Positions 1-64,000 of a stretch of 64,000 nucleotides of DNA are shown here, piece by piece. The translations under genes and the position numbers were made by a program. The notes under the pieces are model-generated. The model was given only the letters and a program-made list of their open reading frames with translations, searched no databases and had not been told where the DNA came from. Origin of the DNA: Massilia varians (GTDB taxonomy: Bacteria; Pseudomonadota; Gammaproteobacteria; Burkholderiales; Burkholderiaceae_D); contig NZ_AP026966.1 in the NCBI RefSeq assembly GCF_027923905.1, positions 372,001-436,000 of the forward strand, read 5' to 3'. The first letter of the stretch is position 1; each line of letters starts with the position of its first letter.

Positions 1-56
1 TCAAGCCGGGCGACAAGATGTACCTGGCGCCGGAAGACCGCGTGATCATCTGGTAA
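1..56 (+). CDS. M13 family metallopeptidase, C-terminal end only (partial)
   Basis: The first 56 bases encode the last 17 residues of a protein cut by the window edge, ending GDKMYLAPEDRVIIW and TAA. The same ending, with Lys for Glu at one position, closes the complete M13 peptidase that follows at 142-2202, so this is almost certainly an upstream tandem paralogue of that zinc endopeptidase. Only the C-terminus is visible, so the catalytic motif cannot be checked. Confidence 0.75.
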   Translation, partial: KPGDKMYLAPEDRVIIW

Positions 57-141
57 TCGGCAGGAAGTAGACAAGAACGGGTCGGCGCACGCCGGCCCGT
101 TTGTCCTTTACGAGAGAACAAAGATAAAACGGAGAGATTGA

Positions 142-2202
142 ATGAAACGACACATCCTGAGCGCCGCAGCGCTCATCCTGATGGCCTCGGTGGCCAATGC
201 CGAATCCGCCGAGAGCGCCGCTGGCGGCGCCAAGGGCAAAACCCTGTCGGCCGGCATCGCGCTCGAATACGTCGAGCCGGCCGTGCGCGCGCAGGACGAC
301 TTCTTCCAGCACCTGAACGGCAAGTGGCTGAAAACTGTCGAGATCCCCGCCGACAAGTCGAGCTGGGGCGCCTTCTACAAGCTGCACGACGACACCCAGC
401 CGCAGCTGCGCGCAATCATCGAGAAGTCGGCAGCCGTCAAGAACACCCAGGCAGGCTCGGAAGTGCAGCTGATCGGCGACTTCTTCGCCAGCTACATGGA
501 CGAAGCGCGCCTGGAAAAGCTGGGCATCGCCCCGCTCAAGGGCGAGCTGGACAAGATCGCCGCGATCAAGGACAAGGCCGAACTGCCGGCGACCTTCGCG
601 CGCCTGGGCCGCCTCGGCGTCACCGTACCCTTCGGCTTCTACATCCACCAGGATGCCAAGGATTCGACCAAGTACGTGGCCGACCTGTACCAGGGAGGCC
701 TGGGCATGCCGGACCGCGACTACTACCTGAAGCTTGATGATGCCAAGCTGGCCGACACCCGCGCCAAGTACCAGCAGCACGTCGAGAAGATGCTGGCGCT
801 GTCGGGCGACAAGAACGCGGCCGTGAACGCCAAGGCCATCGTCGACCTGGAAACCGAGTTGGCGCGTGTGCAGTGGACCAAGGTCGAGAACCGCGATCCG
901 ATCAAGACCTACAACAAGGTGGAACTGACCAAGCTGGCCGAAATCGCGCCGGGCTATGACTGGAACGCCTGGCTGGACGCCGCCGGCATCGGGGGCAAGA
1001 CCGACTACGTCATTGTCAGCCAGCCGAGCTACCTGAAGGGCATGGCCGAGATCGTGAACCGCATGCCGCTCGAGACCTGGAAGGTCTACCTGCAGCAGCA
1101 CCTGGTCAACGGCTACGCCAGCTATCTCTCCAAAGCATTCGTGGACCAGCGTTTCGCCTTCCATGGCACGGTCCTGTCGGGCGCACCGAAGCTGGAACCG
1201 CGCTGGAAGCGGGGCGTGTCGACCGTCGAGGGTGCGCTGGGCGACGCCGTGGGCAAGCTGTACGTGAAGGAGCACTTCCCGGCCGAGCGCAAGGCGCGCA
1301 TGGAGGCCCTGGTGAAGAACCTGCTGGAAGCCTACCGCCAGTCGATCGACACCCTGGACTGGATGAGCCCCGCCACCAAGAAGGAAGCCCAGGCCAAGCT
1401 GGCCAAGTTCAACCCGAAGATCGGCTACCCGAACAAGTGGAAGGATTACGCGTCGCTCAGCGTCAAGCGCGATGATCTGGTCGGCAACGTGATGCGTTCG
1501 CGCGAAGTGGAGTACAACCGCGAGCTGAACAAGCTCGGCAAGCCGATCGACCGCGACGAATGGATGATGACGCCGCAGACCGTCAACGCCTACTACAACC
1601 CGGAACTGAACGAGATCGTGTTCCCGGCGGCGATCCTGCAGCCGCCGTTCTTCGATATGAATGCCGACGACGCGGTGAACTACGGCGCCATCGGCGCGGT
1701 GATCGGCCACGAGATCAGCCACGGCTTCGACGACCAGGGTTCGCAGTACGACGGCGACGGCAACATGCGCAACTGGTGGACCGAGGAAGACGGCAAGCGC
1801 TTCGCCGAAAAGACCAAGGTCCTGATCCAGCAGTACGCTTCCTACAGCCCGCTGCCGGGCTATCACGTCAACGGCGAGCTGACCCTGGGCGAGAACATCG
1901 GCGACAACTCGGGCCTGGCGATCGCCTACAAGGCCTACAAGCTGTCCCTGAAGGGCAAGAAGGCCCCGGTGATCAAGGGCCTGTCGGGCGACCAGCGCTT
2001 CTACATGGGCTGGGGCCAGGTGTGGCGCGCGAAGATGCGCGAGCCGGCCCAGATCAACCAGGTCAAGACCGACCCACACTCGCCGGCGCAGTTCCGCGCC
2101 AACGGCACGCTGAAGAACCAGCCGGGCTTCTACGACGCCTTCGGCGTGAAGGAAGGGGACAAGATGTATCTGGCGCCGAAGGACCGCGTGATTATCTGGT
2201 AA
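142..2202 (+). CDS. M13 family zinc metallopeptidase (PepO/neprilysin-like), exported
   Basis: Encodes a 686-residue zinc endopeptidase of the neprilysin family, which cleaves peptides outside the cytoplasm. A signal peptide is visible (MKRHILSAAALILMASVANA). The zinc motif HEISH is at about residues 523-527 and the third ligand lies in ENIGD at 584-588. The length is normal for M13 enzymes. A purine-rich stretch (acggagagattga) precedes the ATG. It lies about 85 bp after the end of a near-identical paralogue and is followed by a strong terminator. No link to the polysaccharide locus is evident. The substrate is unknown. Confidence 0.95.
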   Translation: MKRHILSAAALILMASVANAESAESAAGGAKGKTLSAGIALEYVEPAVRAQDDFFQHLNGKWLKTVEIPADKSSWGAFYKLHDDTQPQLRAIIEKSAAVKNTQAGSEVQLIGDFFASYMDEARLEKLGIAPLKGELDKIAAIKDKAELPATFARLGRLGVTVPFGFYIHQDAKDSTKYVADLYQGGLGMPDRDYYLKLDDAKLADTRAKYQQHVEKMLALSGDKNAAVNAKAIVDLETELARVQWTKVENRDPIKTYNKVELTKLAEIAPGYDWNAWLDAAGIGGKTDYVIVSQPSYLKGMAEIVNRMPLETWKVYLQQHLVNGYASYLSKAFVDQRFAFHGTVLSGAPKLEPRWKRGVSTVEGALGDAVGKLYVKEHFPAERKARMEALVKNLLEAYRQSIDTLDWMSPATKKEAQAKLAKFNPKIGYPNKWKDYASLSVKRDDLVGNVMRSREVEYNRELNKLGKPIDRDEWMMTPQTVNAYYNPELNEIVFPAAILQPPFFDMNADDAVNYGAIGAVIGHEISHGFDDQGSQYDGDGNMRNWWTEEDGKRFAEKTKVLIQQYASYSPLPGYHVNGELTLGENIGDNSGLAIAYKAYKLSLKGKKAPVIKGLSGDQRFYMGWGQVWRAKMREPAQINQVKTDPHSPAQFRANGTLKNQPGFYDAFGVKEGDKMYLAPKDRVIIW

Positions 2203-2264
2203 TACACGTTCGACGAGCGGCTGCGGTCGCGTCGTCGGAAAAGCAAAGGACCGCGCGCGCGGTA

Positions 2265-2303
2265 ATGCCGTTCAGTTAAGCCTGAACGGCATTTTTATTT
2301 TGT
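2265..2303 (+). terminator. Rho-independent terminator after the M13 peptidase
   Basis: An 11-bp perfect stem (ATGCCGTTCAG at 2265-2275 and CTGAACGGCAT at 2282-2292) with a 6-nt loop is followed at once by a T-rich tract. It ends the peptidase transcript 63 bp after the stop codon. Confidence 0.9.
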
Positions 2304-2479
2304 TGTTGTAAACGCCGCGCATCACTGTTAACCTTCGTCGCCATGTTTGACACCCCTCCCTAAGGGCCGTTCCCATGCCGATCGGCGTCTTTAACATCGC
2401 CTCCGGACAGGGAAGCAATGAGGTACTCTGATTTTTTCGGACACTCTTGTTTGGTAAAAGTTCACCAACAGGAGCCTTT

Positions 2480-2792
2480 ATGAAGACATTGAAGAAGACG
2501 TACAACCCGGAACTCAAGGAAGAAGCCGTGAAGCTGGTGCTGGCACAGGGCATGTCCATTGAGCAGGCGGCGGCACGCGTCAGTATCAAAAGGAACGCTG
2601 GCTAATTGGGTAGCAGCAGCCAAACGCGGGCCGGCCGCAACAGCAGCACCTGGAAGTCGCTCGGTGGCCGAGTTGGAAGCGGAGAACGCGAAGCTGCGCA
2701 GGCAGCTGGTCCAGGCAGAGATGGAGCGGGACATCGTAAAAAAAGCGGCGGCGTACTTTGCGCAGGAGTCGCTGCCAAATCCGCGTGGATAA
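2480..2792 (+). pseudogene. IS3-family transposase OrfA, frameshifted
   Basis: OrfA starts at the ATG at 2480, with AGGAG upstream, and reads MKTLKKTYNPELKEEAVKLV, a typical IS3 OrfA helix-turn-helix start. The frame is lost near 2585, where it ends ...SIKRNAG-stop. The rest continues in the next frame (VSKGTLANWVAAAKR, then a leucine-zipper-like ELEAENAKLRRQL segment) to 2792. The change lies in the middle of orfA, not at its 3' end, so it is a disabling mutation and not the programmed frameshift of this family. Confidence 0.8.
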
Positions 2793-3472
2793 GACGATGC
2801 GACTCGACTTTCCTGACTATTCTGTGAAGCTGATGTGCCAGGTATTGGACGTCTCGCACAGCGGCTACTACGACTCGCTGCGGGCCAAGCCATTCACACG
2901 CAGGCATGAAGACGCTCGGTTGAAAATCCTGATCACGGCAGTGCATCGGCAGACCCGGGAGACCTACGGGGTGCCGCGGATAAAGCGCGAGCTTGCTTCG
3001 CAGGGCCATGAGGTTGGTCGCGACCGTGTTCGCCGGTTGCGGCAAGAGCTTAATCTGCGCTGCAAGCAGCGGCGCAAATTCATCGCCACGACGAACTCGA
3101 ATCACAACCTTCCCGTCGCTGAAAATCTGTTGGAACAGCGGTTCGCACCAAACCGGGCTGATCTACCATTCGGACCGTGGAAGCGAATACTGTGCCCATG
3201 CCTGCCAGGCGCTGGTAGCGCAGTTCGGAATGCGCGCGTCAATGTCGCACCGAGGGAAATGCTATGACAACGCGCCGATGGAGAGCTTTTGGGGAACGCT
3301 GAAGAATGAGCTTGTCCATCATCGCCGCTATGCCACCCGTGAGGAGGCGAAGGCCTCGATTCAGGAATACATCGAAATTTTCTACAACCGACAGCGGCGC
3401 CATTCCCGCATCGGCGTTGTTCCGCCAGCGCTGTTCGCCGAGTCCTTCAGCGAACAGCTACAGGCGGCTTAA
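2758..3472 (+). pseudogene. IS3-family transposase OrfB with internal deletion
   Basis: The N-terminal part (DFPDYSVKLMCQVLDVSHSGYYD, then TYGVPRIKRELASQGHEVGRDRVRRL) is typical OrfB. Near 3150 the reading jumps from LLEQRFAPN straight to GLIYHSDRGSEYC in another frame. The segment holding the first catalytic Asp (normally the WVTDIT region, roughly 60 residues) is missing and the frame is shifted. The later Asp (HSDRG) and Glu (GTLKNE) are still present. The transposase cannot be functional. Confidence 0.85.
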
Positions 3473-3486
3473 GACAAGCGTGTCCG

Positions 3487-4251
3487 TTATTGACAGTACA
3501 CCTCACTGTCGTGCATGACCTCGTTCTTCAGGCTCGAGAAAAAGCTCTCTGCAACAGCATTGTCGTGGCAATTTCCTTTGCGGCTCATGCTGGGTAGGAC
3601 GCCATTGGCTTCCAGCAGTTTACGGTAGTCATGCGATCCGTAGACCGTGCCCTGGTCACTGTGGAAAATCAGGCCTGCATTGGGTTTTCGCTGTGCCAAG
3701 GCCATCTTCAATGCCGCCATCGGCAGTGTCGCCGCCTGCGTCGTATCCATTGACCAGCCTACGATGCGCCGCGCAAACAGGTCCAGCACAATGGCCAGAT
3801 GAAGCCAGCCTTGTTTCGTACGCAGCGCCGTCATGTCGCCCACCCAAATCGTGTTGGGAGCGCTTACCTGAAAGCGTCGTTTAACCAGATCTGGCGCCGG
3901 CGGCTGCACACGTTCCATCGCTTGTATGACACGGAATCGCTTGATACGAGTTGTCTGGATATTCTCCAGCTTGCGCAGTCTTCTGACGCGGTGCTTGCCG
4001 CATTCGATGCCTTCTGCCCGTAGCAGATGCCACATCTTGACCGTTCCGGGAGCCCAGCGGTGCGCTGCGTTGATCCTGACAATGACAGCGCGCATGGCCA
4101 GGTCTTCCTGGCTACGCAAGCTCGGCCTGGCCTTCTTGGAAGCGTAGTACACGCTGCGGCTGATATCGAGCTCACGACATAGTGACTTGACCGGGAACTC
4201 ACTGCGATGCTGGTCGATAAAGGCGTACTTTACTTCTTTAGGCGAGTTAAG
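3487..4251 (-). pseudogene. IS3-family transposase OrfB, C-terminally truncated
   Basis: The integrase core retains all three acidic residues: WVGDMTAL, HSDQGTVY and SSLKNE. The reading then runs into the terminal repeat of the neighbouring IS and stops after SEVYCQ, so the usual last 40-50 residues (the FYNRxRxHS region) are missing. Translation would normally enter this frame by a -1 shift at the A-rich end of orfA (about 4235-4245). The first in-frame Met is at 4152, but the family N-terminus (YAFIDQHRSEFPVKSLCREL) is encoded upstream of it. Confidence 0.8.
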
Positions 4252-4649
4252 TACGCATCGAACTTTTTTAGGATGGCCAACTCCTCCTGGGCGCGGGCCA
4301 GTTCGCGACGCAGTTGTCCGACCTCGCTTAGCTCACCCAGAGCCGGCCGCCCGGGAGAACGAAGTGGCTCTCCCGGCGCCGCCTCGTCAATCTTGGCCGC
4401 CCACTTGTAGAGCATATTGCGCCGGATCCCCAGCTCGACTGCCAGATCGGTAGCGTTCTGCCCCTCTTCACGCATTCTCGCGACCGCTTTGCGCTTGAAC
4501 TCATCGGTGAACGTGGCGCGAGACTTGGGTGCCAATGCGGGTGAAGCGGGAACGATCTCCCGCTTTGACGGTAGCTGTTTCGTTTTCATGTTTATCCCTC
4601 CAGGGCTTATTGTCCCTTATTTGGATGTCCATGAAACACGGACCACCTC
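3506..4649 (-). mobile_element. IS3-family insertion sequence, 3' end truncated
   Basis: A second, different IS3-family element on the minus strand. Its upstream terminus is intact: read on the minus strand it begins TGAGGTGGTCCGTGTTTCAT at 4649 and abuts ISL3 DNA at 4650. This shows it inserted into that ISL3 element. Its downstream end is lost where the first IS3 element begins, cutting OrfB shortly after the catalytic Glu. Confidence 0.85.
4230..4589 (-). CDS. IS3-family transposase OrfA
   Basis: A 119-residue helix-turn-helix protein (FTDEFKRKAVARMREEGQNA, then LGIRRNMLYKWAAKI) with a C-terminal coiled-coil segment (VGQLRRELARAQEELAILKK). This is the usual architecture of IS3 OrfA, which binds the IS ends. 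GGAGGG lies 7 nt before the ATG. The ORF is intact, but its OrfB partner is truncated. Confidence 0.85.
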   Translation of the reverse strand: MKTKQLPSKREIVPASPALAPKSRATFTDEFKRKAVARMREEGQNATDLAVELGIRRNMLYKWAAKIDEAAPGEPLRSPGRPALGELSEVGQLRRELARAQEELAILKKFDAYLTRLKK

Positions 4650-5179
4650 AAGTTGTCTACGACCTGTTTCACGTGGTGGCCCGCTTTGGCCGCGAAGTGG
4701 TTGACCGGGTGCGCGTTGACCAAGCCAATACCTTGCGTGCCGAACCAAAGGCTCGCCAAGTCATCAAACGTAGCCGCTGGCTGTTACTGCGCAACCGCGA
4801 CAACCTCAAAGTCGAACAGGCCGTCAAGCTCGAGGAGCTCCTGGCTGCCAACCAGCCCCTGTCCATCGTCTACCTGCTCAAGACCGAGCTGAAAGAGATC
4901 TGGTATGCGCCATCGGTTCGGGAAGGTGCTCGCCGATGGAAGACTTGGCTCAGGCTTGCCTTGCAAAGCCAGATCGCGCCAGTAATCCAGTTTGCCAAGC
5001 GCTTGGCCAAATACCGGCGCGGCATCTTGGCTTCGGCCATCTATCCGATGAGCTCATCGATCCTGGAAGGCGTCAACAACCGCATCAAAGTCATCAAGCG
5101 CATGGCCTACTGATTTCGGGACGTATCCTACTTCTTCCAGAAAATCAAAAATGCGTTCCCCGGCAAAGCGCGATGAACC
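4650..5179 (+). repeat. ISL3-family element, 3' fragment (direct repeat copy A)
   Basis: This 530-bp stretch repeats 11326-11855 in the same orientation with only about two base differences. It encodes the C-terminal part of an ISL3-family DDE transposase (VVYDLFHVVARFGREVVDRV to NRIKVIKRMAY, then TGA). It ends with the ISL3 terminal repeat at 5179, followed by AAAATTTT, the kind of AT-rich 8-bp target these elements prefer. The 5' part was lost where the minus-strand IS3 element inserted at 4649/4650. Confidence 0.9.
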
Positions 5180-5294
5180 AAAATTTTGTAGAAAATTTTT
5201 TAATTGCGTGACGAGTTATTGTTGATCAGTTAATATGTTTCTGAAGTTCACACCGCAGTTTATAACACATGCTAGTGATGCGAGCACTCCGCCC

Positions 5295-6296
5295 ATGTTC
5301 AAACTGAGCCTTATTATTCCCACGTACAACCGACCAGATCTGTTAAGTGTTGCCTTAGAGCACATTGCACAGGCGAGGGTGCCGGACGATATGGATCTCA
5401 CCGTTATTGTGTCGGACAACAATTCGACACCCGATAACCAGAAGGCGAACAAGGCTGCTCTGTCAAAGTTTCCCGGCCTTAAGATGAAATATTTGCTGGC
5501 GCTCCAGCAAGGCCGCTCCGCAGCCCTGAATTTTTCCTTGGCCCATACCGCAGACGAGTATCTGGGCTTCATCGACGACGACGAAAAGCTCGATCCCAGC
5601 TGGTTCGAAGTTGCGGCGGCCTATATCCGCAAAGGCGAGATCGACTTCCTCGGCGGCCCGTACAAGCCGGACTGGCAGTCGCCGCCACCTTCCTGGTTGC
5701 CGATGCACGTGGGCGCCTACCGCGCTGTGCTGGGCTGGATCGAACAGAGCGATCGAGCGCAGCCTTTCAAGGAGTTCGGCGGCAGCATTTGCGGCGGTAA
5801 TTGCATCGTGAAACGCAGCGCCCTGCTGGAAGCCGGCGGGTTCGCCACCGATATCGGCCGTTCCAAGGGCAACCTGATGGGCGGTGAAGACGACGAACTG
5901 CACCGCAACCTGATGCTGAAGGGCTTTCACGGGATTTATGATCCGGCCCTGGTTATCTACCACTTCATCCCCGAGTCGCGCATGACCCGTTCCTACCACA
6001 TGCGCTGGTCTTTCTGGTCTGGCGCCAGCAATGGCGTGCGCCTCCAGTGGCTGCCGCCGGAACCGGTGCCGACTCTGTTTGGACTGCCACGCTACCGCTA
6101 TAGCCGTGCCTTTGCCGGACTGCTGCGCTTCGCGCGCTTCCTGGTGTCGCGCGCACCGAACAGCGGCGCGCTCAGCTTCACTGGGCTGATGGACGCAATC
6201 TACCTGCTCGGCACCCTTTACGGGAAGCTCGTATTGTCAAGGCGTTGCGGCCGACGCCTGGTCGGCGCCGTAGTGTCGGCCACGCCCAACACCTAG
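5295..6296 (+). CDS. Glycosyltransferase family 2
   Basis: A GT-A fold glycosyltransferase of about 333 residues that would add a sugar to the growing EPS repeat unit at the inner membrane. It opens KLSLIIPTYNRPDLL and carries the acidic metal/nucleotide motif IDDDEKLDPSW. I chose the Met just before this motif; an in-frame Met at 5235 would add 20 residues unlike the family in AT-rich, noncoding-looking sequence. The gene starts about 115 bp after the ISL3 fragment, so its native promoter may have been replaced. The flippase gene follows after 8 bp. Donor and acceptor cannot be told. Confidence 0.85.
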   Translation: MFKLSLIIPTYNRPDLLSVALEHIAQARVPDDMDLTVIVSDNNSTPDNQKANKAALSKFPGLKMKYLLALQQGRSAALNFSLAHTADEYLGFIDDDEKLDPSWFEVAAAYIRKGEIDFLGGPYKPDWQSPPPSWLPMHVGAYRAVLGWIEQSDRAQPFKEFGGSICGGNCIVKRSALLEAGGFATDIGRSKGNLMGGEDDELHRNLMLKGFHGIYDPALVIYHFIPESRMTRSYHMRWSFWSGASNGVRLQWLPPEPVPTLFGLPRYRYSRAFAGLLRFARFLVSRAPNSGALSFTGLMDAIYLLGTLYGKLVLSRRCGRRLVGAVVSATPNT

Positions 6297-6304
6297 ATGG
6301 GACC

Positions 6305-7753
6305 ATGAGTTCGATCCGTTCCAAAATCGCTGCCCAGTTTTTCGTCTCGAATGGCGCTACCGTCGCCAACTTCCTGCTTTCTCTCTACATTGCACGCCTG
6401 CTCGACTCGGCCGAGATCGGGATCTTCTCGATGGCGGCGGTGCTCGTCGCCTTCGCCCACGTGTTCCGTGACGCCGGCGTGGTTTCCTTCATCCGCAGCC
6501 AGAAGACACTCACCACCGAGTCCCTGCGCGCCGCCATGGGCGTGATGGTTTGCGCCTCATGGAGTTTCGCGGCGGTGGTCTACTTGGCGGCCCCGTTCGC
6601 CGCCGGCTACTACCGCCATGCGGGGGTCGAGGAGGTGATGCGGGTGCTGGCGGTCGGATTCCTGTTCATTCCGGTCGGCTCGGTTCCGCAGGCGGTGATG
6701 GCGCGTGAGCTTCAGGTCCGCGTGCCTGCCATCGCGACCGCCGTGTCGGTCCTGGCATATGCGACCACCTGCATCACGCTGGCCAAGCTGGGCTACAGCT
6801 ATATGTCGTTTGCCTGGGCTAATCTGGTGAACATCATCGTGACTGGGACCACCTATGCGCTGTTGCAGCCGAAGAGCCTGCCGCGCCTGCCGTCCCTGCG
6901 CGGATGGCGCCAGGTCGTGCACTTCGGCGGCGGCACCATGCTGACCAATTCGGTCCGGTCGGCTGACGCAGCGCTGCCGGACCTGGTCATCGGCAGGCTC
7001 AGCGGCGCTCATTTCGTCGGCCTGTTCAGCCGCGCGAATTCCACCGTGAACATGCTGAACTATATCGCCGGACCGAGCATTAACTTCGCCACCTTGCCCT
7101 ACCTGGCCAGGGTCCATCACAGCGGCGAGGACGTCTCGCACGAGGTCAAACGGATTGTGGCCTACTTGACCGGCGTGATGTGGCCGGCGCTGGCGGTGCT
7201 CGCCTTCATGCCGCGCGACATCATCCTGCTGCTCTACGGCCCGAAATGGCTGGAGTCGGCGCCAGTGATCCCGGCCCTGTGCATCTTGGCTGCGATCCAG
7301 ATGTTGTTCTCGGTCCTGCAGCCGGCCTTTACCGCGATGGGGCGACCCTACCTGACTGCTTCGCCGCTGCTGGTCGCTATGCTGGCCAAGGTCGCCCTGG
7401 CGGTCGCGCTGTTCGACGGCAGCCTGCAGTCCTTCGCTACGGCCTTCGTGCTCGGCGAGATGCTGTCGGTGCCCGCCTACCTGCTGTTGGCCCGCAAGGC
7501 CATGGGCATCACCCCGACCCACTGGGTGTCGGCGACCTGGCGCAGCGCTGTCACGGTCGGCGCCATGCTCGGCGGCCTCTACCTGTTCTCGCCGGTGCTG
7601 TCTTCGGTCGCGTACCCGGCAGTGCGCCTGCTGCTAGTGGCGATGTACGTGCTGGTGGTATGGCCGGTCGTGCTCCTGCTGCTGCGCCATCCGCTGGCCG
7701 AGGAACTGCTGCGCGCCAAGAAGATACTGTCGGCCCGCCTGCTACGGGCCTGA
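6305..7753 (+). CDS. Polysaccharide flippase (Wzx-like, MOP superfamily)
   Basis: About 482 residues with roughly a dozen hydrophobic segments and the typical start (SIRSKIAAQFFVSNGATVANFLLSLYIARLLDSAEIGIFSMAAV). Such proteins move undecaprenyl-linked repeat units across the inner membrane. The start is placed at 6305, 8 bp after the glycosyltransferase stop, which implies co-transcription. It is related to the flippase half of the fusion protein at 35286-37811 (shared FRDAGV/FRDFGV region), so the locus holds two flippases. Confidence 0.9.
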   Translation: MSSIRSKIAAQFFVSNGATVANFLLSLYIARLLDSAEIGIFSMAAVLVAFAHVFRDAGVVSFIRSQKTLTTESLRAAMGVMVCASWSFAAVVYLAAPFAAGYYRHAGVEEVMRVLAVGFLFIPVGSVPQAVMARELQVRVPAIATAVSVLAYATTCITLAKLGYSYMSFAWANLVNIIVTGTTYALLQPKSLPRLPSLRGWRQVVHFGGGTMLTNSVRSADAALPDLVIGRLSGAHFVGLFSRANSTVNMLNYIAGPSINFATLPYLARVHHSGEDVSHEVKRIVAYLTGVMWPALAVLAFMPRDIILLLYGPKWLESAPVIPALCILAAIQMLFSVLQPAFTAMGRPYLTASPLLVAMLAKVALAVALFDGSLQSFATAFVLGEMLSVPAYLLLARKAMGITPTHWVSATWRSAVTVGAMLGGLYLFSPVLSSVAYPAVRLLLVAMYVLVVWPVVLLLLRHPLAEELLRAKKILSARLLRA

Positions 7754-7772
7754 CACAGGAGGAAAGCGGCTG

Positions 7773-8828
7773 CTAGCGGGCCGACAGGCGCCGGAAGTAA
7801 CGCTGGGACGGGGTATCCACAATGTGGTGCAGCAGCACCGACAGGATGAAGACCACCGCAAAGGACAGCCACAGGTAGAGCTGGTTGACGGCGTGGATGT
7901 CCGAGACGAAGGCGGCCTTGAACAGGTCGTAGACCAAGTAGTGCACCATGTAAGTCGAGTACGAGATCTCGCCGAGGTAGACTAGCGAGGGCCGCGAGAG
8001 CAGGGCGGTGATCCAGGAGGTGGTCACGCTCAGGAAGGCGATCAGGAGTGCGAATGCGGCCGGGATCAGGGCATAGTCGGGCAGTGGCGAGAAGACGTAC
8101 AGGGTGCTCAGCACCACGAAGCCGGCCAGGGCCGCGCCGCTGCTGCGCTCTAGAAAGTCCCTGTGGTTGACGTACAGCGAACCGATGAAGACCCCCATCA
8201 GGAATTCCAGCATGGTCCGTACCAGCGCCATGCGCGGGATGTCCGAGCCCAGCGAGTGCAGACCGCCCAGCGAATAGATCAGGTGCAGCAGGAGCGCGAC
8301 CAGCACGATGACGCCCAGGTGCGCGGCCACGCCGCCGCGCAGCTTGCGCAGGCTGTATGCCATCAGGGGGAAGAACAGGTAGACGAACCACTCCGAACTG
8401 ATCGACCAGGACGGCACGTTCCACGTCAGGTCGGCGCCGACCCACATGTGGACCAAGAACATGCTCTGGATGAAAGCGCTCCAGGTATAGGTGGTCGGCG
8501 CCGTACCGCTGCTCGAGAAATGGGTGTACGCCAGAAACAGCAGCAGGTAACCGCCCAGCATTACGAAGTGCAGGGGGTAGATCCGGGCCAGGCGGTTCCA
8601 GTAGAACTTGCCGATGCTGTAGGGAGAGCCCGTAGACACGGCGGCATGGTAGCTCAGGAAGATCACGAACCCGCTGAGCAAGAAGAAAAGGTCGACGGCC
8701 AGGTAGCCGTGGGCGATGAGGTCCCTGAGCGGCCCTGAGACCGAATCGCCCATCAGGCCGAGCGAATGGTAGAACACTACCCACCAGGCGCAAATTCCCC
8801 GCAATCCTGCGAGTTGGTTGAGCTTCAC
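7773..8828 (-). CDS. Acyltransferase family 3 (OafA/YrhL-like) membrane protein
   Basis: 351 residues, with about ten membrane segments, that would O-acylate (often O-acetylate) a surface polysaccharide. The family signature is clear: LAGLRGICAWWVVFYHS at the N-terminus and DLFFLLSGFVIFLSYH next. The ATG overlaps the stop of the upstream ligase gene by 4 bp (8825-8828), so the two are translationally coupled. It converges on the flippase gene. It ends RYFRRLSAR, with no SGNH domain, so it is the short form. Confidence 0.9.
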   Translation of the reverse strand: MKLNQLAGLRGICAWWVVFYHSLGLMGDSVSGPLRDLIAHGYLAVDLFFLLSGFVIFLSYHAAVSTGSPYSIGKFYWNRLARIYPLHFVMLGGYLLLFLAYTHFSSSGTAPTTYTWSAFIQSMFLVHMWVGADLTWNVPSWSISSEWFVYLFFPLMAYSLRKLRGGVAAHLGVIVLVALLLHLIYSLGGLHSLGSDIPRMALVRTMLEFLMGVFIGSLYVNHRDFLERSSGAALAGFVVLSTLYVFSPLPDYALIPAAFALLIAFLSVTTSWITALLSRPSLVYLGEISYSTYMVHYLVYDLFKAAFVSDIHAVNQLYLWLSFAVVFILSVLLHHIVDTPSQRYFRRLSAR

Positions 8829-10147
8829 GACTTCACACGTCCTTTTTCTTTGAGCTGTTCTCGTTCCACGCGGACAGAGTACTGGTCGATCGCTACCGTA
8901 AGACTCACGATGTAGAAGATGAACGGCTGGTAGGCGATACCGACGAAGGCGCCGCCGGCGAGGTACACGAAGATCGCGGTGGTAAGGGCATCTGCCAGTC
9001 CCGCCATCCAGGACATTCCTTCATGCTTGTGCCATTTTTTTTTCAGCAAATACAATTTCAGCAGTGATAACACGATGATCAGGAAATACATGGCGAAACC
9101 TGGAATGCCTTGTTCGCCCAGCACTTCGAAATAAATGCTGTGAAACGCCTTGCCGCCGCTGACGCCGTCAGGCATGTAGCGTATCGTGCCGTCCGCCAGA
9201 ACGCCATCGATGCGATTGTGTATATAGGCGTCGAAGCCGCCTCCCAAAGGATTGCTGCCGACGAATTGCAGGGTCCACTCCCACACCTTGATCCTGCCGA
9301 GTGCGGAGGAATCCTCGTTATAGGTTTCGATGGTCGACATGCGTGCTCCCCAGGGCGTGTTCGACAGATCGATGTTCATTAGGATAATCGCGGCGATACC
9401 CAGGCCGGCAAACCACATCATCTTGCGCTGCGACTTGAGGATCGAGATCGCCACCAGCACGATCATCGCGATCACACCGGTGCGCGCGGAGGTGCCAACT
9501 ACCGCCGCCACCGCGGTAATGATCACGCCGATGAAGAACAGGCGTGTCAGGCGCGTCTGCGGGAACAGGATGGAATACCGCATGATGAACAATATCAGAG
9601 GGATTAGCATCACCGATACCACAGCCAGCGTACTGCTTTCCGCCAGGCCGGTATTACCAGATCCCATGATCGCCAGCACGCCGTAACCACCACCGCCGCG
9701 CATGGCCTTCACGCCGGCCGAGAAGAAGATGGTCGCGGCCGAGAAGATGAAGACCAGGATAAAGGCTTCGATCTGGACACGGGACCGGAAGATGAACGGA
9801 AAAATCACTGCGAAGATCACCACCTTTGAGGCCCAGTCCCATTTGGTCCAGGCTCTGACGGGAAAATCGGACATGGATGTGGTGAACGTCATCCAAAGGC
9901 CGAACAGCGTTAGCAAAAGGAGGATAAACGTGAAGCGAGGCGGTTGCTTGCGGTCTGCTAGCGTAAACAGGCCGATCGACGCGATGGCGGCGATAAAGGA
10001 CAGCGGCTGTCCGGTCAGGATCGCATAGGCCAATTGCTGGGGCTTGACGATATCGACCCAGACAAAACCAAGTGCCGCGGCGAATGCCGCTGAAAACCCC
10101 ATGAAGAGCAGGCTGCCGAAGACAGCCGTCAGGAATAGACTTTGCAT
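8825..10147 (-). CDS. O-antigen ligase/polymerase-like protein, exosortase A system-associated
   Basis: About 440 residues with 10-12 membrane segments and a large periplasmic loop (WGARMSTIETYNEDSSALGRIKVWEW, then NPLGGGFDAY). It resembles the 'probable O-glycosylation ligase, exosortase A-associated' family. It should polymerise or transfer lipid-linked glycan on the outer face of the inner membrane, possibly onto protein. The start is placed at MQSLFLTAVFGSLL; an upstream Met at 10168 adds 7 residues. It is coupled to the acyltransferase downstream and preceded by a 56-residue membrane peptide gene. Confidence 0.85.
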   Translation of the reverse strand: MQSLFLTAVFGSLLFMGFSAAFAAALGFVWVDIVKPQQLAYAILTGQPLSFIAAIASIGLFTLADRKQPPRFTFILLLLTLFGLWMTFTTSMSDFPVRAWTKWDWASKVVIFAVIFPFIFRSRVQIEAFILVFIFSAATIFFSAGVKAMRGGGGYGVLAIMGSGNTGLAESSTLAVVSVMLIPLILFIMRYSILFPQTRLTRLFFIGVIITAVAAVVGTSARTGVIAMIVLVAISILKSQRKMMWFAGLGIAAIILMNIDLSNTPWGARMSTIETYNEDSSALGRIKVWEWTLQFVGSNPLGGGFDAYIHNRIDGVLADGTIRYMPDGVSGGKAFHSIYFEVLGEQGIPGFAMYFLIIVLSLLKLYLLKKKWHKHEGMSWMAGLADALTTAIFVYLAGGAFVGIAYQPFIFYIVSLTVAIDQYSVRVEREQLKEKGRVKS

Positions 10148-10216
10148 ACGTATCGGTGCGTTGCACAACAGTAACCGGAACGCAGGGATTCCGGACAGGA
10201 GACTGCTGGGCGATGC

Positions 10217-10387
10217 TTACTTTCGGATGCCCTTCCTAGATTTTTTCTGCTCTTTAAGTTGCAGTGCCTGCAGCTGCTGATCGCTATCGGCGGAAAACCA
10301 GGGAAGCACTTTGTCGAGCTTGACCGCTCGAAAAACCGTGTAGACGATGGCCGAGCTGAAGATGAGTATCGCGATGTTGTCAATCAT
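10217..10387 (-). CDS. Small single-pass membrane protein (56 aa), unknown function
   Basis: An ATG at 10387 opens a 56-codon frame ending TAA at 10217. The N-terminus MIDNIAILIFSSAIVYTVFR looks like one membrane helix, followed by an amphipathic, highly charged C-terminus (QALQLKEQKKSRKGIRK). It lies 69 bp before the ligase gene in the same direction, so they probably share a transcript. I do not recognise the family. Codon use looks coding. It may be a small partner of the ligase or polymerase. Confidence 0.6.
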   Translation of the reverse strand: MIDNIAILIFSSAIVYTVFRAVKLDKVLPWFSADSDQQLQALQLKEQKKSRKGIRK

Positions 10388-10805
10388 TGGTGCCTTTTAA
10401 CAGCTATTTTGCCTGCGCCAGAATGCGCAATGCTTGCCTGAATGAAGGATATCACGTGAAGTCGGGCAACACGGTTATAAGCCTAGCAAAAAATTACATT
10501 TTTACTACGAAAGTTATTGCTACGTTCGTAGGACGCTTTTGGTATTGCTAAAAGCGGTTTTGACGTCGAATATCGGTGCGGGCGGGCTCAGGTGCAATAG
10601 GGACAGCGGCGCGTGCCGGCGCCGCTCTGGCGAGGCAATGCAATGATCCGGCCCAGTTCGGCCGTCGGGTGCAAGGCTGCGAGGGCCTGCAGGCGCTGGG
10701 GAGTTGGACGCCAGCAACTGGGCGAACCATTTCTTGAAACGAGGTGCGCGTCTCAGCAGTTCAAGTCGCATCCATATGCAGGTCTGACTGCGCGCCCCCA
10801 AAAAA
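10388..10805. other. Intergenic region with possible gene remnant
   Basis: No intact gene. The first 170 bases are AT-rich and probably hold the promoter of the minus-strand ligase operon. They include an inverted repeat CTACGAA-N13-TTCGTAG at 10507-10533 that could be an operator. From about 10550 to 10800 the base composition returns to coding-like GC. The minus strand reads WMRLELLRRAPRFKKWFAQLL before degenerating, which could be a decayed gene end cut off by the ISL3 insertion. Confidence 0.4.
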
Positions 10806-10925
10806 GGTTCTTCGCGAGGGGAATGGGGGAAGACGGGATTGACGAACTGAGCAGGGAGTGGTGGTGGAAGTCTGATGTTGGTAGATTGATAGTCGCCAAA
10901 AAAATAAATATATCAAACCACCGCC

Positions 10926-11852
10926 ATGCTCCATGCTATGCCCTCTCTCCCGTTTTGGGAAGGCCATATTGTCGACTCCGTCCAGGAACAAGAGGACGGT
11001 TCCCTGCTGATCGTTCTGGAAACCTGCCCGGCAAGCGATGCGCTGTGTGGGGTATGCCACCAGCCCTGCGCCTTGGTGCATGAGCGCCGACGGCGCAAGG
11101 CGTACAGCGCCTTGTCATGGACGAGTTCGCCCTGCACAAAGGGCATCGGTATGCCACTGTCGCCTTGGATGCTGAGCGAATGCGGGTGCTGTGGGTTGGA
11201 GAAGGAAACAGCCGGGAAGCGATCCGGCCATTCTTAGAGATGCTGGGAGATGAAGGTTGCCGGCGTTGCCATGGACATTAATACGGCAATGGATCTCGAA
11301 GTTCGCCAGCAGTGTCTAAACGCGGAAGTTGTCTACGACCTGTTTCACGTGGTGGCCCGCTTTGGCCGCGAAGTGGTTGACCGGGTGCGCGTTGACCAAG
11401 CCAATACCTTGCGTGCCGAACCAAAGGCTCGCCAAGTCATCAAACGTAGCCGCTGGCTGTTACTGCGCAACCGCGACAACCTCAAAGTCGAACAGGCCGT
11501 CAAGCTCGAGGAGCTCCTGGCTGCCAACCAGCCCCTGTCCATCGTCTACCTGCTCAAGACCGAGCTGAAAGAGATCTGGTATGCGCCATCGGTTCGGGAA
11601 GGTGCTCGCCGATGGAAGACTTGGCTCAGGCTTGCCTTGCAAAGCCAGATCGCGCCAGTAATCCAGTTTGCCAAGCGCTTGGCCAAATACCGGCGCGGCA
11701 TCTTGGCTTCGGCCATCTATCCGATGAGCTCATCGATCCTGGAAGGCGTCAACAACCGCATCAAAGTCATCAAGCGCATGGCCTACTGATTTCGGGACGC
11801 ATCCTACTTCTTCCAGAAAATCAAGAATGCGTTCCCCGGCAAAGCGCGATGA
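10926..11852 (+). pseudogene. ISL3-family transposase, deleted and frameshifted
   Basis: The N-terminus has the family zinc-binding segment (ETCPASDALCGVCHQPCALVHERRRR). It then jumps to the catalytic-domain start (VMDEFALHKGHRYATVALDAERMRVLWVGEG) in another frame, so the second Cys pair and the helix-turn-helix are deleted. Near 11245 a further frame change leads to VAMDINTAMDLEVRQQCLNAEVVYDLFHVVA and on to MAY-stop at 11789. The family would continue about 20 residues, and these are still encoded after the TGA (FRDASYFFQKIKNAFPGKAR). It is non-functional. Confidence 0.85.
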
Positions 11853-11855
11853 ACC
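11326..11855 (+). repeat. Direct repeat copy B of the ISL3 3' end
   Basis: Matches 4650-5179 over 530 bp in the same orientation, with about two mismatches near the end. Recombination between the copies would remove 6,676 bp including the glycosyltransferase, flippase, acyltransferase and ligase genes. Confidence 0.9.
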
Positions 11856-11860
11856 AAAAA

Positions 11861-11888
11861 AAAGCGGAAGTCCTAGGACTTCCGCTTT
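11861..11888 (-). terminator. Palindromic rho-independent terminator of the lipoprotein gene
   Basis: Positions 11861-11888 form a perfect 28-nt palindrome (AAAGCGGAAGTCC and its complement around a TAGG-type centre). On the minus strand it is followed by a run of T residues, giving a strong terminator for the gene ending at 11915. The ISL3 element sits directly in that T-tract. Confidence 0.8.
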
Positions 11889-11914
11889 CATGTCATTGAA
11901 AGGTCAGAGCACGA

Positions 11915-14776
11915 TCAACGCGGGATTACAGCGTAGTTCGGTTCCTCTGAAAAGTCTGGCTTGTACTGAAGGGCAGTGTACTGCGCCCATGCTTTCGCGC
12001 CGTTCGCGTTGGCACCCACTGCGTAGGCCAGGGCCGGCTGCATGATGCCTTGCTGTCCGATCGGTGACAGGGTACCGACCATCTCACCGACACGGACACC
12101 CAGAGCCGATGCAAGTTGCGAGCTGCCGCAAGCCATTGCACTGGTCGTCGGGTTGCTGGCCTGGTAGGCTTGGCCGATCGTTGTATAGAACGGCGCGCTG
12201 CTGCTGTCGCGAACCTTCAGGCTGTAGGCCGGGGCCTGGACCCAGCAATAGCCGCTCCCGATCATGCGTTCCACCACAAACTTCGATTTCCATGCCAGGA
12301 AGGGCTGGGCATTGGTGAAACCGAGTTCCACCATGCGGCCGATTGCCGACGTCAGGAAGTCATCCTGCCAAGGTGCCACGCCGGTGTTGCCGTCATACTC
12401 GACGGCATAGCCGTTGGTCACGATACCCAGCTTGTTGGTAGCAGCATTTTTGGTGTAGGTAGCGTTGTAGTAATCGATGTTGTTGTTCACCAGTGCCGTC
12501 AGGGCTGCCTTCTGCGGATCGTTATCCGGGGTAATGAAGGCAGCTTCCGCCATCGTACGCAAGGTCCATGCTTGACCGCGCACCTGATTATCCATCACCA
12601 AGCCCTTGCCCGCGCCGCGGTATTGCGGTGCGATCTGAAAGCTGTTGAAGCTGGCCCAGAACTGCAGTTCCTCCAGGTGATAGTAGTCACCAGTCAGGAG
12701 GTAAGGCACGTAGGAGAACGCCGGCTGGTGCGGGGTATCGGCGGTCAACGGCGTGCTGCACAGCGTATCGGGGCAAGCAGGCAGCAGTTCGCTCTTGCCG
12801 GTTGCAGGGTTGATCGAACCGCTCTCATAACGGGCCAGGTAAGGATACGAGGCCAGGGTCACCGGACGGCCGGTGTTCTTGTCGCGATAGTGTGCGGACC
12901 ACGAACCGGCTGCTTCCGACATGCCCAATGCGACATCTTTCATGCGCTGGTCCATGCTCAGCAGGTACAGCGCGTTCCAGGTCGGCATCAGCCCGATGTC
13001 ATTGCGTGCACCGGTCATCGGCATGTAGGCGGCGCCCAGGGCTGGTTGCATCGGGCCGACTTTCGCCGTGCTCCAGCGTGACTTCCACGATGCCAAGGTG
13101 GTTTCCCGGATAGCCAGCGACTGGTTGTAGTTCGGCACTGCCTTGCTTGCAATCAAGTACTTGGTGTTGTGACGCACGTTCAGCGCTTGCGCCTTGCCCC
13201 ACCAGAAAATCTTGCGCCAGCGGGCGTGGTGGTAATGGGTCAGCGCGGCTTGCGAGAAGACCGATTGGCCGCCGACCGTCACCTGCGCATCGTAGGTAAA
13301 GTTCTGAGGGGCGGCCTGGAAGACCCAGCCGTTCTCGACGGTGACGTCAACGCGGGCGCTGTTGGTGCCAGTGTAGTGACGGATGGCGAATTGAGCCATG
13401 AGGTGCGGATGCTCGACGCCCGACGAGGTCTTCAGCGGAGCCTGCACCACCCATTCATTGGCCAGCGAACCCGACAGCCAAGTCGTGTACTTGCCCGTCT
13501 TCAGCAGCTCATCGGCCGAGGCTTTGTACTGGACGCCGCCGATGGTGGCAGTAAAGGCTGCGGTGAAGCCGCTGTTCAGCAGCGATGCCGGAGTTGCCGG
13601 GGCCGTTGTTGCGGTGGCGGTCGCCTTGACCAGGCTGATGTTTTCCGATGCGTTCGCCGCGCTGCTCGAGAGCTGGGCGGTGATTACGGCGTGGCGCAGC
13701 GAGCCGTCGGCATGGCGTGCCTTGACGTCGACCTGCAGCGGCACCGAAGCGCCGGCGGCGTTGCTGCCGACCAGGGTCTCGCCGTTGCGCACATCGCCTT
13801 GCAGGAAAGTCTGGCCAAAGGTAGCGGCCGCATTGGCTTGGGTGGTAGCCGTAGCGTTGGTTAACTGGACCGTCGTGATGGCGCCACCGGTCGGCGCCGG
13901 AACCGGATTAGTCGACGTCGGGTTGCTCGGGGCCGGAGCCGGCTCTAGGGTCGGAGTCGGAGTCGGGGTCGGAGTCGGAGTCGGAGTGACGGTGGTGGTG
14001 CCGACGCTGCAGGACTTGCCATAGTTTGGCGCCGGATCGCCGAACACGGCGTTCGTGCAGGCAACCGAACCGGTCACGGTCTTGGTGAAGAATTTGTCCG
14101 CGGTGCCGTAGCGCACGGTGGCGGTGCCGCTGACCGCGCAGGTGCCGCCTTCGGTGGCGCACACGGTCCAGGACGACGGGGGCGTTGGCGAAGTTGTCGG
14201 TGCGGTCGGTGCCGTTGCCGTGACCGTGCCGACGCTGCAGGACTTGCCATAATTTGGCGCCGGATCGCCGAACACGGCGTTCGAGCAGGTGATCGGACCG
14301 GTTAGGGTCTTGATGACGTATTTGGTATCGGTACCGTAGCGTACCTGGGCCGTGCCGCTGAATGCGCACTGGCCGTCCTCCTTGGCGCACACGCTCCAGG
14401 TAGTGGGTGAAGTCGTCGTAGTCAGGGTGGTTTCAACCGGGACGACGCCGATACTGCAGGTCTTGCCATAATTTGGCGCCGGATCGCCGAACACGGTGTT
14501 CGAGCAGGCGACCGGACCGGTCACGCTCTTGGTGACGAATTTGTCCGCGGTACCGTAGCGCACGATGGCGGTGCCACTGAACGCGCAGGTGCCGCCTTCG
14601 GTGGCGCATTTGGTCCACGATTCGGGAGTGTAAGTGGTCGATGCTAGGCTGGTGGCACCCATCGTGCCGATTGAGATTGCTGGCGTTTCAAGCGCCGCAT
14701 CATTGCCGCCGCCGCATGCCGACAAGCTGAGGCAAACGGCTGCAGCCAGGAGGGGAGAACTGTACGAATTTCGCAT
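11915..14776 (-). CDS. Secreted lipoprotein with three Cys-rich repeats and a large C-terminal domain
   Basis: 953 residues. The N-terminus is a lipoprotein signal (LAAAVCLSLSACGGG). Three repeats of about 57 residues follow, near residues 54-110, 126-183 and 202-263. Each has the pattern W..CA.E.G.CA.SGTA.VRYGT...KT.TG...C.N.VFGDPAPNYGK.CS, a module found at the ends of secreted carbohydrate-active enzymes. A Pro-Thr linker follows (TPTPTPTPTPTPTLEP). The remaining 650 residues resemble uncharacterised secreted lyase-like proteins (SLRHAVITAQL; HLMAQFAIRHYTG). A role in binding or trimming polysaccharide is inferred. It has its own terminator and lies divergent to the beta-helix protein gene. 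Confidence 0.75.
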   Translation of the reverse strand: MRNSYSSPLLAAAVCLSLSACGGGNDAALETPAISIGTMGATSLASTTYTPESWTKCATEGGTCAFSGTAIVRYGTADKFVTKSVTGPVACSNTVFGDPAPNYGKTCSIGVVPVETTLTTTTSPTTWSVCAKEDGQCAFSGTAQVRYGTDTKYVIKTLTGPITCSNAVFGDPAPNYGKSCSVGTVTATAPTAPTTSPTPPSSWTVCATEGGTCAVSGTATVRYGTADKFFTKTVTGSVACTNAVFGDPAPNYGKSCSVGTTTVTPTPTPTPTPTPTLEPAPAPSNPTSTNPVPAPTGGAITTVQLTNATATTQANAAATFGQTFLQGDVRNGETLVGSNAAGASVPLQVDVKARHADGSLRHAVITAQLSSSAANASENISLVKATATATTAPATPASLLNSGFTAAFTATIGGVQYKASADELLKTGKYTTWLSGSLANEWVVQAPLKTSSGVEHPHLMAQFAIRHYTGTNSARVDVTVENGWVFQAAPQNFTYDAQVTVGGQSVFSQAALTHYHHARWRKIFWWGKAQALNVRHNTKYLIASKAVPNYNQSLAIRETTLASWKSRWSTAKVGPMQPALGAAYMPMTGARNDIGLMPTWNALYLLSMDQRMKDVALGMSEAAGSWSAHYRDKNTGRPVTLASYPYLARYESGSINPATGKSELLPACPDTLCSTPLTADTPHQPAFSYVPYLLTGDYYHLEELQFWASFNSFQIAPQYRGAGKGLVMDNQVRGQAWTLRTMAEAAFITPDNDPQKAALTALVNNNIDYYNATYTKNAATNKLGIVTNGYAVEYDGNTGVAPWQDDFLTSAIGRMVELGFTNAQPFLAWKSKFVVERMIGSGYCWVQAPAYSLKVRDSSSAPFYTTIGQAYQASNPTTSAMACGSSQLASALGVRVGEMVGTLSPIGQQGIMQPALAYAVGANANGAKAWAQYTALQYKPDFSEEPNYAVIPR

Positions 14777-14991
14777 ATCTGAGCTGTCCTAAATATTTAC
14801 GGCAGGAAATAGTGCCGCACGGATAGACTCAGATTACTCCTGGAAACTTAATGAAAGTAGGAAAAATTCTAAATTGACACTGAAAAAAATTCAAAAAATG
14901 CGCAGATACAACAAAATATTGTTGTTAAAATTATCCTTATTGTCAATTTGCATGCATTTTTTTTATAGTTTTCGATGTTTTGTAACAACAT

Positions 14992-15007
14992 TGTGACGAC
15001 CGTCACA
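14992..15007. promoter_or_regulatory. CRP-family binding site
   Basis: The sequence TGTGA-CGACCG-TCACA matches the full CRP/Clp consensus TGTGA-N6-TCACA. It lies in the 281-bp AT-rich gap between the divergent lipoprotein gene (start 14776) and beta-helix gene (start 15058). A cyclic-nucleotide-responsive regulator could control either gene. The site is only about 50 bp upstream of the plus-strand start, compatible with activation or repression. Confidence 0.6.
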
Positions 15008-15057
15008 GACGAATGCCTTGTGGCATAATCTTTTGACTTTCTGGCTCCCAAGAACAC

Positions 15058-16575
15058 ATGCGGCGCCTTCATTCTCTATCTAGGCTCAACATGCGAAAAC
15101 AAGCTGGTGTTTCCAGCAGCTCCACATCTCCACGCCGTGGAAGCAGGCGCGTGTGGCTGTCGCTTGGGCTGGCGAGTCTCGGACTGGCTGCAGTGGCTGG
15201 AAGCGTCGTCCTGTATTACCTGGACCATGCCGGTATCACGCCGCGTTCCTTGGGGCCGTATGTGGAGCGTCGCAGCGATGGCCACAACCCGCTGATAGAA
15301 TCAATCGGCGCATACGCCCGACAATGGCTGGTGTATGTGGATCGCGGCAATCCGCCGCTGCGCAGCGAGTTCTGGAGCGGCAAAGTTGGCATGCAGACGT
15401 CGGGTCACCTTGTTCCTGTTCCGCCTGAGGGGCAGGAAGTCCTGATCGCGGACAGTGCTGGCCTGTTGCGTGCCATCGCCGAGGCACTGCCGGGCCAAGT
15501 CATTACGCTGCTGCCCGGCCGCTACCGCTTCGATTACCGGATCCTGGCGGCGCGTCCCGGCCAGGCGGATGCACCGATCGTAGTGCGGGCTCAAACGCCC
15601 GGCAGCGTCCACCTGGACATGAATACGCATGAAGGCTTCAAGGTATCGGCGCCCTACTGGCGCTTTGAAAACCTGTCCATGCAAGGGAAGTGCACGGACG
15701 CGCCGTGCGAGCATGCATTCCATGTCGTGGGCAATGCCCATCACTTTGCTGCGGTCAATAACTTGATTGTCGACTACAACGCGCATGTGAAGATCAACGG
15801 AGAGGCTGGACAGCACCCCGATCATGGTCTGCTTGAATGGAATACGCTGCGCAACAATACGATCAGGGCGACACACAAGCCTGTCACGCCGATCGATGTG
15901 GTCACGGCGAGCCACTGGATCGTCCGTCGCAACCTGATCAGCGACTTCATCAAGGGCGATGGTGACCGGATCAGCTACGGCGCCTTCTTTAAAGGTGCCG
16001 GTAGCAATAACCTTATGGAACAAAACCTTGTGCTGTGCGAAGACCGGCTGCGCGGTGCGCCAGGCCAGCGTGTCGGCCTGTCGCTGGGAGGGGGCGGTAC
16101 CGAAAAGATGTTCTGCCGCGACGGCGGCAAATGTATCACCGAGCAGACCGACAGCACTCTGCGCGCCAACCTGATTGCATCGTGTTCGGATGACGGCATT
16201 TACCTGAACTCCGCTGCGCGCAGCAAACTGATTCACAACACGCTCATCGACACCGGCGGCATCGCGGTACGCTTCCCGAGCAGCAGCGCCACGATCGACG
16301 GCAACCTGGTGGATGGCATCGTTCGCAGCCGCGACGGCGGCATCCTGCACATGGGGGATAACCACTATTCGTCGGCGGCACGGCTGTATACCGGAAGCCA
16401 TCCGCAGCGTGCGTTGTTCCGTGATCCGCTCGGCTTCGATTTCCGCTGGCGCGAGCCGGCCGAACGCCGCCTGATGCGCGGAGAAACCGTGCCCGACCTG
16501 TGTGGTCCGGTGCGTGCTGAAAGGCCGCGCTACGGGGCTTTCGACGACTTCAGCGGCTGTATGCGCTCACTCTGA
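15058..16575 (+). CDS. Right-handed parallel beta-helix protein (polysaccharide lyase-like), membrane-anchored
   Basis: 505 residues. After a basic N-terminus there is one hydrophobic segment (WLSLGLASLGLAAVAGSVVLYYL, about residues 33-55), so the rest is periplasmic or exported. From about residue 130 it shows a pectate-lyase/PL6-like beta-helix (GQVITLLPGRYRF; APYWRFENLSMQG; HHFAAVNNLIVDYNAH; SKLIHNTLIDTGG). Such proteins bind or cleave acidic polysaccharides, which suits an EPS locus that makes uronic acids. An in-frame ATG at 15091 is an alternative start. The catalytic activity is inferred from fold only. Confidence 0.8.
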   Translation: MRRLHSLSRLNMRKQAGVSSSSTSPRRGSRRVWLSLGLASLGLAAVAGSVVLYYLDHAGITPRSLGPYVERRSDGHNPLIESIGAYARQWLVYVDRGNPPLRSEFWSGKVGMQTSGHLVPVPPEGQEVLIADSAGLLRAIAEALPGQVITLLPGRYRFDYRILAARPGQADAPIVVRAQTPGSVHLDMNTHEGFKVSAPYWRFENLSMQGKCTDAPCEHAFHVVGNAHHFAAVNNLIVDYNAHVKINGEAGQHPDHGLLEWNTLRNNTIRATHKPVTPIDVVTASHWIVRRNLISDFIKGDGDRISYGAFFKGAGSNNLMEQNLVLCEDRLRGAPGQRVGLSLGGGGTEKMFCRDGGKCITEQTDSTLRANLIASCSDDGIYLNSAARSKLIHNTLIDTGGIAVRFPSSSATIDGNLVDGIVRSRDGGILHMGDNHYSSAARLYTGSHPQRALFRDPLGFDFRWREPAERRLMRGETVPDLCGPVRAERPRYGAFDDFSGCMRSL

Positions 16576-16589
16576 CCGGTGGCCGCCCC

Positions 16590-17636
16590 TCAGAAGCCGA
16601 GGCGCCAGCGCAAGCGGGTAAAGTTGTGCACAATCGGCGTGAGCGCCGAGCGGCTTTGCCAGATGCCCCGGTATAACTGATATTCCTGATTGGCGATCTC
16701 GCGCTTGATCGGCGTGTCGCCTTCGCCGCGGTCGACCGTGTCGAAACCGGCGGCGCGGCTGGATTCAATAATCGCATGCAGCAGCAGGCGGCCCGGAGAA
16801 TATTTCGAGAATTCCTGGTTGTAGACCGGGAACCACATGTGCAGTATGCCGTTGCCCATGATGCCGAAATGCGATGCGATCCAGGCGTCGCCGGCGTACA
16901 GCGAAGACAGTACACCCTGGCAGCTGTCGAAACGGTAGTCCAGCAGCCTGGACAAGGTATTGCGCTTCCAGCTCTCCTTCAGCGAATCGGGAGCGCCGCT
17001 GGAGCGGTATTGGGCGCGCTTCTGCCGGATGAGCAGCTCGAGGGCTTCGGTACGATTGCCTTCCACATTGAATTCGAAACGCAGCGGCCCGACTTCCTCG
17101 GTCAGCTTGCGGGTGCGGCGCGCGCTTTCTTTCAGATAGTGCTTGCCAATCGACGGCACCGAGTTGAGGACCGGGACCGCTTGCGGATCGACGCGGGTAC
17201 GCAGGCCAACTCGCGGCTGGCTTGCCGCGAGTCCATAGTGCAACTGCGACTCGGCGAGATGCGAAAAGTTTAAATAATTGATCTTGGCCAAGCGGAGCAA
17301 TTCCTCAGGGCTGGTGCGAAAACCGCTATGGGCAACCACACCGAAGGTATCCGTCATTTCGCCACCGATGCGCTCGGCAACTCCGAACATGCTTGCCAGT
17401 CCGCTTGCGTAGGAATGTGGGAAGAATGCCGAGATCTGATCCTCGTCCCGGACGATACACACGCGCGCATCTAGTCCCGCTTCCGCCACGGCGCGGGCAT
17501 AGTGGGCGCTCATGAATGGCGATGCAAGATGAGGCTGGGTAGTTGACAACTCCTGCCATGTCTGGAGTTCTTCTGGAGAAAGGCTGTCAGCCTTTTTCAG
17601 GATGGCACGGCGTGAACGATTTTGCATTTTTCGCAA
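16590..17636 (-). CDS. GNAT family N-acetyltransferase (CelD/BioF2-like)
   Basis: 348 residues with the acetyltransferase_6 pattern: an N-terminal half ending in SARRTRKLTEEVGPLRFEF and a C-terminal half with SSLYAGDAWIASHFGIMGNGILHMWFPVYNQEFSKYSPGRLLLHAIIESSRAAGFDTVDRGEG. Proteins of this type occur in EPS loci and are thought to acylate sugar precursors or resemble FemAB ligases. An alternative start is the Met at 17627. It converges on the beta-helix gene with a 14-bp gap. Two further proteins of this broad class lie at 28922-29959 and 48857-49954. Confidence 0.8.
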   Translation of the reverse strand: MRKMQNRSRRAILKKADSLSPEELQTWQELSTTQPHLASPFMSAHYARAVAEAGLDARVCIVRDEDQISAFFPHSYASGLASMFGVAERIGGEMTDTFGVVAHSGFRTSPEELLRLAKINYLNFSHLAESQLHYGLAASQPRVGLRTRVDPQAVPVLNSVPSIGKHYLKESARRTRKLTEEVGPLRFEFNVEGNRTEALELLIRQKRAQYRSSGAPDSLKESWKRNTLSRLLDYRFDSCQGVLSSLYAGDAWIASHFGIMGNGILHMWFPVYNQEFSKYSPGRLLLHAIIESSRAAGFDTVDRGEGDTPIKREIANQEYQLYRGIWQSRSALTPIVHNFTRLRWRLGF

Positions 17637-17835
17637 TGAAATTTAAGCAAGGCCATTCTAATCGAAAAAATATCTCTTGCTCGTATTGAACAGTGCGTGG
17701 CATCAGCAGGACGTGATCAGCTGCCGCGCCAGGCCAGGAAAAGCTGAGGGAACGGGAGGCGAAGTCTGCGGGCTTGGAGAGCGCGGAGCGGCAAGAAGGG
17801 GAGGCAAAGGGAGCCTGTCAAGGCTCCGGAACAGC

Positions 17836-18723
17836 TTATTTCGAGGCAAGAACCATGTAGTCAACTGCAGCTTTGACATCGACGTCAGACGCAGTCGAGC
17901 CGCCCTTGGGCGGCATGACGCCGGCCTTGCCCTGGAAACCTTTGATGGCATGCTCATACAGGGTGGCATTACCTTGCGCAATGCGCGGGGCCCACGCCGC
18001 CTTGTCACCGATTTTCGGCGCACCGGCAATTCCGGCGGCGTGACAGGCAACGCAAGCACTGTTGTATACAGTCTTCCCGGTCTCGGCCGAAGCGATCGGC
18101 GCGCTTGCTGTTGGAGCGGCAGCCGGCGCGGCTGCCGGAGCCGGCGTTGCATCAGCAGCGGCAGGAGCCGGGGCTTCGGTAGCGGGAGTTGCCGCGGCGG
18201 TTGCAGCGGCCGGCGCTGGCGCGACCGGTTCCTTGTACGAGGCGCCGCTCTTGTTGGTCAGGTAGACCACGGCGCGCTCCACTTCGAGATTGTCGAGGTC
18301 CGGGTTGCCCCCTTTGGCCGGCATGGCGCGGATGCCCTCGATGGCGTGCTTTACCAACAGGTCGTAGCCCTGAGCGAGGCGAGCGCTCCAGGCGCCGTTG
18401 TCGCCCAGCTTCGGAGCGCCGGCGGCACCGCTGTCGTGGCAGGCCGCACAGACCGCGGTATAAACTGCATTGCCTGCTTGGAAGACGCGCGGCGCACTCG
18501 CGTCGACCAGGTTGAATCCTTCGTCAGCTAGCGGACGCACACGTGCCGCGACTGCTTCGGCGCTCTGGCTGTTGGTGCCGGCTCCGGTCAAACGGTCTCC
18601 GGTAGCGAAAATCACGAGCAGAATGATGCCGATGACGATGACCAGGAAGAATCCTGTGACGGACGCCACAAGCTGCTTCGGGGTACGGATCAGGGATTGG
18701 TGTTCGTTATGTGCGTCGCTCAT
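17836..18723 (-). CDS. Dihaem cytochrome c5-type protein
   Basis: 295 residues anchored by an N-terminal membrane helix (QLVASVTGFFLVIVIGIILLVIFATG). Two cytochrome c domains follow, each with one haem-binding motif, CAACH and CVACH. Ala/Pro-rich low-complexity sequence (PAPAAATAAATPATEAPAPAAA) separates them. Each domain has a distal Met in AMPAKGG and VMPPKGG. It would carry electrons on the periplasmic side. I chose the ATG at 18723, with AAGGAA before it; the open frame extends further but lacks family sequence. It is not obviously tied to EPS synthesis. Confidence 0.9.
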   Translation of the reverse strand: MSDAHNEHQSLIRTPKQLVASVTGFFLVIVIGIILLVIFATGDRLTGAGTNSQSAEAVAARVRPLADEGFNLVDASAPRVFQAGNAVYTAVCAACHDSGAAGAPKLGDNGAWSARLAQGYDLLVKHAIEGIRAMPAKGGNPDLDNLEVERAVVYLTNKSGASYKEPVAPAPAAATAAATPATEAPAPAAADATPAPAAAPAAAPTASAPIASAETGKTVYNSACVACHAAGIAGAPKIGDKAAWAPRIAQGNATLYEHAIKGFQGKAGVMPPKGGSTASDVDVKAAVDYMVLASK

Positions 18724-18934
18724 GATTTCCTTAATTCGATTAAAAAAACCTGCCACTACCGAAAATACCTGCCACAACCGGCGCCTGCGACATGCTATTT
18801 TGCAAATGCCGTCAAACGGCTGATTATAGACGTAAAGCTGCTCTAGTGTAACGAAATTCATCCTTGACAACAGCATTCCCATGGACGGCATCGGAGAAAG
18901 ACTGTATCCTTCGCATCACTTCTTCTCCCCCTAC

Positions 18935-19010
18935 GCGGCTGTAGCTCAGTGGATAGAGTATTGGCCTCCGAAGCCAAGGGTCGTGGGTTCGATCCCCGCC
19001 AGCCGCGCCA
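18935..19010 (+). tRNA. tRNA-Arg (anticodon CCG)
   Basis: 76 nt with a complete cloverleaf. The acceptor stem GCGGCTG pairs with CAGCCGC, followed by discriminator G and encoded CCA. The D-arm is GTAGCTCAGTGGATAGAGTA, the anticodon stem-loop TTGGC-CTCCGAA-GCCAA has anticodon CCG, and the T-arm contains GGTTCGATCC. It decodes CGG. Confidence 0.97.
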
Positions 19011-19331
19011 TCCTGATACCGGCATTTCTGCCCCCTTCCTTCGCGGGGATTTTGATTCTCTCCGGAAATTTTTCATTGTGTTTTGCTATCGAAAGCTTGC
19101 GCACGATACATGCCTTTTTGGAACTTTTGTTTCAGAAAATGCTAATATCCCCAGGTCGCTACAGATGAGCTAAGCGATCGAAACCCGTATGGTCGTGGTT
19201 TTTAAACATCGACCCATCAATAATTTTGTTATCACGAAGCAAATAATAATGTAGAGTTGAGCGTCTTAATGCATTCATGCCAACTAAAAGTTAACATAAT
19301 TTCAAAATTTAATTCTTGAGCGGAATGCGAT
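19011..19331. other. Intergenic region between tRNA-Arg and the EPS genes
   Basis: 321 bp with no gene. The second half (19200-19331) is AT-rich and should hold the promoter of the dehydrogenase gene. I see no clear sigma70 or sigma54 element, no integrase and no duplicated tRNA end that would mark an attachment site. Confidence 0.5.
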
Positions 19332-20621
19332 ATGAAAGCTGATGAGGTTGTTGCGGTTGTAGGGTTGGGATATGTCGGGTTGCCCCTGGCAGTTGAGTTT
19401 GGAAAGAAAGGGCGTACCATCGGCTTCGACCTGTCGTGCGCTAAAATCGACAACTACAGGCAGTTCGTCGATCCGACTGGCGAAGTATCGTCAGAAGCAC
19501 TGCGCGAGGCGCGTCACCTTGAAGTGACGACCGATCCGGCCATGCTGGCCCAGGCCGACTATATCGTGGTGGCCGTGCCGACCCCGGTCGACATCGCCCA
19601 CAATCCGGATTTCAAGCCGCTGATCGGCGCCAGCAAGTCGGTCGGTGCCAACATGAAGCGCGGCGTCGTCGTCGTCTACGAGTCGACCGTCTACCCGGGC
19701 GCGACCGAAGAGGTCTGCATCCCGATCCTGGAACGCGAATCGGGCCTGAAGTGGAAGCAGGACTTCCACGTCGGCTTCTCGCCAGAGCGCATCAACCCGG
19801 GCGATAAGGAACATACCCTGACCACCATCCTGAAGGTGGTCTCCGGCGACGACGAGGAATCGCTCGACCGCATCGCCAAGCTATATGAATCGGTGGTCAC
19901 CGCCGGCGTGTATCGCGCTTCCAGCATCAAGGTCGCCGAAGCCGCGAAGGTCATCGAGAACACCCAGCGCGACTTGAACATCGCGCTGATGAACGAGCTG
20001 GCGATCATCTTCGACAAGATCGGCATCGACACCCTCGACGTACTGAAAGCGGCCGGCACCAAGTGGAACTTTCTGCCATTCCGTCCGGGCCTGGTCGGCG
20101 GCCACTGCATCGGCGTCGATCCATATTACCTGACCCACAAGGCCGAGTCGATCGGCTACCACCCGCAGGTGATCCTGGCGGGCCGCCGCATCAACGACAG
20201 CATGGCCAAGTTCGTGGCCGAGAAGACGGTCAAGTCGATGATCTCCGCGGGCTTCCACGTCAAGGGCTCGAAGGTCAACGTAATCGGCCTGACCTTCAAG
20301 GAAAACTGCCCGGACCTGCGCAACTCGAAGGTAGCTGACATCGTCCATGAGCTCGAAAGCTACGGCTGCGACGTGCACGTGTTTGACCCGCTGGCCGACG
20401 CCGAGGAGGCGCAGCACGAGTACGGCATTAAGCTGGAAAGCTGGGGCAGCCTACCGCAGGCCGACGCCTTGGTAGTGGCGGTGCCGCACAAGGAAGTGCT
20501 GGCGCTGTCGATCGCCGACTTCCAGGCCAAGCTCAACGAGAACGGCTGCTTCGTCGACGTGAAATCGCAGTTCAACCCGAAAGCGCTGCAGGAAGCTGGC
20601 TACTGCGTCTGGCGCCTGTAG
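19332..20621 (+). CDS. tviB: UDP-N-acetylglucosamine 6-dehydrogenase (TviB/WbpA-type)
   Basis: 429 residues. Oxidises a UDP-N-acetylhexosamine to its uronic acid in two NAD-dependent steps. The NAD fold is clear ([22 protein letters not shown]), and the catalytic Cys is in [12 protein letters not shown] at about residue 259. The C-terminal domain is present ([19 protein letters not shown]). The pattern fits the Vi-antigen TviB/WbpA branch better than UDP-glucose dehydrogenase, which is encoded separately at 41510. The epimerase gene follows, as in Vi-type loci, suggesting UDP-GlcNAcA or UDP-GalNAcA supply. Confidence 0.9.
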
Positions 20622-20709
20622 CCCTACAAAAAACCTGTACCCGGCCGCGGCGCGCAAGCGCGGCGGCGAAGCCGGCAGTGTGCCGGCGCGACCGAGAAAG
20701 TTTTCGAAA

Positions 20710-21756
20710 GTGAATAAGTTTCAGGAAGTCCAGCAACACCTGCTGCAACATCGCTACCACTGGCTCGTGACCGGCGCCGCCGGTTTCATCGGTTCGAACC
20801 TGGTCGAGTGGCTGCTACGCCTGAACCAGCAGGTAACGGGCCTGGATAACTTCGCCACCGGCCATCGCCATAACCTTGACATGGTGCGCGAGGCCGTCGG
20901 CGCGGAAGCCTGGTCGCGCTTCACCTTCATTGAAGGCGACATCCGCAACACAGACGATTGCGCACGCGCTTGCGCCGGCGCTGATTACGTCCTGCACCAA
21001 GCCGCGCTCGGCTCGGTCTCGCGATCGATCGATAACCCGATTACGACCAACGAGGTCAACGTCACCGGCTTCCTCAACATGTTGGTGGCGTCGCGCGACG
21101 CCAAGGTGAAGCGCTTCGTGTACGCGGCCTCTAGCTCGACCTACGGCGACCATCCGGCACTGCCGAAAGTCGAAGATCGCATCGGCAACCCGTTGTCGCC
21201 TTACGCTGTCACCAAGTACGTCAACGAGCTGTATGCCAACGTGTTCGGCCGCACCTACGGCACCGAAGCGATCGGCCTGCGCTATTTCAACGTGTTCGGT
21301 CCGCGCCAGGATCCGAACGGCGCCTATGCCGCCGTGATCCCGCAGTGGGTCGCCGCGCTGATCCGCAACGACGAGCTGCGTATCAACGGCGATGGCGAGA
21401 CCAGCCGCGATTTCTGCTACATCGACAACGTCGTACAGGCCAACCTGTTGTCCGCGCTCGCAGGGGGCGAAGCCGCCAACCAAGTATACAACGTCGCGGT
21501 CAACGACCGCACCAATCTGAACCAGCTGTACAGCATGATGCGCGACCTGTTGCGGGAGCGTTTCCAGCACCTGGAAACGCACCAGCCGCAATACGTCGAT
21601 TTCCGGCGCGGTGACGTGCGCCATTCGCAGGCCGATATCAGCAAGGCGGCGACCCTGCTGGGCTACCAGCCGACGCATCGCATCGACGAAGGCCTGCAGC
21701 AGGCGATGGCGTGGTATGTGCAGCACCTGGCACCATCGTCGAACACCGCTGCGTAA
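20710..21756 (+). CDS. tviC: UDP-N-acetylglucosamine/uronate C4-epimerase (TviC/WbpP-type)
   Basis: About 348 residues of the extended SDR family. It has the NAD motif [19 protein letters not shown], catalytic SSSTYG plus YAVTKY (Tyr/Lys pair), and the substrate region [23 protein letters not shown]. It would interconvert the gluco and galacto forms of a UDP-N-acetylhexosamine or its uronic acid. I placed the start at GTG 20710 ([13 protein letters not shown]), matching the usual family N-terminus; the frame extends to a GTG at 20680. It pairs with the dehydrogenase just upstream. Confidence 0.88.
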
Positions 21757-21790
21757 ACATATAAAAGTAAGAAGAATCAGGGAGGGTACC

Positions 21791-23194
21791 GTGTTCAGGA
21801 TCTCTAACCACTACGTGTCAAAGATCGTTTTCCTGTTGCTCTTTGTCGAGGTGCTGGTGCTGCTGGGCGCAGCCTACGTCGGCGCGGCGGTGCGCATGCT
21901 CGAGTTCGGCGACGCCGTAGCGGCCGCCCATCTCGACCACTTCTTCACGTCGGCGGCCGCATTCACGGTGGCGATCATCTTCAGCATGAGCGCGATGGGC
22001 ATGTACCAGCTCGACTTCGACGAAGGCCTGCGCCATCCCTTCTTCATGAAGCTGATGCCGTCCTTCCTGATGGGCTTTGCGATCCTGGCGCTGGTGTTCT
22101 ACATGGCACCGGAGCTATCCTTCGACCGCGGCACCATGGCCCTGGTGTTCATGCTGGCCGGTACCGGCATCTTCCTGGCGCGCATGGCCTTCTTCAAGTC
22201 GTCCGAGGCACACTTCCTGCAGTCGCGCATCATGTTTCTCGGCAGCGGCCCGCTGGCCAAGGAATGCAGCGAGCTGGCGCAGAAGAATTCGAACTACCAC
22301 CGCTACAACATCGCCGGCTTCATCGCGAGCGCCGGCGAAGAATTATGCGTACCGCCAGCGAACCTTCTGAAGGTGCGCGATGGCGACTCGCTGGTGTCGC
22401 TTGTACGCCAGTACAACGTCTCGGAAATCGTGGTGTCGGTACAGAACCGCCGCGGCGGCTTCCCGATCAAGGAACTGCTCGACTGCAAGCTGCAAGGCAT
22501 CCGCGTGACCGATGCCGCCACCTTCTTCGAGCGCGAGACCTGCCAGATCCGCGTCGACTCGCTGCAGCCCTCGTGGCTGGTGTTCGGCGGCGGCTTCGAC
22601 CAGAGTTTTGTGCGCACCTTCATGAAGCGCAGCTTCGACCTGGTGTGCAGCCTGCTGATCCTGGTGATGGCCCTGCCGGTGATGCTGCTGGCCGCGCTGC
22701 TGGTGAAGCTGGAAGACGGCGGTCCGGTCTTCTACTCGCAGGAGCGGGTCGGCAAGGACGGCAACACCTTCCGCGTCCACAAGTTCCGCAGCATGCGCGC
22801 TGACGCCGAGAAGAGCGGCAAGCCGCAGTGGGCTGCCAAGAACGATCCGCGCGTCACCCGCTTCGGCAACTTCATGCGCAAGACCCGTATCGACGAACTG
22901 CCGCAGATCCTCAACGTGTTCAGGGGCCAGATGTCCTTCGTCGGCCCGCGCCCGGAGCGTCCTTACTTCGTCGAGCAGCTGATCGAAGTGGTCCCGTATT
23001 ACAACGTGCGCCACAGCGTCAAGCCGGGCATAACCGGCTGGGCCCAAGTACGCTATGGCTACGGCTCCTCGGCCGAAGATGCCCTGCAGAAGCTGCAGTA
23101 CGACCTGTACTACGTAAAGAACAATAGCCTGTTCCTCGACGTTCTCATCCTGATCAACACGCTCAAGGTCGTCCTGCTCCGCCGCGGCCAGTGA
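21791..23194 (+). CDS. XrtA/PEP-CTERM system initiating sugar-phosphate transferase (TIGR03013-like)
   Basis: 467 residues. Transfers the first sugar-1-phosphate to undecaprenyl phosphate, starting EPS repeat synthesis. The N-terminal part has four to five membrane helices and a CoA-binding-like domain. The C-terminal bacterial sugar transferase domain is complete: KRSFDLVCSLLILVMALPVML, KFRSMRADAE, TRIDELPQILNVFRGQMSFVGPRPERP and KPGITGWAQVRYGYG. The GTG start at 21791 follows a good AGGGAGGG site; the longer frame from 21611 overlaps the epimerase and is rejected. Confidence 0.93.
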   Translation: MFRISNHYVSKIVFLLLFVEVLVLLGAAYVGAAVRMLEFGDAVAAAHLDHFFTSAAAFTVAIIFSMSAMGMYQLDFDEGLRHPFFMKLMPSFLMGFAILALVFYMAPELSFDRGTMALVFMLAGTGIFLARMAFFKSSEAHFLQSRIMFLGSGPLAKECSELAQKNSNYHRYNIAGFIASAGEELCVPPANLLKVRDGDSLVSLVRQYNVSEIVVSVQNRRGGFPIKELLDCKLQGIRVTDAATFFERETCQIRVDSLQPSWLVFGGGFDQSFVRTFMKRSFDLVCSLLILVMALPVMLLAALLVKLEDGGPVFYSQERVGKDGNTFRVHKFRSMRADAEKSGKPQWAAKNDPRVTRFGNFMRKTRIDELPQILNVFRGQMSFVGPRPERPYFVEQLIEVVPYYNVRHSVKPGITGWAQVRYGYGSSAEDALQKLQYDLYYVKNNSLFLDVLILINTLKVVLLRRGQ

Positions 23195-23282
23195 GCGCCG
23201 CCGCAGAGTCCCGCCCGGCGCGCCGTTGCGCTGGGCCAGCCCGAGCTTCATTCCTTCCGCCAAGCGCCGCCTAGTTTCTCTC

Positions 23283-25385
23283 ATGGACGATATCTCCCTG
23301 ACCAGTATCGCGGCCTACAGTTACGTACTGGTGGCCGTATGCTTTCTCATTCTCGGCGCGCCGCTGGCGGTGGGCCAACGGCGCCGCCACGACGTCGCGC
23401 TCGGCCTTGCCAGCCTGTCGAGCGTGCTGTGGGGCGCCGCCCTGGCATGGGAGGCGGCCGCCGGCGGCATATCCTCGATGCTGACCGACTGCGCCGAACT
23501 GCTGCGCAATGCCGGCTGGTCGGTGTTTCTGGTGGTGCTGCGCGGGCACTTCACGGATGACAGCAGCCGCATGCCACTTCGCCTGCAGCCGGCGCTGGTG
23601 CTTGGCGCCCTGGTCTACCTGGCTTGCTTCGGCGCCGTGGCCCTCGGCTGGTGGAGCCTGGCAAAGCAGGGCCAGGCTGGCGTGCTTCCGGGGGCAGCCC
23701 GGGTGGCGATCGCGGTGTCGGGCATGCTGCTGGTCGAGCACGTGTACCGCGCGCGCAGCCTGCACGAACGCTGGGCCGTCAAATTCGCCTGTCTCGGCAT
23801 CGGCGCAATGTTCGCCTACGACTTCTACCTGTACAGCAACGCGATGCTGTTCCGCGAGGTTAATCCCGACATCTGGGCCGCGCGTGGCGTCGTCAATGCG
23901 CTGACCGCGCCGCTGATCGCGGTCTCGCTCGGGCGCAGCAAGTTGTGGTCTTCGCCGCTGTCGGTGTCGCGCCGCGCGATGTTCCATTCCGCTACCCTGT
24001 TCGGCTCGGCCGTGTACCTTTTGGCGATGGGCTCGGCCGGCTACTACCTGCGCTACTTCGGCGGCAGCTGGGGCACCGTGATGCAGGTGACCTTCCTGTT
24101 CGGCGCCCTGATCCTGCTGGTCGGCGTGTTGTTCTCGGGAAGCTTCCGGGCACGCCTGAAGGTCTTCATCAGCAAACATTTCTACCGCTATAACTACGAC
24201 TACCGCGAAGAATGGATGCGCTTCACGCGTACCTTGTCGAAACCTGGGCCGGACCTGGGCGAACGCGTTATCGAGGCGTTGGCGACCCTGGTCGAAAGCC
24301 CGGGCGGCGTGCTGTGGCGACGCAGCGGTTCCGGCGGCTTCGAGGCGGCGACCGCCTGGCATTCGCCGGCCTTGAGCGGCATGGAAGCGGCCGATTCGCC
24401 GTTCTGCCAGTTCCTCGAGTCCAGCCAATGGGTGGTCGACCTGCACGAATACGCGCATAGCCCCGATAAATACGAGGCTCTGGTGCTGCCCGAATGGCTG
24501 ATGAATTATCCGCGTGCCTGGCTGGTGGTGCCGCTGATCTTGCACGGACGCCTGTCCGGCTTCGTGCTGCTGCAGAACGCGCGTAGCCCGATCACGCTAA
24601 ACTGGGAAGTGATTGACCTGCTCGAGATTGCCGGCAGTCAGGCCGCCAGTCAGTTGGCCCAGCAGGAGACCGCGAACGCCCTGATGGTGGCGCGCCAGTT
24701 CGAGTCCTTCAACCGCATGTCCACGTTCGTGGTGCACGACCTGAAGAACTTGGTGCTGCAGCTGTCCCTGATGAACGCCAACGCCGCCAGGCACAAGGAC
24801 AATCCGGAATTCCAGGCCGACATGCTCGAGACCGTGGATTACTCGGTACAGAAGATGAAGATCATGCTGCAAAAGCTGAGCCGCACCGAAAATGCCGAAC
24901 AGCCGTCGGCGCTGGCGGTGGAGCAGGTAGTGCGCCAGGCGATGGAGCAGAAGGCAGCCTTCGAGCCGCGTCCGCAACTGCTGGTCGAGACCCCGGGGCT
25001 GCAGGTGGTGGCCGACCGCGAACGCCTCGAGCGCGTGGTCGGGCACCTGATCCAGAACGCGATCGAGGCCACCCCGCGCACCGGCACCGTCACTATCCGC
25101 CTGGCCGGCGACGGCACGCGCGCGCTGGTGGAGATCAGCGATACGGGCGAAGGCATGAACGAGGAATTCGTCCGCGAGCGCCTGTTCAAGCCCTTCGACT
25201 CGACCAAGTCGGCGGGCATGGGCATCGGCGCTTTCGAGAGCCGCGAGTACATCAACGAACTGGGCGGCAGCCTGGAGGTGCGGAGCAGCCCGGGTACGGG
25301 CACCACTTTCCGCGTCGTGCTGCCGCTCCATCAACAGGAAGTGCCGGCGGAGCCGGGCGCCCAGCGTGCCCAGCGTGCCGCCTGA
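23283..25385 (+). CDS. prsK: XrtA/PEP-CTERM system histidine kinase PrsK
   Basis: About 700 residues. The N-terminal third has roughly eight membrane helices, followed by a GAF-like sensor region (about 350-470) and the kinase core. The phosphoacceptor is in FVVHDLKNLVLQLS, with His near residue 485, and the ATPase motifs are HLIQNAIEATP, DTGEGMNEEFV and GMGIGAFESREYI. The LKN form of the H-box is typical of PrsK. It presumably phosphorylates PrsR, encoded 13 bp downstream, to control sigma54 transcription of PEP-CTERM genes. The signal sensed is unknown. Confidence 0.93.
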   Translation: MDDISLTSIAAYSYVLVAVCFLILGAPLAVGQRRRHDVALGLASLSSVLWGAALAWEAAAGGISSMLTDCAELLRNAGWSVFLVVLRGHFTDDSSRMPLRLQPALVLGALVYLACFGAVALGWWSLAKQGQAGVLPGAARVAIAVSGMLLVEHVYRARSLHERWAVKFACLGIGAMFAYDFYLYSNAMLFREVNPDIWAARGVVNALTAPLIAVSLGRSKLWSSPLSVSRRAMFHSATLFGSAVYLLAMGSAGYYLRYFGGSWGTVMQVTFLFGALILLVGVLFSGSFRARLKVFISKHFYRYNYDYREEWMRFTRTLSKPGPDLGERVIEALATLVESPGGVLWRRSGSGGFEAATAWHSPALSGMEAADSPFCQFLESSQWVVDLHEYAHSPDKYEALVLPEWLMNYPRAWLVVPLILHGRLSGFVLLQNARSPITLNWEVIDLLEIAGSQAASQLAQQETANALMVARQFESFNRMSTFVVHDLKNLVLQLSLMNANAARHKDNPEFQADMLETVDYSVQKMKIMLQKLSRTENAEQPSALAVEQVVRQAMEQKAAFEPRPQLLVETPGLQVVADRERLERVVGHLIQNAIEATPRTGTVTIRLAGDGTRALVEISDTGEGMNEEFVRERLFKPFDSTKSAGMGIGAFESREYINELGGSLEVRSSPGTGTTFRVVLPLHQQEVPAEPGAQRAQRAA

Positions 25386-25398
25386 AGCGAGGAAAGAC

Positions 25399-26772
25399 GT
25401 GACCCAGACCAAACCGAAACTGCTCATCATCGAAGACGATCCCGGCGTGCAGAAGCAGCTGCGCTGGAGCCTGGATGGCTACGACGTGGTGGTGGCCGGC
25501 GACCGCGAGGCCGCGCTGGCGCAGATCCGCCGCCACGAACCGGCCGTGTGCACCATGGACCTGGGACTGCCGCCCGATCCTGACGGCTCCACTGAAGGAC
25601 TGGCGACGCTGCAGCAGATCCTGGCGCTGGCGCCGGATACTCGCGTGATCGTCCTGACCGGCAACCAGGACCATGCCAATGCGGTCAAGGCGATCGGCAT
25701 GGGGGCCTACGACTTCCACCAGAAGCCCTGCGACCCGGAAGTGCTCAACCTGGTGATCCAGCGAGCCTTCTTCCTGCATGACCTGCAGATGGAGAACCGC
25801 CGCTTGCAGGAGACCCAGGCCGACGCACCGCTGGCCGGCGTGATCTCGCGCGACCCGGGCATGCTTAAGGTCTGCCGCAACATCGAAAAGGTCGCCCCGA
25901 CCTCGGCCTCGGTGATGCTGCTGGGCGAATCGGGCACCGGTAAGGAGGTGCTGGCGCGCGCGCTGCACCAGCTGTCGCCGCGCGCCAAGGAGCGCTTCAT
26001 GGCGATCAACTGCGCGGCGATTCCGGAAAACCTGCTCGAGAGTGAACTGTTCGGCTACGAAAAGGGCGCCTTCACCGGCGCCGCCAAGCAGACCAAGGGC
26101 AAGGTCGAGCTGGCGCACGGCGGCACCTTCTTCCTCGACGAAGTGGGCGACCTGCCGATGCCGCTGCAGGCCAAGCTGCTGCGCTTCCTGCAGCAGCGCG
26201 TCATCGAGCGCATCGGCGGCCACGAAGAGATTCCGGTTGACGTGCGCATCGTCTGCGCGACCCACCAGAAACTCAAGGAACTGTGCGCCCAGGGCCGCTT
26301 CCGCGAAGACTTGTACTATCGCCTTTCCGAGATCGTGGTGACCATCCCGCCGCTGCGCACGCGCGAAGGCGATGCCGCGCTGCTGGCCCACCACTTCAAG
26401 AACAAGTTCTGCGCGTCCGAAGGACGCTCCTCGCTGAACTTCGCACCGGACGCCATCGCCGCCATCGAGGCCTACAACTGGCCGGGCAATGTGCGCGAGA
26501 TGGAGAACTACGTCAAGCGCGCCGTGATCATGGCCGATGGGAATACCATCGTGGCCGACGACCTCGGGCTGCCGAGCGAGGGCGCGGTGGAAGAGCCGAT
26601 CAACCTGCGCCAGGTACGCGACGAGGCCGAGTACAAGGCGATCGTCAAAGTGCTGGCGCGGGTGGACGGCAACATCGTCAAGGCCTCGGAAATGCTTGGC
26701 GTAAGCCGCCCGACCTTATACGACCTGATGTCCCGGCACGGGATCAAGGCGTCTAGCCAGAACGGTAACTAA
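25399..26772 (+). CDS. prsR: PEP-CTERM-box response regulator, sigma54 activator PrsR
   Basis: 457 residues in three parts. The receiver domain has phosphoacceptor Asp54 (CTMDLGLP). The AAA+ sigma54-interaction domain has Walker A GESGTGKE at about 176-183 and GAFTGA at 223-228, the loop that contacts RNA polymerase-sigma54. The Fis-type helix-turn-helix lies at the end ([21 protein letters not shown]). GTG 25399 follows GAGGAAAG and is preferred to an upstream GTG overlapping prsK. The -24/-12 element at 63680 is a likely target. Confidence 0.94.
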
Positions 26773-27001
26773 GCGTTCAGGACCTCGTCAAACAGGCGCG
26801 CCAGCTGCTGTGCATGGGTGCGGCGCTCGTGGCGCCGCACCGTCTCTGGGCAGGCCAGGAGTGCCTACCTTCGGCGACCAGCGCCAAGAGCCGCGCGGTG
26901 TCGAGCGCAAAGGCGCGCTACACCTTTGCAACCTGCTGCTGCGGAAAGTGAAAGGCTACCATCAGTACCTCGCTTCGAGGGGCTCCCACCAGGGTTTTCT
27001 A
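26773..27001 (-). other. Gap with possible decayed gene end
   Basis: No intact gene. On the minus strand, coding-like sequence can be followed only by switching frames: AFALDTARLLALVAEG, then [21 protein letters not shown] and a TAG near 26773. It resembles the end of a glycosyltransferase gene that has decayed. Low certainty. Confidence 0.3.
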
Positions 27002-27832
27002 TCACGCGCGCATCCACTCACAGATGCGCGCGATAGCCTCGTCCTGCCAGGCACGCTGGGAGAAGGTATGGTCGGCGCCCGGGAGCTCGTAGCGGGTCAC
27101 GCGGCTGTCTGCCAGCAGCGTGCGCCAGAGGGCCGAAGACTGCGCCAGTCCGGCGAATTCCTGTGCGGTCAGGTCGGCCCCGCTCAGGACCACCAGCACG
27201 CCGCCGCGAAACGCGCTGAGTCGCCCGTAGAGCCTGTCGGGCAGGCTATCGCCGGCTTCCTGCGCCGGGGTGCTCCGGGCATGACGCAGCAGTCCCAATA
27301 CTGAGGACAGCGCGGCCCCTGCCTTGAAACGGCCCGACAGCAACTTGCGCCAGAAATCGCCGCTCGCCAGGCGCGCGCTGTAATAGTGCTGTAAGGTGGC
27401 GCGCGCCGCGCCCTGTTCGGTGCGCGCCCATGGGTTGAGCAGCACCAGGCCGCGCACGCGCGTGTCATCGGCCGCATAGAGCACCGCAGCGGAGGCGCCG
27501 TCGCACAAGCCGCACAGGGCCACTTCGCGCAGCGAAGGCACGGCAGCGAAGAAGGCGTCGAGCGCAGCGCGCAAGTCGGAATTGACCGTCTCGAAGCTGC
27601 GCAGATCGCCTTCACTGTCGCCCATGCCGCGGTAGTCGAAGCGCATTGCTGCCACACCGCCGGCGGCCAGTCGGCGCGCCAACTGGGTGAACTGGCGGTG
27701 GCTGCCGGCACGGTATTGCGGGCCGCCGACCACGATCAGTACGCCGCGGGTGGCGGGGGGAAAGGGCAGGCTGACGATGCCGACCAGCTGCTGTCCTTCG
27801 CAGGCGAAGGACAGCGCGCGTTCCTCATGCAT
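27002..27832 (-). CDS. Hydrolase 1, exosortase A system-associated (alpha/beta hydrolase)
   Basis: 276 residues of alpha/beta hydrolase fold: GVLIVVGGPQYRAGSHRQF near the start, MRFDYRGMGDSEG, and a nucleophile-elbow region LCGLCDGASAAVLYA. The expected Ser in GxSxG is replaced by Cys or Asp in this stretch, as reported for the exosortase hydrolase 1 family. The late His is in GADHTFS. It overlaps the hydrolase 2 gene by 8 bp. It may release or transfer an acyl group carried by the ACP encoded nearby, which is inference. The start is at MHEERALSFACEGQ. Confidence 0.88.
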   Translation of the reverse strand: MHEERALSFACEGQQLVGIVSLPFPPATRGVLIVVGGPQYRAGSHRQFTQLARRLAAGGVAAMRFDYRGMGDSEGDLRSFETVNSDLRAALDAFFAAVPSLREVALCGLCDGASAAVLYAADDTRVRGLVLLNPWARTEQGAARATLQHYYSARLASGDFWRKLLSGRFKAGAALSSVLGLLRHARSTPAQEAGDSLPDRLYGRLSAFRGGVLVVLSGADLTAQEFAGLAQSSALWRTLLADSRVTRYELPGADHTFSQRAWQDEAIARICEWMRA

Positions 27833-28661
27833 GGGCGGCCTCCGCCATAGCAGCCACGGTGGCACCGACCAGGGCCGGACAGTCGACGATTTCCTGGCTG
27901 TCCCAGAAGGCCGGCCCACGTACCGAATGCATGGCCACCCGCACGCCGGCCTTGCCGCCGACGCTCCAGACGTGCGCAATGCGTTCGCTGGACGGAGACA
28001 TGGGACGCTCACCCGGGCTGATCGCGAACCAGTCGACCGATGCCGGCGGGATCATGACGCCGGCATCCAGGATGTCGATGGCCGCCGCCAGCTGCGGAGC
28101 TAGAGTGTAGCCGGCAACCTCGAGCGGCGTACCGCCGAGCAGGGCGGCGCGCAGGGTCTGAGCCCCCTGCGCGCTGCCAGCGCGCAGCATGTCGCCAGCG
28201 CTGCGCAAGCGCAGGAACTGGGTGAGGTAAACTGCGCCGCTAGTGACCGGCTGCCACAACAGGAGGCGTGGTGGCGGGGCGGCGGCGCGCCGGGCAAAGT
28301 CGAGCGCCAGCAGCGCGCCAAGGCGCAGGCCCCACAGGCTGGCCGCCATGCCGCTGCGCTCATGTAGCCAGGCCCGGCCAAGCGCCAGGTCGTCCAGCCA
28401 GGCTTCCCAGCGCGCGTCGGCGAAATCGCCGTGGCTGTCGCCGCAACCGCTCAGGTCCAGCTGCAGCACGGCCACACCGCTGGCCGCCAGGCGCCGCGCC
28501 GTCATGGCGGCCATGCGGCGCGACTTGTTCATCTCTTCGCCGAATGGATGCACGTAGAGCAGGGCATGGCGGCACACGCCCATGGGGGCGTGATACAGGG
28601 CGAACAGCGGCCCGCGCGGGGACGGCAGGAAAAAGGGTGCGGCGCCCGTTGCCCTGCTCAT
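27825..28661 (-). CDS. Hydrolase 2, exosortase A system-associated (alpha/beta hydrolase)
   Basis: 278 residues. The pattern HALLYVHPFGEEMNKSRRMAAMTARRLAASGVAVLQLDLSGCGDSHGDF identifies the second exosortase-linked hydrolase family. The elbow region reads ASLWGLRLGALLALDFA, again without a canonical GxSxG Ser. It overlaps its neighbours on both sides (8 bp with hydrolase 1, 4 bp with the acyl carrier protein gene), so it is part of a tightly coupled operon. The substrate is unknown. Confidence 0.88.
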   Translation of the reverse strand: MSRATGAAPFFLPSPRGPLFALYHAPMGVCRHALLYVHPFGEEMNKSRRMAAMTARRLAASGVAVLQLDLSGCGDSHGDFADARWEAWLDDLALGRAWLHERSGMAASLWGLRLGALLALDFARRAAAPPPRLLLWQPVTSGAVYLTQFLRLRSAGDMLRAGSAQGAQTLRAALLGGTPLEVAGYTLAPQLAAAIDILDAGVMIPPASVDWFAISPGERPMSPSSERIAHVWSVGGKAGVRVAMHSVRGPAFWDSQEIVDCPALVGATVAAMAEAAHA

Positions 28662-28906
28662 TGGCCGAGCTTGTAGGTGACGAATGCTGTCAGGCTGCCC
28701 AAGGTCTCGAAGGTACTGGCGCTGATCTCGTCGTCGTCCACCATGAAGCCGAAACGCTCTTCGAGTGCACCCAGCAGCGACACTACCGCCATCGAGTCGA
28801 GCTCGGGCAGGGCGCCCAGCAGCGGCGAGTCGGCGGTGAGCGCGTCGCCGCGCGGGCCCAGAAACAAGGTGTTGGTCACGATTTGTCTTACTTCATCAAG
28901 GTACAT
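28658..28906 (-). CDS. Acyl carrier protein, exosortase A-associated module
   Basis: 82 residues. The phosphopantetheine attachment Ser is in ELDSMAVVSLL (Ser38). The charged helices typical of carrier proteins are present (ALEERFGFMVDDDEISASTFETLGSL). It probably carries the acyl or aminoacyl group activated by the AMP ligase at 31330-32910. The ATG overlaps hydrolase 2 by 4 bp, and the acetyltransferase gene lies 15 bp upstream. Confidence 0.92.
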   Translation of the reverse strand: MYLDEVRQIVTNTLFLGPRGDALTADSPLLGALPELDSMAVVSLLGALEERFGFMVDDDEISASTFETLGSLTAFVTYKLGQ

Positions 28907-28921
28907 GGCTTCTCCAGCGAT

Positions 28922-29959
28922 TCAGGCCCGGGCGCGCAGCGCGGCATGCGCGCGCGCCAGCAGCGGCCATCGGTAATAGTTTACATGGTACAGACGGCGG
29001 ACTTCCTGCGTCCAGCGCAGGTGCCATTCCATCACCCTGCCATAGAATTCGATGCGCCGGCAGTGGCCCGCTCCGAACAGGGCGCGGGTGGACTCCTCGC
29101 GCATTAGGAGGGCGGGAGAGGTGCCCTCAGCCACCACTTCGTCGTAGGTCGTCTTCAGCACGATCAGGACTCCTTCATCCTCGATGCACAGGTCCATTGC
29201 GGCCAGCCGCTCGCCATACCAGTAGCGGTAGACACAGGCGCCGCCGCGGCGGGCAAACGCGGCCAGCATGGCGGCGTAGAAGCGGCTCTGCGCGTCGCCC
29301 GGCGCCACCGCGGTGCCGCCCCCGGCCTTCCAGCCGGCGGCCTCCAGGCGCGCATAGTCGGCCACCGCCGCCTCCATGTCAGCGGCATCGCGCACCGTTT
29401 CCAGGCGCAGGGCGATGCCGTCGCGGGCCAGGCGGGCGCGCTGCTTCTTCAAGTTGGCGCGCAGGTTCTTGCCGCGCGCGCCCCAGTAATCGTCGAAGCT
29501 GCCCTGCAAGGTGATGCGGGCGGTGTCGATGTAGTCAAGCGTGCGCACGCTGCGCGCATCCGGGGGGCGCGGCAGCAGGTCAGGGTCGAGGTGGGTCAGC
29601 GCCACCATTGCCGGCCAGCCGGGCAATGCCCGCAGCAGGTCGTGCAGCAGTTCGCCGGTGCCCCGGCCCGGCTGCTGCAGCCACAGACCGAGCGGGGCCT
29701 GGGGCGGCTGCAACGTGCTCCAGCCACGTCCTGCGGGAACGAATATGCCCATTGCGACCGGGAGGGACGCGTCGTTTTTGCCTTCCCGGCAGCAGGCCAG
29801 CAGAGCGCGCTGGTCGCCGAAGCAGTCTAGCAGCGGCATTACGAGCTCGGGCGCCAGCGCCGGCAGCATGGCGGTCTCGCGCGCCAGCGCCGTCCAGTCG
29901 GAGGCGAAGTCCGGGAAGCGGGCGGCGGGGTACAGGGTCCAGCGCAAGGTATCGCTCAT
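28922..29959 (-). CDS. GNAT/CelD-like acyltransferase
   Basis: 345 residues of the BioF2/CelD acetyltransferase class: YWGARGKNLRANLKKQRARLARDGI mid-protein and RYWYGERLAAMDLCIEDEGVLIVLKTTYDE in the C-terminal half. Placed between an aminotransferase (4-bp overlap) and an ACP gene, it may acylate an amino sugar or amino acid intermediate from the carrier protein. I chose the ATG at 29959, the start coupled to the preceding gene; the open frame extends about 90 codons upstream as a shadow. Confidence 0.8.
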   Translation of the reverse strand: MSDTLRWTLYPAARFPDFASDWTALARETAMLPALAPELVMPLLDCFGDQRALLACCREGKNDASLPVAMGIFVPAGRGWSTLQPPQAPLGLWLQQPGRGTGELLHDLLRALPGWPAMVALTHLDPDLLPRPPDARSVRTLDYIDTARITLQGSFDDYWGARGKNLRANLKKQRARLARDGIALRLETVRDAADMEAAVADYARLEAAGWKAGGGTAVAPGDAQSRFYAAMLAAFARRGGACVYRYWYGERLAAMDLCIEDEGVLIVLKTTYDEVVAEGTSPALLMREESTRALFGAGHCRRIEFYGRVMEWHLRWTQEVRRLYHVNYYRWPLLARAHAALRARA

Positions 29960-31188
29960 GCGCCGGCCGCCTCGCGAATGGTGGTGCACAGCCAGGCGGC
30001 TTCGTCTGCCCGCAACTCCTGGTGTATAGGAAAGGCAAGCACCTGGCGCACCAGCGCGGCGCTGTGCGGGAAGGCATCGACACTCGCCCCGGGGTCGCGC
30101 ATTTCGGCGAAGCGCACCAGCGGCACGCCGCGTGCGCGCAGGGCTGCGAACAGCGCCTCGGGGTGTTCGGCCACTAGCGGGAATACCCAGGGACACACGT
30201 CCTCGGGGAGGCAAGGATGCAGAGGACGACAACCCGGCAGGCCGGCCAGCGCATCCGCCAGGCGGGCATAGTTGGCGCGGCGCTGCTGGACAATGCGTTG
30301 CGCGCTGCTCAAGCGCAGCACGATACGCGAGAACAGCGCACTGCGGCGATCAAGCCAGGCCGGCTCGAAGCGCACGCTGCTGTCGGACGAATCGGGCGCC
30401 AGCGCGGCGGGGGCGCCGGCTTGTTTCGCCTTGGCGCGCTTCCACAGCACGCGCTTGAGGGCCATTGGCAGCGCCAGCAGGAGCTCGAGCCCCTGCAGGC
30501 GACCGTAGCCGAAGGCGCGTTCCAGCGCGCCCATGGCCGCCTTGGCCTCGAAGCCGACCCCGGCGCCGCGCGGCGCCGGCGCGCGCAGCGCATGGCGCGC
30601 CGAAACCAGGCAGCCGCCTTCGTAGGTAGGGTAGAACTTCATGCTGCTGGCGATCGCATAGTCGCCCCAGGCGCCTGCCGGGCGCCCCTGGACTTCGCCG
30701 AACCAGCAGTGGGCGCAATCCTCCAGCAGTTGCAGCCCGCTGGCGTCGCACCAAGCGCGTAGCGCCGCCATGTCCTGGTGGAAGCCGAAATAGTGGGTCG
30801 CCATCAGCGCGCGTACCGCCGGGGTGCGCCGGCGCGCCAGCTCCTGGATGGCGACGGCGCCATCGGGGCCGACGTCGTAGAACACCGGCTGCACGCCGGC
30901 CCACAGCAGTGGCGCCACCATCGACTGGGTGTGCCAGGCCGGCACCAGCATGGCGTCGCCGGGCTTGAGTTCCATCTCGCGTAGGGCCATGCCGATCGCG
31001 ATGCGGCCGCTGGTGACCAGCAGGACAGGACCGGCATCGAGCACGGAAGGCAGCCTTTCCGGCGCTACGGTGCCTCCATGCGTGAAGCTGGCGACCGACA
31101 GCACCGGCGCCAGCGGTACGCGCGGACGTGCCGGCGTGCCGGTGGCGCCGGGAGTTGCAAGGGTGGGTGAGGGCAGGATTCTGGTCAT
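29956..31188 (-). CDS. DegT/DnrJ/EryC1-type PLP aminotransferase
   Basis: About 410 residues of the sugar aminotransferase family. The PLP Lys is in SSMKFYPTYEGG (about Lys184), preceded by LLEDCAHCWFGE, where the Asp contacts the pyridine ring. Usual substrates are keto-sugars, giving an amino sugar that a partner acyltransferase such as the coupled GNAT protein can acylate. The start is placed at MTRILPSP; an upstream Met at 31209 adds 7 residues. It is divergent from the AMP ligase gene across a 141-bp gap. Confidence 0.85.
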   Translation of the reverse strand: MTRILPSPTLATPGATGTPARPRVPLAPVLSVASFTHGGTVAPERLPSVLDAGPVLLVTSGRIAIGMALREMELKPGDAMLVPAWHTQSMVAPLLWAGVQPVFYDVGPDGAVAIQELARRRTPAVRALMATHYFGFHQDMAALRAWCDASGLQLLEDCAHCWFGEVQGRPAGAWGDYAIASSMKFYPTYEGGCLVSARHALRAPAPRGAGVGFEAKAAMGALERAFGYGRLQGLELLLALPMALKRVLWKRAKAKQAGAPAALAPDSSDSSVRFEPAWLDRRSALFSRIVLRLSSAQRIVQQRRANYARLADALAGLPGCRPLHPCLPEDVCPWVFPLVAEHPEALFAALRARGVPLVRFAEMRDPGASVDAFPHSAALVRQVLAFPIHQELRADEAAWLCTTIREAAGA

Positions 31189-31255
31189 CAGAGAGTATAG
31201 GCTCAGCAATGGCTTCCGGTCGAGCGGGTGCTCATCCGTGCGCCCCCGTCGTCGA

Positions 31256-31284
31256 TTACTTCACCGAAATCTTACTGGTAAAAT
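31256..31284 (+). promoter_or_regulatory. Candidate sigma70 promoter for the AMP ligase gene
   Basis: TTACTT, a 17-bp spacer, then TAAAAT (31279-31284), 45 bp before the ATG at 31330. The -10 box matches five of six consensus positions and the -35 box is weaker. Confidence 0.45.
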
Positions 31285-31329
31285 GCGCGCTTGGCTGCCC
31301 GGACAGGGAGCGGGAAAGGATCAGTTTTC

Positions 31330-32910
31330 ATGAGTGAGCTCGTTCACGATTTCATTTTCTCGGCGGCAGAGCGCATGCCGCATGCCGAAGCGCTGGTCTA
31401 CCGCGGCGAGCGCCTGGACTACGCGGCGCTGGCGCAGCGCGTCCGCGCGGCCGCCGGCGCCGTGCAGGACGCCGGCGTCCAAGGCGGCGAGCGCGTCGCG
31501 GTCTTCCTCGAAAAGCGCATCGAAGGCGTCGTCGCCCTGTTCGGCGCCGCCGCCGCGGGCGCCGTATTCGTGCCCGTCAATCCCCTGCTCAAACCGGAAC
31601 AGGTCGCCTATATCCTGGCCGACTGCGGCGTGCGCGTCCTGGTGACCTCGCCGGAACGCCTGCGCCAGCTGGCGCCCGCGCTGACTGGCTGTCCCAAACT
31701 GCGTACCATTTTGCTCGCTGGCGCCACCGACGGGCTGGAAGCGCTGCCGGGCGTAGTCCTGCGCACCCTGGGAAGCGATAGCGCGCCGGCACGTCCGGTG
31801 GAACGCATCGACCTCGATGTTGCCGCGATCCTGTACACCTCGGGCAGCACCGGTAAACCGAAAGGCGTCGTGCTGTCGCACCGGAACCTGGTGGCGGGCG
31901 CGCTCAGCGTGTCGAGCTACCTGGCGCTGCGCCCGGACGACCGCCTGCTGGCGGTGCTCCCGCTCAGCTTCGACTACGGCCTGAGCCAACTCACTTGCGC
32001 CTTCCATGTAGGCGCGGCAGTGGTGCTGATCAATCATCTGTTCGCCCAGGATATCGGGCGCGCCGTGGTGGCCGAGCGCATCACCGGGCTGGCGGCGGTG
32101 CCGCCGCTGTGGATCGAGCTGGCGCGGCTCGACTGGTCGGCGGCGACCACGTTGCGCTACCTGACCAATTCCGGCGGCGCCATGCCGCGTGCCGCCGTCG
32201 ATGCGCTGCGCGCGGCCATTCCGCAGGCCGAGCTATTCCTGATGTATGGGCTGACTGAAGCCTTCCGCTCCACTTACCTGCCGCCGTCCGAACTGGACCG
32301 CCGTCCGGATTCGATCGGGCGCGCGATCCCGAACGCCGAAGTGATGGTCGTGCGGCCCGACGGCACGCCCTGCGCGACAGACGAGCCGGGCGAACTGGTG
32401 CATCGCGGAGCCCTGGTGGCGCTGGGCTACTGGAACGATCCGGTCAAGACCGCCGAGCGTTTCCGCCCGACGCCGGGCCGCGATCCGGCCCTGCCGCTGG
32501 CTGAGATGGCGGTGTGGTCGGGCGATACGGTACGCCGCGACGCGGAGGGCTACCTGTATTTCATCGGCCGCAGCGACGAAATGATCAAGGTTTCCGGCTA
32601 CCGGGTCAGCCCGACCGAGGTCGAGGAAGCTTTCCATGCCAGCGGTCTGGCGACGGAAGTGGCCGCCTTCGGCGTGCCGCACCCGAAGCTGGGGCAGGCG
32701 GTGGTGGCGGTGGCGCGCCTGCGTGAAGATGCCGGTCCCGATGCGGCGGCGGGCCTGCAGCAGGCCTGCCGCCGCCTGCTGCCGGCCTACATGGTGCCGG
32801 CCCACATCGACCTGCGTGCCAGACCCTTGCCGCGCAACCCGAACGGCAAGATCGATCGTCCGTTGCTGCGCGCTGACTTCATGAACCTGTTCGAGGACCA
32901 GCATGAGTGA
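31330..32910 (+). CDS. Acyl-CoA ligase (AMP-forming), exosortase A system-associated
   Basis: 526 residues of the ANL superfamily. The ATP loop YTSGSTGKPKGVVLSH, the motif LFLMYGLTEAFRSTYLPP and the C-terminal catalytic Lys in PRNPNGKIDRPLL are all present. It activates a carboxylic acid as its adenylate, probably for loading on the carrier protein encoded at 28658. The start ATG lies in gttttcATGAGTGAG; the longer frame from 31291 has no family sequence. The decarboxylase gene overlaps its end by 8 bp. Confidence 0.9.
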   Translation: MSELVHDFIFSAAERMPHAEALVYRGERLDYAALAQRVRAAAGAVQDAGVQGGERVAVFLEKRIEGVVALFGAAAAGAVFVPVNPLLKPEQVAYILADCGVRVLVTSPERLRQLAPALTGCPKLRTILLAGATDGLEALPGVVLRTLGSDSAPARPVERIDLDVAAILYTSGSTGKPKGVVLSHRNLVAGALSVSSYLALRPDDRLLAVLPLSFDYGLSQLTCAFHVGAAVVLINHLFAQDIGRAVVAERITGLAAVPPLWIELARLDWSAATTLRYLTNSGGAMPRAAVDALRAAIPQAELFLMYGLTEAFRSTYLPPSELDRRPDSIGRAIPNAEVMVVRPDGTPCATDEPGELVHRGALVALGYWNDPVKTAERFRPTPGRDPALPLAEMAVWSGDTVRRDAEGYLYFIGRSDEMIKVSGYRVSPTEVEEAFHASGLATEVAAFGVPHPKLGQAVVAVARLREDAGPDAAAGLQQACRRLLPAYMVPAHIDLRARPLPRNPNGKIDRPLLRADFMNLFEDQHE

Positions 32911-34159
32911 CTCCTGTCCACTGCAAAAGCCCGTGCATGCGGCGCAAACCCTGTTCGCCGTGGCGGATGGCTGCCTGCAGGTAGGCGGCATCCCCCTGAC
33001 CCGGCTCGCCGAGCGGGTCGGCTCCACGCCCTTTTATGCCTACGACCGCAGCCTGCTGGGCGCGCGCGTGGCGCAACTGCGCGCTGCACTTCCGGGTTCG
33101 GTACGGCTGCATTACGCGGTCAAGGCCAATCCGATGCCGGCCCTGGTGCAGCACATGGCCGGCCTGGTCGACGGCTTTGACGTGGCCTCGGCCGGTGAGA
33201 TGGCGGTCGCCCTCGACACCGGCATGGCGCCGGGCGAGATCAGCTTCGCCGGCCCCGGCAAGCTCGATGCCGAGCTGCGCCGGGCGATCGCCGCGGGGGT
33301 CTGCCTGCACATCGAGTCGGAAGGTGAACTGGCGCGCGCGGCCACCATTGGCGCTCAACTGGGCATCCGGCCGCTGGTGGCGCTGCGCGTCAACCCGGAC
33401 TTCGAACTGAAGGGCTCGGGAATGCGCATGGGGGGCGGCGCCAAGCCTTTCGGCATCGACGCCGAGCGGGTGCCGGCGGTGCTGCGCTCACTGGTGGACA
33501 TGCCGGTCGAGTTCCGCGGCCTGCACATCTTCAGCGGTTCCCAGAGCCTGAAGGCGGACGCCATCATCGAGGCCCAGGCCGCGACCATCGAGCTGGCCCT
33601 GGCCCTGCTCGAAGACAGCGGCTTGCCGCTGCCCCAGCTGAACATCGGCGGCGGCTTCGGTATTCCATATTTTCCCGGTGAGGCGCCGCTGGCGCTGGAC
33701 GCCATTGGGGCTAAGCTGGAAGCCTGTATCGCGCGTCTGCATGAACGTTCGCCACAGACCGAGGTGATCGTCGAGCTGGGACGCTACCTGGTAGGCGAGG
33801 CCGGCGTGTACGTGGCTCGTGTCACCGAGCGCAAGGAGTCGCGCGGCCAGGTATTCCTGGTAACCGACGGCGGACTGCATCACCATCTGGCGGCGTCCGG
33901 CAACTTTGGCCAGGTGATCCGCAAGAATTATCCGGTCGCGATCGGCAACCGGATGCAAGATGGCGCCGGCGCGCAGCGTGAAACGGTCTCCGTGGTGGGG
34001 CCGCTATGCACCCCGCTCGACCTGCTGGCCGAGCGCATGGAGTTGCCAAAGGCGGAAGCGGGAGACCTGGTGGTGGTGTTCCAGTCCGGCGCCTACGGGC
34101 GCAGCGCCAGCCCGGCCGCATTCCTGAGCCATCCGGCGGCAGCCGAAGTCCTGGTCTGA
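32903..34159 (+). CDS. PLP-dependent decarboxylase, exosortase A system-associated
   Basis: 418 residues of the alanine-racemase-fold (type III) decarboxylases, related to diaminopimelate and ornithine decarboxylase. The PLP Lys is in HYAVKANPMP (Lys74). The phosphate-binding glycine loop is in LNIGGGFGIPY and the late catalytic Cys segment is GPLCTPLD. It would make an amine or modify an amino acid used by the neighbouring AMP ligase, but the natural substrate of this branch is not known. Confidence 0.9.
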   Translation: MSDSCPLQKPVHAAQTLFAVADGCLQVGGIPLTRLAERVGSTPFYAYDRSLLGARVAQLRAALPGSVRLHYAVKANPMPALVQHMAGLVDGFDVASAGEMAVALDTGMAPGEISFAGPGKLDAELRRAIAAGVCLHIESEGELARAATIGAQLGIRPLVALRVNPDFELKGSGMRMGGGAKPFGIDAERVPAVLRSLVDMPVEFRGLHIFSGSQSLKADAIIEAQAATIELALALLEDSGLPLPQLNIGGGFGIPYFPGEAPLALDAIGAKLEACIARLHERSPQTEVIVELGRYLVGEAGVYVARVTERKESRGQVFLVTDGGLHHHLAASGNFGQVIRKNYPVAIGNRMQDGAGAQRETVSVVGPLCTPLDLLAERMELPKAEAGDLVVVFQSGAYGRSASPAAFLSHPAAAEVLV

Positions 34160-34199
34160 GGCCATCCCTTGATCAGGATGTCCCAAACTTGCATCCTCC

Positions 34200-35207
34200 T
34201 TATTTCCCCAGCTTCAGAAAGGTTTCTTTGGTCAAGGCTGCTGCTTCTAGCATGAGCGCGCGTGGCAGGTAAGACAGGCTCTTCAGGGGACGGGTGCCAC
34301 AGCGCGCCGCCTGGATGAACAGCGACATGCTGGAGCGGTAGCTGCCCGAGAAGAACAGGTCGCAGGCCATCTGGAACGAGCGGCTGCCGCGCATATGGCG
34401 AATTTCGGCATCGGACAGCTTGCTCGCCTGTTCGCGGATATGGCGCTCGATCATGGGCTGGACGATGTCGCCGGTCTGGCGGCGGTGGCGCTTCATCAGG
34501 CTGTCATTTAGGTCATAGTAATTGATCAGCACTTCCGGCAATACCGTGATCTTGCCGCGGGTGGCCAGTTTGATCCACAGGTCGAGGTCCTCGCCCACCG
34601 CCAGTTGTTCATCGAAGCCACCCAGTTCACGCACCAGCGCGGTACGGGTGAGCACGGTGGGGGTCGGCAGGAAGTTATACACCAGCAGGGTCTTCCAAGC
34701 GTCTGCGCCCTGCACCGGCGGCCGGTTCACGTGGCCTTCCTTGAGCGGCCGGCCCTCCGCATCCGTCTGCTGGCTGTTGCAGGAGACCAGGGTGATAGTC
34801 GGATCGGCGGCGATGGTCGCCACCTGGCGCTGGAGTTTGCCTGCCAGCCAGATGTCGTCGGCGTCGAGAAAGGCCAGGTAAGGCGCGCGCGCCAGCCGGA
34901 TTCCGGCATTGCGTGCCGCCGATACACCGCTGTTGAGTGGCAGTTGCAGCAGGATGATGTTTTCTCCCGGCCGGATCGCGGCGCGCACGGCGTCCGCGGT
35001 GCCATCGCAGCTGGCGTCGTCGATGACAATGATTTCGGTCCCCACGCCTTCCTGGGCACGTACCGAAGCGAGTGCGCGTGCGATGGTCGCAGCGGCATTG
35101 AAGGCCGGGATGATCACGCTGACCTGGATGTTGTCGGGGGCGCAGGAAAGTGCGGCGCCCGGCCGGTCGTTATGTTGTTCTTGCATCGGGTTAACCTTCG
35201 AAACCAT
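34200..35207 (-). CDS. Glycosyltransferase family 2
   Basis: 335 residues. GT-A fold start IQVSVIIPAFNAAATIARALASVRAQEG, first acidic residues IIVIDDASCDGTAD and the metal site AFLDADDIWL. It adds a sugar to the EPS unit in the cytoplasm. An internal Met at 35186 (MQEQHNDRPG) is an alternative start. It lies 78 bp downstream of the flippase-deacetylase fusion gene, in the same direction. Specificity unknown. Confidence 0.9.
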   Translation of the reverse strand: MVSKVNPMQEQHNDRPGAALSCAPDNIQVSVIIPAFNAAATIARALASVRAQEGVGTEIIVIDDASCDGTADAVRAAIRPGENIILLQLPLNSGVSAARNAGIRLARAPYLAFLDADDIWLAGKLQRQVATIAADPTITLVSCNSQQTDAEGRPLKEGHVNRPPVQGADAWKTLLVYNFLPTPTVLTRTALVRELGGFDEQLAVGEDLDLWIKLATRGKITVLPEVLINYYDLNDSLMKRHRRQTGDIVQPMIERHIREQASKLSDAEIRHMRGSRSFQMACDLFFSGSYRSSMSLFIQAARCGTRPLKSLSYLPRALMLEAAALTKETFLKLGK

Positions 35208-35285
35208 ATTGTGCTCTTGATAGTGGGGCGGGCTGCGCCGCCTTCGGATCGATATAGGTTGTGGCGACAGGACGCATCGCGAGTC

Positions 35286-37811
35286 CTAGGCCCGCGTGCG
35301 CGCGAGTGCACGCACCGGGCGCAGGAATAGCCAGGCCGCCAGCCGGGTTGGCTCGACAAGGCCGTCAGCGCCGGCGATCTCGCGCTCCGAGATGTGGAGG
35401 CGGCCGACCGGGCCGATGTCCTGGCCCGGCTCGGCTGCGCCACCGATGCGGTTCAGGTGGCCGCGGCTGTCGAACAGGTAGCGGTAGCCGGCCGCGCGAC
35501 AGGCCGCCAGCACGGTGTCCGATCCGGCGCCGTGTGGCAGCGACATCGAAACGATCCGTTCCTGGCCGAGGTAGCCGGACATCGACTCCTGCGCGGCGCG
35601 TAGTTCACGGGCCAGGTCGGGAACCCGGGTCAGGGGCTGGTGGCTCATGCCATGTCCGCCGATCGCATGGCCTGCGGCCAGCTGGCGTAGCTGCGGCACG
35701 TCCATCATCGCGGGAAGGCCGTGTCCGGCGCCGCTTCGGCGGCGCAGTTCGGCGGCCAGCGCCAGCGTTTCGCTGCGTGGACGCTGGCCGAGTTCGCGGA
35801 TCACGGCGCGGATCGCCGCTTCGCCGCCGGCTGGCGCAACATCCTTGAGCGGCTTCATGTCGAGCCCGGCCAGCGCCGCCCTGAGCTGTGCCAGCGCCTC
35901 CGGCTCGGTCGCCAGGAAACTGAATACGGCTTCCTCCCAGAAGGGAGCGCTCTGGCCAACCGCGCCGCCTGCCACGAACACCAGCGCCGGCATGCGGTAG
36001 CGGTCGAGCACCGGCTGAGCGAATTCTGCGGTGTCGGCCCAGCCGTCGTCGAAGGTGATCAAGAGGCTGTTGGGCGGCAGGGTGTGTTTTCCTTCGAGCG
36101 CCGCGAACACCCGAGGCGCATCCACCACGTTGTAGTGGCGGCGGAAGAACTCGAGGCATTGGCCGAATGCTTCTACCGTCATGGTCCATTCCGGATCGGC
36201 GCCGGCGAAGCGCGGATCAGTGCGTGGCAGGACGCGGTGGAACATCACCACCGTCAGGTTGCGGCGGTTGCGGATGCGGTGCCAGGCGCCCAGCAGGCCG
36301 CTGCGGTAGACCAGCCGCTTGACACGCGTGGCGAGGCCCGGCGCCGAGGTGCGGCTGGAGGGGGCATGCAGGCCGAGCAAGGGTAGCACGTGTTCGCCCA
36401 GCGGGTGGCGGGTGAGCACCAGGCCGCCAAGCCATCCCAGGACGGCGCCGAGGCCTCCCAGCGCCAGTGCGCTCCAGACGTGTGGCGTATGGTCGGAACC
36501 TCCCAGCCACACCAGGACCGGCACCGCCAGCGAGCAGGCCGCGATTGCGACGCTGCCAGCACAGGCACGCGCCAGCGCCGGCGGACGCACGCCGATAGTG
36601 CGGTGCAGGAACCAGCATACAACCACCAGGCCGATGCATTCGGAAACTACCATAGCCAAGGCCACCGCTTCCAGGCCCCAAGCCGAGCTGGCCAGCACGG
36701 CAGCGATGCGCAGCGGCTGGACCAGTAGGTTGCACAGGGTCGCGCTGCGCACTTGGCCCGCCGCCACCATCGCCTGCGACGAGAAGAGGCCGACCGCACT
36801 GACGATGCTGGCCACGCACAGCAGGCGCGCTATCGGCACCGCGGTGTTCCACTGGTCGCCGTACAGGGCACGGGTCACTGGATAGGCCAGCACCAGCAGA
36901 ACTGCCAGGAAGGGCCAGGCTACCGCGGTCAGCTGTGACACCGCTGTCAGGTAAGGCTTGTCGAGCGCCTTGCCATCGCGCTTCACCTGGGCGAAGTAGG
37001 GCAGCACCAACGGCGTGAGCGCGCTGGCGATCAGGCGTGTGAACAGCTGCACCAGGCCGGTGGCGCGGCTGAAATAGCCGACCGCCGCCAGGTTCATGAC
37101 CTTGCCGATGATGAGCTCTGGAGCGCTGGCGCCGGCGTTATTGGCCAGGTTGCCCAGGCTGCTGATGCTGCCGAAGGACAGGATGGCGCCCAGATTGCGA
37201 AAGCGCGGTAGCCAGGGCAGGCTGGCGGGCCGGAAGACGTTGCTGGCCAGGCCGAAGGCGAGGATGCCGGCGAAGTTGCTCCATGCCAGGCTGAGGGCGC
37301 CATGACCCTTCAAAGCAAGCCAGATGCCCACGCTCACCTGGCACAGGGCAGCGAAGGTCTTCACGTAGAAGATTGCGTCGAGGCGCCCTTCGCGCCGCAG
37401 CACGCCGAGCACTACCGAGCCGAAGGGAGATATCGCGAAGCTGGCCGCCATCACCAGCATGACATCGCGCAGCGCCTGGTTGGCATAGAACTGCGCCACG
37501 GGCACACTGAGAAGCGCCATCACGCCCGCTACCGCCAGCGCCAGCAGGATCGCCACGCCCATTACCGAGCTCAACTTGTCGCGGCCCAGTTCGCGTTCCT
37601 GGATGATGTACTGGATCACGCCGAAGTCGCGGAACGTGTGCAGCATGGTCATCAACATGGCCGCCACCGAAAAGGTGCCGATCTCCGACGGCGACAAGAT
37701 CCGCGCCAGTACCATCACCGACACGAACTGGATTCCCAGCTCGACGTATTGCGTGGCGAACGAGATGCCGATTGCCTTGCGGCCTGTGAATGTGTTTGTC
37801 ATGGTAGCCAT
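35286..37811 (-). CDS. Fusion protein: Wzx-like flippase plus NodB polysaccharide deacetylase
   Basis: About 841 residues in one uninterrupted frame. Residues 1 to about 490 are a MOP-family flippase with 12-14 membrane helices (AIGISFATQYVELGIQFVSVMVLARILSPSEIGTFSVAAM). From about 510 a NodB-type deacetylase domain follows: NLTVVMFHRVLP, LLITFDDGWADTAEFAQPVLDRYRMPALVFV, GGHGMSHQPL and SLPHGAGSD. The domain could remove N-acetyl groups as units are flipped. Its metal ligands appear present (DD and HxxxxH-like GHGMSH). The starts at 37811 and 37802 are both possible. The fusion seems unusual; a lost stop codon between two genes is the alternative reading. Confidence 0.85.
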   Translation of the reverse strand: MATMTNTFTGRKAIGISFATQYVELGIQFVSVMVLARILSPSEIGTFSVAAMLMTMLHTFRDFGVIQYIIQERELGRDKLSSVMGVAILLALAVAGVMALLSVPVAQFYANQALRDVMLVMAASFAISPFGSVVLGVLRREGRLDAIFYVKTFAALCQVSVGIWLALKGHGALSLAWSNFAGILAFGLASNVFRPASLPWLPRFRNLGAILSFGSISSLGNLANNAGASAPELIIGKVMNLAAVGYFSRATGLVQLFTRLIASALTPLVLPYFAQVKRDGKALDKPYLTAVSQLTAVAWPFLAVLLVLAYPVTRALYGDQWNTAVPIARLLCVASIVSAVGLFSSQAMVAAGQVRSATLCNLLVQPLRIAAVLASSAWGLEAVALAMVVSECIGLVVVCWFLHRTIGVRPPALARACAGSVAIAACSLAVPVLVWLGGSDHTPHVWSALALGGLGAVLGWLGGLVLTRHPLGEHVLPLLGLHAPSSRTSAPGLATRVKRLVYRSGLLGAWHRIRNRRNLTVVMFHRVLPRTDPRFAGADPEWTMTVEAFGQCLEFFRRHYNVVDAPRVFAALEGKHTLPPNSLLITFDDGWADTAEFAQPVLDRYRMPALVFVAGGAVGQSAPFWEEAVFSFLATEPEALAQLRAALAGLDMKPLKDVAPAGGEAAIRAVIRELGQRPRSETLALAAELRRRSGAGHGLPAMMDVPQLRQLAAGHAIGGHGMSHQPLTRVPDLARELRAAQESMSGYLGQERIVSMSLPHGAGSDTVLAACRAAGYRYLFDSRGHLNRIGGAAEPGQDIGPVGRLHISEREIAGADGLVEPTRLAAWLFLRPVRALARTRA

Positions 37812-37816
37812 GACGT

Positions 37817-38797
37817 TCACGCTGCCAGCCAGCGCAGGACGCGGAATACGTAGAAGGGGCGGGTAACGTCCCAAGGACGGCTGCGCGGTAGGGCGAAACG
37901 GTGGTCGGCAGCGCTGGCCGCTCCGAGGGCGGTCGTAAAGGCGGCCTCGAAGCCGGCCTGGCGCGCCATGGTCATATGGCGTTCGTCGAAATCCTTGCCG
38001 TGCTTGCCGTTCGGGTAGGCGAAATAGCGCACCGGCCGGCCCGTTATCGCTTCCAGCTGGCGCTTGCTCTCTTCCATCTCCTGCAGCGCGCCGGCATCGG
38101 GCAGGCTTGTCAGGATCGGATGCGACACTGTGTGTGCCCCGATCTCGATGCCCTGCTCCATCAAGGCGCGGATCATGTCTGTGGTGAGCATCGGCTCGCG
38201 CGCCGGCGAATCGGCCAGCCCGTCGAGGTGCTCGACCAGGGCCTGGCGCGCGGCCGGCTCGAGATACTTGGCTTTTTCAGTCAGTACCGCGACTGCCTCG
38301 CGGCGCTGTTCGAGGGTGTCGAGCGAATAGCTGCCAAGCCCCGCATCCTCCAGGTTGAGACCGGCCGCGTTCATGGTGCGCAGCGCTTCCAGAATGCGGT
38401 CGTTCCACATGCTGCCGCGGTCGACGAAGCCGGTGGTGACGAACACCGTGGCGGGAAAGCCGAACTCGCGCAGCACCGGCAAAGCCAGGTCATGGGTCGA
38501 GCGGTAGCCGTCGTCGAAGGTGATGCATACCGCGCGTGGCGGCATGCGGCCACTCGCGAGCGCCGTGAGCGCCTCGTCCATCGGCAGCACGTTGAAGCAG
38601 TCGGCCAGCACCTGCATCTGCCAGCGGAATGTCTTCACGTCCGGTTCGGCCGCCAGCAACGGATCGGCCGACTCCAGGATACGGTGATAGTTCAGGATAC
38701 ATAAACGGCCTTGTCCGGGCCTGCCGGTGGCGATTCGGTCACCGATATACCGCACCAGGCGCGCACTCATGCCTGAAGAAGGCGTATACGCCGTCAT
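37817..38797 (-). CDS. Polysaccharide deacetylase (NodB domain)
   Basis: About 326 residues: ILNYHRILESADPL near the start, CITFDDGYRSTHDLALPVLREFGFPATVFVTTGFVD, and EIGAHTVSHPILTSL, the HxxxH metal motif. It should N- or O-deacetylate the polysaccharide, or an intermediate. There is no clear signal peptide, so it may be cytoplasmic. I chose the ATG at 38797, overlapping the stop of the upstream glycosyltransferase gene. It resembles the C-terminal domain of the fusion protein that follows 5 bp downstream. Confidence 0.88.
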   Translation of the reverse strand: MTAYTPSSGMSARLVRYIGDRIATGRPGQGRLCILNYHRILESADPLLAAEPDVKTFRWQMQVLADCFNVLPMDEALTALASGRMPPRAVCITFDDGYRSTHDLALPVLREFGFPATVFVTTGFVDRGSMWNDRILEALRTMNAAGLNLEDAGLGSYSLDTLEQRREAVAVLTEKAKYLEPAARQALVEHLDGLADSPAREPMLTTDMIRALMEQGIEIGAHTVSHPILTSLPDAGALQEMEESKRQLEAITGRPVRYFAYPNGKHGKDFDERHMTMARQAGFEAAFTTALGAASAADHRFALPRSRPWDVTRPFYVFRVLRWLAA

Positions 38798-38798
38798 G

Positions 38799-39992
38799 TC
38801 ATGTCCTTTGCGAGGAAACCACGGTAGGCGGCGTCTCATGGCGGAGCAGCAGCCCTTGGAAGAGGCCGACGACGCGCAGCGCATTTTCGTGCCAGGTGAG
38901 TCTTTGTTCGGCGATCGTGGCACGGGCATTGGCCGCCACCTTCTCGCGAAGGGTGCGATCATGACACAGGCGGTCGACCGCTTGCGCCAGCGAAGCGGTA
39001 CTGTCCGGGTCGAACAGTACCGCATTCTCGTCGCGCGTCAGGATCTCTTCGATGTTTGGTTGGGCCGGGCCGACGATCGCCTTGCCGAGCGCTAGGTATT
39101 CGAACAGCTTCAAAGGCGACGCGTAGGCCACCACCGCCGGCTGCAGCGCGATGTCGAAGGCCGCCACGTGGCGCGCCACGTCGTCGCGGCCGACGATGCC
39201 GGTAAAGGTCACGCGGCTGGCGATACCGAGCTCGCGCGCCTGCTTTTCCAGGCTGGCGCGCGCCGGACCGTCGCCGACTACCAAGAGGTGGCGCTGCGAT
39301 TCGGGCGGGTCTTTCGCTATCAGGTCGATTACCTTGTCCAGGCCGTGCCAGTCGCGCACGAAACCGGTGAAGCCCAGCACCAGCTTGCCGCCCAGGCCGA
39401 GAGCGCGCTTGGCCGCCTCGACGTCGGGCACCGACGAGAAGCGCTTGTTGTTGATGCCATTCGGGATCACCACGATGCGCTCCTGCGGCACGCCGTAGGA
39501 AGCGACGATGTCGCCCAGCACGCGCGTTACCGGCAGCACCACGTCGGCGTTGCGCCAGGCATAGGCTTGCGACCAGCGCGCCAGGCGGGTGAGTGCGAGG
39601 CCGTCGTAGCGGCTGCGCTCTTCCAGGATCGGGGCGTTGATCTCGAGCAGCAGCGGCAGCTTGTAGCGGCGCGCCAGCGAGACGCCGGCCGGCAGGAACA
39701 GGTTGTAGCGCTCGTAGATGCAGTCCGGCTTGTGCTCGCGCACAGCTTTTGCCAGGCGGCGGTAGGCCACCAGCGAATAGCCCAGCTCTATCAGTTCGTA
39801 GAACCATTTCGGCAGCCAGCGCTTGAGCAGAGCCACGGCGCCGGCGTCCGAACCGAAGTCCTCGGTCTCGGCGCTGGGCGGAGCCACGATCACGATCTCA
39901 TGGCCCTGCTCGCGCAGGGCATTGATCATCTCTTCGATGTGGACGTACTGGCCGTCCTTCGAGCGGGTGCGGTGGTGATAAAGGATGCGCAT
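38799..39992 (-). CDS. Glycosyltransferase family 4 (GT-B)
   Basis: About 397 residues. N-terminal domain MRILYHHRTRSKDGQYVHIEEMINALREQGHEIVIVAPP. Donor-binding domain KLVLGFTGFVRDWHGLDKVIDL, then SPLKLFEYLALGKAIVGP, with the EX7E-like motif. It adds a sugar to the EPS unit. The ATG overlaps the stop of the glycosyltransferase upstream and its stop overlaps the deacetylase start, so all three are translationally coupled. Confidence 0.9.
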   Translation of the reverse strand: MRILYHHRTRSKDGQYVHIEEMINALREQGHEIVIVAPPSAETEDFGSDAGAVALLKRWLPKWFYELIELGYSLVAYRRLAKAVREHKPDCIYERYNLFLPAGVSLARRYKLPLLLEINAPILEERSRYDGLALTRLARWSQAYAWRNADVVLPVTRVLGDIVASYGVPQERIVVIPNGINNKRFSSVPDVEAAKRALGLGGKLVLGFTGFVRDWHGLDKVIDLIAKDPPESQRHLLVVGDGPARASLEKQARELGIASRVTFTGIVGRDDVARHVAAFDIALQPAVVAYASPLKLFEYLALGKAIVGPAQPNIEEILTRDENAVLFDPDSTASLAQAVDRLCHDRTLREKVAANARATIAEQRLTWHENALRVVGLFQGLLLRHETPPTVVSSQRT

Positions 39993-41173
39993 CAGGTATG
40001 CCCCATAAGAATAGTGCGGAACAGGTCGATCTGTCCCTGCGTGGTCTGGTCCCAGCTGAAGCGTTCGGCGTAGCGCCGGGTGGCGGCGCGGTCCGGGGTG
40101 TCGGCGCGCAGCAGCTTGACGGCTTCCGCCAGGCATTCCGGCGTGCGCTCGGGTATCAGGCGGCCCGCTTCGGGCGCGGTAACGACTTCCGGCGTGCCGC
40201 AGATGCTGGTGGCGACCACCGGCGTGCCGCAGGCCATCGATTCGAGCAGCACGTTGGCCCAGCCTTCGCGGCTGGAGGCGAGCACCAGGAGATCGGCGGC
40301 GCCGTAATAGGTACGCAATTCGGTCTGCGGCACGGGACCAAGCAGGCGCACGCGGTCGGCCACGCCGAGTTCTTGCGCGAGGGCGGCCAGCTTGCCGCGG
40401 TCCGGACCGTCGCCGGCGATCATCAGGCTCACGCCCGGCAGGCGGGTGAGGGCCTTGACGATGATGTCGTGGCCCTTGACTTCATTGAGGCGGCCGACCG
40501 AGAGCAGGGTGTAGCCGCTAAGGCCGAGCTTGGCGCGCACCGCATCGCGTTCGGTGTCCATCGGCGCGAAGCGCTGCAGGTCGACGCCGTTGCGCAGCGG
40601 CGTAATGCGCTGCGGGTCGGCGCCCAGGCGCACCATCTCGTCCTTCAAATAGCTGCAGACGGTGATCACGGCGTGCGCGTTCTTGGCCGCCCACAGGATC
40701 ATCTTGCGCGGCACCGGGAATTGCGGCAGCAGGTTGATGTCGCTGCCGCGCGCGGTCACCACCACCGGCTTGTTGAAGTACTTGCCGAGCATGACCGCCG
40801 CCACCCCGTCCGGGTAGAAGTAATGGGCGTCAATGGCGTCGAAATCGTAGCCGCTATCGATGATCCGGCCGATCGCCGGACGCACTGCGCGCGCCATTAG
40901 ATGCGGCGCGACGTTCATGCCGATCTTCGGCAGCGCCACGTAGCGCGGATGGCTGACCTCAATGGCGCCGCGTACTTCGTTGGTAGGCACACACGCCAGC
41001 TTGCCGTACTTGCCGAAGCGCTCGTGTGCGAACGGGAACCAGGGTACGGGGGCGACCACGCGCGATTCGACCTGGCCGCTGGCGATCAGGTAGCGCAGCC
41101 GGGTTTCCACGAACAGTCCATGGGTGGTCTGTTCGGCATTGGGAAACAGAGTGGAAAACGTCAATAATTTCAT
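39992..41173 (-). CDS. Glycosyltransferase family 4 (GT-B)
   Basis: About 393 residues: MKLLTFSTLFPNAEQTTHGLFVETRLRYL, FDAIDAHYFYPDGVAAVMLGKYFNKPVVVTARGSD, LLSVGRLNEVKGHDIIVKAL and REGWANVLLESMACGTPVVAT (EX7E). It is the first gene of a minus-strand run that continues through to the family 2 glycosyltransferase at 34200. The Met at 41173 is preferred over an upstream one at 41221 because the family begins at MKLL. Confidence 0.9.
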   Translation of the reverse strand: MKLLTFSTLFPNAEQTTHGLFVETRLRYLIASGQVESRVVAPVPWFPFAHERFGKYGKLACVPTNEVRGAIEVSHPRYVALPKIGMNVAPHLMARAVRPAIGRIIDSGYDFDAIDAHYFYPDGVAAVMLGKYFNKPVVVTARGSDINLLPQFPVPRKMILWAAKNAHAVITVCSYLKDEMVRLGADPQRITPLRNGVDLQRFAPMDTERDAVRAKLGLSGYTLLSVGRLNEVKGHDIIVKALTRLPGVSLMIAGDGPDRGKLAALAQELGVADRVRLLGPVPQTELRTYYGAADLLVLASSREGWANVLLESMACGTPVVATSICGTPEVVTAPEAGRLIPERTPECLAEAVKLLRADTPDRAATRRYAERFSWDQTTQGQIDLFRTILMGHT

Positions 41174-41509
41174 GTCGGAACTTGACCGGACAGGCATTCC
41201 GGCACTGCCTTCACAAGGCACGCGGACCGGTCTTCGCTTGTTGCACCTGACCGGTATAGTCAGGACAGGGAGTGCTTATTGGAATGCCATTTTCGTTAAA
41301 GGCAAGTCAGCATATTACCTTATAAAAATTAAAATATCGCACTTGTTTCGTGTGGGACACAGTGTCCGTTTTTACGCATGCAGTGCCATACACAATAATG
41401 TTATTTCGTTTGCAATTTTTTAACGGCACTGTTAGTCTTGCTAGAAACATTCACGGCCGGGCTCGCTTGAAGCGCCGGCTATCCGTGTCTCTTTCCACGC
41501 TGAATTCCT
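41174..41509. other. Divergent intergenic region, glycosyltransferase / ugd
   Basis: 336 bp between two divergent genes. The part 41270-41440 is AT-rich and probably contains both promoters. A TATAGT at about 41255 could be a -10 box, but no convincing -35 partner, sigma54 element or operator is seen. No RNA gene recognised. Confidence 0.4.
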
Positions 41510-42871
41510 ATGAAAATTTCCATCATCGGCACCGGGTATGTTGGCCTGGTGTCTGGCGCCTGCTTCGCTGACGTTGGCAATACCGTGCTGTGCCTCGACG
41601 TCGATGCTCGCAAGATCGACATGCTCAAGGACGGCCGCATCCCGATTCACGAACCGGGCCTCGATTCGCTGGTCAACCGCAATGCCGGCGCGGGGCGCCT
41701 GCTGTTTTCCACCAGCTACGATGAAGCGGTTGCTCACGCCGAGGTGATCTTCTTGGCGGTCGGAACCCCACCGGACGAGGACGGCAGCGCCGACCTGACC
41801 CACATCCTGACCGCCGCGCGCAGCATCGGCAAACGTATCGACCGTCCGGTGGTCATCGTCGACAAGTCGACCGTACCGGTGGGCACCGCCGACAAGGTAC
41901 GCGCTGCCATCGCAGGCGAATTGGACAAGCGTGGCCTGAATATCGAATTCGCCGTGATCAGCAATCCGGAATTCCTGAAGGAAGGCGCCGCGATCGGCGA
42001 CTTCACCCGTCCGGACCGCATTGTGATCGGCAGCGACAATGTATGGGCGACGCGCCTGATGCGCGAGCTGTACGGTCCTTTCAACCGCAACCACGAAAAG
42101 CTGGTCGAGATGGACGTGCGCAGCGCCGAGCTGACCAAGTACGCCTGCAACGCCATGCTGGCCACCCGCATCAGCTTCATGAACGAACTGGCGAACCTGG
42201 CCGAACTGCTGGGCGCCGACATCGAGGCGATCCGCCTCGGCATGGGCCTGGACCCGCGCATCGGCCCGAACTTCCTGTACGCCGGCGTCGGCTACGGCGG
42301 CTCCTGCTTCCCGAAAGACATCAAGGCTCTGGTCAAGACTGCAGCCGACCACGAGCAACCGATGTACCTGCTGAACGCCACCGAGAAGGTCAACGAGGCG
42401 CAGAAGAACGTGCTGTTCAGCAAGCTGTGCCGTTTCTACGGCGGCGAAGACAAGCTGGCCGGCCTCACGATCGCGCTGTGGGGCCTGTCGTTCAAGCCGA
42501 ACACCGACGATATGCGCGAAGCCTCGAGTCTGTGCCTGATCCGCAAGCTGTTCGCGGTCGGCGCCAAGGTTGTGGCCTACGACCCGGTGGCGAGCGAAGA
42601 AGCGTTGCGCGTGCTGCTGGCCGAGCACGGCCCGCAACGCATCGCCGAGATGCTGCGCATCTCGACGTCGGCCATGGATGCGGTGCGCGGTGCCGATGCG
42701 CTGGCGCTGGTCACTGAGTGGAAGGAATTCCGCTCGCCGGATTTCGCCCAGCTGGCCCAGGGCCTGGCAAGCAAGGCTGTGTTCGACGGCCGTAACATCT
42801 GGCAGCCGGCCATGGTCTCATCCTATGGCCTGCATTACGAAGGGATCGGGCGCGTCAGCCGCGCCGCGTGA
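41510..42871 (+). CDS. ugd: UDP-glucose 6-dehydrogenase
   Basis: 453 residues. Oxidises UDP-glucose to UDP-glucuronate with two NAD. The NAD fold is [24 protein letters not shown], and the catalytic Cys is in [14 protein letters not shown] at about residue 266. The C-terminal domain is [19 protein letters not shown]. It supplies uronic acid for an acidic EPS. It is monocistronic: divergent from the glycosyltransferase gene and followed by a terminator. Confidence 0.96.
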
Positions 42872-42920
42872 AGCGTTCCCCGGGCCGCATGCCCAGGGTG
42901 TTCGTATAGATGTGAATCAG

Positions 42921-42949
42921 CGCCCGGCCTGTGCCGGGCGTTAGTTTTT
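42921..42949 (+). terminator. Rho-independent terminator after ugd
   Basis: Stem CGCCCGGC / GCCGGGCG (8 bp, 4-nt loop, 42921-42940) followed by TTAGTTTTT. It ends ugd transcription just before the stop of the convergent amidotransferase gene. Confidence 0.85.
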
Positions 42950-44844
42950 CAGCGTCCCAAGCTGACGCGCAGGAAGGCTTCGAACATCAGCACCGACCAC
43001 AGCGAGGCGCTGTAGTCGCTGGTGCCGGATTCGTGCTGGTCCACCATGTGGCGCAGGTAGCGCTCGTTAAAGATGCCGGTGTCCAGCAGGCGCTGGCTGA
43101 GCACCGCTTCGCGCACGGCTCCGCGCAGCGGGCCACGCAGCCACGCTGCGACCGGGATCGAGAAGCCCTTCTTGGAACGGTACAGCACGTCCTCGGGCAG
43201 GAAGGGTTCGAGCGACTTCTTGAAGATGTACTTGCCCTCGCCACCCTGCAGCTTGATGTTCGACGGCAGCCCCGACACCCACTCCAGGAAGGTATGGTCC
43301 AGCAGCGGCACCCGCACTTCGAGCGAGTGGGCCATGCTGGCGCGGTCGACCTTGGTCAGGATGTCGCCCGGCAGGTAGGTCTTGAAGTCGAGGTACTGTA
43401 GCAGCGACAGCGGGTCGTCGGTGGGAGCGTTCTTGGCATGGCTGCGCATCACTTCAATCGCGCGGTAGCCTTGCAGTTTGTTGCGGAAGCCATCGCTGAA
43501 CAATTCGTCGCGCACGCGGTCCGGCATGATTGACACGCCGTGGAAGTAGCCCTCGACCAGGTCGCGCGCCAGCGCTTCGAAGGTGGTCTTGGCACGGAAT
43601 ACGCGCGGCGCCCAGTCGGCCTTCGGGTACAGGGCACCCAGGGTCCCGAACAGGGGCTTGCGGATCCCGGCCGGCAGCTTGGAGCGCACGCTGTGCTCGG
43701 CCATGGCATAGCGGTAACGGCGGTAGCCGGCGAAGTTCTCGTCGCCGCCGTCGCCCGACAGCGCCACCGTCACGTGCTTGCGTGCCAGCTGGCAGACCCG
43801 GTAGGTCGGGATCGCCGAGCTGTCGGCATAGGGTTCGTCGTACAGTCCGGCCAGCAGGTTGACCAGGTCGTAGTCGTCCTTGCTTACCACCTGCGCGTGG
43901 TGGCGCGTGGTGTAGCGCTGGGCCACCATTTTGGCGTAGGTCGATTCGTCGAACTCGGGGTCATCGAAGCCGATCGAGCAGGTGATCACCGCATCCTTGC
44001 CCTGCTGCGCCATCATCGCCACTACCGCACTCGAATCGACGCCGCCGGACAGGAAAGCGCCCAGCGGCACTTCGGCTTCGGTCTGCGACAGCACCGCTTC
44101 CTGTAGGCGCGCGGCCAGTTCGGCAGTGACCTCGGCTTCTGGACGCGGTGCATGCGGACGGAAGGGCAGGTCCCAATAACGGCGCGGCGTCACGGTCTTG
44201 TCGCCGACGTGCAGAGTGATGCAGTAGCCCGGGCTGAGCTTATAAGCATTGTAGAAGATCGTGTTCGGTTCCGGCACGTAGCCGAAGGCGAAATAGTCTT
44301 CGACCGCCCGTGGGTTCAGTTCGCGCGACAGTTCGGGGAAGGTCATGATCGACTTCAGCTCGGAGCCGAACACGAACAGGCCGTTCGGCAGCAGCGAGTA
44401 GAACATCGGCTTGACGCCGACGTGGTCGCGCGCCATGAACAGCAGCTGGCGCCCCTTGTCCCACAAGGCGAAGGCGAACATGCCGCGCAGGCGGCGCAGG
44501 CAGCCCTCGCCCCAGGCTTGATACGCCTGCATGAGGACCTCGGTGTCCGACTTGGTGCGGAACACGTGGCCTTTGGCCACCAGCTCGTCGCGCAGCGCGC
44601 GGTAGTTGTAGATCTCGCCGTTGAACACCAGGGTCATGCTGCCGTCGGCGCTGCGGAAGGGCTGCTGGCCGGTGGCGATGTCGATGATCGACAAGCGCCG
44701 GTGGCCCATGCCCAGGCCCGGTTCCAGGTACAGTTCGCCCTCGTCGGGGCCCCGGTGGTACTGGCTTTCGTTCATGCGCCGCAGCGCTTCGCGGTCGATG
44801 GGGCGGGCGCCCCGGGTGTCGAGAATGCCGACGATTCCGCACAT
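42949..44844 (-). CDS. Asparagine synthase-like amidotransferase, exosortase A system-associated
   Basis: 631 residues. The class II glutaminase starts with the nucleophile Cys2 (MCGIVGILDTRG) and contains HRGPDEGE and VFNGEIYNY. The synthetase domain has the PP-loop GAFLSGGVDSSAVVA. It transfers glutamine-derived ammonia to an adenylated carboxylate, in this branch probably a uronic acid or an amino acid substituent of the EPS rather than free aspartate. It is the last gene of the core minus-strand operon, 57 bp after the glycosyltransferase gene. Confidence 0.93.
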   Translation of the reverse strand: MCGIVGILDTRGARPIDREALRRMNESQYHRGPDEGELYLEPGLGMGHRRLSIIDIATGQQPFRSADGSMTLVFNGEIYNYRALRDELVAKGHVFRTKSDTEVLMQAYQAWGEGCLRRLRGMFAFALWDKGRQLLFMARDHVGVKPMFYSLLPNGLFVFGSELKSIMTFPELSRELNPRAVEDYFAFGYVPEPNTIFYNAYKLSPGYCITLHVGDKTVTPRRYWDLPFRPHAPRPEAEVTAELAARLQEAVLSQTEAEVPLGAFLSGGVDSSAVVAMMAQQGKDAVITCSIGFDDPEFDESTYAKMVAQRYTTRHHAQVVSKDDYDLVNLLAGLYDEPYADSSAIPTYRVCQLARKHVTVALSGDGGDENFAGYRRYRYAMAEHSVRSKLPAGIRKPLFGTLGALYPKADWAPRVFRAKTTFEALARDLVEGYFHGVSIMPDRVRDELFSDGFRNKLQGYRAIEVMRSHAKNAPTDDPLSLLQYLDFKTYLPGDILTKVDRASMAHSLEVRVPLLDHTFLEWVSGLPSNIKLQGGEGKYIFKKSLEPFLPEDVLYRSKKGFSIPVAAWLRGPLRGAVREAVLSQRLLDTGIFNERYLRHMVDQHESGTSDYSASLWSVLMFEAFLRVSLGR

Positions 44845-44901
44845 GGTAGGTGTTCCTTAAGTTTCTCTAATCTTTTTCTGAATTAATTCAGCCTGCCTTA
44901 A

Positions 44902-46083
44902 TCAGGCCGGCTGGCGAATCTTCTGCCGGCACAGGCGGTCGTACAGCTTGCCGTATTCCGCCAGCATGGCGCGCATGCTGAAGGCTGCTTCGACCCGTGC
45001 GCGCGCCGCCTCGCCGCGCTGCCGGCGCAGCGCCGGGTCGCGTACGTAGCTTGCCAGGGCCCGGGCCAGCGCCTCGGTGTCCTCCACAGGCACCAGGCTG
45101 CCCTCGATGCCGTCGGTCACGACTTCGGGAATGCCGCCCACGTTCGACGCCACCACCGGCAGGCCGCAGGCCATCGCTTCCAGCATCGAGACCGGCGTGC
45201 CTTCGGCCAGCGAGGGCAGGGCGAACAGCGAGAAGCCGTGCAGCAGCGCGGCCACGTCGGCGCGCGCGCCGGGCAGCCACACCACGTCCTGCAGGCCGAG
45301 GCTGGCCACCTGTTCGCGCACCGCGCCCATCAAGGGACCGTCGCCGACGATGCTCAGGCGCAGCCGCTCGCGCTGCTCCGGCGCCAGCTCGCGCAGGCGG
45401 GCGAAGGCCGCGACCAGGCCGCGGTGGTTCTTGACGTCCTGGATCCGCGCCACGGTGCCGATTACGATGTCGTCCGGTCCCCACGGCGAGGCCTGGCCGG
45501 CCGCCACGTTTGCTGCGGCGAAGCGTTCGGTATCGACGCCGTTCCGGATGAACAGGGTCTGGTCCGCCGGGATGCCTACCGTCTCGCCGAGCCAGCGGCG
45601 CAGGTCTTCCGACACCGGGATGAAGCAGTCGATGAAGGGCGCCAGGCGGCGGCGCAGGAAATTGTGCTTCGGGTTCAGGCCCTGTGGATCGCTGGCGTCG
45701 CGTCCGTGCTCGGCGTGGATGCGCACCGGGATGCCGGCCAGCGCGCCGCTGAAGTTGTACTCGAGCGCCGACAGGTTGTAGGTGTGCAGGATGGCCGGGC
45801 GCAGCCGCCGCATCAGCTTCCAGAACGCCAGGTGCGTGCCGAGTCCCAGGCCGGGTGGCTTGCCCAGCGCGTACAGCTCGACGCCGGGCTGGGTGATGCG
45901 CTTGGCGAAATCGGTATAGCGCGTCAGGCAGACCACCGCATGCCGGTAGCGTTCCGGCGGCATGCGGTTGATGCAGTCCACCAGCAGGGTTTCCAGCCCG
46001 CCGACGTCGAGCGAGTAGGTCAGGTGCACGACCAGCGGGCGCTGCATGCCGGGGGTCTCCAGGTGGGCGAGCTCGTTGCGCAT
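44902..46083 (-). CDS. Sugar transferase, PEP-CTERM/EpsH1 system-associated (GT-B, TIGR03088-like)
   Basis: About 393 residues: PLVVHLTYSLDVGGLETLLVDCINRMPPERY, ILHTYNLSALEYNFSGALAGIPVRIHAEHGRDASDPQG, GTVARIQDVKNHRGLVAAF and EGTPVSMLEAMACGLPVVASNVGG. This is the family that routinely neighbours xrtA. The ATG at 46083 has GAGGA 6 nt upstream; MQRPLVVHL at 46047 is an alternative. It lies 8 bp after the exosortase gene. The open frame extends far into xrtA in another register and is not coding there. Confidence 0.92.
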   Translation of the reverse strand: MRNELAHLETPGMQRPLVVHLTYSLDVGGLETLLVDCINRMPPERYRHAVVCLTRYTDFAKRITQPGVELYALGKPPGLGLGTHLAFWKLMRRLRPAILHTYNLSALEYNFSGALAGIPVRIHAEHGRDASDPQGLNPKHNFLRRRLAPFIDCFIPVSEDLRRWLGETVGIPADQTLFIRNGVDTERFAAANVAAGQASPWGPDDIVIGTVARIQDVKNHRGLVAAFARLRELAPEQRERLRLSIVGDGPLMGAVREQVASLGLQDVVWLPGARADVAALLHGFSLFALPSLAEGTPVSMLEAMACGLPVVASNVGGIPEVVTDGIEGSLVPVEDTEALARALASYVRDPALRRQRGEAARARVEAAFSMRAMLAEYGKLYDRLCRQKIRQPA

Positions 46084-46091
46084 GCCGATCC

Positions 46092-47669
46092 TCAGTGCGC
46101 GCGCGCCTGCGCCAGGCCGCGGTCGATGGCGCCGAAGTGCTGGCCGAGGAAGGCGCGCAGGGCGGCGCGGGCGCTGTCCGCATCCTTGTCGGTGGCATCG
46201 TAGGGCGCCGCCAGCGCCAGCATGGCGCCGTCGTCGCCGCGGAACTGCAGCTTGCCCTGGGCCTGGCGCAGCTTGCCGGTGACGTTGCTCGCCGTGTAGC
46301 GGCCATCGACCCACAGCGTCTGCCAGACCAGCAGCGGTCCGCCCGGACCGTGCAGCACGGCTTCGCGCAGCGCCAGCGCCTGGCCGCCCACTTGCTCGGT
46401 GCGTCCGCGCGAGGCGGTCTCGTGGAAGGCGCTCTGTTCGCCGGCCAGCCGGTTGACGGAGCTGATCAGGCCTTTCTGCTTGCTCTGGTTGCGGTAGTAC
46501 AGCAGCTGCAGCCGCACCGGCCGTCCCTCGGGCGAGCGGTAGGTGCGCAGCACCCGGGCGTCCGGCTCCATGTAGTCGACCTGCCAGTCCGGGAACGCCG
46601 CCGCTTGCGGCCAACCCAGTGCCGGCAGTGCCAGGTCGACCGGCTGCGGGTTGTGGTTGGCACGGTCGTTGTAGGCGGCGAAGGCCGGCCAGGCGGCGGC
46701 CATTGCCACCACGGCGACGGCCGCCGGCACCAGCGATCCGGCCGGGCCGCCGGCCGCCACCGGCGCCGCGGCGGACGCGGCCGGCGTGGCGGGCGTGTCG
46801 TCCTCGCGCCAGTAGCTGCCGACCCAGAACATGAGGAACATGATGATGCCGAAGAACAGCCAGCCGTAGACCAGGTGGTCGACACCGGTGGCCAGTTCCA
46901 TGCCGCTGGTATGGCCGATCATCACGATGCCGTAGGCGCGCAGCCAGTTGGCCACGATCGGGACCAGGATCGCCATGCCGATGAACACGGCGCGCCGCAG
47001 GTTCGACCGGTAGGTCAGGTAGGCGTACAGGCAGCCCAGCGTGATCGAGGAGATCAGGTAGCGGATGCCGCTGCAGGCCTCGACCACCGACCAGCTGCCG
47101 GTGGGCAGTTCGAAGCGGGTGCCGTTGCGCAGCACCGGGATGCCGGTGGCCTGCACCGCCCACACCGTGAAGTCGGCGGTATGCTGGATCAGCGGGCCGA
47201 CGAAGACCTCGCCGAAAGGCACCGCGAACAGCAGGAACAGCAGCGGGAAGGTGAATTTCGCCGCCAGGCGCGGGCCCAGCAGGGTGAGCGCGGCAAGCGG
47301 CATCATCGCCACGAAGGCGTACTGCATCACCACGCCGACGTCGCCCAGGCGTCCGGCCAGCCAGGCCGCGCCGGCGCCGGCCATCAGCACCAGCCCCGGC
47401 CACCAGGGCCGCGCCGGGATGCTGGCGAACCAGGCGCGCTGGCGCCAGATCAGCCACAGGCTGACCGGCAGGATCACGTAGCCGTGGGTGAAGGTCTCGG
47501 AACTGTTCCAGATCCCGACCATCGAAGCGGCCGTGCCGTAGAACAGCAGGATCGGGACCAGCAGGGCCACGGCCAGCGCGGCAATGCTGGCGCGCGCTGC
47601 CGAAGCCGGGACCGGGATGGCGGCATGTGCGGCGGCCTGGTCGATGCCAGGCGGAGGTTTCAGGAACAT
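46092..47669 (-). CDS. xrtA: Exosortase A with fused EpsI domain
   Basis: 525 residues. Cys protease-transpeptidase of the inner membrane that recognises the C-terminal PEP-CTERM signal of exported proteins. About eight membrane helices fill residues 30-290. The catalytic triad is visible: Cys199 (SVVEACSGIRYL), Arg244 (NWLRAYGIVMIGH) and His265 (GVDHLVYGW). Residues from about 325 form the periplasmic EpsI domain, fused here as usual for XrtA. It overlaps the glycosyltransferase gene upstream by 10 bp. A PEP-CTERM-type exported protein gene begins at 63742. Confidence 0.96.
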   Translation of the reverse strand: MFLKPPPGIDQAAAHAAIPVPASAARASIAALAVALLVPILLFYGTAASMVGIWNSSETFTHGYVILPVSLWLIWRQRAWFASIPARPWWPGLVLMAGAGAAWLAGRLGDVGVVMQYAFVAMMPLAALTLLGPRLAAKFTFPLLFLLFAVPFGEVFVGPLIQHTADFTVWAVQATGIPVLRNGTRFELPTGSWSVVEACSGIRYLISSITLGCLYAYLTYRSNLRRAVFIGMAILVPIVANWLRAYGIVMIGHTSGMELATGVDHLVYGWLFFGIIMFLMFWVGSYWREDDTPATPAASAAAPVAAGGPAGSLVPAAVAVVAMAAAWPAFAAYNDRANHNPQPVDLALPALGWPQAAAFPDWQVDYMEPDARVLRTYRSPEGRPVRLQLLYYRNQSKQKGLISSVNRLAGEQSAFHETASRGRTEQVGGQALALREAVLHGPGGPLLVWQTLWVDGRYTASNVTGKLRQAQGKLQFRGDDGAMLALAAPYDATDKDADSARAALRAFLGQHFGAIDRGLAQARAH

Positions 47670-48853
47670 TCGAGTCGCTCCCCGATGCAGGCCAGGTTGC
47701 TCGGCCAGCTGTACTTGCGTTCAACCCTGGCGCGTGCGGCCAGGCCCATGTCGTTGCCGCTGCGGGCCAGCAGCAGCGCCACCGCCCCGGCGAAACCGGC
47801 GGCGTCCTGCGCCAGCACCAGTTCGCGACCGGGCTCGGCCTCGATGCCTTCCAATGCCTGCGGTGTCACCACCACCGGGGTCGCCATCGCCATCGCCTCG
47901 AGCACCTTGTTCTGGATGCCGCGCGCGATGCGCAGCGGGGCCACCGCGGCGCGCGCATGCTTGATATAGGGCCGCACGTCCGGCACGGTGCCGGTGACCA
48001 CGATGTTCGGCTGCTTGGCCAGTTCCAGCACAGCGGGCGCCGGGCGCGCGCCGACGATGTAGAAGCGCAGTTCGGGGAAGCGCGCGCGCAGCAGCGGCAT
48101 CGCTTCGGCGGCGAACCACTGCACCGCGTCCACGTTCGGCCAGTAGTCCATGGCGCCGGTGAACACGATGGCCTGCTCGCCTTCCTTGAAGGGGGACGGG
48201 CCGGCGGCGTCGGGCGAGAAGTACTCGGTGTCGACACCGTTGCTGAAGAAGCCGATGCGCGCATCGCTCTCGGGAGCCAGCTGGCGGAACAGGTCCGCTT
48301 CCGGCGCCGACACGAACAGCGAGGCATCGTACTGGCGCGCCACCTGGCGCTCGTAGGACAGCAGCTGGCGCGCCTCGTGGCGGTACAGCCAGCTCATCGG
48401 CCAGGATTTCTTGTCGGCGTACTGGCGCCACTTGTCCGAGTCGACGTCGCAGAAGTCGACCACGCGGCGCGCGTCCGGATACTTGTCGGCGTACTGGGCC
48501 ATCGCCGACGAGAACACCAGCACCCGCTGGATCTTGTGGGCGGCGACGGTCTGGTCGACCCAGCGCGCCAAGCCTGCGTCGCGGTAGTAATCGAGCGAAA
48601 GCGAGCGGTTCTTGACCAGCGCGCCGAGGCTGCGCACCCGCGAAAGAAGCGGATTCAGGGCCGCGAAATGGCTGCTCGCGCACATCTTCTCGACGGTCGG
48701 CACGTGCTGCCAGTCGTCGGGGTCGTCCACGAACGTCGCCAGGTGCACCCGGTAGTCGCGCGCCAGGTGCTTGAGCAGGTGGTAGGAGCGGATCTTGTCG
48801 CCCTTGTTGGGCGGGTAGGGGATCCGGTGGATCAAGAGCAGCAGGTCTTCCAC
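47660..48853 (-). CDS. XrtA system glycosyltransferase (TIGR03087-like, GT-B)
   Basis: 397 residues: LLLIHRIPYPPNKGDKIRSYHLLKHLARDYRVHLATFVDDPDDW is the diagnostic start of this exosortase-linked family. The donor side has AIVFTGAMDYWPNVDAVQWFAAEAMPLLR, then ARGIQNKVLEAMAMATPVVVTPQALEGIEA. It adds one sugar of the EPS repeat. It lies 3 bp after the FemAB gene and overlaps xrtA. Confidence 0.93.
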   Translation of the reverse strand: MEDLLLLIHRIPYPPNKGDKIRSYHLLKHLARDYRVHLATFVDDPDDWQHVPTVEKMCASSHFAALNPLLSRVRSLGALVKNRSLSLDYYRDAGLARWVDQTVAAHKIQRVLVFSSAMAQYADKYPDARRVVDFCDVDSDKWRQYADKKSWPMSWLYRHEARQLLSYERQVARQYDASLFVSAPEADLFRQLAPESDARIGFFSNGVDTEYFSPDAAGPSPFKEGEQAIVFTGAMDYWPNVDAVQWFAAEAMPLLRARFPELRFYIVGARPAPAVLELAKQPNIVVTGTVPDVRPYIKHARAAVAPLRIARGIQNKVLEAMAMATPVVVTPQALEGIEAEPGRELVLAQDAAGFAGAVALLLARSGNDMGLAARARVERKYSWPSNLACIGERLECS

Positions 48854-48856
48854 GTC

Positions 48857-49954
48857 TTATCCCAGGTTGCGCACGATGTAGGGGCCGAGGAAATTCGCCA
48901 CCGGCAGCGGCAGCTTCTTCCACATCTTGATGAACAGCTGGTACTTCGGGTTCAGCGGGTTGTTGTCCGGCAGCTTGTCGGCGCCATACAGCTTGTACTC
49001 GTAGGCCAGCGGCGTGGCCGTGAAGCCCCAGTTCTTCTTGAAGTCGTAGGCGCCGGTGCCCAGTTTGCTGCGGCCGTAGTCGAAGATGCGGCAACCGCGC
49101 GCCGCTGCGGCCTGCATCAGGTTCCAGTACATGAAGTCGTTGCCGGCCACTTCGCGCGCCAGGTCCATGCCGCCACCGTAGTAGGGCACGACCTCGTCGC
49201 GCCAGTAGAAGGACAGCACCGAGGCCACCAGGCGATCGTCTTCAGTGTAGATGCTGCGCACCTCGCACTCGTCGCCGAAGACCTGCTGCAGCAGGGCGAA
49301 GTATTTTTTCGGGAACACCGGGGTGCCCAGGCGCAGCACGCTGTTGGCATAGGCCTCGAACATGCGGTCGACGTTGTCCTCGACCACGCCCTTCAGGCCC
49401 AGCTTGATCCCCTTGCGCACCATGGCGCGCTGCTTGCGCGGGATCGCGTTCAGGTTGGCCTCGTCGTCCGCGCTGATCTCCTTGCGGAAGGTGACGTACA
49501 GCTCCTTGGTGTGCCAGCTGGCGTCGTCCGGGTGGGCGCGCGTCATGCCGCGGTACTCGAGGTGGCCGACGCCCAGCTCGCGCGCCAGCTTGTCGGCGGC
49601 CTCGTCGAGCAGCAGGCGGGCGCCGTCGTCGATCGCGGCCACGCCGCCGTAGACGCAGAAAGGCATCGCGCCCAGCGAGTGGCCGAACAGGCGGCTCTTG
49701 ATCTCGGCCAGCGGCAGCACGCCCTGGATCTGGCCGTCCTGCTGGACGTAGTAGAACCAGGTCTTGATGTCGAAGGATTCTTCGATGACCTTCTGCCATC
49801 CGGACAGGTGGAAGAAGGTCGCGTCCGGGCAGGAACGCACGAACGCATCCCAGCGCGCGCGTTCGTGCGGCTGCAGGAGGTGGAGGGTTTGCGGTCCGGT
49901 GGCGAGCACCGGGGCGGCGCGCTTTGCCTGTGCCGCTTCAATGATCGAGTTCAT
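48857..49954 (-). CDS. FemAB family protein, XrtA/PEP-CTERM system-associated
   Basis: 365 residues with two GNAT-like halves: WDAFVRSCPDATFFHLSGWQKVIEESF, then NLNAIPRKQRAMVRKGIKLGLKG and VPYYGGGMDLAREVAGNDFMYWNLMQAAAARGCRIFDYGRSKLGTGAYDFKKNWGF. FemAB enzymes join amino acids to cell-wall precursors from tRNA. The exosortase-linked branch may attach an amino acid to the EPS, but its substrate is not established. It is part of the core operon. Confidence 0.93.
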   Translation of the reverse strand: MNSIIEAAQAKRAAPVLATGPQTLHLLQPHERARWDAFVRSCPDATFFHLSGWQKVIEESFDIKTWFYYVQQDGQIQGVLPLAEIKSRLFGHSLGAMPFCVYGGVAAIDDGARLLLDEAADKLARELGVGHLEYRGMTRAHPDDASWHTKELYVTFRKEISADDEANLNAIPRKQRAMVRKGIKLGLKGVVEDNVDRMFEAYANSVLRLGTPVFPKKYFALLQQVFGDECEVRSIYTEDDRLVASVLSFYWRDEVVPYYGGGMDLAREVAGNDFMYWNLMQAAAARGCRIFDYGRSKLGTGAYDFKKNWGFTATPLAYEYKLYGADKLPDNNPLNPKYQLFIKMWKKLPLPVANFLGPYIVRNLG

Positions 49955-50007
49955 GCCGTGCTATGCCTTGTTGGTGTTGTTGTCTTGCGTCGGTGCTGCT
50001 TGGGTGT

Positions 50008-50892
50008 TTATCGTCGGTCGAGGAAGATGCGGTCCATGCGGTCCCAGGCGAAGTCGCGGGCCAGCTGCTCGAGGCGGCCTTCCATGCGCTCGATGTTCAC
50101 GTAATGGCGGAAGCGCGACTTGGCGTCCAGCCCTTGCGGGCGCGGCTGGCCCGGATCGAGTTCCCAGGGATGGAAGTAGAACAGGGCCGGCTGGCGGTCT
50201 TCGCGGTTCACCTTCTGCATCATCCAGCGCGACAGCGCGTAGGGCAGCAGGCGGAAATAGCCGCCGCCGCCGGCCGGGAGGTTGCGGCCCAGCATGTTGA
50301 CCGTGGTGACCGGGACTTCCAGCAGGCCGTCCGGGCCATGCGGGTAGAAGGCGAAGCGCGGCGCGTCCGGCATGCCGTAGTGGTCGTGGGCGATCGGGTA
50401 GATGCTCGAGCTGTAGCGGTAGCCGGCTTCCTGCAGGGCCTCCAGCGCCCACAGGTTGGCATGGCCGATCGAGAAGCTCGGCGCGCGATAGCCCAGCACG
50501 GCCTGGCCGCCGATGTCTTCCAGCAGCGCCTTGCTCGACCGGATGTCGTTGTCGAACTGGGTCCGACTCTGGTCGGAGGCGCGCAGGTGGCCGTAGCCGT
50601 GGCTGGCCAGTTCGTGGCCGGCGGCGACGATGTTGCGCACCATGCCTGGATAGCGCTCGGCGATCCAGCCCAGGGTGAAGAAGGTGGCCTTCACGCCGTG
50701 GCGTTCGTAGATGGCCAGGATGCGCTCCATGTTGGCCTCGACCCGGCATTCACGGGTGGGCCAGGAATCGCGGTCGATGTAAGGGGCGAAGGCCGAGACC
50801 TGGAAATAATCCTCGACGTCGCAGGTCATCGCATTCCTGATGCGCTCGCCCGGGGCAGGGGCGGGGCGGGCTACGGGTTCGTAGGGCTTCAT
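50008..50892 (-). CDS. Polysaccharide deacetylase, XrtA system (DUF3473)
   Basis: 294 residues. NodB domain with the family start NAMTCDVEDYFQVSAFAPYIDRDSWPTRECRVEANMERIL, the metal site ELASHGYGHLRASDQ and GYRAPSFSIGHANLWALEAL. The C-terminal DUF3473 segment has FRLLPYALSRWMMQKVNREDRQPALFYFHPWELDPGQPRP. It deacetylates the EPS. It overlaps the ATPase gene by 4 bp. Confidence 0.94.
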   Translation of the reverse strand: MKPYEPVARPAPAPGERIRNAMTCDVEDYFQVSAFAPYIDRDSWPTRECRVEANMERILAIYERHGVKATFFTLGWIAERYPGMVRNIVAAGHELASHGYGHLRASDQSRTQFDNDIRSSKALLEDIGGQAVLGYRAPSFSIGHANLWALEALQEAGYRYSSSIYPIAHDHYGMPDAPRFAFYPHGPDGLLEVPVTTVNMLGRNLPAGGGGYFRLLPYALSRWMMQKVNREDRQPALFYFHPWELDPGQPRPQGLDAKSRFRHYVNIERMEGRLEQLARDFAWDRMDRIFLDRR

Positions 50893-51935
50893 TCCTGGTT
50901 GTCCATGTGCTGGGGCGCGGCACCCTGGGGCGTGGCGACGATTTTCTTCAGGATCGACAGTACCGAGACGATCGACTTCTCGAGGCGCATCATGCGTTCG
51001 TCGAGCACTTCCACGCTGGCGCCGCCGCTGTTGGCGCGCCTGTCGCCCATGCGGGTGTCGATGGCGCGCAGCTCGCCCTCGGGCAGGGCGCCGGCGTCCG
51101 GCGTGCCCATGGCCTCGGGAAGCTCGTATTCCTCGGCGATGTCGCGCACCACGGTGGTGATGTCGGCTTCGCCGAAGGCGTGCATCTCTTCCAGGTAGCC
51201 CATCAGGAGCACCCGGTCCATCAGGGTATTGGTCTTGCGCGGGATGCCGCCGCTGTAGGCATAGATCGCCGCATGCGCGCCGTCATCGAAAGCGGGGTCG
51301 CCCTGCCAGCCGACCGTGGACAGGCGGTGCTCGACGTAGGCGCGGGTTTCCTGCGCATCCATCGGGCCCAGGTGGTAGCTGGCGATCACGCGCTGGCGCA
51401 GCTGCTGCATGCCGGGGCTGTGCAGGGTGGCGCGGAACTCCGGCTGGCCGAGCAGGAAAGTCTGCAGCAGCGAGCGGTCGTCGGTCTGGAAGTTCGACAG
51501 CATGCGCAGTTCCTCGACCGTGCGCGCGTTCAGGTTCTGGGCTTCGTCGATCACCAGGAGGGCGCGCTTGCCCTGGCGGTCGACGCCGCGCAGGAACTGT
51601 TCCAGGCGGTTCAGCAGCTCGGCCTTGCTGGCGCCTTCGTACGGCAGGCCGAAGCTCGACACCACCATGCGCAGGGTGTCCTCCGGATCGAGGCTGGTGT
51701 TGACGATGTGGGCGGCGACGATCTGGTCGGTCGGAATCTTGTTGAGCAGGTTGCGCACCAGGGTGGTCTTGCCGGCGCCGACTTCACCGGTAATGACGAT
51801 GAAGCCCTCGCCTTGCGACAGGCCGTACTCGAGGTAGGCCATGGCGCGCTTGTGGCCCTTGCTGCCGAAGAAGAAGTGGGGGTCCGGGCGCAGCTGGAAA
51901 GGCTTGACGGACAGCCCGTAGTAAGTCTCGTACAT
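50889..51935 (-). CDS. XrtA/PEP-CTERM system-associated ATPase (ExeA/TadZ-like AAA)
   Basis: About 348 residues. MYETYYGLSVKPFQLRPDPHFFFGSKGHKRAMAYLEYGL is the usual start. Walker A is ITGEVGAGKTTLV and Walker B is RALLVIDEAQNL, with sensor region RQRVIASYHLGPM. The family resembles ExeA of type II secretion and may help place the export machinery. AAGGAG precedes the ATG. The larger open frame upstream overlaps the outer-membrane protein gene and is not used. Confidence 0.93.
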   Translation of the reverse strand: MYETYYGLSVKPFQLRPDPHFFFGSKGHKRAMAYLEYGLSQGEGFIVITGEVGAGKTTLVRNLLNKIPTDQIVAAHIVNTSLDPEDTLRMVVSSFGLPYEGASKAELLNRLEQFLRGVDRQGKRALLVIDEAQNLNARTVEELRMLSNFQTDDRSLLQTFLLGQPEFRATLHSPGMQQLRQRVIASYHLGPMDAQETRAYVEHRLSTVGWQGDPAFDDGAHAAIYAYSGGIPRKTNTLMDRVLLMGYLEEMHAFGEADITTVVRDIAEEYELPEAMGTPDAGALPEGELRAIDTRMGDRRANSGGASVEVLDERMMRLEKSIVSVLSILKKIVATPQGAAPQHMDNQE

Positions 51936-51948
51936 CGCTTGCGGCTCC

Positions 51949-53526
51949 TTAAAGCTGGGCGGACAGGCTGGCGGAAATGGAATGCTCTTGGTATGGACCG
52001 GTGCTGCGGCCGGAGAAACCGACCGAGCCGGTGCGGCGCTGCAGGTCGACCGTGGCACGCAGCTTGCGGCTGAGCTGGTGGTTCAGGCCAATGCGGAAAT
52101 CGCGGCGGATGTCCTCGATATCGGTCGTCAACGACAGGCTGCGCGACCAGCCGAAAGCGGCTACCGCGTTCGTCCGCGCGGTGAGGCGGTAATCGAAAGT
52201 TGCGCTCGCGCCCTTCTGGCGCACGTTGTCGTTACGTGAGCTGAGCTGGTTGCCGAGCAGGATGCTGTCGTTTTCCTGGCTCGACAGGGCGATGCGCTCG
52301 CTGCGCGACACGGACAGGATGCCGGTGGTGCGCGCCAGCTTGAACGCCATCGATCCCTGCAGGCTGCGCTGGCGGAAATAGCGGTTGCTCAGGAAGTTGA
52401 CGTCGTTGGCCAGGCTGGGAGGCAGGCCGGTGTTCTGGATGTAGGCGGCAATGGCTTCGCGCCGCGCCGCCGGGTCCGGGATGGCGGTGGCGAACAGACG
52501 GTCCAGCAGCGCGCCGGTGTCGACCGCGGAGGGCAGCAGGAACTCTTCGCGCGCGGTGGTAATGCCGTCGTCGTAGGCGACGTTCCAGGTCGTGCGCCGG
52601 CTTCGGTGCACCAGAGAGAATGCACCGGTCTGGCCGTAGAAATGGCGGCCGAGGGATGCGCTCATGCTGGTGCGCAGCGAAGGGTTCCAGTCGAAGCCGT
52701 ACGACCAGTTGCGGCCCTCGCTGTTGCCGCCGCCCAGGGTCGGAAAACGATAGCGATCGTAGCCGACCTGGGCCGTCAGGCCCATGCGCGGGGTAAGGAC
52801 ATAGCGCAGCTTGGCGCTGGCGACCTGGCTCGAAGTCTCGCCATTGAGCGAATCGTCCAGTTCCTGGTGCAGGTAGCTCAGGCCCCAGCCCACTTTGGCG
52901 AACGCGGCGCCGCTGGACAGGCTGGCGGCGATGCTGTCGCCGGTGGTGGTAGCGAAACCGCGGGTGCCGCCGCCCTCGACCCGGTCGCGGGTATAGCGCA
53001 GCGACAGCGCGGCCTGCTGGCCGTAGCGCTGTTCGAGATGGGGGCTGATGCGCCAGGTTTTGACCTTGGCCTGGTTGGACGCGAGCCAGGGAGCGTCCTC
53101 GACCCGCGGGCCGAAGGCGGAAATATTGTTCGGCCGCGCTGAAGCACTGGCGTCGACGTACAGCAGGTCCTGTGCCAGCGTCGCACGTCCGGATAGGTCG
53201 TATTCGAAGCTGTGGTCGACCCTGTCGCGCAGGTCCTTGTCGCGGTAATCGAAATGGCGCCATTGCGCCGTGCCGTTCAGGAGCAGGCGCGGACCGGTCT
53301 TGGCGAAGCTCACGGAAGGGGCGAGTTCGCTGATGAACTGCGAGCGCTTCAGCGCGTCGCTCTCCTGCCTGAAATTGTCGGTGTAGCGCTCGGTCAGCGT
53401 CAGCGCGGGCACCACGCGCCAGTCGGCGCGGCATTCGGAAGCGAACAGCATCGCTGCGATTGCGAGCGGCGCCAGGCGCGGCATGCTCGCCACGCTGGCA
53501 CGGAGCTCACCCATAGTGGTAGTCAT
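51949..53526 (-). CDS. PEP-CTERM system-associated outer membrane protein (TIGR03016-like)
   Basis: 525 residues with a signal peptide (PLAIAAMLFASECRA) and then long alternating aromatic/polar strands typical of an outer-membrane beta barrel (VVPALTLTERYTDNFRQ; LNGTAQWRHFDYRDKDLRDRVDHSFEYDLSG). The last residues, ISASLSAQL, could be the terminal strand. It is probably the outer-membrane partner of EPS export. It overlaps the kinase gene by 20 bp. Confidence 0.92.
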   Translation of the reverse strand: MTTTMGELRASVASMPRLAPLAIAAMLFASECRADWRVVPALTLTERYTDNFRQESDALKRSQFISELAPSVSFAKTGPRLLLNGTAQWRHFDYRDKDLRDRVDHSFEYDLSGRATLAQDLLYVDASASARPNNISAFGPRVEDAPWLASNQAKVKTWRISPHLEQRYGQQAALSLRYTRDRVEGGGTRGFATTTGDSIAASLSSGAAFAKVGWGLSYLHQELDDSLNGETSSQVASAKLRYVLTPRMGLTAQVGYDRYRFPTLGGGNSEGRNWSYGFDWNPSLRTSMSASLGRHFYGQTGAFSLVHRSRRTTWNVAYDDGITTAREEFLLPSAVDTGALLDRLFATAIPDPAARREAIAAYIQNTGLPPSLANDVNFLSNRYFRQRSLQGSMAFKLARTTGILSVSRSERIALSSQENDSILLGNQLSSRNDNVRQKGASATFDYRLTARTNAVAAFGWSRSLSLTTDIEDIRRDFRIGLNHQLSRKLRATVDLQRRTGSVGFSGRSTGPYQEHSISASLSAQL

Positions 53527-54475
53527 ACGTTTCTTCGATGCCCGGGATGTCCCTGGTCTTGTTGTAAATGAGGTTCACGTTGGGGCAGCCCTCGAGCTGG
53601 CGCAGTGCTTCGCCGACCGCGTGCTGCGTGGTCTTCTGGGCTTCGACCACTACCACGATCTGGCCCATGTGGCTGGCCAGGGCGCGTGCTTCGCTGGTGA
53701 GCAGCAAGGGCGGCGAGTCGAAGATCACGACCCGGTCCGGATAGCGGTTGGCGATCTCCTGCACCAGGTTGGCCATGGACGAACTGGCAAGCAGTTCGGT
53801 GGCGCGCGGGGTGCTGGTGCCGGCGGCAAGGATGCTCAGGGTGTCGACGTTGGTGCGCAGCAGGACGTCGGAGACGTCGAGCTTGTCGTCCACCAGCAGG
53901 TCCATCAGGCCGCGCTGTGCCGGCAGGCCGAGCGTGCTCAGCACCGAGGGGCGGGCCACGTCGGCGTCCACCAGCAGCACGGTATGGTCGAGTTCCATGG
54001 CGATGCTCATCGCCAGGTTGATGGCGCAATAGGTCTTGCCTTCGCCCGGCAGCGAGCTGGTCATCATGATCAGGTTGGCCGGGTTCTCGCGCGGCTTGCG
54101 TTCGCCGAAGGCGCGCTTGAGCAGGGGGCGCTTGATGATGCGGAAGTCTTCCACCAGCGAGGTGCGGCCGCCGGCGGCGGTCACCATGCCGCTGGCGCGC
54201 ATCTTGGCCAGGTCGAGTTCTACCTTGCGGGTCTGGCGCCGCGGCGCAGCCTCCGCTTCGAGGACTGGCGCGGCAGCCGCTTCGAAAGCGGCCGGCGCCG
54301 GGGCGGCGGGAGGCTGCGGCGGCAGGACCGGCGCTCCGGCGCCGACGGGTTCGAGGACTTCGAGGTCGGCCGTTTGCACGGCGTGCGATACGGCCAGTTG
54401 CGCCGGCACCTGGACCGGCCCGGCCTGGCCGCGTTCCTGGTCGATGCGGCGCGCCGCTTTTTCGATAATGCTCAC
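53507..54475 (-). CDS. XrtA-associated tyrosine autokinase (BY-kinase)
   Basis: 322 residues. Walker A MMTSSLPGEGKTYCAINLAMSIAM, Walker A' VLLVDADVARPSVLSTLGL and Walker B RVVIFDSPPLLL. The C-terminus has a short Tyr cluster (EETYDYHYG), the autophosphorylation tail. The N-terminal 100 residues are Pro/Ala-rich. It regulates polymer length together with the membrane protein encoded 17 bp upstream, the usual Wzc-type pair in split form. Confidence 0.93.
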   Translation of the reverse strand: MSIIEKAARRIDQERGQAGPVQVPAQLAVSHAVQTADLEVLEPVGAGAPVLPPQPPAAPAPAAFEAAAAPVLEAEAAPRRQTRKVELDLAKMRASGMVTAAGGRTSLVEDFRIIKRPLLKRAFGERKPRENPANLIMMTSSLPGEGKTYCAINLAMSIAMELDHTVLLVDADVARPSVLSTLGLPAQRGLMDLLVDDKLDVSDVLLRTNVDTLSILAAGTSTPRATELLASSSMANLVQEIANRYPDRVVIFDSPPLLLTSEARALASHMGQIVVVVEAQKTTQHAVGEALRQLEGCPNVNLIYNKTRDIPGIEETYDYHYG

Positions 54476-54492
54476 GTCTGCTCCTTGATCGG

Positions 54493-56022
54493 TTACAGGC
54501 CCGGGCGGACCAGGATGGTGGTCACGCCGGCGCCGTAGATGGCCAGCAGCAGCGCCACGGCGGCGCCCAGCGCAATCAGGCGGCGCTTGCGGCGGACGGT
54601 CTGCTGTTCGGTCCAGTTCATGCTGATCGAGCCGAGGATCGGCAGGCCGGTCACCTCGCGCAGGCTGGCCTGGCTCAGGAAGGTCGGACGCAGCTGGCTC
54701 AGCAGGAAGGCCGAGGCCAGGCCGGCGACCAGCGCGCCGACGAAGACCAGCGAGAACAGGCGCAGGCGGTTCGGGCCGGACGGCAGCAGCGGCGCGGTCG
54801 GCGGGTCGATCACGCGGAAGGTCAGCATGTCGGTGGCGGAAGACAGGTCGCCCGACAGCTTGGCCGATTCGCGGCGTTGGACCAGCTGCTGGTAGTTCTC
54901 GCGGTTGACCGCGTAGTCGCGGTTGAGCTGGGCCAGCTGGGCCTCGATCTCCGGCGCCTGGCTGCTCTGGGCGCGCAGGCGCGCCACGCGTGCCGTGTGT
55001 TCGCTGACCCGCGCCTGCAGCGAGGCCACGCGTGCCTCGGCTTCCGACAGCGCCACGTTCATCTGCTGCAGCATCGGGCTGTAACCGGCGCCCGGATCGG
55101 CACTCGGCTTGCGGTTCTTGGCCAGATCCTTCTTGCGTACGATCAGCTGATCCAGGAGGCGGGCGTTGGCGATGATGTCGGGATGCGCTTCGGTGTACTG
55201 GGTGCGCAGGCCGTCCAGGGTCTTGGTGACCTCGGCGATGCGCGCTTCGAGTTCCGGGTCGGTGACCGGCAGCGGCGCGGTCTCGCCCGGGGCGGCTTCG
55301 CCGGCGATGCGGCGGCGGATCGCGTTGCGTGCCTGCTCGGCTTCGGCCAGTTCCAGGCGCGCCGTGTTCAGCGCTTCGTTGGCGGCCATCATGCGCGAAC
55401 CGAAGTCGCCGCCTTCCGACGGCAGCATGCCCAGGTTGCGGATCTTGAATTCCTTCAGGCTGTTCTCGGCCGCGGCCAGCTTTTCCTCGTAGTTGCGGAT
55501 CTGGTCGTCGATGAACTGGACCGCCTTCTCGGAATCCTGCTTCTTGCCGCCGAAACTGCCTTCGACGAACATGGTCAGCAGCGCCTGCACCACGTCCTTG
55601 CCCAGCTTCGCATCGGGGGCGGTGTAGCTGATGGTATAGATGTCGTCGCGCTCGGTGCCGCCGATCTTGATCTTCTCCATCAGTTCCTCGACCATTTCGT
55701 CGTGTTCCTTGGCGTTCTTGGCCTTGACGTCGAGGTCGACCATGCGCATGACCTTTTCCACGTTCGGACGGCTGATCAGGGTGCGGCGCATGTACAGCAC
55801 CTGCTGGTCGAGGTTCGGCAACGTGGTCATGCCGGACAGCAGGGGCTTGAGAATGCTCTGGGTATCGACGTAGACGCGCGCCGACACTTCGTACTGGTTG
55901 GGCAGTTTCATGACCACCACCCAGCCCGCGATGGCCACGGCCCAGGTAATGAAGACCGCGTGCCAGCGGTATTTCCCAATTGCCTTGAGGAAGTTAAGGA
56001 TTGCGGCTGTGATATCTGCCAT
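54493..56022 (-). CDS. XrtA system polysaccharide chain length determinant (Wzz-like)
   Basis: 509 residues. Wzz domain at the N-terminus: helix HAVFITWAVAIAGWVVVM, then PNQYEVSARVYVDTQSILKPLL. A long periplasmic coiled-coil region follows (residues 150-400; YEEKLAAAENSLKEFKI, ASLQARVSEHTARVARLRAQ). The second helix ends the protein (LIALGAAVALLLAIYGAGVTTI). First gene of the core minus-strand operon. A possible sigma54 promoter lies about 150 bp upstream. Confidence 0.94.
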   Translation of the reverse strand: MADITAAILNFLKAIGKYRWHAVFITWAVAIAGWVVVMKLPNQYEVSARVYVDTQSILKPLLSGMTTLPNLDQQVLYMRRTLISRPNVEKVMRMVDLDVKAKNAKEHDEMVEELMEKIKIGGTERDDIYTISYTAPDAKLGKDVVQALLTMFVEGSFGGKKQDSEKAVQFIDDQIRNYEEKLAAAENSLKEFKIRNLGMLPSEGGDFGSRMMAANEALNTARLELAEAEQARNAIRRRIAGEAAPGETAPLPVTDPELEARIAEVTKTLDGLRTQYTEAHPDIIANARLLDQLIVRKKDLAKNRKPSADPGAGYSPMLQQMNVALSEAEARVASLQARVSEHTARVARLRAQSSQAPEIEAQLAQLNRDYAVNRENYQQLVQRRESAKLSGDLSSATDMLTFRVIDPPTAPLLPSGPNRLRLFSLVFVGALVAGLASAFLLSQLRPTFLSQASLREVTGLPILGSISMNWTEQQTVRRKRRLIALGAAVALLLAIYGAGVTTILVRPGL

Positions 56023-56174
56023 GTCGTGGATTCTCGCCTAAGAGATTGCCCTTGAGTTGGCAAGCTCATCAATCAATAAAAGTGTCAAATAGTCTGCATG
56101 ATCGCTTGTTGACTGAGCAATTGCAATTGCGGGTCGGAAAAATAGTCGACGGACACGACAAAAATGGTGGTCCA

Positions 56175-56191
56175 TGCAACACAAATTCCCG
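56175..56191 (-). promoter_or_regulatory. Possible sigma54 promoter for the core operon
   Basis: On the minus strand, CGGGAATTTGTGTTGCA has GG-N10-GC spacing with a perfect -12 TTGCA but a weak -24 (GGGAA in place of TGGCAC). It lies about 155 bp before the chain-length determinant start, in a 366-bp AT-rich divergent region (56023-56388) that has no gene. Confidence 0.35.
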
Positions 56192-56263
56192 ATCACAACG
56201 AATATTTGACGGTTTTTCTATGAATTTAATGCTGAAATGTTACTTAATCGCAACATTTTGCCG

Positions 56264-56279
56264 TGGAAATGCTGTTGCT
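56264..56279 (+). promoter_or_regulatory. Candidate sigma54 promoter for the protease gene
   Basis: TGGAAATGCTGTTGCT has GG-N10-GC spacing and a TTGC -12 element, with a partial -24 (TGGAAA). It is 110 bp before the protease ATG. AATGCT lies 36 bp upstream of the -24, a spacing also found at the 63680 promoter. Confidence 0.45.
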
Positions 56280-56388
56280 TGGCGCATTGTCCTGCCACTG
56301 CATCCCGCGGCTCGCGTACACTCATGGCCGTTTCTTTAATGAAAATTGCCCTGTGTCAAATACGTATTTTAATGTCGGAAAGACAAAA

Positions 56389-57222
56389 ATGCCCACACGA
56401 TTGATTCTTTTTCGAAACCTCGCTGGCGCGTCCCAAACGGCCCGGAGAATGGTGTCGAAAGTGGCCCTGCACACCCTCGTCCTGGCCGTCGCGGCTGTCG
56501 CCATGCTGCCGGCCAAGGCGCAGAACCTGCCGCGTACGGTGGCGCAAATCAAGCCTTCGGTCGTCGGCGTCGGCACGCTGCTCAAGACCCGCCAGCCTGC
56601 CGTCGTGTTCGTCGGCACCGGCTTCGCCGTCGGTGATGGCTTGAGCATCATTACCAATGCGCACGTCATTCCGAAGCAGCTGGATGAGGCGCGCAAGGAA
56701 GAGCTCGGCATCGTGATCGGCGGCGAGGGCGAGGCCGCCAGTTTTCGTCCGGCCCGCCTGGTCGCGCTGGACGCGGAGCACGACCTGGCCCACCTGCGCC
56801 TGTCCGGCGCGCCGCTGGCCCCGCTGGCGCTTGCCGGTGACGACGGCGTGGCCGAAGGGCAGGAGCTGGCATTCACCGGCTATCCGCTGGGCATGCGCCT
56901 GGGCCTGCATGCGACAACCCACCGCGCGCTGCTGGCGGCGATCACGCCGGTGGTGCGGCCTTCGCTGAATTCGCGCCAGCTCGACGCGCGCGCGATCGCC
57001 CAGCTGCAGCGCTCGGCCTTCCGCATCTATCAGCTCGACGGCACCGCCTATCCCGGCAACAGCGGCAGCCCGCTGTTCCGGCCCGACGACGGTAGCGTGG
57101 TCGGGGTGATCAATATGGTATTCCTGAAGGGCTTGAGGGAAAGCGCGGTGTCCGACCCAAGCGGCATTTCCTACGCGATCCCGGTGCGCCATGTGCGCGA
57201 GCTGTTGCAGCGCCCGCACTAA
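56389..57222 (+). CDS. Trypsin-like serine protease, exported
   Basis: 277 residues with a signal-like segment (VALHTLVLAVAAVAMLPAKAQ). The catalytic triad is visible: His92 (IITNAHVIPK), Asp132 (DAEHDLAHLRL) and Ser225 (AYPGNSGSPLF). There is no PDZ domain, so it is a short form unlike DegP. It lies between the core EPS operon and the export lipoprotein gene and may process surface proteins. GGAAAG precedes the ATG; a Met at 56449 is an alternative start. Confidence 0.88.
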   Translation: MPTRLILFRNLAGASQTARRMVSKVALHTLVLAVAAVAMLPAKAQNLPRTVAQIKPSVVGVGTLLKTRQPAVVFVGTGFAVGDGLSIITNAHVIPKQLDEARKEELGIVIGGEGEAASFRPARLVALDAEHDLAHLRLSGAPLAPLALAGDDGVAEGQELAFTGYPLGMRLGLHATTHRALLAAITPVVRPSLNSRQLDARAIAQLQRSAFRIYQLDGTAYPGNSGSPLFRPDDGSVVGVINMVFLKGLRESAVSDPSGISYAIPVRHVRELLQRPH

Positions 57223-57353
57223 CCAGCAAGCGGCAAGTACGCCACAAGTATTTCAATTGTGCAGGTGTTGCCGAAGTGCTATGGTATAGAATTATGCTCA
57301 ACAATATTGCATGCATGCCGTAACCGACGCCATGCCAACCCGAGGATTTTGAC

Positions 57354-57980
57354 GTGAGCACGAACATGACCCCTAAGATCAAGCGCGCGGCCCAGGCTGT
57401 CGCGATCAGCTGCCTGTTCATCCTGGGCGGCTGCGCCACTACCCTGCCGGCGCTGCCTTCGGCCGAAGTGGTGAACCCGGAATACCTGATCGGTCCGGGC
57501 GATGCGATCAATATCATCGTCTGGCGCAATCCGGAAGTGTCGATGTCGGTGCCGGTCCGTCCGGACGGCAAGATCACCACGCCGCTGGTGGAGGACCTGC
57601 CGGCCGCCGGCAAGACCTCGACCCAGCTGGCGCGCGACATCGAAGCCGCGCTTGCCAAGTTCATCCAGCAGCCGGTCGTCACTGTGGTGGTCACCAATTT
57701 CGTCGGCGGCTACGGCGAGCAGATCCGCGTGATCGGCCAGGCGGCACGTCCGCAAGCCCTGCCATATCGCAAGGACATGTCGCTGATGGACGTCCTGATT
57801 GCCGTTGGCGGCGTGACCGAGTTCGCCGCCGGCAACCGCGCCAGCGTCATCCGTACCGTGGACGGCAAGCAGCAGAAATACGGGGTGCGCCTCGACGACC
57901 TGATCAAGGATGGCGACATCTCGGCCAACATGACGATGCGTCCGGGTGACGTGCTGGTCATCCCCGAAAGCTTCTTCTGA
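57354..57980 (+). CDS. XrtA/PEP-CTERM system polysaccharide export lipoprotein (Wza-like)
   Basis: 208 residues. Lipoprotein signal with lipobox FILGGCATT. The polysaccharide export domain starts YLIGPGDAINIIVWRNPEVSMSVPVRPDGKITTPLVEDLPAAGKT. A SLBB-like domain follows (EQIRVIGQAARPQALPYRKDMSLMDVLIAVGGVTEFAAGNRASVIR). It forms the outer-membrane channel or its periplasmic part. The GTG at 57354 has GAGG 9 nt upstream. It is separated from the core operon and divergent to it. Confidence 0.94.
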   Translation: MSTNMTPKIKRAAQAVAISCLFILGGCATTLPALPSAEVVNPEYLIGPGDAINIIVWRNPEVSMSVPVRPDGKITTPLVEDLPAAGKTSTQLARDIEAALAKFIQQPVVTVVVTNFVGGYGEQIRVIGQAARPQALPYRKDMSLMDVLIAVGGVTEFAAGNRASVIRTVDGKQQKYGVRLDDLIKDGDISANMTMRPGDVLVIPESFF

Positions 57981-58078
57981 GTCTGTCGAGAAATCTGACA
58001 CAGCACGCCGAAATCTCGCTAGACTGCATGCGTAAGGGATGAGCAGCCCGCGCTATGCACTTGTTTTATAGTGAGTTT

Positions 58079-58094
58079 TGGCGCAAATGATGCA
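58079..58094 (+). promoter_or_regulatory. Possible sigma54 promoter for the Tat/HprK cassette
   Basis: TGGCGCAAATGATGCA has exact GG-N10-GC spacing. The -24 matches five of six bases of TGGCAC and the -12 is ATGCA instead of TTGCA. It is 69 bp before the GTG start of the Tat-signal protein gene. Confidence 0.45.
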
Positions 58095-58162
58095 ACACGG
58101 TACGTTTCTTGCTTGAATGAAACGAGCCGTTGGGGCAAACCATCAATGTGAGGATAGACACC

Positions 58163-58720
58163 GTGTCCACCGAAGACCAAGCAGGGCGCGCCGAGCCGGC
58201 CGCGCCGATGACCCCGCAAGGCGCGGCGCGTCGCCGCCTGGCGAAGGCCGGGCTCGGTGCGGCCGGCGTGCTGTGGACCACCCAGGCCAGCGCTACCCGG
58301 GTATGTGTCTCCGCATCGGCCGCGTTGTCCAGCGGCCTGCTCAGCAAAAAACCGAATGCCACGGCCGTGAGCTGCGCAGGCAGGTCGCCAGGCTACTGGA
58401 AGAACCACGGCGGCTGGCCGGTCGCGACCGACACCCTGTTCAGCCGCATCTTCAGCTGTTCCGAGGCGAATGACGGCACCTATGGCTCGGCAACCTTGCT
58501 GCAGCTGGTGGAGGGCTGTAAATTCGACAAGTACAATCTTGGCATGCACCTGGTGGCGACCTACCTGAACGTGAAGCAGGGCTGGACCAGCTACCTCTCC
58601 GAGCGTACCCTGCTGCAGATGTGGGCTGAGCTGCAGAGCACCGGCCATTACCAGCCGGCCAAGGGCGTTTACTGGGATGCCGAAACCACCAAAAAATACC
58701 TCGCGTCCACCCAGGGTTGA
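58163..58720 (+). CDS. Twin-arginine exported protein with SPGYWKNHGGWP motif
   Basis: About 185 residues. A twin-Arg signal (AARRRLAKAGLGAAGVLWTTQASA, Arg-Arg near residue 24) predicts folded export by the Tat system. The mature part begins with Cys-rich sequence and holds SPGYWKNHGGWP at about 75-86, a motif shared by uncharacterised secreted proteins. Conserved aromatic and Cys residues follow (IFSCSEAND; LLQLVEGCKFDKYNLGMHLVATYLN). I prefer GTG 58163, with GAGGA 8 nt before it. First gene of a coupled four-gene cassette. It may be the substrate of the HprK-like kinase or the target of the whole system. Confidence 0.7.
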   Translation: MSTEDQAGRAEPAAPMTPQGAARRRLAKAGLGAAGVLWTTQASATRVCVSASAALSSGLLSKKPNATAVSCAGRSPGYWKNHGGWPVATDTLFSRIFSCSEANDGTYGSATLLQLVEGCKFDKYNLGMHLVATYLNVKQGWTSYLSERTLLQMWAELQSTGHYQPAKGVYWDAETTKKYLASTQG

Positions 58721-58722
58721 GG

Positions 58723-59016
58723 ATGCGTGATGTGGCAGTTCCGGCATGGCGCCTGGCGAGCGGACAGGCGCTTGCTTACCGCAGCTGGGACGACGAAACC
58801 GTACTGTACAACGACCTGTCCGGCGCCACCCATCTGCTGGGGCCGGCCGCACTGTGCCTGCTCGAATCCCTGCGTCCCGGACCCGCCTCCAGCGCCGCGC
58901 TGGCCTCGACGCTGCAGGCCGAATTCGATATCGCCGGCGAGACCATTGGCGCCGAGCTGGAAGCACTGCTCGGTGAACTGTCGCGCCTCGGCCTGATCGA
59001 GCCCTGCCCATGCTGA
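58723..59016 (+). CDS. PqqD family protein of the HPr-rel-A system
   Basis: About 97 residues. PqqD-type fold: WRLASGQALAYRSWDDETVLYNDLSGATHLLGPAALCLLESLRPGP, with a C-terminal winged helix (ETIGAELEALLGELSRLGLIEPCPC). PqqD proteins carry peptide substrates to modifying enzymes. This branch is found beside an HprK-related kinase. It starts 2 bp after the Tat protein stop and overlaps the kinase gene by 7 bp. The ending CPC could bind a metal. Confidence 0.8.
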   Translation: MRDVAVPAWRLASGQALAYRSWDDETVLYNDLSGATHLLGPAALCLLESLRPGPASSAALASTLQAEFDIAGETIGAELEALLGELSRLGLIEPCPC

Positions 59017-59933
59017 CGCTGGCCAGCCTCGGCCGCGCGGAGATGCTGCGCCGCCTGTCCCTGTCGGGCCCCGGCCTGGTGCTGCGCACCGGTCCTTTTC
59101 GCAACCGCATCCGTACCGACATTGCGCACCTGGCCGATGCGATCGCATTGCTGTATGCCAACTATCCGGTCGATGGCGAGGACGGTTTCGCCGATTTCCA
59201 GCTCAGCTTCCGCCGCTCGGGCGGTCCGCGCCGCTGGTACCGCCCGCAGGTGCGGTTCGATGCGGACGGCCGGGTGCCGTTCCAGCCGCTGCCGCTGGAC
59301 CAGGCCTTCCCGATGTTCGAATGGGTGATGAACTGGTGCGTGTCGCACCACGCGCACGGCTACCTGATCATTCATGCCGCCGTTCTCCAGCGCGGCAACG
59401 CCGGCGTGATCCTGCCGGCGCCGCCGGGTTCCGGCAAGAGCACCCTGTGCGCGGCGCTGGCCAGCCGCGGCTGGCGCCTGCTGTCGGACGAGCTGACCCT
59501 GGTCAGGCCGCAAGACCTGGCGCTGCTGCCGCTGGCGCGTCCGGTCAGCCTCAAGAATGCGTCGATCGGCGTGCTGCGCGATTATGCCCCGCACGCCCTG
59601 TTCGGCCCCGAAGTCCATGGCACCACCAAGGGCACCATCGCCCACATGGGGGCGCCGCGCGCCAGCATCGCCGCCGCCGCCGAACCGGCGCGTGCGACCC
59701 ATGTCGTGTTCCCCAGGTACGAAGCCGGTACGCCGCCCAGCCTGGCGCCCCTGGCGAAAGCGCGCCTGTTCACCGGCATGGTCGACAACGCCTTCAATTA
59801 TGCGGTGCTGGGGGCGCAGGGTTTCGACGTCCTCGGCCGCCTAGTCGAGGGCTGCAGCGGCTATACGTTCAGCTATGGCCGGCTCGACGATGCCATGGCC
59901 GTGTTCGACGGTTTCGCGGACGGTCCGGCATGA
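59010..59933 (+). CDS. HprK-related kinase A
   Basis: 307 residues. The nucleotide-binding loop PAPPGSGKSTLCAALASRGW (about 135-154) and the HprK-like region LLSDELTLVRPQDLALLPLARPVSLKNASIG are clear. The Asp-Glu pair after the loop resembles the HPr kinase/phosphorylase catalytic site. No HPr gene is near, so the natural target is not known; family knowledge only says that it co-occurs with PqqD-like and nucleotidyltransferase proteins. It overlaps both neighbours by a few bases. Confidence 0.85.
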   Translation: MLTLASLGRAEMLRRLSLSGPGLVLRTGPFRNRIRTDIAHLADAIALLYANYPVDGEDGFADFQLSFRRSGGPRRWYRPQVRFDADGRVPFQPLPLDQAFPMFEWVMNWCVSHHAHGYLIIHAAVLQRGNAGVILPAPPGSGKSTLCAALASRGWRLLSDELTLVRPQDLALLPLARPVSLKNASIGVLRDYAPHALFGPEVHGTTKGTIAHMGAPRASIAAAAEPARATHVVFPRYEAGTPPSLAPLAKARLFTGMVDNAFNYAVLGAQGFDVLGRLVEGCSGYTFSYGRLDDAMAVFDGFADGPA

Positions 59934-61024
59934 AGCGATTGCCCCTGCTGGTCGAGGTCCTGCGCGATCCGGCGCGGGTCGGCAGGCTCGGCCTGGCCGA
60001 TTGGGACCTGCTGCTGCGCCAGGCGGTGAATGCCAGCCTGGTCGCCTCATTGGGAGCCGACCTTGCCGAAGCAGGCCTGCTGGCGTCGGTACCGCCGGAC
60101 GCGCGCCGGCACTTCGAGTGGGCTGACGTGACGCTGCAGGCGCACCAGCGCGCCGTGCGTTTCGAGGTGGACCAGATTCGGCGCGCCCTGGCCGGCCTCG
60201 ACCTGCCGCTCATCCTGCTGAAAGGGGCGGCCTATGCGCTTGCCGGACTGCCGCCGGCACAAGGGCGTATTTTTTCCGACGTCGATATCCTGGTGCCGAA
60301 GGAGCGTATCGGCGAAGTCGAGGCGGCGCTGATGCTGCACGGCTGGGCAGGCGTCAAGCAGGATCCGTACGACCAGCGCTACTACCGGGAATGGATGCAC
60401 GAGCTGCCGCCGATGGAGCACGTCCAGCGCGGCGGCGCCATCGACGTGCACCATGCCATTCTGCCCGAAACGGCGCGTGCGCGTCCGGATCCGGCCCTGC
60501 TGCGCGCGGCGGCGCAGCCGCTTCCCGGCAGCGACAATCTCTGGATACTGGGACCGCATGACCTGGTGCTGCACAGTGCGGTGCACCTGTTTTCCGAAGG
60601 CGAGACGGACCGTGGACTGCGCGACCTGCTCGACTTGCACCGGCTGCTGCTGCACTTTGGCACGGCGCCCGGCTTCTGGGAGGGATTGGCGGCGCGTGCT
60701 GTCCAGCTGCAGCTGGCGCGGCCGCTGTTCTATGCGCTGCGCTATTGCAGCCGGTTGCTCGGGACCCCGGTGCCGGCGGCGACCCTGGCCGCAGCCGAGG
60801 CTACCGGCCGACCTTCTGCACCCCTGCTGGCCCTGATGGACCGCATCTTCATGCGTATCCTGGTGCCGCAACATCCGAGCTGTGCCGACCGCTTCACCCC
60901 CTTGGCGCAGGGCGCACTCTACCTGCGCGGCAATTGGCTGCGCATGCCGCTACTGATGCTGGCGCGCCACCTGTTTCACAAGGCGTTCATCTCACCCAGG
61001 ACGCCCAACGCCGAGCAAGTCTGA
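59930..61024 (+). CDS. Nucleotidyltransferase family protein (NTP_transf_5-like)
   Basis: 364 residues. LILLKGAAYALAGLPPAQGRIFSDVDILVPKERIGEVEAALMLHGW contains the GA-loop and DxD (Asp117-Val-Asp119) of the polymerase-beta-like fold. A second acidic residue region follows (GGAIDVHHAILP). It would transfer a nucleotide or use ATP to modify a small molecule or peptide. The ATGA overlap with the kinase gene shows coupling. The larger frame from 59321 overlaps the kinase in another register and is not coding there. Last gene of the cassette. Confidence 0.82.
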   Translation: MKRLPLLVEVLRDPARVGRLGLADWDLLLRQAVNASLVASLGADLAEAGLLASVPPDARRHFEWADVTLQAHQRAVRFEVDQIRRALAGLDLPLILLKGAAYALAGLPPAQGRIFSDVDILVPKERIGEVEAALMLHGWAGVKQDPYDQRYYREWMHELPPMEHVQRGGAIDVHHAILPETARARPDPALLRAAAQPLPGSDNLWILGPHDLVLHSAVHLFSEGETDRGLRDLLDLHRLLLHFGTAPGFWEGLAARAVQLQLARPLFYALRYCSRLLGTPVPAATLAAAEATGRPSAPLLALMDRIFMRILVPQHPSCADRFTPLAQGALYLRGNWLRMPLLMLARHLFHKAFISPRTPNAEQV

Positions 61025-61102
61025 CAACACATCTGGTTTCAATTGCATGACTTTAATGAAATGTGTTGAAATTGGGCGAACACACCCTTGCTCGAGGAAA
61101 GC

Positions 61103-61834
61103 ATGCAGGCAGCGTCCATTCCCCTGATCCGTTTGCAGGCCTTGCAGCAAGCATTGGCATACTGCCCTGAACAAGATAGCCTCCAGGATCAGGTCGCGCT
61201 CGCGGCCGGCCTGATCGGCGCGGCAAGTTGTTCGCTCATGCTATTGGGAGGCAAGGGGGAGGGCGAGTCGTGCATGAGCATCCATGCCCACCACGGTCCC
61301 TTGCCCAATGCCGCACTGCAGGCCGCCATCCGGCGTGGCGAAGGTATTTCCGGCCGGGTGCTGGAAAGGGGAAGCGCACTGCTGGTCCCGGATATCCGGG
61401 AGTCTGAATTCGCATCGTTTGCACGGCGCGGGACGGCACTGGGATGCAGCCTCGTGTGTGCCCCAATCCATGTGGAGGGACGCATCGTCGGGGTCATCAA
61501 TGCCGCCAACGGCAAGGACAGCGCTGCCTTCGACGAGGCGGCCTTGTGCCTGCTCCAGCTGTTCGCCTCGTTCCTGGGCAGGTATCTGGAAATACATCAC
61601 TTGCGCCACCTGCTCGGCTCACGCTTCGCCCAGCTGGCGATGCTCCAGGAGACGGCGGGCGAGCAGCCTGGAACGGACCGGCTGGCTTACCACCAACCCG
61701 AACAGGTCGCCAGGATCCTGGCGCGCTCGTTTTTCCGTGAAATGTACCGTGCCGGCTTTGGCTCGGCCCAGATCCTCTCGGCGGCGTCCGAACTCATCGG
61801 CCAGCTCAATCGCGACATCCAGCAGGACCATTGA
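61103..61834 (+). CDS. GAF domain-containing protein
   Basis: 243 residues. The GAF domain spans most of the N-terminal 160 residues (AALQAAIRRGEGISGRVLERGSALLVPDIRESEFASFARRG, then CAPIHVEGRIVGVINAANGKDSAAFDEAALCLLQLFASFLG). A short helical C-terminus follows (VARILARSFFREMYRAGFGSAQILSAASELIGQLN), which could be a DNA- or partner-binding part. No catalytic output domain. The ATG is preceded by GAGGAAAG. It may sense a small ligand for the surrounding genes; this is inference. Confidence 0.8.
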   Translation: MQAASIPLIRLQALQQALAYCPEQDSLQDQVALAAGLIGAASCSLMLLGGKGEGESCMSIHAHHGPLPNAALQAAIRRGEGISGRVLERGSALLVPDIRESEFASFARRGTALGCSLVCAPIHVEGRIVGVINAANGKDSAAFDEAALCLLQLFASFLGRYLEIHHLRHLLGSRFAQLAMLQETAGEQPGTDRLAYHQPEQVARILARSFFREMYRAGFGSAQILSAASELIGQLNRDIQQDH

Positions 61835-61890
61835 ACTACGCAAGGCCTGTCGGCGTGTCGGTGATCCAACAATATCGGCTTATACAAGCA

Positions 61891-61914
61891 TCTCCACCGT
61901 CCAAGGGGTGGAGA
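61891..61914 (+). other. Short hairpin in intergenic region
   Basis: TCTCCACC and GGTGGAGA form a perfect 8-bp stem with an 8-nt loop, 57 bp after the GAF gene stop. It is not followed by a T-run, so it is not a typical terminator. It may slow decay or reduce read-through into the FeeM-like gene, which starts at 62048. Confidence 0.35.
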
Positions 61915-62047
61915 CGCCATATGCTGTTCGATATGATGAAGATAAAATTCTTTAGCACAATTTGTTGCCAATTTAGAATTTCCGATGCTATGATATGAGG
62001 CAGTCCCGGCTGCGGCAAGACGCGTCCATCCCGCCAGGAGAGTACAC

Positions 62048-62779
62048 ATGTTCGACACCGTCACGACAGAATCGGTCAGTCCTGGCAGCATTGCTGACAA
62101 CGGGGAAGATGCGTACGCGGCGAGCATTGTCGATGTCACCATCAATGAAAGCGTATTCGGCATCCGTGCCGCCGACGTCGACGAACAGCGCAGTTCCGCC
62201 AGTATGCTCATCAGCAAGATGTATGCATGGCGCGGCTATAGCGGCAACCATCAGATCGGCAATGACCCGAACCGGATTACCCTGACCGCTTCGAACAAGA
62301 GTGGCGTCATCGGTACACTCAGCCTCAACCTCGATTCCGAAGTCGGCCTGCTCTCCGACCAGGTATTCCGGGACCATATCGATCCCTACCGTGCCCAAGG
62401 CAAGGTGTGCGAGATTATCAAGCTGGCCTTCGATCCGTCGGTCAAGTCCAAGGCCGTGTTGGCATCGCTGTTCCACGTGGCCTTCATCTACGCCAGGGAC
62501 TTGCACAAGTGCAGTGATATTTTCATTGAAGTCAATCCGCGCCACCGCCGCTTTTATGAAGCGATGCTCGACTTCAAGGTGGAGTGCGAGTCGCGGCCGA
62601 ATCCGCGCGTCGACGCGCCGGCGGTCTTGTTGCGGGGGCATATCGCCCACGGTACCCAGCGCATTGCCGAGGTGGCGGGAAAGGGCGACCACGCGGTCGG
62701 CGACCGCTCGCTGTTTCCCTACTTTTTTTCGCCGCGCGAAGAGGCCGGTATCATCGGGCGCCTGAAACGCATCGGCTGA
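62048..62779 (+). CDS. FeeM-like N-acyl amino acid synthase (GNAT/LuxI-type fold)
   Basis: 243 residues. The catalytic core matches N-acyl amino acid synthases: RITLTASNKSGVIGTLSLNLDSEVGLLSDQVFRDHIDPYRAQGKVCEIIKLAF, followed by CSDIFIEVNPRHRRFYEAMLDFK. These enzymes transfer a fatty acyl chain from acyl-ACP to an amino acid and resemble LuxI autoinducer synthases. Members often lie near exosortase genes. GGAGAG lies 7 nt before the ATG. The product could be a lipid signal or a surfactant, but this is inference. Confidence 0.82.
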   Translation: MFDTVTTESVSPGSIADNGEDAYAASIVDVTINESVFGIRAADVDEQRSSASMLISKMYAWRGYSGNHQIGNDPNRITLTASNKSGVIGTLSLNLDSEVGLLSDQVFRDHIDPYRAQGKVCEIIKLAFDPSVKSKAVLASLFHVAFIYARDLHKCSDIFIEVNPRHRRFYEAMLDFKVECESRPNPRVDAPAVLLRGHIAHGTQRIAEVAGKGDHAVGDRSLFPYFFSPREEAGIIGRLKRIG

Positions 62780-62908
62780 ACCCTGCCCCCTCTGGGTGGG
62801 CTAGTTGAACAACAATCCCTCCCCGGCAGACATCTGCAGCTTGCTCCCAAGTGCAGAAACTCCTATATTCACTTTCTTCTTTTCACCATCTCACAGCAAG
62901 GAATGCCC

Positions 62909-63592
62909 ATGACGATCGGTAAAACCCGGGATGAAATCGCCGAAGCCTATTCATCCGAGCCGTGGTGGTACGACATCCGCGGTTTCTTCATCCTCACGTT
63001 TGCCTATAACAGCACGATCGGCACCCAGATGCGTTTCTTCGGCCCGAACTTCGGCCCCGACCATCTGGAGGTTGCCTGCGGTACGGGCACGCTGCTGGAA
63101 ATGATCCTCAACTGGCGCTGCCGCCGCAAGCTGCCGAAGGTGAACGTGGTCGGCATCGATTATGCGCCATCGATGCTGGCTGGCGCTAAAAAGCGCTTCG
63201 CCAAGGATCCGCAAGTAAAGGTGCAGCACGCCGATGCGGCCGACCTGCCTTTCCCGGAGAACCACTTCGATACGGCCAACATCGCCAATTCGATCCACTG
63301 CTTCCCGACCGTCGACGGCGCCCTGCGCGACATTCTGCGCGTGCTCAAGCCGGGCGGGACGCTGGCGGCCAACGTGCTGCTGTATCCGAGCGGCTTCGCA
63401 CCGCTGCGTTGGGCCGCGCAGAAGATCAATGATTGGGGGATCAAAAAAGGCATCCTGTATAGCCCTTTCCATGTGGAAGAGATCCGTGCCAAAGTCCTCG
63501 ACGCTGGATACCAGATTGCTAGTGAATTTAACTCAGGAAATACTTGGAACGTGGTGTTACGCAAGCCTATGCAGAACCCTTCCGCTAGGTAA
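62909..63592 (+). CDS. Class I SAM-dependent methyltransferase
   Basis: 227 residues. SAM site: DHLEVACGTGTLLEMIL (motif I), VVGIDYAPSMLAGAKKRFA (motif II), VQHADAADLPFPENHFDTANIANSIHCFPTVDGALRDILRVLKPGG (motifs III-IV). UbiE/COQ5-like fold with a C-terminal half that suits a hydrophobic substrate. AAGGA is 7 nt before the ATG at 62909; the ATG at 62903 is too close to it. It may methylate the FeeM product, which is only suggested by position. Confidence 0.85.
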   Translation: MTIGKTRDEIAEAYSSEPWWYDIRGFFILTFAYNSTIGTQMRFFGPNFGPDHLEVACGTGTLLEMILNWRCRRKLPKVNVVGIDYAPSMLAGAKKRFAKDPQVKVQHADAADLPFPENHFDTANIANSIHCFPTVDGALRDILRVLKPGGTLAANVLLYPSGFAPLRWAAQKINDWGIKKGILYSPFHVEEIRAKVLDAGYQIASEFNSGNTWNVVLRKPMQNPSAR

Positions 63593-63679
63593 CATTTTGT
63601 TGTCGAGATTTTTTACAATGCTATTTTTTTTTAACAAATGAAAATGCTAAGTAATTGATTTTAAATAATTTTTATTAAC

Positions 63680-63695
63680 TGGCACGGAGCTTGCT
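63680..63695 (+). promoter_or_regulatory. Sigma54 (-24/-12) promoter of the PEP-CTERM-type gene
   Basis: TGGCACGGAGCTTGCT is an almost perfect sigma54 promoter (consensus TGGCAC-N5-TTGCA), 47 bp before the ATG at 63742. Upstream AT-rich DNA contains AATGCTA twice (63617-63623 and 63643-63649), 26 bp apart, possible PrsR sites. Confidence 0.88.
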
Positions 63696-63741
63696 TAAGC
63701 CTGAGTGTGTAGCACGAACCCCTACAATCAGGAGAACCAAG

Positions 63742-64000
63742 ATGAAAGTAGTCTCGAAGACCATTATTGCTTGCTCGATCGCAGCCGTTTCACTGTTTGG
63801 TACCGCTGCAAAGGCTGACAACTTCAATCCGTTCACCGTCAACTATGACGGCCGCGAGTTCACTGCAGACAAGATCACCGGTAACTACAACGAAATTGCT
63901 ACCTTCAATCAAGACGGCACCTTCAATGTTTCGCTGGTATGGAACGCGGGCCAGTTCGTCGACAATAACGGCACAACCCCGGTGGTCAAAACTGGCCTGA
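63742..64000 (+). CDS. pepA: Exported PEP-CTERM-type protein, PepA-like (partial, 3' end beyond window)
   Basis: The first 86 residues are visible. Signal peptide MKVVSKTIIACSIAAVSLFGTAAKA, then NFNPFTVNYDGREFTADKITGNYNEIATFNQDGTFNVSLVWNAGQFVDNNG. This resembles the flocculation-associated PEP-CTERM protein PepA of EPS-forming betaproteobacteria. The C-terminal PEP-CTERM sorting signal would lie beyond the window, so it cannot be verified. GGAG precedes the ATG. The strong sigma54 promoter and the prsK/prsR genes in the same window fit PrsR control. Confidence 0.7.
   Translation, partial: MKVVSKTIIACSIAAVSLFGTAAKADNFNPFTVNYDGREFTADKITGNYNEIATFNQDGTFNVSLVWNAGQFVDNNGTTPVVKTGL

Follow-up and report, generated by a model that had tools for sequence, protein, structure and literature searches.

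Operon structure

The locus contains four genes on the forward strand of the window, that is, the whole 64,000-nucleotide stretch of the Massilia varians genome that was analysed. The genes overlap or nearly touch. The first one, at 58163..58720 (GTG at 58163, TGA at 58720), encodes a protein of 185 amino acids with a twin-arginine-type signal, the putative substrate of the cassette, called here the YWKNH protein. The second, at 58723..59016 (ATG to TGA), encodes a PqqD-like peptide carrier, or RRE, scoring 68.8 bits with TIGR04353 (cut-off 35) and 27.7 bits with PF05402 (cut-off 23.4). The gene of the HprK-related kinase A, 59010..59933 (ATG to TGA; TIGR04352, 377.3 bits, cut-off 200), overlaps the PqqD-like gene by 7 bases, and is in turn overlapped, via ATGA, by the nucleotidyltransferase gene, 59930..61024 (ATG to TGA; PF14907, NTP_transf_5, 187.7 bits, cut-off 31.2). 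The single four-gene operon proposed in the initial annotation is thus present, all four genes being found on the plus strand at 58163-61024, and the family identities suggested there for the second, third and fourth products all pass the curated cut-offs. The motifs SPGYWKNHGGWP, PAPPGSGKST and DVD are confirmed. The operon is genuine, beyond a chance neighbourhood. It adjoins exopolysaccharide genes and the XrtA region: the upstream neighbour at 57354..57980 (plus strand) encodes an XrtA/PEP-CTERM exopolysaccharide export protein (TIGR03027, 239.9 bits, cut-off 180), and the exosortase XrtA gene lies at 46092..47669 on the minus strand (TIGR03109, 344.6 bits, cut-off 208).

The YWKNH protein

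The YWKNH protein has no match in Pfam or NCBIfam, the PEP-CTERM sorting domain included. Residues 22-44 (ARRRLAKAGLGAAGVLWTTQASA, 58226..58294, plus strand) form the twin-arginine signal: R23, R24 and R25, which never vary across the 40 rows of alignment A1, are followed by a hydrophobic stretch. Since the arginines are invariant and the hydrophobic stretch lies behind them, the protein is probably exported via Tat; TatC is encoded in this genome. The Tat signal had been claimed initially, and the claim rests on these two features; the generic Tat models TIGR01409 and PF10518 do not match the window's YWKNH protein. It is absent from their 26 matches in this genome (11 of them above the model cut-off), and a few relatives match these models weakly, under the cut-off.

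Right behind the signal lies the C48 ... S52 ... S56 box (58304..58330, plus strand), by its conservation a candidate modification site: among 126 aligned YWKNH proteins C48 is retained in 120, S52 in 125 and S56 in 124. In the SPGYWKNHGGWP motif (58385..58420, plus strand), W79 is seen in 104 and W85 in 118 of the same 126 rows. This alignment was obtained from 137 proteins by removing identical, over-long and short rows, and was cut at the first RR-type match, which biases arginine counts; these were taken from the 40-row alignment A1 instead. At the C terminus the protein reads YLASTQG (58697..58717, plus strand), and Y[LIF]xxT is found near the end in close homologues (239 found; 120 of 120 among the matches listed). 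The C-terminal threonine was considered as a universal phosphorylation site of the YWKNH proteins and rejected, as asparagine replaces it in two locus groups (L153, L144, L182 and L143, L152, L167) and also in L116. The kinases of both groups match the kinase family.

The regulatory region

The upstream box of PEP-CTERM genes, consisting of motif 1 and a -24/-12 element with a spacer of 32-92, has been described in PMC1569441 (section 7). Motif 1 of this type, TGTCGAGAAATCTGACA, a putative PrsR site identified by alignment and box enrichment, is situated at 57984..58000 (plus strand) and differs from the consensus at two of 12 fixed positions (CTGACA for TTTACA). This activator-type site, absent from the initial annotation, pairs with the sigma-54 -24/-12 element ACGGTACGTTTCTTGCT at 58097..58113 (plus strand; GG at 58099-58100, GC at 58111-58112), which belongs to a block kept in three aligned relatives and is separated from the GTG start by 49 bases. 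The spacer between motif 1 and this element is 96 bases, outside the range of PMC1569441. The -24/-12 candidate suggested previously, TTGGCGCAAATGATGCA at 58078-58094, has a spacing of 77 bases, in better agreement with that range; however, the three relatives do not keep it and it was ruled out, so that the exact element moves about 20 bases downstream, to ACGGTACGTTTCTTGCT.

The box (motif 1 plus GG-N10-GC) scores 19 or more in 90 of 116 YWKNH regions versus 0.6 expected from shuffles, an enrichment that is not wholly independent, since the motif 1 consensus was derived from TTTACA of PMC1569441 together with four YWKNH sequences. Scoring covered 116 of the 133 loci with a YWKNH protein and 47 of the 49 without; short regions, regions with no recognised RR and near-identical regions were dropped. 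Most of the non-YWKNH regions have no PEP-CTERM box. The strict form of the box has three matches in this genome, all three before PEP-CTERM-type genes; a second box of the region, 63601..63695 (plus strand), is of this strict form and precedes the gene of a PEP-CTERM-type protein (start at 63742). The PrsR response regulator is encoded at 25420..26748 (plus strand; TIGR02915, 744 bits, cut-off 502.6; G000:C1:397420-398748). The PEP-CTERM box, together with PrsR and XrtA in the region, strongly supports the link to PrsK/PrsR and sigma-54 proposed initially; the operon is a predicted member of the PEP-CTERM regulon.

Conservation of the gene order

Of the 245 genomes in the family sample, 63 have a kinase that scores over the cut-off, and these same 63 have the YWKNH protein; none of the 245 has a YWKNH match without the kinase. 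In all 63, the YWKNH match ends 293-858 bases before the kinase match, on the same contig and the same strand. The gene of the Tat protein thus comes first in every kinase-positive genome of the family sample, and the check proposed initially, whether it is conserved next to the other three, did not refute the proposal.

A scan of 398 phylum genomes yielded seven YWKNH matches; it missed three distant YWKNH proteins (G263, G559, G259) found in the wider survey of loci. Five of the seven are beside the kinase (G000, G018, G513, G579, G589). In G583, a genome with no kinase match, a partial YWKNH match lies inside a 760-residue frame, which rules out the domain as exclusive to the cassette. The seventh match holds two internal stops and looks like chance.

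In the wider sample, a twin-arginine-type protein is encoded just upstream of the kinase in 127 of 140 loci, as established by script and by eye; in the remaining 13 no upstream protein could be assigned with confidence, and the contig end cuts two of these loci short. The script count was 67 YWKNH, 40 SC (see below), 13 other and 20 none. Inspection removed L083, L115, L150 and L161 from the 13 'other' and added eleven loci, L060, L070, L111, L162, L165, L166 (which carries KR for RR), L171, L177, L183, L189 and L193. The strict rule alone finds an upstream twin-arginine protein in 102 of 140 loci versus 274 of 7599 single other ORFs, a contrast flattered by counting the control per ORF while several ORFs per locus were eligible; its picks in L082, L109 and L149 look off target. 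The loci of the two collections overlap in part (e.g. G094 and L124).

Constant neighbours as further parts of the system were ruled out by their low frequencies. The commonest upstream family, the XrtA export protein, occurs in 6 of 61 ORFs and PrsT in 3 of 61, and no listed downstream family exceeds 4 of 59; the neighbour lists come from a crude longest-ORF rule, with 61 of 71 upstream and 59 of 77 downstream listed ORFs scanned.

Classes of the upstream proteins

The upstream Tat-type proteins form at least two unlike classes, the YWKNH class and the SC class, the latter ending with [ST]C-x-x-S. Selection of the SC class relied on the motif and took 43 of the 68 non-YWKNH candidate ORFs; an unselected check on it covered 21 of 21 proteins found, plus 120 listed of 2890. 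The class follows the kinase tree: three changes are required, versus a shuffled mean of 34.5, and none of 500 shuffles is as low, a clustering that common descent alone would give too. Here L187, which has an SC-type box at its end and matches the YWKNH profile at 2e-5, was counted as YWKNH.

Many of the signals carry T-[LIMV]-x-S, observed in 80 of 116 YWKNH proteins (8.3 in shuffles) and 21 of 42 SC proteins (2.2 in shuffles), and in one of the 26 generic Tat-model matches of this genome. The signature is not universal, since the window copy reads TTQAS and lacks it, unlike most relatives, and in the sphingomonad proteins its place is taken by an unvarying SIRP (120 of 120 among the matches listed). 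Among the 21 homologues of Magnetococcales type, many positions of the signal do not vary; conserved cysteines lie behind the signal. In the YWKNH class the candidate modification sites, S52/S56, lie close to the mature N terminus, while that of the SC class is a C-terminal serine; the conserved serines may be structural.

The set of genes being kept together in many bacteria suggests that the three enzymes modify the probably exported protein of the set prior to export. The comparative evidence is in our view best read as was surmised at first, with the Tat protein as the modified product, and we lean towards covalent modification of this protein by the trio. Several points count against it: the candidate sites differ between the classes, asparagine replaces the C-terminal threonine in some loci, the kinase has Glu for the second Asp of the HPr-kinase set, the signal signature is not universal, the generic Tat models miss the window protein, and 13 of 140 loci offer no confident upstream candidate. 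An alternative, which we find unlikely, is that the trio acts on or produces some other compound, for example a lipid, a small molecule or an exopolysaccharide glycan unit, the co-regulated Tat protein using the product outside the cell. P-loop kinases and nucleotidyltransferases frequently work on small molecules; the operon is adjacent to exopolysaccharide genes and XrtA, and in the family sample XrtA is present in 60 of 63 kinase-positive versus 33 of 182 kinase-negative genomes. On the other hand, the PqqD-like protein is a peptide-binding element, and unlike classes that keep a twin-arginine signal, often with one signature, fit handling of the protein itself more easily. Moreover, the Tat protein stays where XrtA over the cut-off is missing, as it is from 36 of the 61 genomes with the kinase in the phylum sample, or where the box is missing, as in most non-YWKNH regions.

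A proofreading role is less probable still. Here the PqqD-like protein and the kinase would act as a chaperone on the Tat signal, holding the precursor until it is folded or has acquired its disulphides or ligands, with the kinase cycle timing the release and the mature protein leaving unmodified. The unusual conservation of the signal region in the Magnetococcales-type homologues is what a dedicated signal-binding partner would produce, and the cysteines behind the signal agree with it, but neither the nucleotidyltransferase with its invariant D-x-D nor the conserved serine boxes outside the signal are explained.

Active sites of the enzymes

In the kinase, H122, K143, D160 and E161 correspond to columns invariant in 60 of 60 kinases and align with H/K/D/D of HPr kinase, the second Asp of this set being Glu in all 60. 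In the nucleotidyltransferase, the two aspartates of D-x-D are invariant in 125 of 125 sequences, as are several histidines, lysines and arginines. Because of the invariant H, K, D and E of the kinase and the invariant D-x-D, both enzymes look active. HPr kinases are the best matches of the kinase profile among solved structures (E 3e-4), which would suit a regulatory HPr-type kinase acting on a carrier protein encoded elsewhere, the gene order being kept by shared regulation only; this is very improbable, given the PF07475 score of 15.2 bits, under the gathering score of 33.3, the co-occurrence of the Tat gene in 63 of 63 genomes and the agreement of the Tat protein class with the kinase tree.

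Possible mechanism

Modification of the Tat protein might proceed as follows. PrsR and sigma-54 would turn on the PEP-CTERM regulon, and the YWKNH protein would be made together with the three cytoplasmic proteins. The PqqD-like protein would bind the YWKNH precursor, most likely via the leader-like Tat signal, the kinase would phosphorylate conserved Ser/Thr residues of it, and the nucleotidyltransferase would add a nucleotidyl or sugar cap to the phosphate. Folded and complete, the protein would then exit by Tat and act at the surface or in the exopolysaccharide. Phosphorylation followed by capping before export is proposed because an RRE, an HprK-like kinase and a nucleotidyltransferase also tailor some lasso peptides; this exact chemistry is a tentative suggestion, clearly less secure than modification as such.

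The general form of the proposal is that the Tat signal doubles as a RiPP-type leader, and that a widespread RRE/HprK-like kinase/nucleotidyltransferase pathway phosphorylates and caps whole folded proteins of several unlike classes prior to their export, in beta- and gammaproteobacteria as part of the exosortase/PrsR programme for building the exopolysaccharide matrix. We regard it as conceivable and put it forward with reserve. For the HPr-rel-A-type cassette there is now a candidate for the substrate, for the recognition element and for the regulator. If the proposal is true, lasso-type tailoring chemistry extends to full-size Tat-exported proteins, and the exosortase programme includes, beside the PEP-CTERM proteins, a second type of surface protein served by modification enzymes of its own.

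Comparison with known systems

Compared with HPr kinase/phosphorylase, the His, P-loop Lys and Asp align, whereas the kinase stays under the PF07475 gathering score and has other gene partners. The PEP-CTERM/exosortase XrtA system with PrsK/PrsR/sigma-54 (PMC1569441) shares the identical type of box before the operon, with XrtA and PrsR nearby; in contrast, the PEP-CTERM domain finds no match in the YWKNH protein, whose predicted export is by the twin-arginine signal.

Lasso clusters, as described in PMC9266682 and PMC10368454, combine an RRE, an HprK-like kinase that phosphorylates the precursor and a nucleotidyltransferase, PsmN adding hexoses in one such cluster. The tailoring modules that include B1, K and N proteins (paeninodin PadeK, pseudomycoidin PsmK/PsmN, BsfK/BsfN) resemble the operon in having an RRE-type carrier, an HprK-like kinase and a nucleotidyltransferase with a precursor gene, a likeness in kind only, drawn from these cluster descriptions. 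Of the conserved His-Lys-Asp-Asp set, mapped through HPr kinase, the His, the P-loop Lys and the first Asp are kept here, whereas Glu stands for the second Asp. The precursor here, about 185 aa long, carries a Tat signal, whereas that of the lasso modules is short and goes with an ABC transporter. Among the 19 window proteins scanned, none scored over the cut-off for a lasso leader peptidase or cyclase; an asparagine synthetase homologue (42949-44844) passes the XrtA amidotransferase cut-off and fails that of the lasso cyclase.

The closest counterpart is the HPr-rel-A system, as the TIGR04352 kinase and the adjoining TIGR04353 PqqD-like protein both score over the cut-off with overlapping genes, and the PF14907 nucleotidyltransferase, which we take to be part of that system, comes next. 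None of the papers searched bears the name HPr-rel-A, and neither a substrate nor a function was found described for it. What is added here to this cassette is the Tat-signal protein with its classes, together with the signal signature and the PEP-CTERM box.

The operon and its neighbourhood

The four genes lie head to tail at 58163–61024 on the forward strand of a 5.58 Mb genome, with a 2-base gap and then two overlaps. The first, starting at 58163, encodes the YWKNH protein, a putative Tat-signal substrate named for its conserved motif. It has no Pfam or NCBIfam match in profile scans, and its closest homologues with a named source, among the matches listed, come mainly from Massilia, with one from Telluria. 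The following genes encode a PqqD-like protein above the TIGR04353 cut-off, an HprK-related kinase scoring 377.3 bits with TIGR04352 (cut-off 200) and, ending at 61024, a PF14907 nucleotidyltransferase.

The operon's upstream neighbour is the gene of an XrtA/PEP-CTERM exopolysaccharide export protein (57354–57980), and just before that gene is an HtrA-like trypsin-fold protease (56263–57222), both on the forward strand; HtrA-type proteases also occur near kinase loci elsewhere, as 3 of 61 upstream and 4 of 59 downstream neighbours. A GAF-domain protein (61088–61834) directly follows the operon, then an N-acyl amino acid synthase of the FeeM family (62048–62779; PF21926, 163.6 bits), both on the forward strand, and a methyltransferase at 62903.

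Conservation of the unit

The YWKNH protein and the enzyme genes are a unit. The kinase exceeds the TIGR04352 cut-off in 63 of 245 genomes of the family, and the YWKNH profile matches in the identical 63; kinase matches in three more family genomes are weak, all below the cut-off. In all 63 the two matches share a contig and strand, the YWKNH match ending 293–858 bases before that of the kinase. The YWKNH domain also exists outside the cassette: part of it (G583:C23:21698-21934) lies inside a 760-residue frame of a sample genome that has the exosortase XrtA and no kinase match.

In the phylum sample, the kinase is over the cut-off in 61 of 398 genomes. We read 140 loci: 57 from the 61 genomes, including that of the window, three more from the family and 80 named ones. 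Under a strict twin-arginine rule a signal protein is found upstream in 102 of the 140; 274 of 7599 other ORFs pass, this control being counted per ORF and not per locus. A looser rule with inspection gives a twin-arginine-type protein in 127 loci, leaving 13, two of which are cut short by a contig end. A Planctomycetota bin (Phycisphaeraceae, locus L196) has a related kinase and a PqqD-like protein, with no Tat protein recognised upstream.

Two classes of upstream protein

Judged by their sequences, the putative substrates are not one family. The YWKNH class is found in Oxalobacteraceae, Gallionellaceae, Thiobacillaceae and many gammaproteobacteria; the other (SC) class, in Magnetococcales, sphingomonads and some gammaproteobacteria, has no YWKNH profile match at E 1e-3, except at locus L187. 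The C terminus of SC proteins carries a box, [ST][CA]-hydrophobic-x-S-[FLIVM], which is present in 43 of 68 non-YWKNH candidates versus 12 of 7599 other ORFs, but those 43 were picked by the box, and hence the fair test is unselected homologues. It occurs in 21 of 21 of these (mostly Magnetococcales where the source is named) and, for sphingomonads, in all 120 listed of 2890 found. Sixteen of the 127 upstream proteins fit neither class by the rules used. For ten proteins from both classes, family searches brought up nothing informative: the matches were weak ones to Tat signals and a chance-like one of 17 bits. On a tree of the 140 kinases, a quick one with many unsupported forks and 28 unlabelled rows, the class label changes 3 times versus 34.5 in shuffles, none of 500 shuffles being as low.

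The signal and conserved residues

The twin arginine is invariant in 40 of 40 aligned YWKNH proteins. Close to the signal end, T-[LIMV]-x-S is present in 80 of 116 YWKNH proteins (8.3 in shuffles) and 21 of 42 SC proteins (2.2), and in one of 26 generic Tat model matches of the window's genome, 11 of which are over the model's cut-off. Since ordinary signals are not so conserved, a partner reading the signal sequence is likely; the obvious candidate would be the PqqD-like protein. Against this idea, the window's protein has TTQAS, and sphingomonad proteins, among the matches listed, carry a fixed SIRP at that place.

The most conserved mature residues of the YWKNH class are S52 (125/126), S56 (124/126), N136 (122/126) and C48 (120/126), three of them directly past the signal. 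Its C-terminal Thr is present in the 120 close relatives listed but replaced in some other YWKNH proteins. The Ser of the SC box is fixed in unselected homologues, among the matches listed. The conserved Ser and Thr of both classes are candidate modification sites only.

Regulation

A 2006 study (PMC1569441) describes a box upstream of PEP-CTERM genes in proteobacteria. It consists of a 17-base motif with TTTACA at its end, a spacer and a sigma-54 -24/-12 element, and its likely activator is the response regulator PrsR. At a combined score of at least 19, the box pair precedes YWKNH genes in 90 of 116 cases, where 0.6 would be expected, and non-YWKNH upstream genes in 8 of 47, where 0.1 would be. 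The operon's own box, on the forward strand, has the motif at 57984–58000, with two departures from TTTACA, a 96-base spacer and the -24/-12 element at 58097–58113. The -24/-12 element that the initial annotation had placed at 58078 is not conserved in three aligned relatives. RpoN dependence is reported for one such PEP-CTERM gene of Aquincola (PMC9850573).

The strict form of the box has three matches in the window's genome, all before genes with PEP-CTERM-type tails (VPEP, a hydrophobic stretch and arginines, by eye). One, TGTCGAGATTTTTTACA ... CTGGCACGGAGCTTGCT within 63601–64000, precedes the gene at 63742, which runs past the window; its product ends in VPEPASLGLLGLGLLGLGAARRRKQVKK, as visible in locus L117.

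XrtA is over the cut-off in 60 of 63 family genomes with the kinase (over its cut-off) and in 33 of 182 without it; in the phylum sample the figures are 25 of 61 and 10 of 337. As the genomes in both sets are related, p-values overstate the association. Given these box frequencies and this co-occurrence, the PEP-CTERM regulatory link holds for some members of the group, chiefly those of the YWKNH class.

An XrtA-system amidotransferase, an asparagine-synthetase homologue, is encoded at 42949–44844 on the reverse strand (TIGR03108, 1032 bits); it scores 253 bits with the lasso cyclase model, under that model's cut-off. A second exosortase-family match in this genome (C1:1884017-1884787, 136.5 bits) is under the XrtA cut-off.

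Possible function

The kinase and nucleotidyltransferase look active by their residues. H122, K143, D160 and E161 are invariant in 60 of 60 kinases and in alignments match the His, the P-loop Lys and the two paired Asp of HPr kinases, with E161 in place of the second Asp. Both Asp of the D-x-D motif and several His, Lys and Arg are invariant in 125 of 125 nucleotidyltransferases. The PqqD-like protein is divergent, a single position reaching 93% in 118 sequences.

The main reading is that the three proteins modify the upstream Tat-signal protein. Its rivals are that their substrate would be a small molecule or a glycan, that the trio would be a signal chaperone leaving no lasting modification, and that the kinase would be a regulatory HPr-type kinase.

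We found no paper naming the HPr-rel-A system, linking PF14907 (NTP_transf_5) with lasso peptides, or joining RiPP, kinase, twin-arginine and PqqD, in mostly non-subscription literature; the words kinase and Tat are absent from the accessible part of a 2025 paper on discovery of RREs, the PqqD-like peptide-binding elements of tailoring pathways (PMC12710340). A description in a subscription paper or in the NCBI comment lines on TIGR04352 is possible.

We infer that the cassette modifies its upstream protein. The kinase would phosphorylate the Tat-signal protein, the residue would then be decorated, and the modified protein would be exported folded through Tat, which is well suited to proteins completed before they leave the cytoplasm. 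The model is lasso tailoring. Certain gene clusters for lasso peptides combine these three kinds of protein with a precursor that the kinase phosphorylates, PadeK, ThcoK and SyanK at its C-terminal Ser (PMC9266682) and BsfK at Ser3 (PMC10368454); PsmN, possibly a nucleotidyltransferase in reality, puts hexoses on the phosphorylated residue (PMC9266682). In those clusters, as in this cassette, an RRE, a kinase and a nucleotidyltransferase accompany a precursor, here a putative one.
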